This document shows, one piece after another, positions 1-39,744 of a DNA stretch of 39,744 bases (position 1 is the first letter of the stretch; each line of letters opens with the position of its first letter). The notes under the pieces were generated by a model. That model was not told the origin of the DNA. It was given only the letters and a program-made list of their open reading frames with translations, and did no database searches. Made by a program: the position numbers and the translations under genes. This DNA comes from a virus. The stretch covers positions 1 through 39,744 of IMG/VR virus record IMGVR_UViG_3300045944_000197; one strand, written 5' to 3'.

Positions 1-1
1 A

Positions 2-151
2 GACGCTGACATAGACCGGATGGTCATTGAGCTGCGGAACCAGCGGCAACACTTCAAGGTTGCCAAGCAGACCAAGGCCAAGAACACTGGCACCATCCCG
101 ATGGGTACTGTCGATGAGATCTGGGAGATGCTGGGAGGTGGCAAGAAATGA
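2..151 (+). CDS. 3' end of an unidentified gene (truncated by window edge)
   Basis: An open frame runs from the window edge to a TGA at 149-151 and encodes 49 residues ending in GGGKK. The stop overlaps the ATG of the next gene (ATGA, 148-151), the coupling used throughout this operon, so this is very likely the tail of a real gene. The visible part is hydrophilic, with a charged stretch followed by VDEIWEMLGGG. No family is recognisable from so short a fragment. Confidence 0.7.
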   Translation, partial: DADIDRMVIELRNQRQHFKVAKQTKAKNTGTIPMGTVDEIWEMLGGGKK

Positions 152-402
152 ACAGGAAACAGCGACGTAAGGCCGAGGCGGAAGCCCGGAAGACTCCCAA
201 GATCGTCCAGCGAGTTGGTGACAATCTGGTGCTGGACCGCATCGACGTCCATGCCTTCGACGGAAAGTGTGAGTTTTGTGGCGCAGAGGAGGAACTCCGC
301 CCGTATGGACCTAACAACGAGAACATCTGCTACAAGTGTGGCATGAAGGACGAGGAGACGACCAGTCGGAAATTCAAAGAGTTCATGGAGAACCCACAAT
401 GA
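148..402 (+). CDS. Small zinc-ribbon protein
   Basis: An 84-residue protein. The N-terminus is strongly basic (NRKQRRKAEAEARK). The C-terminal half has two CxxC knuckles, Cys41/Cys44 (CEFCG) and Cys61/Cys64 (CYKCG), separated by a conserved-looking RPYGP loop. Four cysteines in this spacing form a zinc ribbon, and small proteins of this kind are common in phage early operons. The role is unknown; DNA or RNA binding is an inference from the basic arm and the ribbon. It is coupled by ATGA overlaps to both the upstream fragment and the downstream nuclease gene. Confidence 0.8.
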   Translation: MNRKQRRKAEAEARKTPKIVQRVGDNLVLDRIDVHAFDGKCEFCGAEEELRPYGPNNENICYKCGMKDEETTSRKFKEFMENPQ

Positions 403-1304
403 ACAGTTCGTTCAGGGACGGATTGCAATTTGCCTGGGATAATAGCTCTCTCCAGCTGTTGCGGGCGTGCCCACGCAAGTACTACTATCGGATGGTGCTT
501 GGTATTGTCCCCCGAGGGGAAAACGTCCACCTGAAGTTCGGATTGCTCTACCATCAGGCGCTAGAATATCATGACCGACTGGTGTGTCAGGGTGTGAAGA
601 GCTACACGTTGAGGGCCAGGATGGTGTGTCGGTATGTGCTGGCGCACAGTTGGGGCTGGGAGAGCGACCACAAGCTCAAGAACAGGACCAACCTGGTCAG
701 AGCTGTAATGGGCTACGTTGACCATTTCAAGACAGACGTGACCAAGACTGTGACACTGGCTAACGGTCAGGCAGCGGTAGAGTTGAGCTTCCGCTTCGAG
801 ACGGACTATAAGACTCCGTGGGGAGACCCGTTCATGCTGTGCGGGCACCTCGATCGGATAGCAGACTTGGGTGACGATGAGTTTGTCTTCGATCGGAAGA
901 CTACCACGAAGGCGTTCATCACAGACTACATCGACACGTTCAAACCTAGCGGCCAGATGATGCAGTACACATTCGGCGCGAAGGTTGGGTTCCATCCAGA
1001 CGTACAGGGAGTCATCATCGATGCCTGCTACATTAGTACCAACCTGGATGACTACGGAAGGTTCCGGGTCAGCTACACTAAGGATCAAATATCGGAGTGG
1101 TACGAGAATACACAGTATTACATTTCGATGGCCGTCCTCCATGTCAAAGCGCAGAAGTGGCCGCAGAATTTCGAGAGTTGCCACATTTATAGTGGCTGCC
1201 CTTATCGACCTATCTGTGGTCGTGATCCTGCTGTACGAGAGCGTTTTATAAAGGCTGATTATGAGTCAGTTGTATGGGACCCGCTGGTAATAAGGGAAGA
1301 ATAG
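399..1304 (+). CDS. Cas4/RecB-like PD-(D/E)XK nuclease
   Basis: A 301-residue protein. The start at 399 is chosen because its ATG overlaps the previous TGA (ATGA); the open frame extends upstream to 336 only inside the previous gene. RecB-family nuclease motifs are visible: H52 in YHQALEY, D152 in GHLDRI, D165-x-K167 in DRKTT, then QMMQY near 186-190. One N-terminal cysteine (Cys24, CPRKYYY) and three C-terminal cysteines (Cys261, Cys267, Cys273) match the split 4Fe-4S arrangement of Cas4 and AddB nucleases. The known family activity is exonuclease or nuclease action on DNA ends. Next to a RecA-like ATPase and a likely ssDNA-binding protein, a role in phage recombination or replication is inferred. 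No CRISPR array is present, so a CRISPR adaptation role is not supported. Confidence 0.85.
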   Translation: MNSSFRDGLQFAWDNSSLQLLRACPRKYYYRMVLGIVPRGENVHLKFGLLYHQALEYHDRLVCQGVKSYTLRARMVCRYVLAHSWGWESDHKLKNRTNLVRAVMGYVDHFKTDVTKTVTLANGQAAVELSFRFETDYKTPWGDPFMLCGHLDRIADLGDDEFVFDRKTTTKAFITDYIDTFKPSGQMMQYTFGAKVGFHPDVQGVIIDACYISTNLDDYGRFRVSYTKDQISEWYENTQYYISMAVLHVKAQKWPQNFESCHIYSGCPYRPICGRDPAVRERFIKADYESVVWDPLVIREE

Positions 1305-1324
1305 AGTGGAGATGGAACAGAGTC

Positions 1325-1663
1325 ATGGAGCAGAAGATCGATCGTAAGGCTTCGGCCTTGCAGCGGCTCGTCAAACATCTGTGTGAGAGAATGGGTGTCA
1401 CGATAGGACAGTTCTATTCGCGCTACGCTCGGGACGCGTCGAGGACTCGGCACATCTTCGTGCTAGTCGCGACCGATCAGGGCTACCCACACTTGACAGT
1501 AGCTCGGTTCATGGATATGGATCTTAGCTATGTCACCCAGGTTCGACGGCGCAACTTCGCTCTGAGAGAGACGGATGAGTACAAAGAAGCCAAGGACTAC
1601 TTCGAACATCTGGCCAAGGTGCCGCAATTATTGGAGGGAGGAAGAAGTGACAGCAAGGACTAG
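1325..1663 (+). CDS. Possible DnaA domain IV-like helix-turn-helix protein
   Basis: A 112-residue protein. The ATG at 1325 is preceded by GGAG-type sequence (about 1307-1311); an in-frame ATG at 1274 lies inside the nuclease gene and has no clear ribosome site. After a basic helical N-terminus, residues about 37-76 (SRTRHIFVLVATDQG, then LTVARFMDMDLSYVTQVRRR) follow the layout of the DnaA C-terminal DNA-binding domain: an ARxxAMYL-like helix, then a helix-turn-helix ending in a basic recognition segment. The similarity is by eye and could be a generic HTH. If right, the protein may bind the phage origin or a promoter. The 3' end overlaps the next gene by 17 bases. Confidence 0.6.
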   Translation: MEQKIDRKASALQRLVKHLCERMGVTIGQFYSRYARDASRTRHIFVLVATDQGYPHLTVARFMDMDLSYVTQVRRRNFALRETDEYKEAKDYFEHLAKVPQLLEGGRSDSKD

Positions 1664-1958
1664 TCAGCTTTGTGCTGACGCATTAAGGTGCGCTGGGTTC
1701 GAGGATCTGGCGAAGCGTGCAGAGGCAGATGAGTTCCATGATTTCTTGAGTCCTCATGCCACGCCAGAGTTGATCCTTGTGCATGAGCTGACGGCGAAGA
1801 TGATGGCAGCCAAGGACAACCGGGAACACATAGCTGCTGCGAACCTCCGACAGCGTGTGATCAACGGGGACTTCGACGCGGACTTGAAAGAGAGTGACGA
1901 TTGGGCAGCAAGCCCGGAAGGCCAAGCGGCCTTTGAGCAACTGATGAAAGGTAAGTAG
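1647..1958 (+). CDS. Hypothetical helical protein
   Basis: A 103-residue product. The GTG at 1647 is chosen because a strong purine-rich ribosome site (GGAGGGAGGA, 1634-1643) lies just upstream. An ATG at 1575 in the same frame lies well inside the previous gene and would add an unlikely basic leader. The protein is acidic and predicted helical, with the sequence AGFEDLAKRAEADEFHDFLSP near the N-terminus, and it ends in MKGK. Its stop is immediately followed by the ATG of the ATPase gene at 1959. Family not recognised; position suggests a small replication or recombination accessory. Confidence 0.7.
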   Translation: MTARTSQLCADALRCAGFEDLAKRAEADEFHDFLSPHATPELILVHELTAKMMAAKDNREHIAAANLRQRVINGDFDADLKESDDWAASPEGQAAFEQLMKGK

Positions 1959-2789
1959 ATGCCATTTCTGGATGAGACAGTCGAAAGCGACCCCATTAAG
2001 CTACTGTTCTTGGGAAATTCCGGCAGCGGGAAAACAGGAGCTTTGGCCAGTCTGGCGGAGGCTGGGTATATCCTTCACATCGCGGACTTCGACCGTGGAA
2101 CGGCTATTCTCCGCAACGTGCTGAAGGGTAAGACGGAGGCCCTCAAGAGAATCGAGGTCGAGACCTTCACGGACAGGTACAAGACCGCTGGACCTATGGT
2201 CTATCCTGACAAGGTGGAAGCGTGGAGCAAGGCTCTGGCGAAGATCACCAAGTGGACCTCTGATCCGACTATGATGAACAAGGACCACATCCTTGTCGTG
2301 GACAGTTTGAACTTCGCCACCAAGGTCGCCTTCAACTGGGTGCTTCAGAGCGCAGGACGGCTGACGGCACCGAAGGAGATCCAGGATTGGGGTGCGGCTC
2401 AAGATCTGGTTGGTAGCTTCCTGATGAAGCTGTACTCCAACGAGGTGCAGTGCCATGTCATCGTGACCAGCCATATCATCTACCAAGGCTCGGGCGACAG
2501 CGACATTAAGGTCGGCTACCCGATGACCTCGATCGGACGGAGCTTCAACCCGTCTGTTCCCAGATATTTCAACAGCTGCGTGCTGGCTCGCAACACCGGG
2601 ACAGGTGTCGGCAACAAGCGTGAGATCTACACGCATCCAATTGACTTCGTTGATCTAAAGACGGAGTCTCTGAGTGTGAAGAAGTCCTATAGTCTCAACA
2701 CGGGACTGGCGGAACTCTTCGCAGACATCCGAGGCGTGAAGCCCGGATCAACGGCCCGCTTGGCCATAAAGGAGAAGACTAATGCCTGA
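1959..2789 (+). CDS. RecA/Sak4-like P-loop ATPase
   Basis: A 276-residue ATPase. Walker A is GNSGSGKT (19-26), and the Walker B strand is HILVVDS with Asp115. A later strand, CHVIVTSH, fits the sensor position. The layout (P-loop near the N-terminus, short RecA core, no large extra domains) matches phage AAA_24/Sak4-type recombination ATPases, which promote single-strand annealing or strand exchange together with an SSB. The downstream gene overlaps by 8 bases and looks like a partner ssDNA-binding protein, and a Cas4-like nuclease lies two genes upstream, so a recombination module is inferred. It could alternatively be a helicase-loader-like ATPase. Confidence 0.85.
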   Translation: MPFLDETVESDPIKLLFLGNSGSGKTGALASLAEAGYILHIADFDRGTAILRNVLKGKTEALKRIEVETFTDRYKTAGPMVYPDKVEAWSKALAKITKWTSDPTMMNKDHILVVDSLNFATKVAFNWVLQSAGRLTAPKEIQDWGAAQDLVGSFLMKLYSNEVQCHVIVTSHIIYQGSGDSDIKVGYPMTSIGRSFNPSVPRYFNSCVLARNTGTGVGNKREIYTHPIDFVDLKTESLSVKKSYSLNTGLAELFADIRGVKPGSTARLAIKEKTNA

Positions 2790-3207
2790 TTTCAATAAAC
2801 TACTCGACGCAGACCCGACTAGCTTTGAACGGCCTCCGACTGTTCCGGAGGGAGAGTTCTTGCTCCTGATTAAGGGCAAGGAATTGGGCACATCTGCCCA
2901 GAAGAAGACACCTTATGTACGCTTTCACTACCAGGTCATGACGCCGCTGGAGTCGGTGCCGGAAGATGCCTTGGAAGGCATCGATCTGTCCAAGCTCAAG
3001 CCGCGTGACGACTTCTACCTGACCGAGGACGCGATGTTCCGCTTGCGCGAGTTTTTTGAAATGGTAGGTGCTGTGGAAAATAGCACACGCGAGAGCATCG
3101 AGGCTTGCATTGGCAAGCAGGTCGTTGCCACGTTCGGCCATACTCAAAGCCAGCGTGACCCGACTCGTGTCTTCTCCGAGATTCGGTCCTATTCAAGAGC
3201 CGAATAG
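2782..3207 (+). CDS. Probable ssDNA-binding protein (DUF669-like)
   Basis: A 141-residue protein, translationally overlapped with the ATPase gene. The order of elements (PPTVPEGEFLLLIKGKEL, then TPYVRFHYQVMTP, DFYLTE, and a C-terminal ACIGKQVVATFGH strand) reads as an OB-like barrel of the kind seen in DUF669-type phage ssDNA-binding proteins that accompany Sak-type ATPases. The family assignment is by pattern and neighbourhood, not by a diagnostic catalytic residue. It is the last gene before a two-hairpin terminator region. Confidence 0.6.
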   Translation: MPDFNKLLDADPTSFERPPTVPEGEFLLLIKGKELGTSAQKKTPYVRFHYQVMTPLESVPEDALEGIDLSKLKPRDDFYLTEDAMFRLREFFEMVGAVENSTRESIEACIGKQVVATFGHTQSQRDPTRVFSEIRSYSRAE

Positions 3208-3216
3208 TTTTTGGGC

Positions 3217-3245
3217 GCTAAGGTTTGGGCTCCCTGGACCTTAGC
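3217..3245. repeat. Inverted repeat, hairpin 1 of a tandem pair
   Basis: GCTAAGGT (3217-3224) is perfectly complementary to ACCTTAGC (3238-3245), with a 13-base loop that itself contains GGG-CT-CCC. It begins 10 bases after the stop of the preceding gene and has no T-run, so on its own it is an RNA stem-loop rather than a full terminator. Confidence 0.7.
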
Positions 3246-3250
3246 TAGCT

Positions 3251-3295
3251 GGCCAGCCGGGATGTTTTGGCAGACTCCCCCGGCTGGTCCTTTTG
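3251..3295 (+). terminator. Rho-independent terminator or attenuator
   Basis: GGCCAGCCGGG (3251-3261) pairs with CCCGGCTGGTC (3279-3289), an 11-bp stem with one G-U pair and a 17-base loop, followed by CTTTT. It lies between two blocks of the + operon, so it probably attenuates rather than fully stops transcription into the ParB-methyltransferase and polymerase genes. A small GTCC-TTTT-GGAC hairpin (3287-3298) could form instead and would cover the only purine-rich stretch upstream of the ATG at 3306. Confidence 0.7.
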
Positions 3296-3305
3296 GACAA
3301 CGAAG

Positions 3306-3731
3306 ATGAGATGCGAACGCTGTCAAGGTTCTGGATGGGAACCAACTGGGTCATACCCCAACCCCTGTGATGATTGCGGAGGTTATGGTATAACCCACTG
3401 TTGTGACGGTTTAAGGGAACAAGCTGATGCCAGAAGTCAAGATGGTCGAGATAGCCTCGATCGTGGTCAATCGGGATCTCAGACAGAGGCGGGAACTCAA
3501 TGTGGACGACTTGATTACGTCGATCCAGCTGAACGAAAAAGCCCTGCCCGAGACTATGGGCCTCATCCAGCCTATCGTACTCCGCAACGGCACCACACTG
3601 GTGGCCGGAGAGAGGCGTTTAACTGCGTTCAAGAACCTGGGCCGATCGAAGATACCAGCGATAGCGATCGAGAGCCTGGACGACAGGACGGCCTACATCC
3701 TGGAATTGGAGGAGAACCTCCGTCGTGCTGA
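3306..3731 (+). CDS. DnaJ-type zinc-finger protein, overlapping the next gene
   Basis: The first 38 codons (before the ParB start at 3427) encode a DnaJ-like cysteine-rich motif: CERCQGSGW, then CDDCGGYG, then HCCDG. Small proteins with this repeat are common in phage operons. The frame then stays open for about 305 bases out of frame inside the ParB-methyltransferase gene, where the predicted sequence turns into low-quality Arg/Gly/Pro/Asp-rich residues. Either the tail is genuinely overprinted, or the real protein ends near 3414. A TAA one frame over at 3412-3414 would be used if one T of TTT (3410-3412) were removed, ending the protein at HCCDG. The zinc motif is solid; the 3' end is not. 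Confidence 0.55.
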   Translation: MRCERCQGSGWEPTGSYPNPCDDCGGYGITHCCDGLREQADARSQDGRDSLDRGQSGSQTEAGTQCGRLDYVDPAERKSPARDYGPHPAYRTPQRHHTGGRREAFNCVQEPGPIEDTSDSDREPGRQDGLHPGIGGEPPSC

Positions 3732-4800
3732 CATAAGTTGGCAGGAGCGCTCCAAGGCTTTCAAGGCCATTCACGACAGCTTCCTCGTCGACGACCCAGA
3801 GTGGACGCAGGTGAAGACGGCTGCGCGGCTGGGCGTGTCGGAGGCCACGGTGACGATGTATATCTCTCTGGCCGAGGAGATGGTCAACGACCCCAACCTG
3901 CGGACAATCCCGAAGGCCACCACGGCTTATGAGACCATCAAACGCCGGGTCGATAGGCAGCTCGACGATGTGCTGGTGTCGATGCCCCTGGCAGTCCGTA
4001 ACGTGGTGATCCCGCCTCAGCTGGATAAGAGCAATCTAATGGCGAGGGCACCTGTTGTGCCCGAAGCCCCGAAGCACATGGCTGCGGGTAGCTCCCTCAT
4101 CAACGCCGACTTCATAGAGTGGGCAGCCAACTATAAGGGTCCGCGCTTTAACTTAATCCACTGTGATTTCCCCTATGGGGCGGCTGCGGGCAAGAAGGGT
4201 AGCCAGATCCATGCGGGTGGGAGTCACCGCAGCTATGAAGACAGCGACGACATATTCTGGGAACTAATGGACGCGCTGTTCGTGCCGAACATTATAGCAC
4301 AGAGTGCGCACATTCTGCTGTGGTATCAGACTTCGGAATTTAGGAGGGTGATGGGCTATCTGGAAGGGCTGCTGCTTGACCTCAGAGTGCTAGATGTCCC
4401 CTTGATCTGGCATAAGAGCGATAACAGCGGAGTGGTGGCGGATGCTTCAAGACGACCCAGACACATCTATGAGAATGCCCTGCTTATTAGCAGGGGAGAC
4501 AGGAAAATTGTGTCCCCTGTCAGCGACGTGCACTCGTGTCCCATCACGAGAGCTATTCATCCGAGTGAGAAACCTGAGCCAATGCTTAGATACTTCTTCA
4601 AAATGTTGGTCAGTAGTACAACTCGGATGCTTGACCCCACCGCAGGAAGTGGCACCAGCCTGCGAGCGGCTGAAAGTCTTGGTGCTGAATTTGTCTTCGG
4701 CTTGGAACGTGACGAGCACTTTCATGGCGAGGCAGTGGCAGAGCTGGAACGCTTTAGAAAAAAGCGTGCAGCTGAACAACTGGAAGGAAGTAAGGAATGA
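3427..4800 (+). CDS. ParB-like N-terminal domain fused to a DNA methyltransferase
   Basis: A 457-residue fusion. Residues about 6-120 are a ParB/Spo0J-type domain (GERRLTAFKNLG at 61-72, ENLRRADISWQER at 96-108), followed by a helix-turn-helix at about 128-150 (TAARLGVSEATVTMY). Residues about 222-445 are an amino-methyltransferase. The catalytic motif DFPYG (247-251, DPPY-type) comes before HPSEKP (378-383) and the SAM-binding motif DPTAGSGTS (403-411), the order of beta-class N4/N6 enzymes. The fusion suggests a methyltransferase guided to DNA by the ParB/HTH part. The function could be self-modification against host restriction or regulation; the target base and site cannot be read from the sequence. 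The ATG follows an AAGGGA ribosome site, and no partner restriction gene is visible. Confidence 0.9.
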   Translation: MPEVKMVEIASIVVNRDLRQRRELNVDDLITSIQLNEKALPETMGLIQPIVLRNGTTLVAGERRLTAFKNLGRSKIPAIAIESLDDRTAYILELEENLRRADISWQERSKAFKAIHDSFLVDDPEWTQVKTAARLGVSEATVTMYISLAEEMVNDPNLRTIPKATTAYETIKRRVDRQLDDVLVSMPLAVRNVVIPPQLDKSNLMARAPVVPEAPKHMAAGSSLINADFIEWAANYKGPRFNLIHCDFPYGAAAGKKGSQIHAGGSHRSYEDSDDIFWELMDALFVPNIIAQSAHILLWYQTSEFRRVMGYLEGLLLDLRVLDVPLIWHKSDNSGVVADASRRPRHIYENALLISRGDRKIVSPVSDVHSCPITRAIHPSEKPEPMLRYFFKMLVSSTTRMLDPTAGSGTSLRAAESLGAEFVFGLERDEHFHGEAVAELERFRKKRAAEQLEGSKE

Positions 4801-5222
4801 ATGTCATGAATGAAAATCTGACACCTCGTAACAAGATCCTAGTTGAGAGCGTAAGAAAGCTCCAAGCGGAGGATAAGATCTATGGCGAACCGACAGCGTA
4901 TGCCGCCTGTGCCGGCGAACTCCAACGCGTCCTGCTCAAGTATGCGTCGAGAAGTGTTAGACGTGTGGGACCCGCAGAACACTCGGCCCTGGACCAGGTG
5001 CTTATGTGTATTGCGAGAATTGGATGTGGGCCAGTGGTTATTGACGGTCTATATACTGAAGGAGCAGCGCAACTGGCCATCGCGGGAGAAGCTGCCATTC
5101 ATTCGACTGGCGAAGCTCGTCCAGTGGATGTACACGAACGAAAGCAGTTCGATGACGAAGCCATGACTGACCAACTGGCAGCACAGGTCGAGAAAGACTT
5201 TCTCACGGACCAAACTGAATGA
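4797..5222 (+). CDS. DUF6378-like phage protein
   Basis: A 141-residue protein starting in an ATGA overlap with the methyltransferase gene; a second in-frame ATG lies at 4806. The spacing of elements (an AEDKIYGEP segment, a helical stretch, ALDQVLMCIARIGCGP, then an AAQLAIAGEAA helix) follows the helical phage family DUF6378, whose function is not established. The typical DRxxxYGDP start is altered to EDKIYGEP here. The C-terminus is acidic and probably flexible. The ATGA overlap with the glycosylase/exonuclease gene suggests co-expression with the polymerase set. Confidence 0.6.
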   Translation: MNVMNENLTPRNKILVESVRKLQAEDKIYGEPTAYAACAGELQRVLLKYASRSVRRVGPAEHSALDQVLMCIARIGCGPVVIDGLYTEGAAQLAIAGEAAIHSTGEARPVDVHERKQFDDEAMTDQLAAQVEKDFLTDQTE

Positions 5223-6280
5223 ACATCCAGTATCCGCCCATGAAGGCTACGGGGCCGAAAGATGCCAAGATTATGTGCATCGGTGAGGCTCCAGGTGCAG
5301 AGGAGATGATGACCGGCCAGCCCTTCGTGGGCTGGTCTGGTAAAGAGTTAAGGAAGATGCTCTGGCAGTCGGGCATCGATCCGGCCCAGGTCTATATGAC
5401 CAACGTGTTCTTCATTCGGCCCCAGGATAACAAGATCGAGAACTTCTGCACCAGAACGAGGGACAAGGGCATTGCAGGAATGCCTGCCCTAAGCCCAGGC
5501 AACTACGTCTACAACCCTTTTACACCCGAGCTGGAGAGACTCTATGATGAGATTGAAGCTGTTCGGCCGAACGTTATCGCTGCATTGGGGAACACACCCT
5601 GTTGGGCCGTCTTCAGACAGACTCCGAAAATATCTCTTCTTCGCGGTCGCGTTCGGGAAGCATCCATTCGAGGACGGAAGTATAAAGTGCTACCATCCTT
5701 TCACCCAGCATATATCCTTAGGCAGTGGAAGGAACGTGTTGTTGTACTCCAGGATCTACACAAACTCAAAAGGGAGTCAGGCTACCCGGATATTCGGTTG
5801 CCAGTACGCAAGGTTCTCATAGACCCTACGTTTCAGGAGGCACTGGATTTTCTGGACCGCTGCAACCACGCGAACGAGATAACCGTGGACGTGGAGACGA
5901 AGGGCGGGCAAATCACTGTGTGCGGGTTTGGGCTGAGTCCTGCCGAGGCGGCTGTCATTCCGTTCGTAGATCATAGACGGCCAGACTATTGTTATTGGTC
6001 GGAAGAGAAAGAGTTAGTTTTGGTGAAGCGTATCCGCCAGGTGCTGGCAAACCCACACGTTGCAAAGATCTTGCAGAACGGGCTGTATGACATAACGTAC
6101 TTCTGGGAGAACTGGAGAGCAGTAGTCCGTGGTCCGTTCGAGGACACGATGTTAATCCAGCACGCGTTGTGGCCGGAACTTAAGAAGGACTTAGGGACGC
6201 TTGCGTCCATCCACACTGATGAGGCGTCATGGAAGACCATGCGTCTACGGAACCGAGATGATTTCAAGAGGGAAGAATGA
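5219..6280 (+). CDS. Uracil-DNA glycosylase fused to the N-terminal part of a 3'-5' exonuclease
   Basis: A 353-residue protein. Residues 1-185 resemble family 4/5 uracil-DNA glycosylases: GEAPGAEE (22-29), GQPFVGWSG (33-41) and the HPAYILR loop (162-168). The usual four-cysteine Fe-S set is not evident (only Cys20, Cys77, Cys128). Residues 215-340 begin a DnaQ-like proofreading domain of polymerase I type: ExoI is VDVET (223-227) and ExoII is NGLYDITYF (287-295), followed by LGTLASIHTDEASWK. The protein stops before ExoIII, which is found at the start of the polymerase protein at 6711. It therefore looks like the front half of a broken glycosylase-exonuclease-polymerase. It ends DFKREE, and the same KREE occurs at the start of the polymerase. 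Confidence 0.85.
   Translation: MNIQYPPMKATGPKDAKIMCIGEAPGAEEMMTGQPFVGWSGKELRKMLWQSGIDPAQVYMTNVFFIRPQDNKIENFCTRTRDKGIAGMPALSPGNYVYNPFTPELERLYDEIEAVRPNVIAALGNTPCWAVFRQTPKISLLRGRVREASIRGRKYKVLPSFHPAYILRQWKERVVVLQDLHKLKRESGYPDIRLPVRKVLIDPTFQEALDFLDRCNHANEITVDVETKGGQITVCGFGLSPAEAAVIPFVDHRRPDYCYWSEEKELVLVKRIRQVLANPHVAKILQNGLYDITYFWENWRAVVRGPFEDTMLIQHALWPELKKDLGTLASIHTDEASWKTMRLRNRDDFKREE
6266..6277 (+). repeat. Direct repeat, left copy, flanking the DUF1937 gene
   Basis: AAGAGGGAAGAA encodes the last four residues (KREE) of the glycosylase/exonuclease protein. It matches 11 of 12 bases at 6738-6749, where it encodes residues 10-13 (KREE) of the polymerase. The two copies bracket the whole DUF1937 gene. 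Could be chance, but the shared reading of both copies argues for an insertion scar. Confidence 0.5.
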
Positions 6281-6711
6281 TTTACATTGCCAGCCCTTAT
6301 AGCCACAAAGATAAGGAAGTTGTGAGGCGGAGGTACTGGGTCACTGCTCAGTTCACGTTCGCCGGGATCAGGCAGGACATGCCCTTGTTCTCCCCAATTC
6401 TCCACTGTCATGACGCGGCACAGCTCCTCAACGTCCCGACAGATAGCAAATTCTGGGGGAGCTACAATAAGAACATGCTCACGCACAGCAGTCATCTGGT
6501 TGTGCTAGGGTTGCCAGACTGGGAGGACTCGATAGGAGTCGAGATGGAAGTCAAGGCTGCTGAGGAAATGCAGGTCCCTGTGTATATTTACACTGTGGAC
6601 AACGTGCAGACGGACTTCACAGAGAGGTTCTTAATCCTGTGGGAGAGTCCTTGGACCCGGTTCAAACGGTTACAGTCTAGTGTCGTCGGTAAGTACAAGG
6701 TTCTAAGCTAA
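6277..6711 (+). CDS. DUF1937 protein (deoxyribosyltransferase-like)
   Basis: A 144-residue protein. It starts MIYIASPYSH and contains FSPILHCH (about 38-45), DSKFW, and LVVLGLPDWEDSIGVEMEVKA (about 74-94, a Rossmann-like nucleotide-site segment with a Glu), which is the DUF1937 pattern. That family is related to nucleoside 2-deoxyribosyltransferases, so a role in nucleotide or base exchange is possible but unproven. The C-terminal 40 residues have no clear match. The gene sits between the two halves of a split polymerase. Its ATG overlaps the TGA of the exonuclease part, and its TAA shares a base with the polymerase ATG. Confidence 0.75.
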   Translation: MIYIASPYSHKDKEVVRRRYWVTAQFTFAGIRQDMPLFSPILHCHDAAQLLNVPTDSKFWGSYNKNMLTHSSHLVVLGLPDWEDSIGVEMEVKAAEEMQVPVYIYTVDNVQTDFTERFLILWESPWTRFKRLQSSVVGKYKVLS

Positions 6712-8312
6712 TGCCTTGGGTGGACACTAGCCTAATTAAGAGGGAGGAACTGGTCGGCGAGCACAGTCTCCAGGTCTACAACGGTCTTGACTGCTGTATG
6801 ACCTTTGAGATCTGGGAATCGTTGATGCAGGACATGGAGGACGTGGAGCATAGCGCAGCCGCGAAGCGAGTCTATGACTTCGAGCGGGGGATGTGTGCGC
6901 CAAGCTTCGTGATGTCCCGCAGAGGCGTGCTCGTCGACCAGTTCTACAGAGATAAAGTCAGGGCGGAATTGGAAGCCGACCTGGACAAGGCGGATAGGAG
7001 GTTCCAGAACTTGGCCAGGGCGGTGTGGGGTGAACCCTATGCCGATCGGAACAAGTATCCGGACAAGCGCACCTTCTCGCTGAACTATAGTAGCCCGGAT
7101 CAGCTGAAGGCCTTTTTCTATGAGGCCCTCCAGCTGCCAGTGCGCTATACGTTCGTGAAGGGCGACCAGAAGATAACTGTCAATCGAGAGGCTTTGGAGT
7201 GGATAGACGAGAATGCCCAGTGGGGTGGGATATTTGCCAGGTACATTATCGCGATGCGCGACTACCGGAAAAAGATTTCGGTGCTGAAGAAGCAACTGTC
7301 GGCAGACGGCCGGATGAGGTGCTCGTATAATGTTGCTGGAACTGAGACTGGACGTTGGTCAAGTTCTGAAGATCCCTTTGGAAACGGAGATAACCTACAA
7401 AATTGGACTAAGAAGATGCGTAGGTGTGTCGTCGCCGATCCTGGCTACCGACTATATAGTATCGATTACTCTCAAGCAGAATCCTTTGTCACCGGCGGAC
7501 TTGCCTATCGGGATGGAAGGGACAAGGCTTATCTTACTGCCTGCCGTTCAGGCGATCTCCATACAGCCGTCACCAAGGAAGTTTGGCCTGACCTCGGATG
7601 GTCGGGTGACAAGGCTGAAGACAAAGCGATCGCGGAGCAGCCCTTTTACTTCGCTCTCAGTTACCGTGATACGACCAAGCGACTTGGACACGGATCTAAC
7701 TACCTTGGATCCGCACCTCACCTCGCTAAGATTACCCGTACAGACAAAGACTCGGTCTTCGCCTTTCAGGCCAAGTATTTTCGACGCTTCCCGGGTATTA
7801 AACGCTATCATGCGCAACAGATAGCTAGAGTTCAGATGGAGCATCAGGTTGAAACAGTCCTCGGACGGCGACGGCACTTCTTCGGGCACCCACTTGATGC
7901 GGCGACCCATAGGAAGGCAATTGCTTTTGATCCTCAGTCTACTGTTGGGGATATGCTTAATCTGGCACTCTGGAAAGTGTGGTATGAACTGGATGAGTGG
8001 GGACCCAGTCACGGGCCTCTGCAGCTGCTCCTCCAAGTCCATGACAATATCGTGTTTCAACTACCTGAAATCCTTGGTGAAGACGAGCACATAAGGATTC
8101 TGGCGAGAGTCATGGAACTCTTACAGATCGAACTCAGATTCCTAGACGAGGTGGTGACGGTTCCGGCAGACGTTGAGTACGGTTGGAACTGGGCACCAAA
8201 GAAAGTGGATAAGAGCAACATCGATGGCCTTGATTCTTGGCGCCCAACAGGGATCAATCGGACAAGACAGTTCGCAACGGAAACTGTCAGATTGGATCAA
8301 CTCGCTTTATGA
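6711..8312 (+). CDS. Family A DNA polymerase (carries ExoIII; rest of exonuclease split off)
   Basis: A 533-residue polymerase. Near the N-terminus YNGLDCCMT (23-31) looks like proofreading motif ExoIII, while ExoI and ExoII are on the protein at 5219-6280. Polymerase signatures follow: TGRWSSSEDP (213-222), motif A YSIDYSQAE with Asp252, motif B RDTTKRLGHGSNY (319-331), and motif C QVHDNIVF (442-449) with Asp445. Motif C normally reads HDE; here the third residue is Asn446. It is the likely replicative polymerase. The missing exonuclease motifs imply that the two polypeptides assemble, or that proofreading is lost. No intein motifs or intron are evident between the halves; an ordinary gene is there. 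Confidence 0.92.
   Translation: MPWVDTSLIKREELVGEHSLQVYNGLDCCMTFEIWESLMQDMEDVEHSAAAKRVYDFERGMCAPSFVMSRRGVLVDQFYRDKVRAELEADLDKADRRFQNLARAVWGEPYADRNKYPDKRTFSLNYSSPDQLKAFFYEALQLPVRYTFVKGDQKITVNREALEWIDENAQWGGIFARYIIAMRDYRKKISVLKKQLSADGRMRCSYNVAGTETGRWSSSEDPFGNGDNLQNWTKKMRRCVVADPGYRLYSIDYSQAESFVTGGLAYRDGRDKAYLTACRSGDLHTAVTKEVWPDLGWSGDKAEDKAIAEQPFYFALSYRDTTKRLGHGSNYLGSAPHLAKITRTDKDSVFAFQAKYFRRFPGIKRYHAQQIARVQMEHQVETVLGRRRHFFGHPLDAATHRKAIAFDPQSTVGDMLNLALWKVWYELDEWGPSHGPLQLLLQVHDNIVFQLPEILGEDEHIRILARVMELLQIELRFLDEVVTVPADVEYGWNWAPKKVDKSNIDGLDSWRPTGINRTRQFATETVRLDQLAL
6738..6749 (+). repeat. Direct repeat, right copy, flanking the DUF1937 gene
   Basis: AAGAGGGAGGAA, one mismatch from 6266-6277. Both copies are read as KREE. 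Joining the two proteins at this repeat gives a continuous exonuclease domain, with ExoII, then LGTLASIHTDEASWK, then KREELVGEHSLQVYNG (ExoIII). Confidence 0.5.
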
Positions 8313-9483
8313 GTACCTGACAGACGACGCAACTGTTCCACCGCTATATGCCCAGTGGTCCGCCATATCAGCTGTCGGCGCCGCTATGGAGAGGCGTGTC
8401 TGGGTACGGCGAGGTGGGGAACCGATTTATCCGAACTTAATGGTGATGCTTGTAGGTAATCCAGGTTCAGGTAAGTCAAGAGCAATCAACCCGCTTCGCC
8501 GCATTCTACATGGAGCTAAGATCAGTGAGGATAACCAGATCAAATTCGCACCTGATGACTTCACCAAAGCCAGCCTTGTTGATGCTATGGAGAAGGCAGG
8601 ACGGTTTGTGGAGGAAGAACGCTGGTCAGCTCTATATATCGCCGCACACGAGCTGTCTGTTCTACAACCTTTCGATGCTGGGCAGATGATGGGCGTCATC
8701 AATGACTTCTATGATTGTCAGAAGCCTAAGTATGAAGAAACTAAACGAACAGGTAACAAGACTATTAGTATCGAGAACCCAACTGTCAATGTGTTGGCTG
8801 GAGTACAACCGGGATATCTAGCAGCCAATTTGGATGAGCAGGCTTGGCGCCAGGGTTTCCTTGCTCGTTTCATTATGATCTATGGTGAGCCTATCAAAGC
8901 TCCTAGATTCTTCTATCAGCGAGAAAATCCAAGAGTTCACAATCAACTCCTCTTTGATCTGATAGAAGATCTGAAGAAGATGCGTGAGTTGTTTGGTGAA
9001 TTGAAGTTTTCAGAAGAGGCAATAGAGCTTTTAGAGAAATTGTATGGTGGAGGCTTTAAGCCGATCCCAACTCATCCCAGATTGGCCAACTATGTGACAC
9101 GTAGAGAATTGTTTCTGCTTAAGCTGATGACGATTTCATCGATCAGTAATGGTCCATCTGGCTGGATTGAGCACCACGATGTAGATCGTGCATTCACATG
9201 GCTACGTGAAGCTGAAGCCTCCATGCCGTATGTGTTCTCGCAAATGTATGGCGACTCAGATAGCCTATCATTAGAAGAGCTGCATACCTTCGTCGAACAG
9301 CGTTGTAAGAAGACAGGCGGTCCTATCTCAATTTCAGAGGTATATGACTATCTTAGTCTGCGCATGAAGGCCAGAGAGGTAGAGAATCTGATCAAGCTGG
9401 CCTTGCAAGCGCGGAAGCTAGTATTCATCCCACCTGAAATACCAGGGGAAGGTGGAATGATCCGCCCAGGTAGACGGCCTTAA
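8224..9483 (+). CDS. DUF3987-type P-loop replicative helicase/ATPase
   Basis: A 419-residue protein whose 5' end overlaps the polymerase gene by 89 bases. The ATG at 8224 is preferred; an in-frame ATG at 8173 lies deeper in the polymerase gene. A helical N-terminus (SDWINSLYEYLTDDATVPPLY) leads to Walker A GNPGSGKS (78-85) in a strand LMVMLVGNPGSGKS, then a NVLAGVQPGYLAANL segment and a WRQGFLARFIM arginine-containing motif, as in DUF3987 phage helicases. No primase zinc ribbon or TOPRIM domain is seen, so priming must come from elsewhere. It closes the + operon; its last 59 bases overlap the end of a - strand gene. Base composition becomes more AT-rich within this gene. Confidence 0.8.
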   Translation: MALILGAQQGSIGQDSSQRKLSDWINSLYEYLTDDATVPPLYAQWSAISAVGAAMERRVWVRRGGEPIYPNLMVMLVGNPGSGKSRAINPLRRILHGAKISEDNQIKFAPDDFTKASLVDAMEKAGRFVEEERWSALYIAAHELSVLQPFDAGQMMGVINDFYDCQKPKYEETKRTGNKTISIENPTVNVLAGVQPGYLAANLDEQAWRQGFLARFIMIYGEPIKAPRFFYQRENPRVHNQLLFDLIEDLKKMRELFGELKFSEEAIELLEKLYGGGFKPIPTHPRLANYVTRRELFLLKLMTISSISNGPSGWIEHHDVDRAFTWLREAEASMPYVFSQMYGDSDSLSLEELHTFVEQRCKKTGGPISISEVYDYLSLRMKAREVENLIKLALQARKLVFIPPEIPGEGGMIRPGRRP

Positions 9484-9673
9484 CAGACGGCAGGCCGGTA
9501 TCAATTCCGAACAGGTTCGCAACGAGGCCCAGTATGATGAGCACGGCGATAACGACTATCGCAATCCGGGCGACCTTGGTGATCTGGGGATCAGAGGTTA
9601 TCTGTGCAATGACCCACAGCGCCAGCGCGGCGATACAGACTATAATAACAATCCAGACAAATATCATAACCAT
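9425..9673 (-). CDS. Small two-helix membrane protein, holin candidate
   Basis: An 82-residue protein. The ATG at 9673 is preceded by AAGGAGACTAAC (GGAG, spacing 7). Two hydrophobic helices are visible, about residues 2-24 (VMIFVWIVIIVCIAALALWV) and about 34-53 (RIAIVVIAVLIILGLVANLF), joined by a short polar loop with DPQ. It is the last gene of the late block, directly after spanin-like genes, so a holin or other lysis membrane protein is the best guess. Two-helix holins of this size are known, but no family signature is visible. Its 3' end overlaps the convergent helicase gene by 59 bases. Confidence 0.7.
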   Translation of the reverse strand: MVMIFVWIVIIVCIAALALWVIAQITSDPQITKVARIAIVVIAVLIILGLVANLFGIDTGLPSVKAVYLGGSFHLPLVFQVG

Positions 9674-9674
9674 G

Positions 9675-10028
9675 TTAGTCTCCTTCTGGGTGTGGTCCAC
9701 CTGTGTCGCCGCCACCGCTAGGCGGGCCGGGATCGGGAGGGTCTGGCGGATCAGGTTTATCCGGCGGTTCAGGCTTGTCCGGCTTGTCAGGCTTGTCTGG
9801 CGGAGAAGGTTTGTCCGGCGGTGAAGGCCTGTCCGGTTCAGGGACTCTCCTGTCTGGGTCAGTGCTCGGCGCCACAGGCGCTGGTCGGTCAATCCCGTGC
9901 TTTCGTCGACAGATCAGCCAGGTGTTCTCATGACGGCTGGCCAGGAAGCGGCACTGCGCGTCGGAGAACTCAACGCTTGGGCTTTGGCAGCCAGCTAGAA
10001 CGAGGGGGAGGAGGAGGATCGGTCTCAT
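9675..10028 (-). CDS. Proline-rich lipoprotein, o-spanin (Rz1-like) candidate
   Basis: A 117-residue protein. The signal sequence ends in a lipobox, LVLAGC with Cys14, so it is predicted to be lipid-anchored in the outer membrane. After a domain with paired cysteines (EFSDAQCRFL ... LIC), the C-terminal 60 residues are almost pure DKP/PDKP/PDPP repeats. Short proline-rich lipoproteins next to a membrane-anchored protein are typical outer-membrane spanins. Its ATG overlaps the stop of the TM protein gene (ATGA). The cysteine domain is closely similar to that of the nested upstream protein at 9970-10188, so the two look duplicated. At 117 residues it is long for Rz1. Confidence 0.7.
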   Translation of the reverse strand: MRPILLLPLVLAGCQSPSVEFSDAQCRFLASRHENTWLICRRKHGIDRPAPVAPSTDPDRRVPEPDRPSPPDKPSPPDKPDKPDKPEPPDKPDPPDPPDPGPPSGGGDTGGPHPEGD

Positions 10029-10188
10029 TGGGCTTGGTCTTCGGGCACAATCCTGTCGTGTCTACCCCCGTCTGTCGTAACACCCGGCACTGGTCCGCTG
10101 TGAACTTGATCTCCTCGGCCCAGCATGCGATCGGCGATGAGCTTAAGAGACTCACAGTAAGAAACCAATTCTTCGCGAGTCGGCTCAT
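9970..10188 (-). CDS. Nested secreted protein with paired-cysteine motif
   Basis: A 72-residue protein from the ATG at 10188; an alternative ATG at 10203 adds five residues, and neither has a strong ribosome site. Residues 1-25 form a signal peptide (basic SRLAKN, hydrophobic FLTVSLLSSSPIA, then CWA before AEE). The mature part has IKFTADQCRVLRQTG and a second cysteine (GLC), followed by a proline-rich end (PPPPPR). It is nested out of frame within the end of the TM protein gene and also overlaps the start of the lipoprotein. Its similarity to the lipoprotein's VEFSDAQCRFL...LIC segment is the main reason to believe it is real. Rz1-like or lysis-related role inferred. Confidence 0.55.
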   Translation of the reverse strand: MSRLAKNWFLTVSLLSSSPIACWAEEIKFTADQCRVLRQTGVDTTGLCPKTKPNETDPPPPPRSSWLPKPKR

Positions 10189-10495
10189 GATCGAGGACCA
10201 CATTAACGAACCATCTATCAGCTCCTTGAAACGCGAAGCCTGATGAGATCCCCCAGAGCTGTGGCCCTCCCCTAGCCTGGACGTGCCTCAAGGCACATGG
10301 GACATTCTGACTGCTTAGCTCTGAGTAGGTACTCAGAAATCGATCCAGTAGATCCTTATCGTCCAAGGCCCGGTAAATGACATATACTGGGACAGCAATG
10401 ATAGCCAGCAGAGCAATGACAAGGACGTTTCCAAGTGAAAGTCCTTTAATCGCTCCAAGCCAACTAACATATTTATCAGGTCCCTGTTCCGTCAT
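10025..10495 (-). CDS. Membrane-anchored protein, i-spanin-like candidate
   Basis: A 156-residue protein with one transmembrane helix at about residues 20-43 (LGNVLVIALLAIIAVPVYVI) and a soluble C-terminal domain of about 110 residues, the topology of an inner-membrane spanin (Rz). A long coiled coil, normally expected, is not obvious; there are helical stretches (LLDRFLSTYSEL, ELVSYCESLKLIADRML). Its ATG overlaps the stop of the tail-fibre gene (ATGA), and its 3' third contains the nested secreted gene in another frame, an arrangement reminiscent of Rz/Rz1. An unrelated single-pass protein is possible. Confidence 0.6.
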   Translation of the reverse strand: MTEQGPDKYVSWLGAIKGLSLGNVLVIALLAIIAVPVYVIYRALDDKDLLDRFLSTYSELSSQNVPCALRHVQARGGPQLWGISSGFAFQGADRWFVNVVLDHEPTREELVSYCESLKLIADRMLGRGDQVHSGPVPGVTTDGGRHDRIVPEDQAQ

Positions 10496-11607
10496 GTCTT
10501 AATACAGTAGAGCAGTGCTACGTTGCGTGGCCTGTTTTCACTAGAATTGCTGGTACCACCGGTATCAGCCAGCGTCGTTGTGACCGTGTGAGTGTGTGCT
10601 GCCAACGCCGTGCCTGTGAAGGTGTGGGTGTGGCTGTCACTGGACGTTGTGAAGGTGTGGGTGTGCGCACCTGCCGAGCTGGTTGCCAGCGTGGCAATCG
10701 ACGGCGTGGTAGCACGGCCGGCATAGGACTGCGGGCCGCCATCCGAACCAATAGTGACGTTGTGGGTGTGCGCCCCAGCGGAAGCGGTTGTGCCAGTGTG
10801 CGTGTGAGCATCAGCAGTCAATGTACCAGCAGGTGTGCCAGCACTGATAGCTGCAGCGGTAGAAGTGGCAACGTGCGTGTGAGCTGGCATCTGCGCAGCC
10901 TGTGCTGTGCCAATAGCTCGGCTTGTATCAATGCCTCGACCATCGTCCCAGCCTCTGACAAATTCAGCACGCAGATCTGGCAACGCGAAGGTCGTTGATC
11001 CGTCGCCGGCTCCATAGAGCGTGCCGATCGCTGTGAACAGCGCGGCGTAGGTTGTACGACTAACGAGGGCTCCGTTACACTTCAGATAATTAGCTGGTGG
11101 CGTAGCCATAGCAGTCATGATGACTGTGCCAGTGGGTACACCGTCCAAACCTGCGGGACCAGTTGGCCCTGCTGGACCTGTGGGGCCTGCTGGACCTTGA
11201 GGACCCTGTATTCCTTGTGATCCAGTCGTTCCTGTATCACCCTTATCGCCCTTCGGCCCCTGCGCTCCTTGCGGTCCAGTCGGTCCTTCGGGTCCAGTTG
11301 GTCCTTGTGCACCAGTGGCACCTGTAGCTCCAGTTGCACCTGTCGGACCTTCTGGTCCTGGGGGTCCATCATTGCCAGTCGGTCCTGGGTTTCCGGGGAT
11401 TCCTTGTGGACCAGTTGCACCGTTCGCGCCGGCTGGACCCATTGGCCCCTGTGGACCGACCGATCCAGGTGCGCCCGGAATGCCCTGATCGCCTTGTGGG
11501 CCAGCTGGTCCGACGGGCCCGACAGGTCCTACTGGTCCCTGAGGCCCACGGCCACCGACCTCGGTGAAGATGACCTTGACAGGTGCCTCAATGAGTGTCT
11601 CGGCCAT
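10492..11607 (-). CDS. Collagen-like tail fibre with collar domain and His-x-His tip
   Basis: A 371-residue protein from the ATG at 11607 (overlapping the previous stop; a TTG lies three bases upstream). A short leader ([17 protein letters not shown]) precedes about 125 residues of GXY collagen repeats. A phage tail-collar domain follows ([20 protein letters not shown], then [20 protein letters not shown]). The last 130 residues carry repeated His-x-His units (TH, AHTH, SHTHTF) and end in [15 protein letters not shown], like the receptor-binding tips of lambdoid and T4 short fibres, where HxH sites hold metal. It is probably a host-recognition fibre. The leader and collagen part resemble the gene at 13080-14279. 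Confidence 0.9.
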
Positions 11608-13070
11608 CAAAAATACTCCGTGAAGACGATCATGCCGTTAGCAGCAATGCCTCCCGACGCCTGCGGTTGACTCGCGCCAATTGCGCCACCCTGTCCACCG
11701 CCGCCGGGGAAAATCGGATTGGTCAGCGTGGCCGCCCCGGAACTGATCGGCGTCCCCTGCATGTTCGGAGCGTAGAAGTTGCCGCCACCGAAGCCTTTGC
11801 CAGCCCATGCAGGATTGCCTGTCGCGCCCTTGACACCACCGAGACCTGCGCTGCCATTGACGTTGAGATCGCCTCCGGTTGCCGAGCCACCAGAACCACC
11901 AGCCACCTGCCCAGCGGTTCCAGCTGTACTCGGTGAGCCACCGGCACCACCACCTGCTGTCATACCCTTGAAGGTGGTATCTGCCGCGCTGCCGTTGGAC
12001 GAGCCGGAGCGAGCACCGAGGACGTAAGGCTCACCTGCGGCATTGAGATCGCTAGCGGCGTACAGCTTCTTACAGTAGGCACCTCCTCCACCACCGCCAC
12101 CAGCAGAGGACTGTCCAGTGCTGGTCAGCTCGGCGAGACCACCATTGCCGCCAGCTGCAACCAGCTCGACCTCGACATACTTTAATCCAGCGGGTGGGAC
12201 GTAAGTGCCTGCGCCGGTCGTGGTAACGTAGGTCTTGCGCATGTTGACGAAGCTGGAACCCTCGACCGTGTCGCCATCGACGAAGTACTCGGTCAGCACC
12301 ATGCGACCACCTGCGCCGACACCAGCCTGTCCTGCAGCGCCACCTGCGACTGACAGCGCTCCACAGCCGCCACCGCCTGGATGGTTACCGTTGGCACCTG
12401 CCTGTGTAGTACCGTCAGATGCAATGCGGCCACGAGGGTTTGTGCTCAACGCACCTGCGCCACCATCGGCCTGTCGGGAGGTGTTGCCGGTAGCTGCGTG
12501 ACCGACGCCGGAGCCGTTACCGTCGATGTTGACGTCACCTCCTGTTGCCAGGCCCCAAGCAGATCGGCCGCACGAGGTTGGCAATGCGACAGCTGCAGCT
12601 GCACCGCCGACTGTCGCCGCGCCACCACCTGCTGTCATACCCTTGAAGGTGGAATTGTTGCCGTTCTGCGAGACGCCGGATGGCGTAGTGCCGCCGCGCC
12701 CGATCAAGTAAGGCTCCGATGCTGCCAGTTCATCAGCTCGATAGGTCTTCTTGCAGTACGCGCCGCCACCACCACCTGCGCCGACAGAACCAGTGGTCGC
12801 TGCCGTCGCGCTAGAGTTCTGTCCAGCTGCGCCAGCACCCCACAGCTCGACGGTCAGGAATTTAAGGTTGGGTTGTTTGACGTAGTTGCCGGCAACGTCT
12901 GCTCCTCCGCCGTCCGCACCCTCGAGCGTCGTCACCTTCATCGACAAAGGCTGGATCGAACCGGCCGGCTGTGTTAACCAAACGACACCTGACCAAACAT
13001 AGGAGACGTTGGCGCCGGCGGGGGTGTAGATATCGCCAACTGCGGGGGAGGCTGGAAAGTCGAAAGCCAT
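11607..13070 (-). CDS. Glycine-rich adhesin/tail tip protein with internal duplication
   Basis: A 487-residue protein. The N-terminus (MAFDFPASPAVGDIYTPAG, then YVWSGVVWLTQ) is a common fibre-attachment segment. The rest is two copies of a roughly 200-residue glycine-rich module. Each has a hydrophobic strand (KFLTVELWGAG or KYVEVELVAAG), a poly-Gly turn into AYCKK, a YLIG/YVLG strand, TFKGMTAGGG, and an ending VLTEYF or VFTEYF. Such glycine-rich modules occur in receptor-binding adhesins, where Gly loops form the host-contact surface. It lies between two collagen-like fibre genes, with ATGA coupling to the next. Confidence 0.8.
   Translation of the reverse strand: MAFDFPASPAVGDIYTPAGANVSYVWSGVVWLTQPAGSIQPLSMKVTTLEGADGGGADVAGNYVKQPNLKFLTVELWGAGAAGQNSSATAATTGSVGAGGGGGAYCKKTYRADELAASEPYLIGRGGTTPSGVSQNGNNSTFKGMTAGGGAATVGGAAAAVALPTSCGRSAWGLATGGDVNIDGNGSGVGHAATGNTSRQADGGAGALSTNPRGRIASDGTTQAGANGNHPGGGGCGALSVAGGAAGQAGVGAGGRMVLTEYFVDGDTVEGSSFVNMRKTYVTTTGAGTYVPPAGLKYVEVELVAAGGNGGLAELTSTGQSSAGGGGGGGAYCKKLYAASDLNAAGEPYVLGARSGSSNGSAADTTFKGMTAGGGAGGSPSTAGTAGQVAGGSGGSATGGDLNVNGSAGLGGVKGATGNPAWAGKGFGGGNFYAPNMQGTPISSGAATLTNPIFPGGGGQGGAIGASQPQASGGIAANGMIVFTEYF
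11947..11977. repeat. Internal DNA repeat in the glycine-rich adhesin gene, copy 2
   Basis: Thirty-one bases here are identical to 12622-12652. They encode the TFKGMTAGGG segment of each duplicated module. The identity over third-codon positions suggests a recent duplication or gene conversion within an otherwise diverged pair. Confidence 0.75.
12622..12652. repeat. Internal DNA repeat in the glycine-rich adhesin gene, copy 1
   Basis: Identical to 11947-11977 over 31 bases; the surrounding module sequence has diverged much more than this core. Confidence 0.75.
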
Positions 13071-13079
13071 CGTTATGCC

Positions 13080-14279
13080 TCACGGATTATCAGTAGCGAA
13101 GACGGCATTAACCTGAATAGATGCTGCCGTGTCCATAGCCAGCCCAGCTGCATTTCCACCGGAAGCAAAGGTTTGGATACCGATACCTGTGCCGGTAGAG
13201 GCAGAAACATAGCCGGTCAGTTGGCCAGAGAAGGTCAGGCCACTACCATACACAGCGGTACAGATGGCCGACGGATTGCCTATGCTGCCGAACGGCAGGC
13301 CGCCGATGAAGATGTTACCTGTGCCAGTATGAGCGGTCCAGGTCAACGAGCCTTCAAGATAAACTATTCTGCCATGACGAGTCCAGCGCCCCTGTTGAAC
13401 AGTGTAAGTGCCGACACCAGCAGCTGTGCTGCCATAAATAGTTGGCGTCCAGAGGCCTGTGGTCTCCTTGACGAAGCCTGTTGTATCAATGTTCGGCCCT
13501 GGAACCTCGACCCATTGGCTGGTATTGGCATCTTGATAGTAGATGAACAGACGCCCAGTACTTGATTGCCACCAAAGCTGCCCAACCTTAGGCGAAGAGG
13601 GTGGCGCGTCACCGATCGAGGTTGCGGCCGCAGCGGCTGCTAATGCGGCAGCCACAAAGGCTGTCGTCGCAATAGAGGTGTCGGCGTCACCTGCAGTTGG
13701 TGTTGGCGCGGTCGGATTGCCTGTCAGAGCTGGGCTAGCCAGCGGTGCTTTCAGGGCATCTTGTGAATCAACATAGGTCTTGTCGGCCTTGGCTGCGATC
13801 AACGTGTCTTGGGCTGCTTGTGCTGCATCAAGGCCGGTCACACCGGAGCTGGCAATAGGTAGGGTCGGCGGGAAAGTGGCGGGCTTGCCTGTAATGCCAG
13901 CCCAGTCCGTGGTTCCCGCAGGACCTGTTGGGCCTTGGGGACCCTGTGGACCCTGGATACCCTGCGCTCCTGTGTTACCAGTCGGGCCAATTGGACCCTG
14001 AGGCCCTTCCGGACCTGCTGGTCCCGGAGGCCCGTCGTTACCTTGAGGGCCTGGGTTGCCTTGCGGACCCTGGGAACCTGTTGCACCAGTCGCGCCTGTA
14101 GGACCTGCCGGGCCTTGAGGACCAGGTGATCCGGCGATACCCTGTGGACCTTCAGGACCGACTGGGCCAATGGGACCGACAGGTCCCATAGAGCCGTCTG
14201 GTCCTTGAGGGCCTCGGACACCGGCTTCCTCAAAGACGATCTTGACTGGTACGTTCTCGACAGACAGCTTGATAGTCAT
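13080..14279 (-). CDS. Collagen-like tail fibre protein
   Basis: A 399-residue protein from the ATG at 14279, which overlaps the previous stop (ATGA); the frame also opens upstream at 14294. The leader VENVPVKIVFEEAGVRGPQG is followed by about 110 residues of GXY collagen repeats. A linker region then has KTYVDSQDALKAPLASPALTG, a widespread fibre repeat. The next part (GDAPPSSPKVGQLWWQSSTG) ends in a beta-rich C-terminal domain. It is predicted to trimerise as a fibre. The leader and collagen block are paralogous to those of the gene at 10492-11607, while the C-terminal domains differ, suggesting two fibres on a common anchor. Confidence 0.85.
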   Translation of the reverse strand: MTIKLSVENVPVKIVFEEAGVRGPQGPDGSMGPVGPIGPVGPEGPQGIAGSPGPQGPAGPTGATGATGSQGPQGNPGPQGNDGPPGPAGPEGPQGPIGPTGNTGAQGIQGPQGPQGPTGPAGTTDWAGITGKPATFPPTLPIASSGVTGLDAAQAAQDTLIAAKADKTYVDSQDALKAPLASPALTGNPTAPTPTAGDADTSIATTAFVAAALAAAAAATSIGDAPPSSPKVGQLWWQSSTGRLFIYYQDANTSQWVEVPGPNIDTTGFVKETTGLWTPTIYGSTAAGVGTYTVQQGRWTRHGRIVYLEGSLTWTAHTGTGNIFIGGLPFGSIGNPSAICTAVYGSGLTFSGQLTGYVSASTGTGIGIQTFASGGNAAGLAMDTAASIQVNAVFATDNP

Positions 14280-14587
14280 TGAGCATCGATCCAAATCATG
14301 GGGAAGACGATCGATTGAGCAGGCACTGTGTATTTCAGACGTAGCTTGAACCAGGTCATCCGGCCCTGCTGAAGCTTCTGAGACTCCTCGTCGGTGATAG
14401 TGACGAAGAACGTGCCCTGAGCTGGATCGTTGGGAAGCACCTGCACGGCTGGCAGCTTGACGCCCAAGGTATCGTAGACATCCAGAGTGCCGTCACTATA
14501 ATCGAACGGCACATCTCCACTCTTGAAGAGCTGACCGCCGACGTTGAAGGTCGAGCCTTTGTTGAACTTGATCGTGTCGCCAGCCAT
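14276..14587 (-). CDS. Small beta-rich fibre-associated protein
   Basis: A 103-residue protein starting MAGDTIKFNKGSTFNVGGQLF. It has alternating hydrophobic strands (GTFFVTITDEE, MTWFKLRLKYTVPAQSIVF) and no signal or membrane helix. Its ATG shares a base with the stop of the small gene upstream, and its own stop overlaps the ATG of the collagen fibre gene. By size and position it may be a fibre adaptor or baseplate-like spacer; no family is recognised. Confidence 0.7.
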   Translation of the reverse strand: MAGDTIKFNKGSTFNVGGQLFKSGDVPFDYSDGTLDVYDTLGVKLPAVQVLPNDPAQGTFFVTITDEESQKLQQGRMTWFKLRLKYTVPAQSIVFPMIWIDAQ

Positions 14588-14748
14588 CAGTTTTTCCTCT
14601 TCCGACTCAAAGCTGGCCGTCCCTGCTTCTTGTCAGCCTGATTAAACTCCTTGGCGACAGACTGCTTGATGCCAGCCTTCTTGGCGAACTCTTTGTCGTG
14701 CGCTGCTGCGGCCATAAAGCGCTTCTGTTTCTTAGACTTACTAGGCAT
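14587..14748 (-). CDS. Conserved 53-residue basic phage protein
   Basis: A short open frame of 53 codons, MPSKSKKQKRFMAAAAHDKE..., with AKEFNQADK near residues 32-40 and a basic end (LSRKRKN). Small phage proteins of this form (MPSKS..Q..FMAA..H....A...GI....K.FN.AD) are, as I recall, widespread beside structural genes, with unknown function. An in-frame ATG at 14754 is an alternative start. Its TGA overlaps the next ATG by one base. The stem-loop at 14755-14788 abuts the start, so its translation may depend on that structure. Confidence 0.75.
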   Translation of the reverse strand: MPSKSKKQKRFMAAAAHDKEFAKKAGIKQSVAKEFNQADKKQGRPALSRKRKN

Positions 14749-14754
14749 GGTCAT

Positions 14755-14788
14755 GTCCCATTATGAGAGGGTCCAATGGTGGGACTTC
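14755..14788. repeat. Stem-loop repeat, copy A
   Basis: An imperfect palindrome: GTCCCA (14755-14760) pairs with TGGGAC (14780-14785), and further pairing of ATT with AAT is possible. It overlaps the stop codon of the large virion gene and abuts the start of the 53-codon gene. Aligned with the reverse complement of copy B (26854-26890), most of the 34 bases match, including the loop, so this is one family and copy A is in the opposite orientation to copies B and C. Confidence 0.75.
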
Positions 14789-17700
14789 ACGGCTTCAGGC
14801 CATAAGCTCCAAACAGTCTATACTTCGTCGCGGGATCTGCCGATCGCTCAAGCAGGTCCGTATTACCCTTCTTCGATCTGGTGGCGGCCGATTTCATGAC
14901 TGACGAAATGTCAATCCCCTGATACCGCGCTGCCTGGATCACTTCCCACATCGCCCTGCTATCGCCCCGGTCCATAGCCTCCGAATAGGTGTTGCCCATA
15001 GTCGAGATGATTGCCCGACGAGCCATCTTATTCTCGTAGAGCATATTGGCTTCGCGGTTGGCCTTGGCCAATTCGAGAGGACTTAATCCCATCGAGTACC
15101 AGATCTTGTCGGACACTGATGGGTTCTTCAGGATCGGATAGCCAGTGCTGATGGACTCGATTCCGGTGTCCATGAAGCTCTGGTAAATCCGGTGCAGCGT
15201 TCGTGGCGCGAAGGTCTTCATCAGCCCCCGGCGGAAGTCCTCTGACATTAGCGGGTTGACTCCGGTCCTCGCCCACTGATCAATGCCCATGCCGAAGGTG
15301 TTCTTCATGGCAGCCATTCTGTCGTACATGACTGGCGACCAGATGGACTCAAGCGAGCGGACAGGATCAACCGCCAACGAGGGCGTGACGGCCACACCCA
15401 GCATATAGGCTGGCAAACCGTACAAGATCCCATCCGCTGCTTCCTCGTCCATCATCTCATACATATTCCGCATGAGATTCTTGTCCGAGAACTCCTCGCT
15501 CATCGCGTTGGCCAGCCCATAGAGCGGCGTGGCTGAGATGCCACCAATCGCCGCCAAAGAACCCTGCTGCCAAAGCAAGGGTGTCCAGTAGCCATGCTTC
15601 ACGCCGGCTCCAACGTAGTCCAGCAGTGAACCCATGTAGTTGAAGTACCAGTTCTGGAACAGTCCCATGACCGAGCCGACTGGATTGTTGAACAGGCCGG
15701 GCCTGTAGGCCTGCCCGTACATATACATGGAGTTCTGCGTCACCTCGCGAGCGAAGCGGTGAATGTCGTCCAGGTTGGTGAACCCAGCCATCCTAGCGGC
15801 CTCTGTGGCCGTCGTGTAGGTATAGGCTCGCGCCAGGGACTCCGATTTGGACATAGGCCCAAGCCAGAGAGACTGTAGGCCGTGCACATAGTCGCCGTCC
15901 TTGAAGGCCTGCCGAACGCCCTGCATAGAGCGAGCACCCTCCCCAGCGAACTCTTCCAGATTGCGAGGAGCAAGAGTGCCGTCGCGAGTTCCCATCTCCC
16001 ACAGCGTGTTCATGTCGGCGTCTGGGCTACGCATCCGCCTGAAGCCGCCAGCCATGATCTTGAACGGGTTGGGAATAGCTATGGTCCCGACAGGTCCATT
16101 GGCGCCCATAGCTGGGTGGTAGGTCACATAGTCACCCCTGCCAAGACTGCGGGCATTCAGGGCTACCATAATCTCCGGTATGGCCTGCATTGGGCCGGAC
16201 AGGACGTTGACGACGTTGAAAGCTGTCTCGATGCCGCCGAGCGTGAACTCGACCAACCTCTGGTTCGTAAACTGGCTGATCTTCGACGCAGAGTTGGAGC
16301 CCAGAAGAGGCTTCATCATCTGGTCAAGGATCTTGTTCTGTGCCACAGCGGCTGGGCGCAGCTTGGACTGCATATCCCGGTAGCGGTCCATGAACGCGGG
16401 GAACATCTCCGGATGATTCAGCTTAATCATCCTGATCTGATCCATCATAGTATTCTCGATGGTCTGAACTCCCATCCGCTTCATAGCGCCATAGACTTGC
16501 TTAGACGTGAATTGCTTCAGGTGACCCTTTGTCGTGATCTTCCCTTCGCCCAGCTTAGTCGGGATCAGGTATTTGGGAGCCTCCTTCAGGTTGCCCCAGG
16601 CGTCCTTCTGCAGTTTGATCTGCTCGTTGAGCTTCTTGCCGGCGCTACGCACAGCATCGAGGAAGTCGAACTCCTCTTTGGTCACCGATCCGTCAGTCAG
16701 CATCCGCTTCAGCGCGCCTTCCGTCGGCTCCTTCTTCGCCAGATCGACGACCTTCGGGATTGACTTGACATCGAGTTTGTCGATGGAGGTCTCAATGAGA
16801 TTGGGCCTCGTCACACCCTTGTCATGAGCAATGGCGCGGCGCCACAGGCTGTGTCCGACCATCTGGCCCGTCACATCGCCCTTGAAAATGTCGTCGCCTA
16901 GCATGTTGGCGTCATTCAGAATATCGCCCATCTGCTTGAGCGCGAAGTCCAGCTCCTGGTACTCGCCACGGAACTGCATTCGACGAGGAACCATAGACTT
17001 GTTCCAGAAGAGCTTCGCGTCCCGGATGGCTGCGCTCTCCTTCATGGTAGCCAACCCTTCGGTAGTGCCGAGCAAGTTAGCAGCCTTGTCGAATGTCATC
17101 TTGGCGTACTTGCCAACTCGACCTGTAGACGTCATCATCTGGTGGACTCGGTAAGGGTTCTCCTTCAGGTACTGAATGGCTCGATCAGCCAGCAATCCAC
17201 GAGACTTGATCAGATCGTAGTCCTGTTTGGCCCAGATGTTCTCGTCCACGACCCGAGTCGCGCCCTGCCAGCCCTTCTTCATGAAGCGATCGGGGCTGTC
17301 CGTCTTGGCGAAGAAGAACTTGCCGTCCTTCAGCTCCTTGGCGATAACGAACATATCGTCATCAGCCTCTTTAATGAGGGACCAGCCGTCTGCGGTCTTG
17401 ACCATGTTGTGGTCAATTCGAGATCGGGCCAGGAACTCAGCCTCATCGCTCAACGGCGTGACTATGCGCGGATAGCGAACAAAGTCCTCCATGCCGTCAG
17501 CCTCGACCCCGCCGTCGCCCAGGATCTGGCGCCATTCAGGATCGGTGCGGAAGGAGCCTTGACCTGTGCGGCTCGGCTTCTGGACCTTCAACTCATCGTT
17601 GACACCAGCACGGAAAAAGGGTTCAAGCTCGTTTTTGTTTTTACCATCAGCGAGCTTGAACAGGTGCGGTGTCTGTGCAATTGGGACTTCACTTCTAACG

Positions 17701-18275
17701 CTTTCAGCCAAAGCTTCCATGCGGCTCATGATCGGCAAATGTTGCTCTGGTGGCTTCATCGCTAGCTCGGCACGGCGTGCACGCAGTTCCAGCTGTGGCG
17801 GGTGCAGCGCATCTTCACCCAGGTCCTGCGCCTTGGGCATGATCTTCTTGCCCTTAAGCGTAGCATTAACGACACCACCAACTGCGCCCTCGAGCGCCAG
17901 GTTCATCAGTGAGGAGGACAGCATCTCACCAAAGCTCGAGTCACCCCAAGCCTGGTTGATGCCGATACGGCTGACTTCCAGCGGCGCCATCCGGACTCCG
18001 GCCTTGAGCGCCCCAGCTATGCCGGGATAAGCGCCCTCGTACCCCGCGCCGATCCTCGCAATCATCTTCTCGAAAGGCCCAATCATCTTGGCGCCTTTGT
18101 ACCATCCCAAGTAGGGGATCGAGGAACCTAGCGCGGCCGATGCGAAGCCTCCGACAGGGTTGTCATACCTGTACCGGATGACGTGCTCTGGTGGATCGAA
18201 GCCGAATAGCTCTGGGATCGACCAGAGCGCGCTGTCCGCAAAGCCAGTGATAAGTTCTTCAGATCTGGTTGCCAT
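14787..18275 (-). CDS. Large internal virion/ejection protein candidate
   Basis: A 1162-residue protein and the largest gene here. The N-terminus has a Gly/Ala-rich amphipathic region (residues about 43-100 with NPVGGFASAALGSSIPYLGW, IGAGYEGAYPGIAGALKAG). The rest is mostly helical and charged, with hydrophobic stretches near 700-740 and 870-960. Size and position, after a nozzle gene and next to a 589-residue helical protein and an M15-like protein, are like the T7 gp16 core protein of podoviruses, which is injected and forms a channel. No lysozyme motif is seen in this protein. Start and stop overlap with the neighbour (TAATG). Function inferred by context. Confidence 0.65.
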   Translation of the reverse strand: MATRSEELITGFADSALWSIPELFGFDPPEHVIRYRYDNPVGGFASAALGSSIPYLGWYKGAKMIGPFEKMIARIGAGYEGAYPGIAGALKAGVRMAPLEVSRIGINQAWGDSSFGEMLSSSLMNLALEGAVGGVVNATLKGKKIMPKAQDLGEDALHPPQLELRARRAELAMKPPEQHLPIMSRMEALAESVRSEVPIAQTPHLFKLADGKNKNELEPFFRAGVNDELKVQKPSRTGQGSFRTDPEWRQILGDGGVEADGMEDFVRYPRIVTPLSDEAEFLARSRIDHNMVKTADGWSLIKEADDDMFVIAKELKDGKFFFAKTDSPDRFMKKGWQGATRVVDENIWAKQDYDLIKSRGLLADRAIQYLKENPYRVHQMMTSTGRVGKYAKMTFDKAANLLGTTEGLATMKESAAIRDAKLFWNKSMVPRRMQFRGEYQELDFALKQMGDILNDANMLGDDIFKGDVTGQMVGHSLWRRAIAHDKGVTRPNLIETSIDKLDVKSIPKVVDLAKKEPTEGALKRMLTDGSVTKEEFDFLDAVRSAGKKLNEQIKLQKDAWGNLKEAPKYLIPTKLGEGKITTKGHLKQFTSKQVYGAMKRMGVQTIENTMMDQIRMIKLNHPEMFPAFMDRYRDMQSKLRPAAVAQNKILDQMMKPLLGSNSASKISQFTNQRLVEFTLGGIETAFNVVNVLSGPMQAIPEIMVALNARSLGRGDYVTYHPAMGANGPVGTIAIPNPFKIMAGGFRRMRSPDADMNTLWEMGTRDGTLAPRNLEEFAGEGARSMQGVRQAFKDGDYVHGLQSLWLGPMSKSESLARAYTYTTATEAARMAGFTNLDDIHRFAREVTQNSMYMYGQAYRPGLFNNPVGSVMGLFQNWYFNYMGSLLDYVGAGVKHGYWTPLLWQQGSLAAIGGISATPLYGLANAMSEEFSDKNLMRNMYEMMDEEAADGILYGLPAYMLGVAVTPSLAVDPVRSLESIWSPVMYDRMAAMKNTFGMGIDQWARTGVNPLMSEDFRRGLMKTFAPRTLHRIYQSFMDTGIESISTGYPILKNPSVSDKIWYSMGLSPLELAKANREANMLYENKMARRAIISTMGNTYSEAMDRGDSRAMWEVIQAARYQGIDISSVMKSAATRSKKGNTDLLERSADPATKYRLFGAYGLKP

Positions 18276-20044
18276 TATCTAGGTCCAATTCCCGATCCTG
18301 CTGGTGGCATCCGACGGGCCTCTTCCGCCCGACGAGCATACTCGTAGAGGAGGGTGGCTCCGTAGTTGTTCCGAGATGCCAGACCCTCGAGGACTCGCCA
18401 ATCGTTCAGATTGACCGACTCCATCAGCGTCTGCGTTAGGACTTGCTGGAACACTTCCTGACCATCCTCACTGGTCGGATCTAGCTGCCGCTCGGCGATA
18501 GCGTTCTGAGCCTTTTCCTGAGCTTCGGCCATAGCGTTGTCGTCAATGACACCGGACTCCATCAGAGCATCCAGCTGGTTGCCCTTGATAGCCTCGTCGA
18601 TGATGGCACGATGAACTGAAATCATGTCACCAGACTGGAACAGCGGCAGGTACTTAGCCGTCTTATAGGCCAGCGTGTCTTGGTTGCCAGCGTCCTCCAT
18701 CTTCTTCAACCAATCGAGGTTCTCCTTGGTGTAGATACCTCCCATGGTCTTGTCGGTGAAGTCAACGTACTTGAACGTTCTGTTGCCGTCCTTATCAGTC
18801 TCCTCAATCACCATGCCATTCTTCGACGGTGTGATCTTGGTTTCCTTCATAGCGCCGATCTGGTTGTCGTAGTCCCACATGCGGCCAGCGTTCTGCTGAT
18901 TGGTCTCGTGCATAGCTTGCGCGTTCTGGGTAGCAACCTGATACTTCCGATCGGCGTTGGCCTGAGCCGCTTCGTTCGCGCCAGCAATGTTCTTCGTCGT
19001 GACCTCGTACTGATTGACGCGGTTCTCGTAGTCGATATCCTGCTGCTCTTTCTTGCCAGTCATCTCCATTTCGAGCCGCTTCAACCCGAACATCCGCTGT
19101 GCTTCATCGACACCCTGCTGCTCTTTCAGATAGGCATCGGTTGTGTTGGCCTGAGCCGTGCCGAAACCAGCACCAAACCGGGCGAGTGCGCCACCTGCCC
19201 CGGAATGACCTGAACCGCTTGCGCCAGCGGCAAAGGCACGGCTCAGATTGGAAAGGAACCGCTCTCGCATATATTGCTGCCGGTCTATATCTTCCGGCTT
19301 AAACTCGTCGAACTTCTCCAGCCACGGACCATAGTCGAAGGCCTGACGCTGCGGCGCGTCTGGGTACGGCTGGAACTTGATCTCCGGCGGATCAGCTTGA
19401 ATAAAGGGCTTCAGCTCCGGGGGCGGGGCCGGGATGAACTGCTTATAGCTGGCCAGCTTGGTCTCCTGGGGACCTGTCGGCCCACCCGAGGTAATCCCCT
19501 CACCATGCAGCTTGTACTCGTTCAACGCGTCCAACGGCCCACGCGGAGCCGACCCACCTTCCTGTTCAGTTTTCGCACCGCCCCGATACTTCTTGTCATA
19601 CTCGCCTGCTGGCTTACCGAGCCAATCGAGGCCAGACTGTAGGTAGTCCGCGCCGGTCTGTGCCGTATCCGCAACCCAGTCGCCGATCGCGACACGGTTC
19701 CTCGTCTGCCAATTGTAGACAGAGGGAAGGAAGTTGCGGAACAGGTTATAGCCGTGCGACAGATTGGGATCGTCTTCCTGAGTCGGCACAGTCATCCGCC
19801 AGCCTTCACGAATTGGCTTGGCTATATAGTCCTCGACCCACTGCGGCTTCCCGCCTTCCGTATAACCAGACCGATCGGCAGAGCCGCCCTGGAATGGCGC
19901 CCATGAAGGCTTGTTGGGATCTGGCGGCTCCCTGTTGACAATCCAGTCCTTGATGCCGCCGAAGACGTTGCCCGGAATGGCCAGCAAGTCCTCGAAGTCC
20001 TGGTAAGGAGTCTTCTGCTTATAAGCAAACTTGTTCTCGGCCAT
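18275..20044 (-). CDS. Internal virion protein candidate (helical, coiled coil)
   Basis: A 589-residue hydrophilic protein. Residues 1-150 are Pro/Trp/Tyr-rich (IPGNVFGGIKDWIVNREPPDP). A central region (about 270-400) is Gln/Asn/Ala-rich helix, with repeated NQ and AQA segments suggesting coiled coil, and an acidic helical end follows. The order and size fit the second core or ejection protein of a podovirus. No enzymatic motif is seen. It shares a TAATG overlap with the downstream 1162-residue gene. Confidence 0.6.
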   Translation of the reverse strand: MAENKFAYKQKTPYQDFEDLLAIPGNVFGGIKDWIVNREPPDPNKPSWAPFQGGSADRSGYTEGGKPQWVEDYIAKPIREGWRMTVPTQEDDPNLSHGYNLFRNFLPSVYNWQTRNRVAIGDWVADTAQTGADYLQSGLDWLGKPAGEYDKKYRGGAKTEQEGGSAPRGPLDALNEYKLHGEGITSGGPTGPQETKLASYKQFIPAPPPELKPFIQADPPEIKFQPYPDAPQRQAFDYGPWLEKFDEFKPEDIDRQQYMRERFLSNLSRAFAAGASGSGHSGAGGALARFGAGFGTAQANTTDAYLKEQQGVDEAQRMFGLKRLEMEMTGKKEQQDIDYENRVNQYEVTTKNIAGANEAAQANADRKYQVATQNAQAMHETNQQNAGRMWDYDNQIGAMKETKITPSKNGMVIEETDKDGNRTFKYVDFTDKTMGGIYTKENLDWLKKMEDAGNQDTLAYKTAKYLPLFQSGDMISVHRAIIDEAIKGNQLDALMESGVIDDNAMAEAQEKAQNAIAERQLDPTSEDGQEVFQQVLTQTLMESVNLNDWRVLEGLASRNNYGATLLYEYARRAEEARRMPPAGSGIGPR

Positions 20045-20047
20045 GGC

Positions 20048-20830
20048 TTACTTCCATACGTTGTAGGCCACTGGGACTTGCGTCTTTGGCCTCATCGCGT
20101 CACTGACCCACTGCCAAAGCAGGGCGTTCTTGTCTTCCATCGAGTCATACACATCCTTGAAGCCCTCGGACACCGTGCCCTCGGACTTCTTTTTCTTCTT
20201 GGATGCCGTCTCCGTCACCAGCTCTGGACTGCTGGGCTGGCTCCGATCGAACCATTCAGCTACCGGCTTGTTGAACGTAGAGGCATCCGGCGTTCTGGCA
20301 GAGGCCTTCACGCTGTCCTGCATCTGAGCCACCGGCGTGCCAGAGGTGAGCCGCGCCATGTCGGGCTTGCTGACGGCCAGAACAGTCCGGCCAGCAGCGG
20401 GCGCAGGTGCTCCATAGGCCTCGGCTAACCAAGGCGCCACATTCTCACCTTTCCCTTTTCGTCCCCAGACCGCTGGCGTGCCAAATCCGATATGAAGTGA
20501 CCCAGGCTGCATGTACCCTTCACCTGCTCCAATTCCTGTAATGCCAGCAGCTTTAGCGCGCTTGACGAAGTCAGTGTAGAGCGGAAGGTCTGCTGAGTTT
20601 TCCCAGCTAAGCCGCTTTCCGTCTCGCGTGAGGAATACATCTCCTGCTCCGCCCCAGTCATGGCGATGACTGCCAGTCCTGTTCGGACCAGAGTCGGGCT
20701 GTCCACCAGAGAACACTTCGAGTCCCAGGCCCATCTCGGGCAGGAAGCTAAGAGCCTTGATGAGCTTGTCGTTCAGAGGCAGTCGTCTGGTTGCGCCCTG
20801 ATTGGTATATCTGAGCCAGTCGTTTGCCAT
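20048..20830 (-). CDS. M15-like peptidase, virion-associated peptidoglycan hydrolase candidate
   Basis: A 260-residue protein. The zinc site of the M15/VanY/hedgehog-like fold is visible as HxxGxAxD: His57-Asp-Trp-Gly60-Gly-Ala62-Gly-Asp64 within SHRHDWGGAGD, and a second site SLHIGFG with His113. These are the zinc ligands of D,D- or L,D-peptidases that cut peptide cross-links. Residues about 175-260 form a separate helical region with a Lys-rich KKKKK stretch. It lies among the ejection protein genes, separate from the endolysin, so a role in opening the cell wall during DNA entry is inferred. Start has TAGGAG, spacing 6. Confidence 0.7.
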   Translation of the reverse strand: MANDWLRYTNQGATRRLPLNDKLIKALSFLPEMGLGLEVFSGGQPDSGPNRTGSHRHDWGGAGDVFLTRDGKRLSWENSADLPLYTDFVKRAKAAGITGIGAGEGYMQPGSLHIGFGTPAVWGRKGKGENVAPWLAEAYGAPAPAAGRTVLAVSKPDMARLTSGTPVAQMQDSVKASARTPDASTFNKPVAEWFDRSQPSSPELVTETASKKKKKSEGTVSEGFKDVYDSMEDKNALLWQWVSDAMRPKTQVPVAYNVWK

Positions 20831-20839
20831 CGCTAACTC

Positions 20840-21646
20840 CTACGCCGGCTTGAAGGCGTCCATCAGGCCCGTCAGCAGTGACCCGCCACCCATTGCCATC
20901 TGCATTGGAGACATGTAGCTCGGGTTCGGGCCAGTGGAAGCTGTGCTCTGGAACCCGCCTCCTGACAGAACAGAGAGCATCTCAGGGATGCCCGCCCACG
21001 GTGCAGCTTGCGCCATCTGCCACTTCTGGTAATCTTCCATGTTCTGCTGATTCGCCCAATCCTGCTCTTGTTGCCCGGCACCGGCCAGGCCCTTGATCAT
21101 ATCCTGCTCCAACGAGTTGGCCTGTCCGAACAGGCTAGGAGCCTGCATCTGGCGATTGCGCTCATTCTCGTAGTTGGTAGCGTAGATGTTGGTGGCAGCC
21201 TCGTTAGCCTCACGGCTGAACTCTCCAGCGGCTAGGCTGTTGACGACGCCCTGACGGCCCCCGCCATAGGCACCACCTTGAATAGCTGCCGATCCCAGAC
21301 CTGGCAGGACCTCGCGGGTGTACTTGTTGGACACATCAGAGAGGGCTGTGTCAACCGCGCCCTTCAGGTAGGGATTGGACTCCGCTGTGAGATACTTACC
21401 TGAAACGGTGTCCAATCCCAGCTGGCGGGTCTCGTCCGCGCCAGTATCCCACTGGTTGCCTTTCAGCTTGTTGACAGCTTCCTTCTGTGTGGCATTTGGA
21501 CCAGTCCAAAGATCGCCCCCATAGACCTGCTTATTGGTCGCTTTGAGGGCGTCAGACGCCTTTTCATACAGGTCAATATAATAAGGCTTCGCCTCTTTCC
21601 AAGGTTCGGACTTATTAGTTACCGTCTGGCTCTTTGGGCTGCTCAT
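20840..21646 (-). CDS. Virion protein, probable ejection protein
   Basis: A 268-residue protein. The N-terminus (SEPWKEAKPYYIDLYEKASDAL) leads to a Gly/Ala-rich centre (GSAAIQGGAYGGGRQGVVNSLAAGEF, about residues 118-143) and a helical Gln/Asn-rich part (NYENERNRQMQAPS). It ends in a Gly/Met-rich tail. Proteins of this layout (short hydrophilic start, GGxGGGRQG, helices, glycine-rich end) occur beside nozzle and ejection genes in short-tailed phages. Start preceded by GAGGAATGAACG. Confidence 0.6.
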   Translation of the reverse strand: MSSPKSQTVTNKSEPWKEAKPYYIDLYEKASDALKATNKQVYGGDLWTGPNATQKEAVNKLKGNQWDTGADETRQLGLDTVSGKYLTAESNPYLKGAVDTALSDVSNKYTREVLPGLGSAAIQGGAYGGGRQGVVNSLAAGEFSREANEAATNIYATNYENERNRQMQAPSLFGQANSLEQDMIKGLAGAGQQEQDWANQQNMEDYQKWQMAQAAPWAGIPEMLSVLSGGGFQSTASTGPNPSYMSPMQMAMGGGSLLTGLMDAFKPA

Positions 21647-21649
21647 CGT

Positions 21650-22213
21650 TCATTCCTCTACGAGTTCATAGACGGAAGCCAGCCGCCTCCCTCCAACAAA
21701 CTTAGCGTAGTGGTCCTTCGGCGCTGTGTAAATTATCTTCATCCCTCCACCTTCGCGGCAGAGCCGCAGCATTGCTTTGCGGAGTCTCGGAATGTGGGGC
21801 TTGCATTTCCATCCAGCCAGGTAGTGAATTAGCAGTATGCGCGCAGATCCATAGTGCTCCCAACTCGTCAGTATTATACATTGGCAGCCTTCAATTCCAT
21901 GCGCCTTCCAGACATCATAAAGTCCTGACTTGATAGTCTCTGCAAACTCCTCAACCGAATAAAGATAGATGTACGCGCCTGACCTCCTAGCCTTGTCCAA
22001 AGTCTTGACGTCATCTTCTGACATCTCTGCCACAGGCAGTGGTAAGAACTCAACCTCCGGCTCATCCAGTACTAATTCGCCATTCAAGACCGGCGTGGCT
22101 TGCGGCAACGTTGGGAACACGAAACTGCGCCGAAGTTTCTCCTCCAGTATTGAAAGTGGTTCCGCAGACTCGTGCGAGTTCAGGTAGTCCAACTTTTGTG
22201 TAGACGGCTCCAT
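21650..22213 (-). CDS. GNAT-like or unknown virion-associated protein
   Basis: A 187-residue protein from the ATG at 22213; GTG or TTG codons lie just upstream, and an ATG at 22024 is the next option. The C-terminal half has strand-helix order (GAYIYLYSVEEF, CQCIILTSWEHYGSARILLIHYL, GGGMKIIYTAPKDHYAKF, LASVYELVEE) like the end of a GNAT acetyltransferase fold. In T7 an acetyltransferase-like protein (gp13) is a virion assembly factor at a similar position; this is only an analogy. Its first 150 bases overlap the previous gene out of frame. The part after 22062 is the securely real part. Confidence 0.6.
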   Translation of the reverse strand: MEPSTQKLDYLNSHESAEPLSILEEKLRRSFVFPTLPQATPVLNGELVLDEPEVEFLPLPVAEMSEDDVKTLDKARRSGAYIYLYSVEEFAETIKSGLYDVWKAHGIEGCQCIILTSWEHYGSARILLIHYLAGWKCKPHIPRLRKAMLRLCREGGGMKIIYTAPKDHYAKFVGGRRLASVYELVEE

Positions 22214-22391
22214 TACATGGTACCTCACCAATTAACGGCAGGGCTTTTACCGACAAGTTCAAGCGTCCTGCCTGCGTTGTCCTGATTTCAATTCCCGACA
22301 ACTCCGACCTAAGCTGACTAAGCAGGGCCGTTAAAGCTGTCGTTATGGTTCTGGGCCAGCCTGGTGGCGCGCTGGGTAGCGAAATGTTCAT
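22062..22391 (-). CDS. Small protein with a truncated tail-collar motif
   Basis: A 109-residue protein whose ATG overlaps the stop of the nozzle gene. An N-terminal helical part (PRTITTALTALLSQLRSEL) is followed by GEVPCNGAVYTKVGLPEL and FNTGGETSAQFRVPN. This matches the tail-collar segment of the fibre at 23767-25974, which reads GWLKCDGSVQ, then TYPKLYAVMG and FNTGGETSAQFRLPDL. The domain ends right after that, with an unrelated 18-residue tail. It may be a minimal fibre or nozzle accessory. Its last 150 bases overlap the next gene. Confidence 0.65.
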   Translation of the reverse strand: MNISLPSAPPGWPRTITTALTALLSQLRSELSGIEIRTTQAGRLNLSVKALPLIGEVPCNGAVYTKVGLPELARVCGTTFNTGGETSAQFRVPNVAASHAGLEWRISTG

Positions 22392-23770
22392 ATCGATGCT
22401 GCGCCAACTTCACCAAACAGTCTGATCCGAGAAATGTGGAACTTGTCCTTTGCGATTAGAGTTACCCTAACTTTGTTTGCCTCTGCCAGCACGAAGTTCT
22501 GGATATCCGCGTCAGTCATCTCCAGCGCAGTCCAGATCTCCCTGTTGAAATCTTGCATCTCCACCTGAATGTCAACGTTGTCAATCTCGCCATTCAGGTA
22601 AACGTGATCCACAAACTTATCGAATCCAACCTCTCCACAGTCCATCAGCTTCGTTTGCATCTTGGACTCAAATGCCACTCCATCCCAGGTTGCCACGTCG
22701 CGGGTGAGCTTGCACAGCGCCATGTTGACTGCCACAAGTGGAGTGTCGAACACATCCCGCTCAATGGCTGCGTCCGCGCGGAGATTGCCCATACCGAACT
22801 GTTCTCTGTCCAGCTTCCAGTACAAGGCGGCCCAGGTGCCATCTTTGCAGGGGAACCTGAACTCGATCGAGTTGGTGAACTCGTTGTGGAAGACTGTCAC
22901 GAAGTGCCACTTGGTCGTGTCCAACACCTTCTTCAACCAGATGCGGAACCTGTCGTCACCCAGGAGCTGATAGCTGTAACCGTCTGTCTTGAACGCGCCC
23001 TGTGGACCCAATCCGTAGTTCAGCCTGTTGACTTCACACACTGCCTTCGGACCGAAGATCCCGACGCCGTGAATAGTCGTGGTGAAGCTGAAGATGAATG
23101 GCGGGCCAACATAGGTGCAGATCGTGATCGACTCCTGCCCGTAAATCAAAACGGAGTCGCCAAGACCGCAGCCGCCCTTGATCGCGCCTGGAATATCCCG
23201 GATCGTGAAGTCTCCGGCAGTGTTGCTGGGGGTGATGACCCAGTCCTCGAGATTGTCGTCGCTGCACCACTTTACCCAGGTGGGGCCATCGGAGGTGTTG
23301 AGGGCGAGCAGGTAAGGACTGCGACGAATAAACTGAAGGCACCGAGTAAAGTTAATATTGCCAGCAATGTCAACAAAACCAGTTCCGGATCCTTTGCGTA
23401 TCTTCGGCTTATCCTTGTTATTAGTAGCAACTGTCCAATCTCCCCATGTTTCGAGGAGCGGAGTTCCGGTTGCATCTGCGAACGTTGCAGTTGTGATTGG
23501 TACAATTGCAGTCCCGTCATACTTCCAGGTCGCTGTCGCTCCAGCGATGACCGCGATATTACCTTCTGTGCTCGAGGTTTGCTGTACAATGTGTTGAATT
23601 GTCTGCGATACCGTGTCAATTCTTTGCGCCCCCAAAGGCCGCCCGATCCCCTGGGCCTCCAGGACAGTATTGTCCAGTGCCGTCCAGACAACAGTCTCCT
23701 CATTCATCGAGTCCGGCAACACGCCAGATCCGATGATCTCACCAGGAGTTATGTCCATCAACGGCCTCAT
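22388..23770 (-). CDS. Tail nozzle / DNA stabilization protein candidate (P22 gp10-like)
   Basis: A 460-residue beta-rich protein with repeated blade-like strands, including LLALNTSDGPTWVKWCSDDN, SVLIYGQESITICTYVGPP, GPKAVCEVNRLNYGLGPQGA and FKTDGYSYQLLGD. The pattern of a probable propeller (DGxxxxFKTDGY) and a C-terminal beta domain fits the tail tube nozzle proteins of podoviruses. It starts in an ATGA overlap with the fibre gene. Assigned from layout and position, moderate certainty. Confidence 0.6.
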   Translation of the reverse strand: MRPLMDITPGEIIGSGVLPDSMNEETVVWTALDNTVLEAQGIGRPLGAQRIDTVSQTIQHIVQQTSSTEGNIAVIAGATATWKYDGTAIVPITTATFADATGTPLLETWGDWTVATNNKDKPKIRKGSGTGFVDIAGNINFTRCLQFIRRSPYLLALNTSDGPTWVKWCSDDNLEDWVITPSNTAGDFTIRDIPGAIKGGCGLGDSVLIYGQESITICTYVGPPFIFSFTTTIHGVGIFGPKAVCEVNRLNYGLGPQGAFKTDGYSYQLLGDDRFRIWLKKVLDTTKWHFVTVFHNEFTNSIEFRFPCKDGTWAALYWKLDREQFGMGNLRADAAIERDVFDTPLVAVNMALCKLTRDVATWDGVAFESKMQTKLMDCGEVGFDKFVDHVYLNGEIDNVDIQVEMQDFNREIWTALEMTDADIQNFVLAEANKVRVTLIAKDKFHISRIRLFGEVGAASI

Positions 23771-25974
23771 GCGGCCCTCACGATCTTAAAGACTGCCATT
23801 GTAGGCTGGACGTTCGCGTGAGACTGCCCAGAACCCTTGCTTCCAGTGTTGCCCGACACGTCGTGGTTATGGCCACCAGCAAACTCCGACAGAACAACCT
23901 TGTTCCCTTCGGACGCTCCTCCTTCTGCACCAGGACCAGCAGCGGTCAGCGCCTTTGTTCCATACGGAGCGTACTGTGCCCCCGTATTCGAGGCGATCGT
24001 GCCGTGCTGGTGATTGGCCTCCGTGTCCGTCACCAGTGTACCAGCGTCGTGGAAGTGCGCGGGTAGCTGGCCTTCTGTCAGTGTCACAGCCTGCAGACCA
24101 CCAGCAGTACCGGGCGTGGTATAGCCTGTCAACCTTCCAGAGCCATCGTCCACACCAGCAGCGACTCGACCACGCAAGTCAGGAAGCCTGAATTGGGCCG
24201 ATGTCTCACCGCCCGTGTTGAACCTCGTGCCCATCACAGCATACAGCTTGGGATATGTCGCCCTGACTTGGACCGAGCCATCGCACTTGAGCCAGCCTGT
24301 CGGAATAGCAGTACCCAGATAATCCAGAACTGTACCAACAGGACAGATCCAAGGACTCGTTGGAGTCACAACATCTACATCATACTCGATGCCAAGATTT
24401 TCTCTGGCTTCGGCTGGAGTAATCCCACCAGTACCACCCTTCGCAATCGGCACGACAGGCAGTCGATCGGGATGGACTGTGCCAGACTTGATATTGTCTG
24501 CATTCTGGTACGGGAACTGCGTTATATACCAGTAGCCCTCATCCGCTACTTGGGCATAGAGGGTGCTCAGATCAGCGGCCGACAGAAGGCTGATATCGAT
24601 GTTGATCGAGCGATTGTCACCGTCCGTCAGCAGCGCTTGTGCAGCGGCCAGGTTAGCCACCGAAATCAGTGGATCGTCGAACCGATACAGCTCTGCGTTT
24701 CCACGGCTGGTCAGCGGCCCCACTCCACGCGGGTAGGCCTGCAAAACCAGCTCGCGAATAGAGACTGTCGGATCCAGATCCAGCGGACCATTGTAGTGTC
24801 CCGGATACACGAACCCAGCTGCTCTGATACCGATCTCCGCTGCTAGGCGCGTACCAGTGAACAGCTTGACGAGGATCTGCTCCTGTGTCTGGGCTTTGAA
24901 ATTGGCCGTCGAACTGAGATAGATCCGGTTCCCGTCCTTCTCCGCCAGGTTGATCGACGGTCCAAGGACTGCGCCCGACTCAATGTCCTCGATCAGGATC
25001 ACGACTGAGACCTGGTAGCCATACTTTTGAATGGCCCAGACTTTATTCCAGTCAGCCTCGCTACGGATCAGAAGGAAGGTACCGATGTAGCTGGTGCGCT
25101 CCTCTGCCACGTCCACAAAGTTCAGATCGAATGTGAACACTCCCGTTGCCGAGTCATTGACGGTCAGCGAGATTCGATCAGGGACGTTAGTGGCAGGATC
25201 GCCACCCTTCGTGCCCGTCCGGTAGCTGAGATAGATGTGCGACCAGGTGTTCAAGATCCAGCTGCTCGACGGCACCGTCCACTCGACATAGTTGGCTGGC
25301 AGCGCATTATTGTACGCGCGAACCTTGAACGTTCCGTACTTGCTCAGATCTGAAGTTCTGACAGCGATGCCAACATCTGGAGGAATGACCGGGGGCTCGA
25401 TCGTCGCCGTAGTGACGAGAGCCGCACCGAGTCCGTTCGTCGCAAACCTTTTGGCTGTACCCTGCCAACGCAGATCGTTGCTGATGTCAGTACCGCCCGA
25501 GTACAGTCCACCACCAACACGCTGCCTGACATTCTCATAATATTCAGTCGTGGCGTTGATGCGAATGATAGCATCGCCCATGTCGTCGAGCGTTTCCTCG
25601 ACTGTCCCAGATTGACCGAAATTCCCGCCCTCATACGCCACTTGATCAGCGGTCGTCGGGACAGAACCTATCCCTTGGAGCATCCCAGCCGTGAACGCAG
25701 CGAGGACTCGCGTTCCTGCCGGCCACTCAACTGCAACCGTGTCTTCCTGCCCGCGCAACACTTCGAAAGTCGTGCCTGTCCGTGCAGTCGCATAGACGAT
25801 TTCGTAGTTCCCATATTCCTGATCGCCGACTAATGTCAAGCTGAGCTGTTTCGCTGGATCGAACTTCGACGCGTTGTCCAGATCCTCATTCAGAACAACC
25901 AACTGTGTATCACCAAAGTCCAGCGGGATCGCCAGAGTCATGATGACATTATTCAGGTACTGGAAGAGTGGCAT
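23767..25974 (-). CDS. Tail fibre protein with C-terminal collar domain
   Basis: A 735-residue protein from the ATG at 25974, overlapping the previous stop (ATGA); a GTG lies one codon upstream. The N-terminus (PLDFGDTQLVVLNEDLD, then TTFEVLRGQEDTVAVEWPAGTR) is an attachment domain seen in fibre and baseplate-type proteins. The centre is beta-rich. The C-terminus is a tail-collar domain (GTAIPTGWLKCDGSVQ, then FNTGGETSAQFRLPDLRGRV), followed by an Ala/His-rich end (HFHDAGTL, HQHGTI, GHNHDVSG) that ends VQPTMAVFKIVRAA. Probably the main fibre or spike. It lies upstream of the nozzle gene, next to the adaptor. Confidence 0.85.
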   Translation of the reverse strand: MPLFQYLNNVIMTLAIPLDFGDTQLVVLNEDLDNASKFDPAKQLSLTLVGDQEYGNYEIVYATARTGTTFEVLRGQEDTVAVEWPAGTRVLAAFTAGMLQGIGSVPTTADQVAYEGGNFGQSGTVEETLDDMGDAIIRINATTEYYENVRQRVGGGLYSGGTDISNDLRWQGTAKRFATNGLGAALVTTATIEPPVIPPDVGIAVRTSDLSKYGTFKVRAYNNALPANYVEWTVPSSSWILNTWSHIYLSYRTGTKGGDPATNVPDRISLTVNDSATGVFTFDLNFVDVAEERTSYIGTFLLIRSEADWNKVWAIQKYGYQVSVVILIEDIESGAVLGPSINLAEKDGNRIYLSSTANFKAQTQEQILVKLFTGTRLAAEIGIRAAGFVYPGHYNGPLDLDPTVSIRELVLQAYPRGVGPLTSRGNAELYRFDDPLISVANLAAAQALLTDGDNRSINIDISLLSAADLSTLYAQVADEGYWYITQFPYQNADNIKSGTVHPDRLPVVPIAKGGTGGITPAEARENLGIEYDVDVVTPTSPWICPVGTVLDYLGTAIPTGWLKCDGSVQVRATYPKLYAVMGTRFNTGGETSAQFRLPDLRGRVAAGVDDGSGRLTGYTTPGTAGGLQAVTLTEGQLPAHFHDAGTLVTDTEANHQHGTIASNTGAQYAPYGTKALTAAGPGAEGGASEGNKVVLSEFAGGHNHDVSGNTGSKGSGQSHANVQPTMAVFKIVRAA

Positions 25975-26159
25975 CACGGCCTCACTACGAATATTCTAAT
26001 CCAGCGCCCGGTTTGTATCAGCCCCGGAACCGCGAAGGCTAGTGGCACCACATGGAAGTGTGGGTACACCTTTTCAGTCCTCTGATCACGCTTCACTCCG
26101 TCATACCACCTCTTATCAGGTGGCTCGTTGACTAGTCCTACTTTGCTCGGGTGAGTCAC
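25974..26159 (-). CDS. Small hypothetical protein between adaptor and fibre genes
   Basis: A 61-residue basic protein starting MTHPSKVGLVNEPPDKRW, with a hydrophobic patch (VVPLAFAVPGLIQ). Both ends overlap neighbours by four bases (ATGA), which makes it convincing despite its length. No motif, signal peptide or family is recognised. Confidence 0.65.
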   Translation of the reverse strand: MTHPSKVGLVNEPPDKRWYDGVKRDQRTEKVYPHFHVVPLAFAVPGLIQTGRWIRIFVVRP

Positions 26160-26836
26160 CGATAAATCCCCGTGTACTCCATGTGATCGTCGCGCGCTTC
26201 GCCATACTCCGCATCTTGGTCAGCATTCATGACAGTCTTCAGCGCGTCCTCGCGAAGTGGTAGGTACATATCGCGCAGCCTGGTGTCCTTGATGCTGGAT
26301 GCAATGCGTAGCATAGTCTGGTAAAGCAGAAGATCCGACGCCACATCGAGGAGGTAGTGCCTGAAATCTGCCTTGGTCTGCTGCCAATCCGAGTACTTGT
26401 AAACCATTCCCTGCAATTCTAGATCGCCAGGCCCATTCCACGAATGGTTGAACCTGATGAACCGGACCCCGACCTGGGACCAGGTAGCTGGACTGAATGG
26501 CGGACCATTGATAGCCGGACCTTCTGGAGTCGGAATGACCTCATCCGTAGGTCCACCCACGAACTCTTCTTCACGCGGGTTTCTATAGTCCAGATACGCC
26601 CACTTTCCAGCGCGTGCGTAGCGTATCCATCTCCAGTTGCGGAAATTCCACTGCATGTCAACTTGTTGCTCGCCGGGGTGTAGTACGACCTTGACTATTT
26701 CCTCCATCCACTTCATAGGAGCGTTCCGTTCCAACAAGTTAACGGACTGCTTCACATACGCAGGGATGTAGGCGTCAAGGGAAGTTCCCCGACGAACTTC
26801 ATAGGAGACCAGCCGATGGAAATCCTCAAGTTTCAT
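26156..26836 (-). CDS. Head-tail adaptor/connector protein (P22 gp4-like)
   Basis: A 226-residue protein directly after the capsid gene. The N-terminus (MKLEDFHRLVSYEVRRGTSLDAYIPAYVKQSV) is a helical start typical of phage adaptors that dock onto the portal. A beta part with Trp-rich strands (QWNFRNWRWIRYAR) follows, then a helical end. A strong ribosome site (TAGGAG, spacing 6) and the preceding stem-loop copy B mark its start. The gene order capsid, adaptor, fibre, nozzle agrees. Confidence 0.6.
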   Translation of the reverse strand: MKLEDFHRLVSYEVRRGTSLDAYIPAYVKQSVNLLERNAPMKWMEEIVKVVLHPGEQQVDMQWNFRNWRWIRYARAGKWAYLDYRNPREEEFVGGPTDEVIPTPEGPAINGPPFSPATWSQVGVRFIRFNHSWNGPGDLELQGMVYKYSDWQQTKADFRHYLLDVASDLLLYQTMLRIASSIKDTRLRDMYLPLREDALKTVMNADQDAEYGEARDDHMEYTGIYR

Positions 26837-26853
26837 GTCAGGCTCCTACGCTT

Positions 26854-26890
26854 GAAGTCCCATCATTGAACACTCTCACAATGGGACTTC
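26854..26890. repeat. Stem-loop repeat, copy B, just after the capsid gene
   Basis: GAAGTCCCAT (26854-26863) pairs perfectly with ATGGGACTTC (26881-26890); TTG/CAA adds three pairs after a two-base bulge, around a 10-base loop. It starts 8 bases beyond the capsid stop codon in the - transcript. It has no T-run on the - strand, so it is more likely an mRNA-processing or stability element than a plain terminator. Closely similar to copies at 14755-14788 and 38435-38468. Confidence 0.8.
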
Positions 26891-26897
26891 TTCGCGA

Positions 26898-28160
26898 TCA
26901 GGCTGCGTCCTTAATGCCGTTGACCATGTTCTTCCAGACATGGCAAGTCACAGCGTGCTCGATCTCGACGCCGCACTCGGCCAAGTAGCCGGACTGCATT
27001 CCGTCGAGGCCGTTGGGCTGCAAGTTGGACTGATAGTCCAGGTCCGAGTCGGTGAGATACCGATACCGGATCTTGTCCATATCCAGAATGACTGACCAGT
27101 TGTTCATAGCCGTGAAGGCCGTCCCAGCGGTCGTTCCACCGACGTTCTGAGTGAACAGCGGATGGTCCTTGAACACCAGTTCCCCGAAAGGCGTAATGAG
27201 ACGAGTCACGCGCATTCCGTACTCTTTCTCATTGACGAAGATCTGGTAGCTGGTGTTCTTCCGCACGCACTGCTGAATGGCGAGCAGGGCACCGTTGCCG
27301 CAGAACGCCATCTTCTGGTAGGAACCCCAGCGGAACAGCTTCTCGAGCTGGATCTCCAGGGTGTTCATATCCATCCCAGTCCCAGCGAAGGAATAGATAT
27401 TCCCAGGCGCGGCTGTCTGGATCTGCCAGATAATTCCTCCGCTGGTCCGCTGGGGCTTGCCATTGTAAGTCTGCAGCGACCGAGTGCCGAGGAAGAACGC
27501 CCGCTCCATGTCCACAGAGATATACTCCAGACATTCGCGGCGGGCTTCCTTAACAGCATCACCAGTACGGAGCCGGGTCTTAGACGCCGTGCGAGTGATC
27601 TCGAGAGTCCGACGAAAGATCTGCGTATAGTTGTAGATCTCTTCCGGATCGAAGTTCACGCCGGTAGGCGCCATCGAGCCTTCTTCGAACGACGAGCCGA
27701 TAATCAGCACATACGGGTTGATGCCCGCAGCAGCTGGATCAGCGGCAAGCGCCGAAGTACCGCCGAACCCACGAATGACTGCCAAGGCAGCCGGGTCAGT
27801 CGGATCGGCCGTAACCAGCATGATTTCGCCCGTTTGCTCCACATAAAGCAGAGTGTTTTCATAGGCGATGATGCTGGGCTTGTAGGTCGGGTCCACAGCC
27901 AGGGTGGCCGCCGAATTGGCTGCAGCAGCGGTGAGGGCCGCTCCGAGCTTCAGTCGACGATCATCCAAGGTCTTGGTAAACCAGTGGAAGTGTGGGTCGT
28001 CAGTCGTCGCCGATTTCATCAGACTCGTCAGAGCCGTGAGTGGCGCTTTCGCCGCTTCCGCGCTGTTGGGATACAGCATAAGCAGGGTCTCGCGCCAATT
28101 CTGAGGGCGTTCGCCGTTGGTCGTAAAACCACTGGTGTCCCTCAAGCCGATGATTGCCAT
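26898..28160 (-). CDS. Major capsid protein (DUF5309 / SU10-type, HK97 fold)
   Basis: A 420-residue protein. The N-terminus (GLRDTSGFTTNGERPQNW) and the central segment (NFDPEEIYNYTQIFRRTLEITRTAS, ECLEYISVDMERAFFLG) match the DUF5309 family, the capsid proteins of SU10-like and related podoviruses. Start has GGAG with spacing 7. No protease gene or delta domain is evident, so maturation likely uses the separate scaffold protein. A stem-loop follows its stop codon. Long + strand open frames opposite this gene are codon-bias artefacts. Confidence 0.9.
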   Translation of the reverse strand: MAIIGLRDTSGFTTNGERPQNWRETLLMLYPNSAEAAKAPLTALTSLMKSATTDDPHFHWFTKTLDDRRLKLGAALTAAAANSAATLAVDPTYKPSIIAYENTLLYVEQTGEIMLVTADPTDPAALAVIRGFGGTSALAADPAAAGINPYVLIIGSSFEEGSMAPTGVNFDPEEIYNYTQIFRRTLEITRTASKTRLRTGDAVKEARRECLEYISVDMERAFFLGTRSLQTYNGKPQRTSGGIIWQIQTAAPGNIYSFAGTGMDMNTLEIQLEKLFRWGSYQKMAFCGNGALLAIQQCVRKNTSYQIFVNEKEYGMRVTRLITPFGELVFKDHPLFTQNVGGTTAGTAFTAMNNWSVILDMDKIRYRYLTDSDLDYQSNLQPNGLDGMQSGYLAECGVEIEHAVTCHVWKNMVNGIKDAA

Positions 28161-28208
28161 TTCCTTTCTCCTATTGCTCTAAGAACGCCGGCATGGCCCA
28201 GCTTTCAT

Positions 28209-29141
28209 TCATGCCATTCCAATGGCTGCCATGAATGGGTTGTCAGGATTCCCTGACTCCCGCGCTCCCCCGCCCGTCTGGAAGGACCGACGAGGTTGCC
28301 TCTGGGCCGACGCGCGACCCAATACTCGCATTGCCTGATCCCCGACATACTCAATAAACTCATCGGAGTTCGGGTCGAACTGCTGACCAGTCTGTTGGTA
28401 CACATTGGCGATATTCGTCGCCAAACTATAGACGGTCTGCATTCCAACTGGATCGCCGAGTTCAGGCCAACGACCATAGAACTTGGTCTTCAGCGCGTTC
28501 CTTGCGACTGCCAGTTCAGTCTGCTCCGATCCCATTCTCGGGATCAGGTGCATCATCTCGGCCACACGAGTATGCATGTCCGCCATGAGGCCGTTGTAAA
28601 TCGTGTTCACGAGCACCGACATTCCCGTCGCAGCGATGTTCCGATCCTCAGAGAAGATCGCCTCCACCAACTGCTGGGGCAACTCGACTTTCTGCTCGGC
28701 CCACGGCTTGGAGTAGTCATATCCAGTCCGTGGGCCGGCAGAGGCCGGTTGTGTCGGAGATCCCCCAGGTTGCATAGCAGGCGGCGCGGCAGGACTCGGC
28801 GACACCGTAAACCCAGGTACATCTTTCAACCGGCTCATCAGCTCAGCAACTGAATTCGCTCCAGGTTGCTGTCCAGGCTGAGCCGCCGGAGCGCCGCCCG
28901 GCTGGTTGCCTGAGGGGGCAGGTTGAACTGCCGGTGCCGGCTCTCCCTTCACACGCTGTACGCGCGTGGCATCAGCCGTAAACCTACCTCCCTGCCCACG
29001 GACAGGTTTCGATTCCGGCTGGCCACCAGCTGGTTGCGCCGGGGGCTGTCCACCGGACTCATTGCTCCCGCTTTCCATAGCTTCGAACGGATCGAAGTTT
29101 AGGGCGTCAACAATGTCTTCACTCATTCCCTTGATCGCCAC
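28209..29141 (-). CDS. Scaffold protein
   Basis: A 310-residue protein immediately upstream of the capsid gene. The GTG at 29141 is chosen because GAGGAG lies eight bases upstream; an ATG at 29126 follows AAGGGA with no spacing. Residues 25-150 are Pro/Gly/Gln/Ala-rich and probably disordered, and a helical C-terminal half follows (QQLVEAIFSEDRNI, AEMMHLIPRM, VYQQTGQQFDP). Low complexity, acidic/helical balance and position before the capsid gene are typical of phage scaffolds. Its end overlaps no gene. Confidence 0.75.
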   Translation of the reverse strand: MAIKGMSEDIVDALNFDPFEAMESGSNESGGQPPAQPAGGQPESKPVRGQGGRFTADATRVQRVKGEPAPAVQPAPSGNQPGGAPAAQPGQQPGANSVAELMSRLKDVPGFTVSPSPAAPPAMQPGGSPTQPASAGPRTGYDYSKPWAEQKVELPQQLVEAIFSEDRNIAATGMSVLVNTIYNGLMADMHTRVAEMMHLIPRMGSEQTELAVARNALKTKFYGRWPELGDPVGMQTVYSLATNIANVYQQTGQQFDPNSDEFIEYVGDQAMRVLGRASAQRQPRRSFQTGGGARESGNPDNPFMAAIGMA

Positions 29142-29400
29142 GGATAATCTCCTCTACTTGTTCGAGTAACACTTCCAAAATCTGTCTCTTGGCTTTCCAT
29201 TCCGTCATCTGCATTAGCGCGTTTGGATCTGCCATTGACGCGCTAAGGATTTGACCTTCTAGCCCTTCCAGGGTTGTTACCATCTGTTGAACTAGCCAGT
29301 TCAGTGTTCCGTTGTATTTCAGGTCATTAGCTGCTTGTTGTCTCTCCGGAGGTGGTATCTGTTCCTCCGGTATTTTCAGACTCTCTCGAAATGACATCAT
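29119..29400 (-). CDS. Small helical protein between portal and scaffold
   Basis: A 93-residue acidic protein from the ATG at 29400; a GTG at 29406 (overlapping the portal stop) and an ATG at 29397 are alternatives. A GGGGTG-like ribosome site sits in the portal stop region. Helical heptad-like sequence (LEGLEGQILSA, KAKRQILEVLLEQVEEIIRG) suggests an accessory coiled coil. Overlaps the scaffold start by 23 bases. Family not recognised. Confidence 0.65.
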   Translation of the reverse strand: MMSFRESLKIPEEQIPPPERQQAANDLKYNGTLNWLVQQMVTTLEGLEGQILSASMADPNALMQMTEWKAKRQILEVLLEQVEEIIRGDQGNE

Positions 29401-29402
29401 TT

Positions 29403-31415
29403 TCACCCCGCAAAGTTAGGTATTCCACGACCTCCATTCGGATCGCCGCCAAAGAGCGGCACAACATTGCCAGCCTGTGCTTGCATAGCCATCTGCTGCG
29501 GATCAGGACCCATTCCAGGTACAGGCCCCTGCATTCCCGCGCCTTGTGGCTGAAGCTGGAACTTCTTGATATTCCGCGCACCTGACAGCTCGCAAACAAA
29601 CTCGAAAATGTGGTTAATGTCATACATCTGCATCAGCATCGGGTTGCTGCTCACCAGCTGGAAGATCTCCTTCCAGACGTCCAGCAGCGCGATCTTGTCC
29701 AAAGGCAAAGTACCGTCCGTCACCGGAAAGTTGAAATCCCCGACGATCGACTCCGGCGTGATCTCCATCATCGATTGCATCCCGTCCGGCCCGACCACGT
29801 TCATCAGGTACGGTTCGGTCATCAGCTGCTGCATGTTGATGCAAATCTGCTCCGCCTCGTCCACCATCGCCTGCGAGCTGATCACCCTCGCCTGCGCCAC
29901 CAATCTCGAGGCTCCACTCTCGATCGAGGTTCTCACCTCCGTCGCAGTCTTCCTCCCGCCAGTCTGTAGTTGACCGCGAACATTGTCGTTCACTGCGGAG
30001 ATCATATCTCCAATTCTCTGGAGGACGTTGATGTCCGATATGTGCTGTTGCGTCGCATCGTACATCTGCAACTGTTGGATCACACTCTTGATATCCCGCC
30101 CAATAGCAGATGGCTTGAGCTTGATGAGGCGTCCAGGCCGCCCATCCTTGAAACTCGTCATGTCGATCGCGTTCGGATCGAGGACGAAACTGTTGTTGAT
30201 TATACCGCGGATATTGTGGATGTGAGAGTTTAGCAACCATGACATACCACTCTGAACAGGCTCGAGCATCTCCACCATCGACATGCCGCCAGGCGTGTAG
30301 CCCATCGAGTAGGGCTCAGCCACTGCGACTGGATGGAAGCCGTGATCCAGATCCAGAGGCTCCGCCTGGATAATCTGGTTTTTGTTGGCAATCGTGAACA
30401 GCCACTTCTCGGGAGCGTCACTGTCCCCAATGCCAAGCTTGCTCGGCACAATAGTGATCGAACCCTGGTCGAGCTGCACGTAGTCCTCGAGCTGAGTCTC
30501 GTTCCGACTCACATCGAAGATCGACTGGCCACCAGAAGAGCCCATATTCCGATTGGAGTGGGGTACATCGCCCTCTCCAAACGTGTTCTGTGGGCGAGGC
30601 CGCTTGCCGATCGAGTCCAGGTACTTGATCAGACCCTTCTGTTCCTGCTCTTCCAGGATATGCTTCCCGCTGAAGTCGCGCCAGAACACAAATTCGCCTT
30701 TCCGGCTCACTTCAGTCGGGGTAACGCGTGGATCTGGGAAGAACATGAACGGATCTATGTTCGTTACGCCAGTTCCCTCAAAAACAGTCCTCTGCTCCCG
30801 TGTTTTCGTCCTCGGCTGGCTGAAATCAGGCATCATCCCCATCGGACCTGGCCGCATCGCAGCTTTTTGGACCGTGGTGAACCTTTCTTCCACCGTCCAC
30901 AGGTTTCTGAAGATCGAAAGGTTGTAAATCTGCCCATCCAGCAAGAATTGGAAGATTTTCAGCACCATCCGCACATGGTCTGTGTTCCGCTTCATCGCAA
31001 GTTCAACATATTCCTGCTTCTGAAGCGAATCAGCCTTGATCGCGTTGACTCGGAAGATCGGATCAGCCCCAGCAAACACCTGAAGATGATACGTCACGAT
31101 CGCCATGATCGTGCTGTAGCTGTAAGGGATCACCAAACTGGTGATTTCGGGCATAGACTTGTTCTGCCGCACCTCTTTCAGGATCTTTTCATGCTCCGAC
31201 AGGCTAATATAGGCCTGGAATTGGATCTCATTCAGCCGCCAGCGAGCATAACGGCGAGACATAGCACGCTCAGAGGCCGAAAGACGCTCAAGCAGGTACT
31301 TTTTCACAATAGAGTGCCGCTCGGTGCCAGGCCCCAACAGGTCAATAGGAGCCTTACCCTTGTCAGACTCTCTATACTTGACCTTCGGGTCCGCTTGTTG
31401 GCCAAAGTCGATCAC
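29403..31415 (-). CDS. Portal protein
   Basis: A 670-residue protein from a GTG start three bases after the terminase stop (ribosome site AGAGGTG). It has the helical portal layout: an N-terminal wing with long helices (YARWRLNEIQFQAYISLSEHEK), the phrase PYSYSTIMAIVTYHLQVFAGADP, a beta section, then a C-terminal clip/crown region (INVLQRIGDMISAVNDNVRG) and an unstructured Gly/Met-rich tail. It forms the dodecameric ring through which DNA passes. It lies between the large terminase and the scaffold genes, the usual place. Confidence 0.85.
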   Translation of the reverse strand: MIDFGQQADPKVKYRESDKGKAPIDLLGPGTERHSIVKKYLLERLSASERAMSRRYARWRLNEIQFQAYISLSEHEKILKEVRQNKSMPEITSLVIPYSYSTIMAIVTYHLQVFAGADPIFRVNAIKADSLQKQEYVELAMKRNTDHVRMVLKIFQFLLDGQIYNLSIFRNLWTVEERFTTVQKAAMRPGPMGMMPDFSQPRTKTREQRTVFEGTGVTNIDPFMFFPDPRVTPTEVSRKGEFVFWRDFSGKHILEEQEQKGLIKYLDSIGKRPRPQNTFGEGDVPHSNRNMGSSGGQSIFDVSRNETQLEDYVQLDQGSITIVPSKLGIGDSDAPEKWLFTIANKNQIIQAEPLDLDHGFHPVAVAEPYSMGYTPGGMSMVEMLEPVQSGMSWLLNSHIHNIRGIINNSFVLDPNAIDMTSFKDGRPGRLIKLKPSAIGRDIKSVIQQLQMYDATQQHISDINVLQRIGDMISAVNDNVRGQLQTGGRKTATEVRTSIESGASRLVAQARVISSQAMVDEAEQICINMQQLMTEPYLMNVVGPDGMQSMMEITPESIVGDFNFPVTDGTLPLDKIALLDVWKEIFQLVSSNPMLMQMYDINHIFEFVCELSGARNIKKFQLQPQGAGMQGPVPGMGPDPQQMAMQAQAGNVVPLFGGDPNGGRGIPNFAG

Positions 31416-33098
31416 TTATACACCTCTATATCGCCATTCGCCGCCAATTAACTCGTCATCAGGCCGCCACTTATCCTCGCCCTCGACGGCGCCCATCGCT
31501 TCTTTGCCAAGAGCGACGCCTGCAACGGGGTCCAGGAGCGTAATCGCCATTGCAATAACATCAGGACCGTCCAGTTTCCCGAGCGGCCAGTCATCAAGCT
31601 GGCCTTCATAGTCTGGAAACCGGTGCTGGTGTGTAATATATCCAGCGGAATACCTGGGGGCGAGGACACCTTGCACTCGAGTGATCTTATCTTTTTCGTG
31701 CGAGTGCGTGATAGGGACACACTCGAAGTAAGCTTGAGACCCGTAGATCTTAGACTTACGGAACATTTCTTCCCTGATAAGGTGAACGAGCGCTTTTTGG
31801 TACGCAATTGACTCCACTCCCGCCGCAGTGCATTGCCAAAGCACTTTCATCTCAAAGAATTTATCAACCTGTTCTCTCGGAGTCATGCCCCTTTTCATAT
31901 AAAAGTCCAAGACATGCAACAAACCTGTCTCTTCCATCCCCACTACACCGAATGCACAGAAGTCAGCGTGCATATCTTCACTAATCGCGGGGTCGAGCGC
32001 TATTGCGCGGGATACGAACTGCGGGATCGTCTTCGGCATATAGATGATCCGGCTAGTATCGAAGATCATTTCCTCAACATTTATCACTTCGGAGTCGTAT
32101 TCTCTCGTGAAAGATGACAACTCCCCGACAGACTTATAGCTTGATCTGAGCGCCTCGTATTGTTTACGAGACATATGGGCATCCCAGAGCATCTCTCCAT
32201 CAGGGTCAACGGCCCCGAACTTCGTTGTGATGACAGTCGGGTCACGGGAAAGTTGGGCAAGCATACACTCCGGGTGCAACATGGTACCAAGCACCTGAAT
32301 AAAGGCATCTGGATTGTTCCTCGGCAGCGCAGGACGGACAGCACTGACTAGCCACTTCAGAGTTTTCTTCCGTTGCAGGTCAGTCAGCACCGATTCTTCA
32401 TCCTCGCAGTCATCTACTACGATCAGGCTCGGTCTGCGGCCACCTCGGTTAAGGCCGCGAATCTGTCCGCCACGACCTCTCGCCACAAGCCAGACGTCGT
32501 TAAGTGTGTGAGCCTCGTTTTCCCTCCAGACATGGCTATCATTTCTCTCCGGAACTAAGTTCCCGAAGACTTCCTTGAGGAGCTCGTTGATTTCAAGTTG
32601 CTCTTTGACGTTTCCGAGCTGGCTTGCCGCGTGGGGTCCGGTTTCCGCCACAAAGACCATGAAGTCCCGGAGGCGATATACGAGGTACCACAGAATCGCT
32701 GCGTTGCAGAGCGTAGTCTTGGAAAAGCCACGTGGAATAATCTCCTGCTGAATCTGGCTGACCTGCATAGCCAAGCCCATAACCTTGCCATTGATAATCT
32801 CCGGCTTAAACACAGGCAACTTCGGTGCCTTGGGATCGTCAGGATTCGGACTCCAAACGAAGTGCCTCAAGATTTTCTGCACATCCTTCGTCGTCCAGTC
32901 CCCAACATCATCCCGCCAGACTTCCCGACCGAAGCCCAGCAGGAATTCTGTCTGTCGAGTCATGAGCGCCAGAAGCCCTCGATGCAGCCACGGCATCCTC
33001 TTCGGGAACCAACCCGAGAGAAAGACGCGGCAAAAGTACACGGGGTCGGTTAGTCCCCGTTGGTACATCTGGCGTTTTTCCTCGACAGACAGTCTCAC
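31416..33098 (-). CDS. terL: Terminase large subunit
   Basis: A 560-residue packaging ATPase and nuclease. A non-canonical Walker A, PRGFSKTT (122-129), is followed by a Walker B strand LIVVDDCEDE (225-234). The nuclease domain begins RAIALDPAI with Asp369, and a later acidic site is DGPDVIAMAI near 528-537. It is the motor that cuts and packages DNA into the capsid through the portal. The start is GTG at 33098, after AGGA with a 7-base spacer. A helix-rich N-terminus precedes the ATPase. No inteins or introns are seen. Confidence 0.9.
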   Translation of the reverse strand: MRLSVEEKRQMYQRGLTDPVYFCRVFLSGWFPKRMPWLHRGLLALMTRQTEFLLGFGREVWRDDVGDWTTKDVQKILRHFVWSPNPDDPKAPKLPVFKPEIINGKVMGLAMQVSQIQQEIIPRGFSKTTLCNAAILWYLVYRLRDFMVFVAETGPHAASQLGNVKEQLEINELLKEVFGNLVPERNDSHVWRENEAHTLNDVWLVARGRGGQIRGLNRGGRRPSLIVVDDCEDEESVLTDLQRKKTLKWLVSAVRPALPRNNPDAFIQVLGTMLHPECMLAQLSRDPTVITTKFGAVDPDGEMLWDAHMSRKQYEALRSSYKSVGELSSFTREYDSEVINVEEMIFDTSRIIYMPKTIPQFVSRAIALDPAISEDMHADFCAFGVVGMEETGLLHVLDFYMKRGMTPREQVDKFFEMKVLWQCTAAGVESIAYQKALVHLIREEMFRKSKIYGSQAYFECVPITHSHEKDKITRVQGVLAPRYSAGYITHQHRFPDYEGQLDDWPLGKLDGPDVIAMAITLLDPVAGVALGKEAMGAVEGEDKWRPDDELIGGEWRYRGV

Positions 33099-33196
33099 GT
33101 TTGATTCCTAACTAGATTCTCTGCGTTTTCAGTTTTACGGGTGGGTATCTGAGGGTGTGAGATCGGCCCTCATGTTATCATCCTACCACTCTCCTT
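33099..33196 (-). other. Short non-coding gap upstream of terL
   Basis: Ninety-eight bases between the third micro-gene and the terminase. A 12-residue frame (ATG at 33173, TAA at 33135-33137, after AGGATGATAAC) is present but too short to call a gene. No clear promoter, terminator or tRNA is seen; it may be an untranslated spacer. Confidence 0.4.
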
Positions 33197-33367
33197 TCAC
33201 GCGGGTGATTCAGGCTCAGGTTCTACAGGAGGTGCCGGCACAGTCAACGCCTTCCCGCCTGTATAATCTGCGGTCGCAACCGCAACCTGAGGCACTTTCG
33301 TAGTCTTGCTCGGGTCGGTGCTTTTCGCCCCGAGCACTTCAGTGCTCTCTGCCATCACGAAGGACAT
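33197..33367 (-). CDS. Micro-protein 3 of a tandem paralogous trio
   Basis: A 56-codon open frame with ATG at 33367, after GGAGGCGTAA. The product begins MSFVMAESTEVLGAKSTDPS and continues to VPQVAVATADYTGGK. It ends in a Pro/Glu-rich tail (PPVEPEPESPA). It shares the core (A/P)KST.P.K..(V)..P with micro-proteins 1 and 2, and the VAT..Y.GGK end with micro-protein 2. It overlaps no gene and has no hydrophobic segment. Possibly a virion decoration or late accessory peptide; function unknown. Confidence 0.75.
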   Translation of the reverse strand: MSFVMAESTEVLGAKSTDPSKTTKVPQVAVATADYTGGKALTVPAPPVEPEPESPA

Positions 33368-33505
33368 TTACGCCTCCGTCGTTCCAGGCTTCCCGCCGTT
33401 GTAAGAGCTGGTCGCCACCTTAATCTGTGGAAACTCCACAAACTTCTCAGGCGTCGTGCTCTTCGGCGCTGGGATAGCCGAGCTAGATGCGAGTACAAGC
33501 GACAT
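33368..33505 (-). CDS. Micro-protein 2 of a tandem paralogous trio
   Basis: A 45-codon frame with ATG at 33505, preceded by AAGGAGACTCGC. The product begins MSLVLASSSAIPAPKSTTPE and ends with FPQIKVATSSYNGGKPGTTE. It is the middle member of three consecutive related genes; its stop is directly followed by the ATG of micro-protein 3. Shared motif PKSTTP(E/K)K and KVAT..Y.GGK. Too short to be found by ordinary length cut-offs. Role unknown. Confidence 0.8.
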   Translation of the reverse strand: MSLVLASSSAIPAPKSTTPEKFVEFPQIKVATSSYNGGKPGTTEA

Positions 33506-33515
33506 GCGAGTCTCC

Positions 33516-33644
33516 TTATCCGTAGGGCAAAGGAGTGGACAGGTTCGCCGGATGAGTCTTATACGGCACCGGTACCAGCTTCTTTGGCGTGGTTGACTTT
33601 GGACTCGGGATCTGCGTCGAGTCCTGCGGGACGAGCTTGGTCAT
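33516..33644 (-). CDS. Micro-protein 1 of a tandem paralogous trio
   Basis: A 42-codon frame, MTKLVPQDSTQIPSPKSTTP, then KKLVPVPYKTHPAN and a Pro-rich end. Its ATG (33644) overlaps the stop of the upstream gene (ATGA), showing it belongs to the operon. The core PSPKSTTPKK is nearly identical to PAPKSTTPEK in micro-protein 2. The C-terminus lacks the Y.GGK end of the other two. Basic, with no membrane or signal segment. Confidence 0.75.
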   Translation of the reverse strand: MTKLVPQDSTQIPSPKSTTPKKLVPVPYKTHPANLSTPLPYG

Positions 33645-34090
33645 TCATTTTTCTCCTGCTTCGGCTCATCTACAGGCGCGCCAGGATCCACTGACGGATT
33701 GCCGTCGCCAGCCGTGAGCAACAGCGCACCTCTCGCCTGGGAAACCAGCGTGGCGAGTGGACCCGAGATGATAATCACGCCGGAACTGATCTCAACAACC
33801 TGCGTGTCCAGGGTATCCAGGTCCGACTTGACACTGAAGTTAGCCTTCGGCTCCTTCGGAGTCCTCGCCGACGGATCGACCTCCTTCAACACTTGGGCAG
33901 CTTCGGCGAACGAAGATACCGCCACTTTGGGCTGAGTATCGCCGTAATGCTTTCCAGGTCCACTGTAGACACCCTTTTCATCCACAGTCCACGGGCCTGA
34001 CGCCGCCGGCGCCTGAGAACCTTCCGCATGACTTTGCTCTTCCGGAGACGGGTTCCGAGTATTTTTCTGACTTTTCGTAGTGATAACCAT
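33641..34090 (-). CDS. Hypothetical protein upstream of the micro-gene trio
   Basis: A 149-residue protein from the ATG at 34090 (overlaps the endolysin stop); a GTG lies one codon upstream. The N-terminal part is Ser/Pro/Glu-rich and probably disordered; a central segment GPWTVDEKGVYSGPGKHYGD precedes a beta-rich part with SGVIIISGPLATLVSQARG. No family is recognised. Its acidic tail (EPKQEKNE) overlaps the next ATG. Confidence 0.6.
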   Translation of the reverse strand: MVITTKSQKNTRNPSPEEQSHAEGSQAPAASGPWTVDEKGVYSGPGKHYGDTQPKVAVSSFAEAAQVLKEVDPSARTPKEPKANFSVKSDLDTLDTQVVEISSGVIIISGPLATLVSQARGALLLTAGDGNPSVDPGAPVDEPKQEKNE

Positions 34091-34833
34091 CACACTTCCT
34101 TCCCATCTATAAAGATCTTCACATCGTTACCGTTAGAGGTGATGTGGATCGTGACTGGTTCATTTTCAGGCCACGGCCCCGGACCAGGATCATCATTCCA
34201 AGACGCTTCCAGCGCGGTTAAGAACTTCCCATGATAACCCTTGATAAGGTTCCCGATCGAGACGCCATTGGACCAAGTAGGGACCTTGCTTTTGTCTCCA
34301 TTAATAATCTCTCGTGCCTCATACGCATCATCAGTCGTTTCGTTGAAGTACCGAGTCAGTGTTTGCGGCCGACCATCCTGGCTCTTCCTAAACCAGCCCT
34401 GATACATGCCGAGGTACATAATCTTCGCAGCAATCACAGGATCTAGTGCTCGCTCTGCGTGCCACTCCATATCATCATTAGTTCCTGCCAAGTTGAGAGC
34501 ATCTGTCGCGTGCGCGTAGTTATCTCTCCAAGTCAGCTGGACATATCCACGACCATAGTACGTCTGACCCGTCTCAGGATCCTTCTTACCATATGGCTGC
34601 CCCGAGCCTTTCGAATACTCCTCGATCGGCCACATCTCTTTAGAAGTCTCGTGGTAAGTGGTCGCCAGCATATAAGCGAGCCACCGCCGATCGAGTTTAA
34701 GCGTCGGAAATCTCTTCGGGAGGGCATCCCAAACTCCAAGAATATCGTTCTGCCCGTCCACCTGCTGTTGCGAGAGACTCCCGCTGAACAGAGATGGACG
34801 GACTGAATCGAAGTATGTCTTCCGATCGAACAC
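34090..34833 (-). CDS. Endolysin, GH19-like (chitinase/lysozyme fold)
   Basis: A 247-residue protein from a GTG at 34833 (ribosome site AAGGA, spacing 7). Residues about 50-110 have the GH19 active-site layout: LATTYHETSKEMWPI with probable catalytic Glu62, then YYGRGYVQLTWRDNY (92-106). Such enzymes cleave the glycan strands of peptidoglycan. The C-terminal 45 residues (a DDPGPGPWPENEP linker, then strand-like VTIHITSNGNDVKIFIDG) may be a small beta or wall-binding unit. No signal peptide is visible, so release needs a holin, for which the membrane protein at 9425-9673 is a candidate. Confidence 0.8.
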   Translation of the reverse strand: MFDRKTYFDSVRPSLFSGSLSQQQVDGQNDILGVWDALPKRFPTLKLDRRWLAYMLATTYHETSKEMWPIEEYSKGSGQPYGKKDPETGQTYYGRGYVQLTWRDNYAHATDALNLAGTNDDMEWHAERALDPVIAAKIMYLGMYQGWFRKSQDGRPQTLTRYFNETTDDAYEAREIINGDKSKVPTWSNGVSIGNLIKGYHGKFLTALEASWNDDPGPGPWPENEPVTIHITSNGNDVKIFIDGKEV

Positions 34834-35033
34834 TACTTCTTCCTTGGAGTCGGCTTCGGCTTCGCTGGCTTCACGTGCGGCGGCAGATTCTCATCCGTCA
34901 CCGGGAACTGTGCAGCCGAGCTTTCACCATAGCCGAAATGAGCGTTGGTACGCTTGATAGCAGTATCGCGGTCGGTGTTAACTAACCGCCTCTGCTCGTT
35001 GTAGTATGCGTTGTATTCTTCCTGTGTCGGCAT
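34833..35033 (-). CDS. Small hypothetical protein
   Basis: A 66-residue protein starting MPTQEEYNAYYNEQRRL, after GGAGAGAAGA. It has a charged helical start with a Tyr/Asn/Gln-rich end and a basic Pro/Lys-rich C-terminus (PAKPKPTPRKK). It may be a structural accessory or nucleic-acid-associated. Its TAG abuts the GTG of the endolysin. Confidence 0.65.
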   Translation of the reverse strand: MPTQEEYNAYYNEQRRLVNTDRDTAIKRTNAHFGYGESSAAQFPVTDENLPPHVKPAKPKPTPRKK

Positions 35034-35042
35034 TCTTCTCTC

Positions 35043-35531
35043 CTATGCCATGCCCATACCTGGTTGGGCTCCTTTTGCAGCTGCTCCACCAGGTCGAGCT
35101 GGTGCTCCAGGTGCTGCTGATAAACTGTTTCCTCCAGCCGGTGCCGCAGGCGCTGGTGGCTTCGCCGCTGCCCAACTCTGTCTTGCCTGCGGATTGCCGC
35201 CTTGTGAGCCTTTCGCTCCTGCTGCGCCCGGTGCTCCTGCCGCTTTTGACTCTGCTGATGGCATCCCAGCCGGCCGCTGCATCTTAGCAGCCATCATCTG
35301 CTTCATCTTCGTCGGATCCATACCGCCTGCCGGCGGGGCTGCTCCTCCAGGTGCCGCTGGACCACCACCTGGCATTCCGCCACCCAGCAAGGATGCCCAA
35401 CCGCCTGCTTGTGGCGTTCCAGGTGGCTGTTGTGGCGCGCCTGCCGCGCCTGGTGCCAGTCCTGTCAAGGCTTGGAAAGGATTTTGTCTCGGCTGCTGAG
35501 GTGCCGCACCTATCATTCCCATGCCGGGCAT
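35043..35531 (-). CDS. Low-complexity Ala/Gly/Pro/Gln-rich protein
   Basis: A 162-residue protein almost wholly made of Ala, Gly, Pro, Gln and Met, starting MPGMGMIGAAPQQPRQNPF, with a short KMKQMMAAKMQRP segment. No fold is predicted; it is likely disordered and may be a virion or scaffold-like linker. Because of strong GC bias all three frames are open here; the - frame is chosen from ATG starts, tight spacing (stop of the previous gene two bases away) and operon direction. Confidence 0.55.
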   Translation of the reverse strand: MPGMGMIGAAPQQPRQNPFQALTGLAPGAAGAPQQPPGTPQAGGWASLLGGGMPGGGPAAPGGAAPPAGGMDPTKMKQMMAAKMQRPAGMPSAESKAAGAPGAAGAKGSQGGNPQARQSWAAAKPPAPAAPAGGNSLSAAPGAPARPGGAAAKGAQPGMGMA

Positions 35532-35532
35532 C

Positions 35533-36363
35533 TTACTTACCTTTCCTCAGATCCTTCAAAGCCTGTATTAGAAGCTTCGATTGTTCAAAGTTCTTCAGCG
35601 CCCATTCCTGCGATTCCGGAGTCAGCCTAGGCGGCTCCATTCCCTTCCCAGGGATAATAGTTGCGTTGGACGCTGGTGCTCCGAACCCGCCGCCAGGCCG
35701 TTGATTCTGGTCATCCTTGTTCTGCTCAAGGAACTCCCGACGGAACAGGTTGGCTTCACGGCCAGGATTCGGCCCCAGGCCCTCCAACGCAATCCGGCTC
35801 AGATCCTTCTTAGCCCGCATGTCTACTGGCCGCTCCATTGATTCCGGCCAGCGTGTCCTCGGTGGCAAGCTCTCAACCATCTGAGGCCCCCACGGAGTAT
35901 CTTCCAGATTCACAATCGTACGAGACGGGTGTTCGAAAGAAGGCTCGACGTTGGGCATGATAGTCGTGTCAGGCCAAATATCTGACCCTTGTACAGGCTT
36001 AAAGCTGTTATCCCCAGGCGTCGGTGCTATCCGACCTCTAAACCATTCCCCGCCGCTCGGCTCATAACTGTAAGAGCCACCTCTGTTAATCCAGCGCGAA
36101 CGTTCACCAGGAACCCCACCGCTGACTGCATCGAGATACGGGAAGGCGTCGCTCTGTTGGTCTGGCGCCAACGCCGAGAGCAAATTGGGATTGTGCAGCG
36201 GACCAGATCGAGCGAACCTGTTCTCAACATCTTCAATACGCTGGTTGCCTCTGGCGACTGTATCAACCATCGCCTGCATTTCCGGATCCAACTGTGACAT
36301 TGGGTCCAGGTTCCGGAAGTCTGTGACATTGGAACTTTGGCGGCGGTTGAGAAGCTTGGCCAT
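35533..36363 (-). CDS. Hypothetical late protein
   Basis: A 276-residue hydrophilic protein. The N-terminus MAKLLNRRQSSNVTDFRNL is followed by a helical segment (PEMQAMVDTVARGNQRIEDV), a Pro/Gly/Ser-rich middle with several Trp (GGEWFRGRI, SDIWPDT) and a helical end (KNFEQSKLLIQALKDLRK). No recognised domain. It starts in a four-base overlap with the previous gene. Possibly virion-associated. Confidence 0.65.
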   Translation of the reverse strand: MAKLLNRRQSSNVTDFRNLDPMSQLDPEMQAMVDTVARGNQRIEDVENRFARSGPLHNPNLLSALAPDQQSDAFPYLDAVSGGVPGERSRWINRGGSYSYEPSGGEWFRGRIAPTPGDNSFKPVQGSDIWPDTTIMPNVEPSFEHPSRTIVNLEDTPWGPQMVESLPPRTRWPESMERPVDMRAKKDLSRIALEGLGPNPGREANLFRREFLEQNKDDQNQRPGGGFGAPASNATIIPGKGMEPPRLTPESQEWALKNFEQSKLLIQALKDLRKGK

Positions 36364-36776
36364 CAGAAGCCTCCGAACCTCTGCATAGGCTGCCCAGGTT
36401 GAGGTCTACCTGGAGGCGCACCTCCCCCGCCCATGCCTCCCGCGAGGCCTTTGAGGAGGCTCATCATTCCCATGCCCTTCGTCAACATGGAGCTGGCGGC
36501 AGCGGGAGCGGCGACTCCACCACCGACGCCAGCTCCTGCGCCAAGTCCAGCGCCCGAAGCGACGGCTGAACCAGGACCCAAAGCTCCGAGAAGTCCAGCA
36601 CCAGAAGCAGCAGCAGGGGCTGCAATGGAAGCTCCGGCCACAGCAGGTGCTGCAGCAGCTCCAGCAGCCCCCGCCGCGCCAGCCAGCCCAGCTCCGGTAG
36701 CGGCTGCCGCCGGTGCAGCAGCGCCAATTCCGCCTGCTATGGCTGGGAGAAGAGCGGCGAGAAGAGGAAGTACCAT
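36363..36776 (-). CDS. Ala/Gly-rich hydrophobic protein
   Basis: A 137-residue protein starting MVLPLLAALLPAIAGGIGAA, very rich in Ala, Gly and Val with a Pro/Gly tail (PPGRPQPGQPMQRFGG). The N-terminal stretch could be a signal-like or membrane segment; the rest is low complexity. The + strand complement also has long frames, so the gene call rests on the ATG, the overlap with the next start, and operon direction. Function unknown. Confidence 0.5.
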   Translation of the reverse strand: MVLPLLAALLPAIAGGIGAAAPAAAATGAGLAGAAGAAGAAAAPAVAGASIAAPAAASGAGLLGALGPGSAVASGAGLGAGAGVGGGVAAPAAASSMLTKGMGMMSLLKGLAGGMGGGGAPPGRPQPGQPMQRFGGF

Positions 36777-36781
36777 CTTCG

Positions 36782-37024
36782 TTATCCTGTCAAAGCGCCA
36801 GAGTCACCGGGATACTCCCCGACCTTGAGCGGCTTGGGCCTTAGACCCTCCAAAACAGCGGCAGTGTCGCCCCATTGCGGGCGGCTCACTAAAGGCGCCT
36901 GTGGCGTGGTCCAAGACGCAGCTGGCTGCCGGAAGACTGTGCCCGCACCAGCCGGAAGCTGGACGCCTGGGCCAGTTGGCATTCCCAGTGCTGCCATGAT
37001 CTGGGCAGTGTCGGGGCCGAGCAT
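36782..37024 (-). CDS. Small hypothetical protein
   Basis: An 80-residue protein starting MLGPDTAQIMAALGMPTGPG, with a Pro/Gly/Ala-rich middle. A second - frame is open over 36804-37028, but its product is rich in Arg/Cys/His and looks like a shadow. The chosen frame ends six bases from the next ATG. No family recognised. Confidence 0.5.
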   Translation of the reverse strand: MLGPDTAQIMAALGMPTGPGVQLPAGAGTVFRQPAASWTTPQAPLVSRPQWGDTAAVLEGLRPKPLKVGEYPGDSGALTG

Positions 37025-37065
37025 TCACTTGTCTTTCACCAATCAGGGACGCTACGCTGGTTGTC

Positions 37066-37650
37066 TTAGGTCACGCCGCGCCACTGGAGCGTTAAAATGG
37101 GTAAATCGCCACCGGCGAGGATTAAATCGAACCAGGCACTTAATGACGGGACGAGATGCTTGTCTCTAACATCGGGATTGAGGTTTTTGCAAACAAGGAG
37201 TTGATAGACCTTGAGGCTGGGCATAGCCTTACGGACCAACGGGCCGTAGAGCTGTCCCAGTTGTACCAGACCCCTTGCGGTGAAAGTCCTTTTACACTCG
37301 AAGATAAGGGCAATCCTCTGGGTCTCCAGAACGACGAGGAGGTCGATTTCGGCATAACCTGTTCCAACTGAGTCCTCATACTCCATCCACTGGTCCGGAC
37401 GAATGTGGACCCGATCTTGCAACAACTCGTGTGAACGGAACCACGCTTGACTCTGTACGTACTTCGTCCAATTCTTCTGGAAGGATAGGCCCGACCGGGC
37501 TGATGGACTGTTCCCCTTCCCCTGCGGGATAAAGCTCGGGCGCTTCGGAAGGAACTTGGCTTTCCGAAGGCCCACCGGGACCTTGATCTTGTGGGAAGAG
37601 GTCAAGTTGGACGTCGAGATGCTCTTTTTCGGGGTCGTAAGCTGATCCAT
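37066..37650 (-). CDS. PD-(D/E)XK nuclease-like protein overlapping the small terminase gene
   Basis: A 194-residue protein from the ATG at 37650; a GTG at 37698 extends it, and an ATG at 37386 would shorten it to 106 residues. The pattern WMEYEDSVGTGYAEIDLLVV followed by IALIFECKRTF has the Asp103 and Glu118-x-Lys120 of a restriction-like nuclease core. A helical N-terminus precedes it (QAWFRSHELLQDRVHIRPDQW). It may be a phage Holliday-junction-like or structural nuclease. Up to 275 bases of its front overlap the end of the small terminase gene out of frame, which is unusual. The core downstream of 37376 is secure; the start is not. Confidence 0.6.
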   Translation of the reverse strand: MDQLTTPKKSISTSNLTSSHKIKVPVGLRKAKFLPKRPSFIPQGKGNSPSARSGLSFQKNWTKYVQSQAWFRSHELLQDRVHIRPDQWMEYEDSVGTGYAEIDLLVVLETQRIALIFECKRTFTARGLVQLGQLYGPLVRKAMPSLKVYQLLVCKNLNPDVRDKHLVPSLSAWFDLILAGGDLPILTLQWRGVT

Positions 37651-38263
37651 CTTCCAGTATCTCGCCCTCCAATAGGTTCGCAATTGTCGCTTGGCCACGG
37701 TTTTGCTTCAGAAAGTCCGCCATTTCAGGATCAATCCCGAAGTTATGTTGCACAGTTGACGATTTTCCGACCCCAGTTCGATCGAGACTTAGCTCGGCCA
37801 TCTGGAAAAGCTCTTCGGAGCTGAACTGATCTGGATCTTCATCGATACGCTGCTGCAAAACGTCGATCGTATCCAGGCTCAACTGTCGCAAGCGCTCACG
37901 CACGTCAAAAGCGACGTTCTCGTGATGGCCTTTATAGGCTTCGAGGAGCTCTTTGAACGTCGGGTCGTTCTGCAAAATGGAGATCCGGCTCGGGCTATAG
38001 CCTGTCCGCCGCGAAACTTCCGCCGCTTTCATGCCTGTCGCCAAGAGTTGCGCAATCAGGTGATGCCGGGATCTGATCTTCACCAGAATCGGCGGGGCAG
38101 ATGTGACATTTTTCGCCCCCGAAACCCGGATAGCCTGCCCGAGAGACAATTCCTCTTCCGACAGCGGCCTCGGCGTGCCAAGATCGATCGCCTCAGCCAC
38201 GCGTCCCCGCGTAGATTCGGTCAAATTATTCAGTATCGATTCGAAATCCTGCTCAAAATCCAT
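37376..38263 (-). CDS. Terminase small subunit candidate
   Basis: A 295-residue protein from the ATG at 38263 (the frame extends to a TTG at 38338 with no ribosome site). After an acidic N-terminus comes a helix-turn-helix at about residues 68-98 (HLIAQLLATGMKAAEVSRR, then TGYSPSRISILQ), a helical segment (FDVRERLRQLSLDTIDVLQQRID), and a Pro/Glu/Ser-rich C-terminal tail. This is the layout of a DNA-recognition small terminase that loads the motor. The first gene of the late block and upstream of portal and motor supports it, though terL is 14 genes away. The tail overlaps the next gene. It could also be a transcription regulator. Confidence 0.65.
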   Translation of the reverse strand: MDFEQDFESILNNLTESTRGRVAEAIDLGTPRPLSEEELSLGQAIRVSGAKNVTSAPPILVKIRSRHHLIAQLLATGMKAAEVSRRTGYSPSRISILQNDPTFKELLEAYKGHHENVAFDVRERLRQLSLDTIDVLQQRIDEDPDQFSSEELFQMAELSLDRTGVGKSSTVQHNFGIDPEMADFLKQNRGQATIANLLEGEILEDGSAYDPEKEHLDVQLDLFPQDQGPGGPSESQVPSEAPELYPAGEGEQSISPVGPILPEELDEVRTESSVVPFTRVVARSGPHSSGPVDGV

Positions 38264-38401
38264 CTTCGAGACTTCAAAACTGGTGACTTCTTGAGTTCTT
38301 CTATGGTATAGGTTGAACGAGTTTTTGGCTATTGTCAATGGGCTTTTTCAACAAAAGTCCCACCGTGGGATTTGAACAAAATTCGACTGTCCGACACGTC
38401 A

Positions 38402-38416
38402 CGCTGCGAAGCAGCG
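38402..38416. repeat. Short perfect hairpin
   Basis: CGCTGC (38402-38407), loop GAA, GCAGCG (38411-38416); a stable 6-bp stem in the late-block leader. No T-run follows on either strand, so not a standard terminator. Confidence 0.6.
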
Positions 38417-38434
38417 GTTGACGACTCGAGGGCG

Positions 38435-38468
38435 GAAGTCCCATCATTGAATGGTCGCACAATGGGAC
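38435..38468. repeat. Stem-loop repeat, copy C
   Basis: GAAGTCCCATCATTG (38435-38449) matches copy B base for base in its left arm; the right arm CAATGGGAC (38460-38468) is also identical, while the loop differs (AATGGTCGCA versus AACACTCTCA). It lies upstream of the small terminase gene, in the same + orientation as copy B. Confidence 0.8.
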
Positions 38469-38540
38469 GCGAAGCGGCCGGCAGTTTCAAGGGCAAGAAC
38501 CTAAGCCCACTGTCAAAAGTTGTGTGCAATTTAGCAGTGG

Positions 38541-38560
38541 TGCTGGGGGGTAAACCCCCC
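38541..38560. repeat. Strong GC-rich hairpin
   Basis: CTGGGGGG (38541-38548), loop TAAA, CCCCCCAG (38553-38560), an 8-bp perfect stem. Neither strand has a following T-run. It could be a pause/processing site or RNA structure in the leader. Confidence 0.7.
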
Positions 38561-38680
38561 AGGCCCGAACTGGGGGCTGGGCCCGTCCCGAGCTTAGCAC
38601 GGGGTCCAGCTGGAAGCAAGCCCAGGACTGATCACGAATTGTTACAGCTTGAAAATATTTGTGACTAAAATATGCACAAG

Positions 38681-38709
38681 AAAAAAGGCTGGGAATTTCT
38701 TCCCAGCCC
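38681..38709 (-). terminator. Rho-independent terminator of the 38737-39342 gene
   Basis: On the - strand, GGCTGGGAA (+ 38708-38700) pairs perfectly with TTCCCAGCC (+ 38695-38687) around a 4-base loop, and the stem is followed by a run of six T (+ aaaaaa at 38681-38686). This is a textbook intrinsic terminator and separates the orphan gene from the late block. Confidence 0.85.
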
Positions 38710-38736
38710 CCTTGCAACCTAGAGTCGCGTGCGACG

Positions 38737-39342
38737 TTATGCCGCCTTCTTGCCCTTGCCCTTGATCAGTTCAACCTTGGGTTCAACCGACTCGGCCAGC
38801 GCAACCGTTGCGACTTCGGCATCGGCAACGGCCAAGTCGATAGCGTCAAGCAAGTCGGCGTCAACATCGGCCACGGCATTCTTGCGCGCGGCGAGTTCGA
38901 TGTCCGCCCGCGACTCGTAAGCCGCCCGATTCGCGTCAACGAATTTCTTGACGATCGCGTTGAACTTGTCAGTCCCGCCGACCTGCTTGCGGGCGGACGA
39001 TTCCGACATGCCGGGCTTACCAGTCTTGACACCGATCGCAACCGTCAATTCCGCGCGGGCATACTCGTACACGAGCGACTCGCGGGCATCACCAGTCCGA
39101 ACGGTCATTGTGCCGTTAAGCATCTTGTCAAGCCGCTTGGAAAACTCGGCAATCGCCTCGTCTCCCGACTTGCCAGCATACGAGTCGGCGAAACCCTTGC
39201 GGCAACCGTATTTGACGAGCCACTCGGCATTGGCCGCCGAAACCTCTTGACCGTTGACCTTGACCGCGCCGAGTTCAAACTCGAAAGCGATTTCGCCAAC
39301 GTTGGTTTCACCGGCGGCATACTTGATCGAAAAAGTCGTCAT
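38737..39342 (-). CDS. Unrecognised protein with its own terminator and candidate promoter
   Basis: A 201-residue protein. The ATG at 39342 fits a GGAG with an 8-base spacer; an ATG at 39348 has only a two-base spacer. Features: a beta-like start (TTFSIKYAAGETNVGEIAFEFELG), a helical centre with Lys/Asp/Glu patches (AIAEFSKRLDKMLNGT), LVYEYARAELTVAIG, and an Ala-rich acidic helical end (DADLLDAIDLAVADAEVATVAL) finishing in KGKGKKAA. No family is recognised; a DNA-binding or abundant early protein would fit the basic tail and the terminator. It is isolated from both operons and reads from an upstream region with a candidate promoter. Confidence 0.75.
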   Translation of the reverse strand: MTTFSIKYAAGETNVGEIAFEFELGAVKVNGQEVSAANAEWLVKYGCRKGFADSYAGKSGDEAIAEFSKRLDKMLNGTMTVRTGDARESLVYEYARAELTVAIGVKTGKPGMSESSARKQVGGTDKFNAIVKKFVDANRAAYESRADIELAARKNAVADVDADLLDAIDLAVADAEVATVALAESVEPKVELIKGKGKKAA

Positions 39343-39465
39343 TTCCATTACTCCATCGGGCGGGATTGCCCTTGTCGGGATGACAACCCGTCATCCACGA
39401 TTGACAATCTAGACGGCGATTGTGTCGAGATTGTGGCGGTCGTCGATAATTCTTCCAGTCCGGCA

Positions 39466-39495
39466 ATTGTCGGGCTTCGGCATCGCCCTTGACAA
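39466..39495 (-). promoter_or_regulatory. Candidate sigma70-like promoter for the 38737-39342 gene
   Basis: On the - strand, TTGTCA (+ 39495-39490) and GACAAT (+ 39471-39466) are separated by 18 bases, with 5/6 and 4/6 matches to TTGACA and TATAAT. The -35 box overlaps the palindrome at 39492-39507, suitable for a repressor. TTGTCA recurs twice more downstream (near 39378-39412), so the exact promoter is uncertain. Confidence 0.35.
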
Positions 39496-39507
39496 CCTAT
39501 AGGTTGT
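39492..39507. promoter_or_regulatory. Perfect 16-bp palindrome, operator candidate
   Basis: ACAACCTATAGGTTGT is perfectly self-complementary and overlaps the candidate -35 of the - strand promoter. Dyads of this kind are typical binding sites of dimeric repressors, but no repressor gene is seen in the window. It could also be an RNA hairpin. Confidence 0.6.
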
Positions 39508-39564
39508 ATTTGAGGCCCTCTTGGGCCTCCGGCTGCAGCTCCAGGTTGCGGCGGCGCCCGCCAG

Positions 39565-39627
39565 GCCCAGCCAGGAACTTTGCACGTGGTCTCAATTGCC
39601 CATGGCCCAGCAGGAGCTTTGCACATG
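39565..39627. repeat. Two near-identical direct repeats of about 23 bases
   Basis: GCCCAGCCAGGAACTTTGCA at 39565-39584 (followed by CGTG) recurs as GCCCAGCAGGAGCTTTGCA at 39605-39623 (followed by CATG), with one base missing and two changes. Spacing is 40 bases start to start. Possible protein-binding iterons. Confidence 0.6.
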
Positions 39628-39643
39628 CGAGACTCTTGCCAAT

Positions 39644-39659
39644 ACGCATTAACGCATTA
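39644..39659. repeat. Tandem 8-bp repeat ACGCATTA x2
   Basis: ACGCATTA occurs twice without a gap at 39644-39651 and 39652-39659. Small, but it follows directly on the 23-base repeats, so it may be part of the same binding region. Confidence 0.55.
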
Positions 39660-39744
39660 GTGGCACAATTGGTGTGCTTTTTTTACATGGGGTAGTTTCA
39701 GTCAGGCCAAGGCCGAACTGGTGGGAATATGTTCCTACAGTTTT

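Follow-up and report, generated by a model that had tools for sequence, protein, structure and literature searches.

A family-A phage DNA polymerase split through its proofreading exonuclease fold across a clade of viruses

The virus sequence analysed here (the window: the whole 39,744-nt stretch of IMG/VR record IMGVR_UViG_3300045944_000197) raises the question of how a replicative DNA polymerase can have a proofreading exonuclease whose sequence motifs are encoded by two separate genes. An earlier, sequence-only reading had placed Exo I and Exo II on a uracil-DNA glycosylase (UDG) fusion and an ExoIII-like motif near the start of a polymerase, with a third gene (DUF1937) between the two. It had proposed that such a break cuts the exonuclease fold itself, which would then have to be assembled from two polypeptides. 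The three open reading frames are confirmed at 5219-6280, 6277-6711 and 6711-8312, and the reading frames, motif positions and profile matches bear out all three placements. The UDG-exonuclease gene and the polymerase gene are called half 1 and half 2 here, and the relevant features are as follows.

5219-6280, plus strand: half 1, with a UDG domain (about residues 1-191), an exonuclease core with Exo I and Exo II (about residues 197-341) and a charged tail at the end (Pfam, PHROG 17, AlphaFold2)
5885-5899, plus strand: Exo I motif VDVET, residues 223-227, with metal ligands D224 and E226; invariant in split loci
6077-6091, plus strand: Exo II motif NGLYD, residues 287-291, with ligand D291; N in 182/182 and D in 183/184 split loci
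6230-6277, plus strand: upstream lip of the break, formed by the half 1 C-terminus WKTMRLRNRDDFKREE, in which WK is invariant (184/184)
6277-6711, plus strand: DUF1937 gene (nucleoside 2-deoxyribosyltransferase-like) in the slot between the halves, replaceable (PF09152, E 3e-16; phrog_355, E 9e-10)
6711-8312, plus strand: half 2, 533 aa, with the Exo III helix and a complete family-A polymerase domain (PF00476, E 1e-37; phrog_17 positions 806-1235)
6711-6776, plus strand: 22-residue N-terminal leader MPWVDTSLIKREELVGEHSLQV of half 2, the downstream lip of the break
6777-6791, plus strand: Exo III motif YNGLD, residues 23-27, with Y23 and D27; both in 88/88 split loci

Half 1 and half 2 match adjoining stretches of PHROG 17, a 1445-position DNA polymerase profile (475-801 and 806-1235, respectively), which indicates that the polymerase is complete, with no part missing or repeated. 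The pair is a split polymerase in the sense that two separate genes, both kept by selection, jointly form one polymerase. The N-terminal part of half 1 is a family-4 UDG by its Pfam match (PF03167, E 1e-27), its fold match to 1ui0, and the presence of GEAPG at residues 22-26 and H162-P163; the Pfam scan of half 1 includes one match at E 1e-4, slightly below Pfam's cutoff. Half 2 is a family-A polymerase by its PF00476 domain, and the palm Asp and the Asp of the HD motif are retained in 86 of 86 split loci. The exonuclease motifs (Exo I D-x-E, Exo II N-x3-D and Exo III Y-x3-D) are all present, distributed over the two chains. Exo III was looked for after Exo II in the half 1 product and is absent; that protein terminates in WKTMRLRNRDDFKREE, and YNGLDCCMT falls within the first 31 residues of half 2. 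The break does cut the fold, as had been proposed: half 1 lacks the final exonuclease helix, which instead opens the polymerase chain. The DUF1937 gene overlaps its two neighbours by 4 nt (ATGA) and 1 nt (TAATG).

The same three domains, in the same order and with the same catalytic residues, occur in polymerases of PHROG 17 such as the SPO1-type enzymes, PaBG gp205 and that of Microcystis phage Mel-JY34, whose gene neighbourhood (methylase, DUF3987 gene) also resembles that of the window. These unsplit UDG-exonuclease-polymerase fusions are one polypeptide, with the exonuclease on a single chain (PMC7412058), whereas the window and its split relatives encode two. The window polymerase is a derived, split relative of these fusions. 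Unsplit relatives with the same domain order include MW202489, Mel-JY34, vir526 and a Desulfofustis phage. Comparison with Mel-JY34, MW202489 and others, which the earlier reading had suggested, maps the breakpoint to a loop before YNxxD. In Mel-JY34, a DUF1937-like gene lies directly upstream of the intact polymerase.

Far from being peculiar to this genome, the split characterises a large, mostly uncultured phage clade. The two closest contigs share the arrangement: in L001 the polymerase is 65% identical and DUF1937 lies between the halves, and L002 is identical along its length and is possibly the same virus. Among the phage records listed, Caulobacter phage Kuura, an isolate, encodes by far the closest polymerase (38% identity, against 28% for the second-best); it has the same cut and two unrelated small genes in its slot. 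An IMG/VR profile search, from which the best 80 of at least 488 relatives ranked by similarity were taken and to which other fetched loci were added, yielded 81 related IMG/VR and phage loci with the break at the same position. Because this set had been ranked by similarity, a second sample was drawn with nothing but the Exo III motif as criterion, using degenerate DNA for YNGLDCC[VIM]T, and gave at least 114 loci. Twelve of these 114 are too close to a contig edge and one lacks a readable motif ORF; among the 101 evaluable loci, one is unsplit and the other 100 have the exonuclease half as a separate gene upstream of the polymerase half, on the same strand.

Polymerase identity among split loci is 35-92% (median 47%), and that between split and unsplit polymerases is at most 35%. 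In a maximum-likelihood tree of 85 polymerases, built by a quick method without bootstrap, the split and unsplit sets fall on opposite sides of a single branch (SH-aLRT 97), requiring one change; a single old event therefore accounts for the sample. One origin and a reach of more than 100 loci are the main additions to what had been read from the window. A DNA-level search of phage records with the first 20 kb of the window gave no match. A host and prophage search over one genome per GTDB species returned a single distant match (28% identity, on a Planctomycetota MAG contig), so that a host is not indicated.

The lips of the break are as regular as its position. In almost every one of 184 half 1 sequences, the protein ends 12-16 residues past the invariant Trp-Lys, mostly in a tail of charge pattern +,+,-,- (e.g., TIKRDE). 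Across split loci, half 2 often begins with M(K/R)IIxT and reaches the Exo III Tyr after a median of 22 residues (quartiles 21-23). Unsplit homologues have a loop, WKDEGKDWDAKTGEDQLWFYN, at the position of the break. The gap between the half genes varies from -4 to 2305 nt (median 359, 81 loci); the genes abut or overlap in 15 of the 81 loci, and their reading frames differ in 61. An apparent direct repeat at the window's junction, the similar stretches 'aagagggaagaa' at the end of half 1 and 'aagagggaggaa' at the start of half 2, was treated as chance, since the second copy is not conserved in L001 and the first is a Shine-Dalgarno-like stretch before DUF1937.

The catalytic residues are kept on both sides of the cut. 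In split loci, D224 and E226 are retained in 81/81, D291 in 83/83, and Y23, N24 and D27 in 88/88; in the enlarged set, D224 and E226 are each retained in 179/179, N287 in 182/182 and D291 in 183/184. Judged from this conservation, chance resemblance of the motifs is excluded. The glycosylase site is more variable, with the motif-B H162 retained in 69/81 split loci and P25 of GEAPG replaced by W or Y in most, so that the exonuclease site is the more tightly constrained of the two. Nei-Gojobori dN/dS in unsaturated pairs is mostly 0.02-0.24, whether computed on either half, on just the exonuclease part or on the opening 45 codons of half 2; the exonuclease-part value of 0.55 in the very close pair L022/L024 is unreliable. 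These ratios show purifying selection on both halves. Some function besides proofreading could account for the retained catalytic residues, but this is unlikely given five residues on two chains.

Structure predictions are consistent with a fold interrupted only by the cut. Window half 1 alone (AlphaFold2) is modelled at pLDDT 92.5 and pTM 0.85, with residues 348-353 below 50; its exonuclease sheet and helices extend through residue 341, the tail is disordered, and the model is confident without the last helix. The UDG part matches the family-4 UDG 1ui0 (Z 21.6, rmsd 1.8, 164 residues), and the exonuclease part matches Klenow structures in Foldseek (E 2e-6 to 9e-6, about 150 columns). The VIA-align listing for half 1 consists mostly of UDGs and says little on the exonuclease part.

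A model of both halves was obtained from a split locus (L093) in which the halves lie in one frame, separated by a single TGA and eight codons before the half 2 ATG; with the TGA read as a residue, they give one chain. This read-through model has pLDDT 94.1 and pTM 0.90, and its sole stretch below 50 is residues 328-351, which comprise the tail, the stop and the half 2 start. Over residues 175-825 it superposes on Pol I large fragments (4dsi: Z 33.3, 542 aligned residues, rmsd 2.8; 6vdd: Z 34.7, 538 aligned, rmsd 3.5). The match requires both halves, because half 2 gives fewer than 490 residues of the L093 chain. The predicted fold resembles that of the E. coli Pol I Klenow fragment and of the Bst and Taq large fragments, which are, however, single chains without UDG. 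The model places the cut in a flexible loop and otherwise shows a complete fold. Since the chains were joined artificially and the alignment included unsplit relatives, the model indicates compatibility of the halves, not their association.

We consider it likely, from sequence conservation and the models, that after a single ancestral break the halves come together in trans as a single UDG-exonuclease-polymerase with a shared proofreading site. On this reading, an ancestral family-A fusion was broken once, in a probably solvent-exposed loop of the 3'-5' exonuclease directly before the Exo III helix, and has since been made as two proteins. In one of these the UDG is joined to the exonuclease sheet, which bears the Exo I and Exo II residues (D224, E226, D291); the other begins with the Exo III helix (Y23, D27) and continues into the polymerase. 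The halves are predicted to bind each other, completing the exonuclease fold, so that residues from two chains would form a two-metal proofreading site; the rebuilt enzyme would act as a Klenow fragment with an N-terminal UDG. The intergenic gap tolerates the arrival of small genes, frequently ones of nucleotide metabolism, DUF1937 among them. The earlier proposal of an exonuclease made from two polypeptides is thus well supported, not proven: the conserved catalytic residues, the purifying selection on both chains and the confident Klenow-like model all argue for it.

Other readings of the locus have to be weighed against this one. An artefact of sequencing or assembly, or a pseudogene in decay, could be entertained while the earlier view rested on a single genome, but this reading is already refuted by the relatives and is vanishingly unlikely: an independent contig (65% identity, with a different insert sequence) has the same split, as do the 81 loci and 100 of 101 in the motif-chosen set, and dN/dS is low. 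The halves might instead be joined before or after translation, through a group I or II intron, a trans-splicing split intein, or programmed frameshifting or readthrough. Introns and inteins do interrupt phage polymerase genes (introns are discussed in PMC10580990), and an intein-like insert is seen in one relative (L016). Yet no Rfam intron was found at the gathering threshold in the window or 11 relatives, nor at E values up to 5 within positions 6100-6900. The termini of the halves are conserved, each with a stop or start of its own, and no intein-like termini were seen on reading the sequences. The 15 abutting or overlapping pairs leave no space for an intron and make splicing unneeded; together with the 61 loci whose halves differ in frame, they imply that intron, intein or readthrough is no general explanation, and we regard joining by any of these routes as very improbable.

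A reading in which the halves work separately is improbable too, if somewhat less so. Half 1 would then be a UDG with a structural or ssDNA-binding exonuclease remnant and half 2 a non-proofreading polymerase, with Exo III merely its first helix. It is true that UDG domains occur as standalone proteins and that the helix bearing the Exo III Tyr and Asp runs on into the polymerase domain. Against this reading, the metal ligands D224, E226 and D291 of half 1 and Y23 and D27 of half 2 are kept at the frequencies given above, and the exonuclease site is constrained more tightly than the glycosylase site, with H162 kept in just 69/81. In divPolA1, a family-A phage polymerase presumed to have lost proofreading, all three aspartates are replaced (PMC11348598). 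Assembly of the halves into one enzyme accordingly remains our preferred account, and one extension of it can be considered. The split might be used, with the UDG-exonuclease subunit leaving and rejoining the polymerase and so switching proofreading and uracil removal on and off by chain association. We think this unlikely; if true, it would be a replicase with a swappable half of its proofreading active site.

The DUF1937 gene itself, correctly identified before, is incidental to the split, as the slot is elsewhere empty or holds other genes. The 85 ORFs between the halves in non-redundant loci include 12 DUF7768, 7 DUF1937 and 17 deoxyribosyltransferase (PHROG 355) matches; MazG, a dNMP kinase, HNH endonucleases or methyltransferases account for a few more. 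The slot is a site of small-gene turnover that leans to nucleotide metabolism. Homing-endonuclease invasion has been argued as the origin of other split phage genes (PMC2988022), and by analogy it is possible that the break arose through invasion by an HNH endonuclease. A homing-endonuclease remnant in the window's slot was considered and rejected, as only DUF1937 is there; HNH genes are present in a few slots of other loci, which fits such an origin.

Two-protein replicative polymerases are known from other phages. In Aeromonas phages 25 and 44RR the polymerase is likewise made of two proteins, gp43A and gp43B, with a gene between them in phage 25; the two parts of the phage 25 enzyme (family B) co-purify and are active (PMC2988022). 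That polymerase family is unrelated and its split is reported from a few phages, whereas the split described here spans a deep clade. In the OM43 phages MEP401 and MEP402, a family-A polymerase is encoded in two ORFs parted by a small ORF, an arrangement common to the phage group for which the authors suspected an intron (PMC10580990). There, the break is inside the polymerase domain and the exonuclease is whole; here, it passes through the exonuclease fold. In the literature searched, with most subscription papers outside its scope, other split polymerases were found and no description of a clade-wide break through the exonuclease fold. Relative to the known cases, what is new is the cut through that fold, the predicted sharing of an active site between chains, and fixation across a deep, diverse clade.

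The locus would thus be a natural, old and widespread case in which the catalytic site of a replicative enzyme is divided between two proteins, by a cut through a fold and not between domains. It allows a direct test of proofreading-site assembly in trans, and may offer a natural blueprint for polymerases with proofreading added or withheld. Current annotation overlooks the split: half 1 of Kuura is annotated as a 'hypothetical protein' despite belonging to the replicase.

Among the relatives of the window, the polymerase gene is also interrupted at positions other than the break between Exo II and Exo III:

L112 5590-5850, L117 5180-5560 and L123 5705-6640: break in the polymerase palm
L016 6743-9498, and the same in L017: interrupted polymerase
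L115 1358-1680 and L121 4642-4951: interruption at the boundary between the uracil-DNA glycosylase (UDG) and the exonuclease

The exonuclease of L112, L117 and L123 is unsplit, yet their polymerase is interrupted in the palm at profile position 216|217, between NLQN and motif A. The break holds a small ORF in L117, while L123 shows a methyltransferase-like ORF on reading; no Rfam intron was found in these loci. The palm break looks like a second split, independent of that in the exonuclease. In L016 and L017, the polymerase is broken 3' of profile position 221, and the second ORF contains a putative intein-like insert, spotted by eye, within the O-helix motif; it runs from CLVAGTEVLTPEGWV... 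to ISISGN at its end, followed by SNHSLNY. The insert of L115, which lies in a different frame, resembles a short ORF for an HNH endonuclease (HKCNNKLCVNTDHLYLGT).

Features of the window itself are as follows:

5282-5296: UDG motif A, GEAPG
7689-7691: His327 of the 6711-8312 product
3427-4800: ParB-like (PF02195, E 2e-8) and DNA methyltransferase (PF01555, E 8e-7) ORF
10492-11610 and 13080-14294, minus strand: two genes that carry long runs of collagen-like Gly-x-y repeats

His327, in the context K323-x3-H327-x3-Y331, is invariant in the split loci (86/86), and we take it, from motif alignment, to align with Phe762 of E. coli Pol I. The glycosylase site varies: most split loci have GEAWG or GEAYG in place of GEAPG (P25 is W in 40, Y in 15 and P in 16; n = 78), and H162 is substituted in 12 of 81. 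Because of these changes, some parts of the split clade may have a glycosylase whose activity or specificity is altered.

The ParB-like domain of 3427-4800 is N-terminal and fused in a single ORF to the methyltransferase; the related locus L001 has a full-length relative of this ORF. The collagen-like genes adjoin tail genes, and L001 also carries a gene similar to them.
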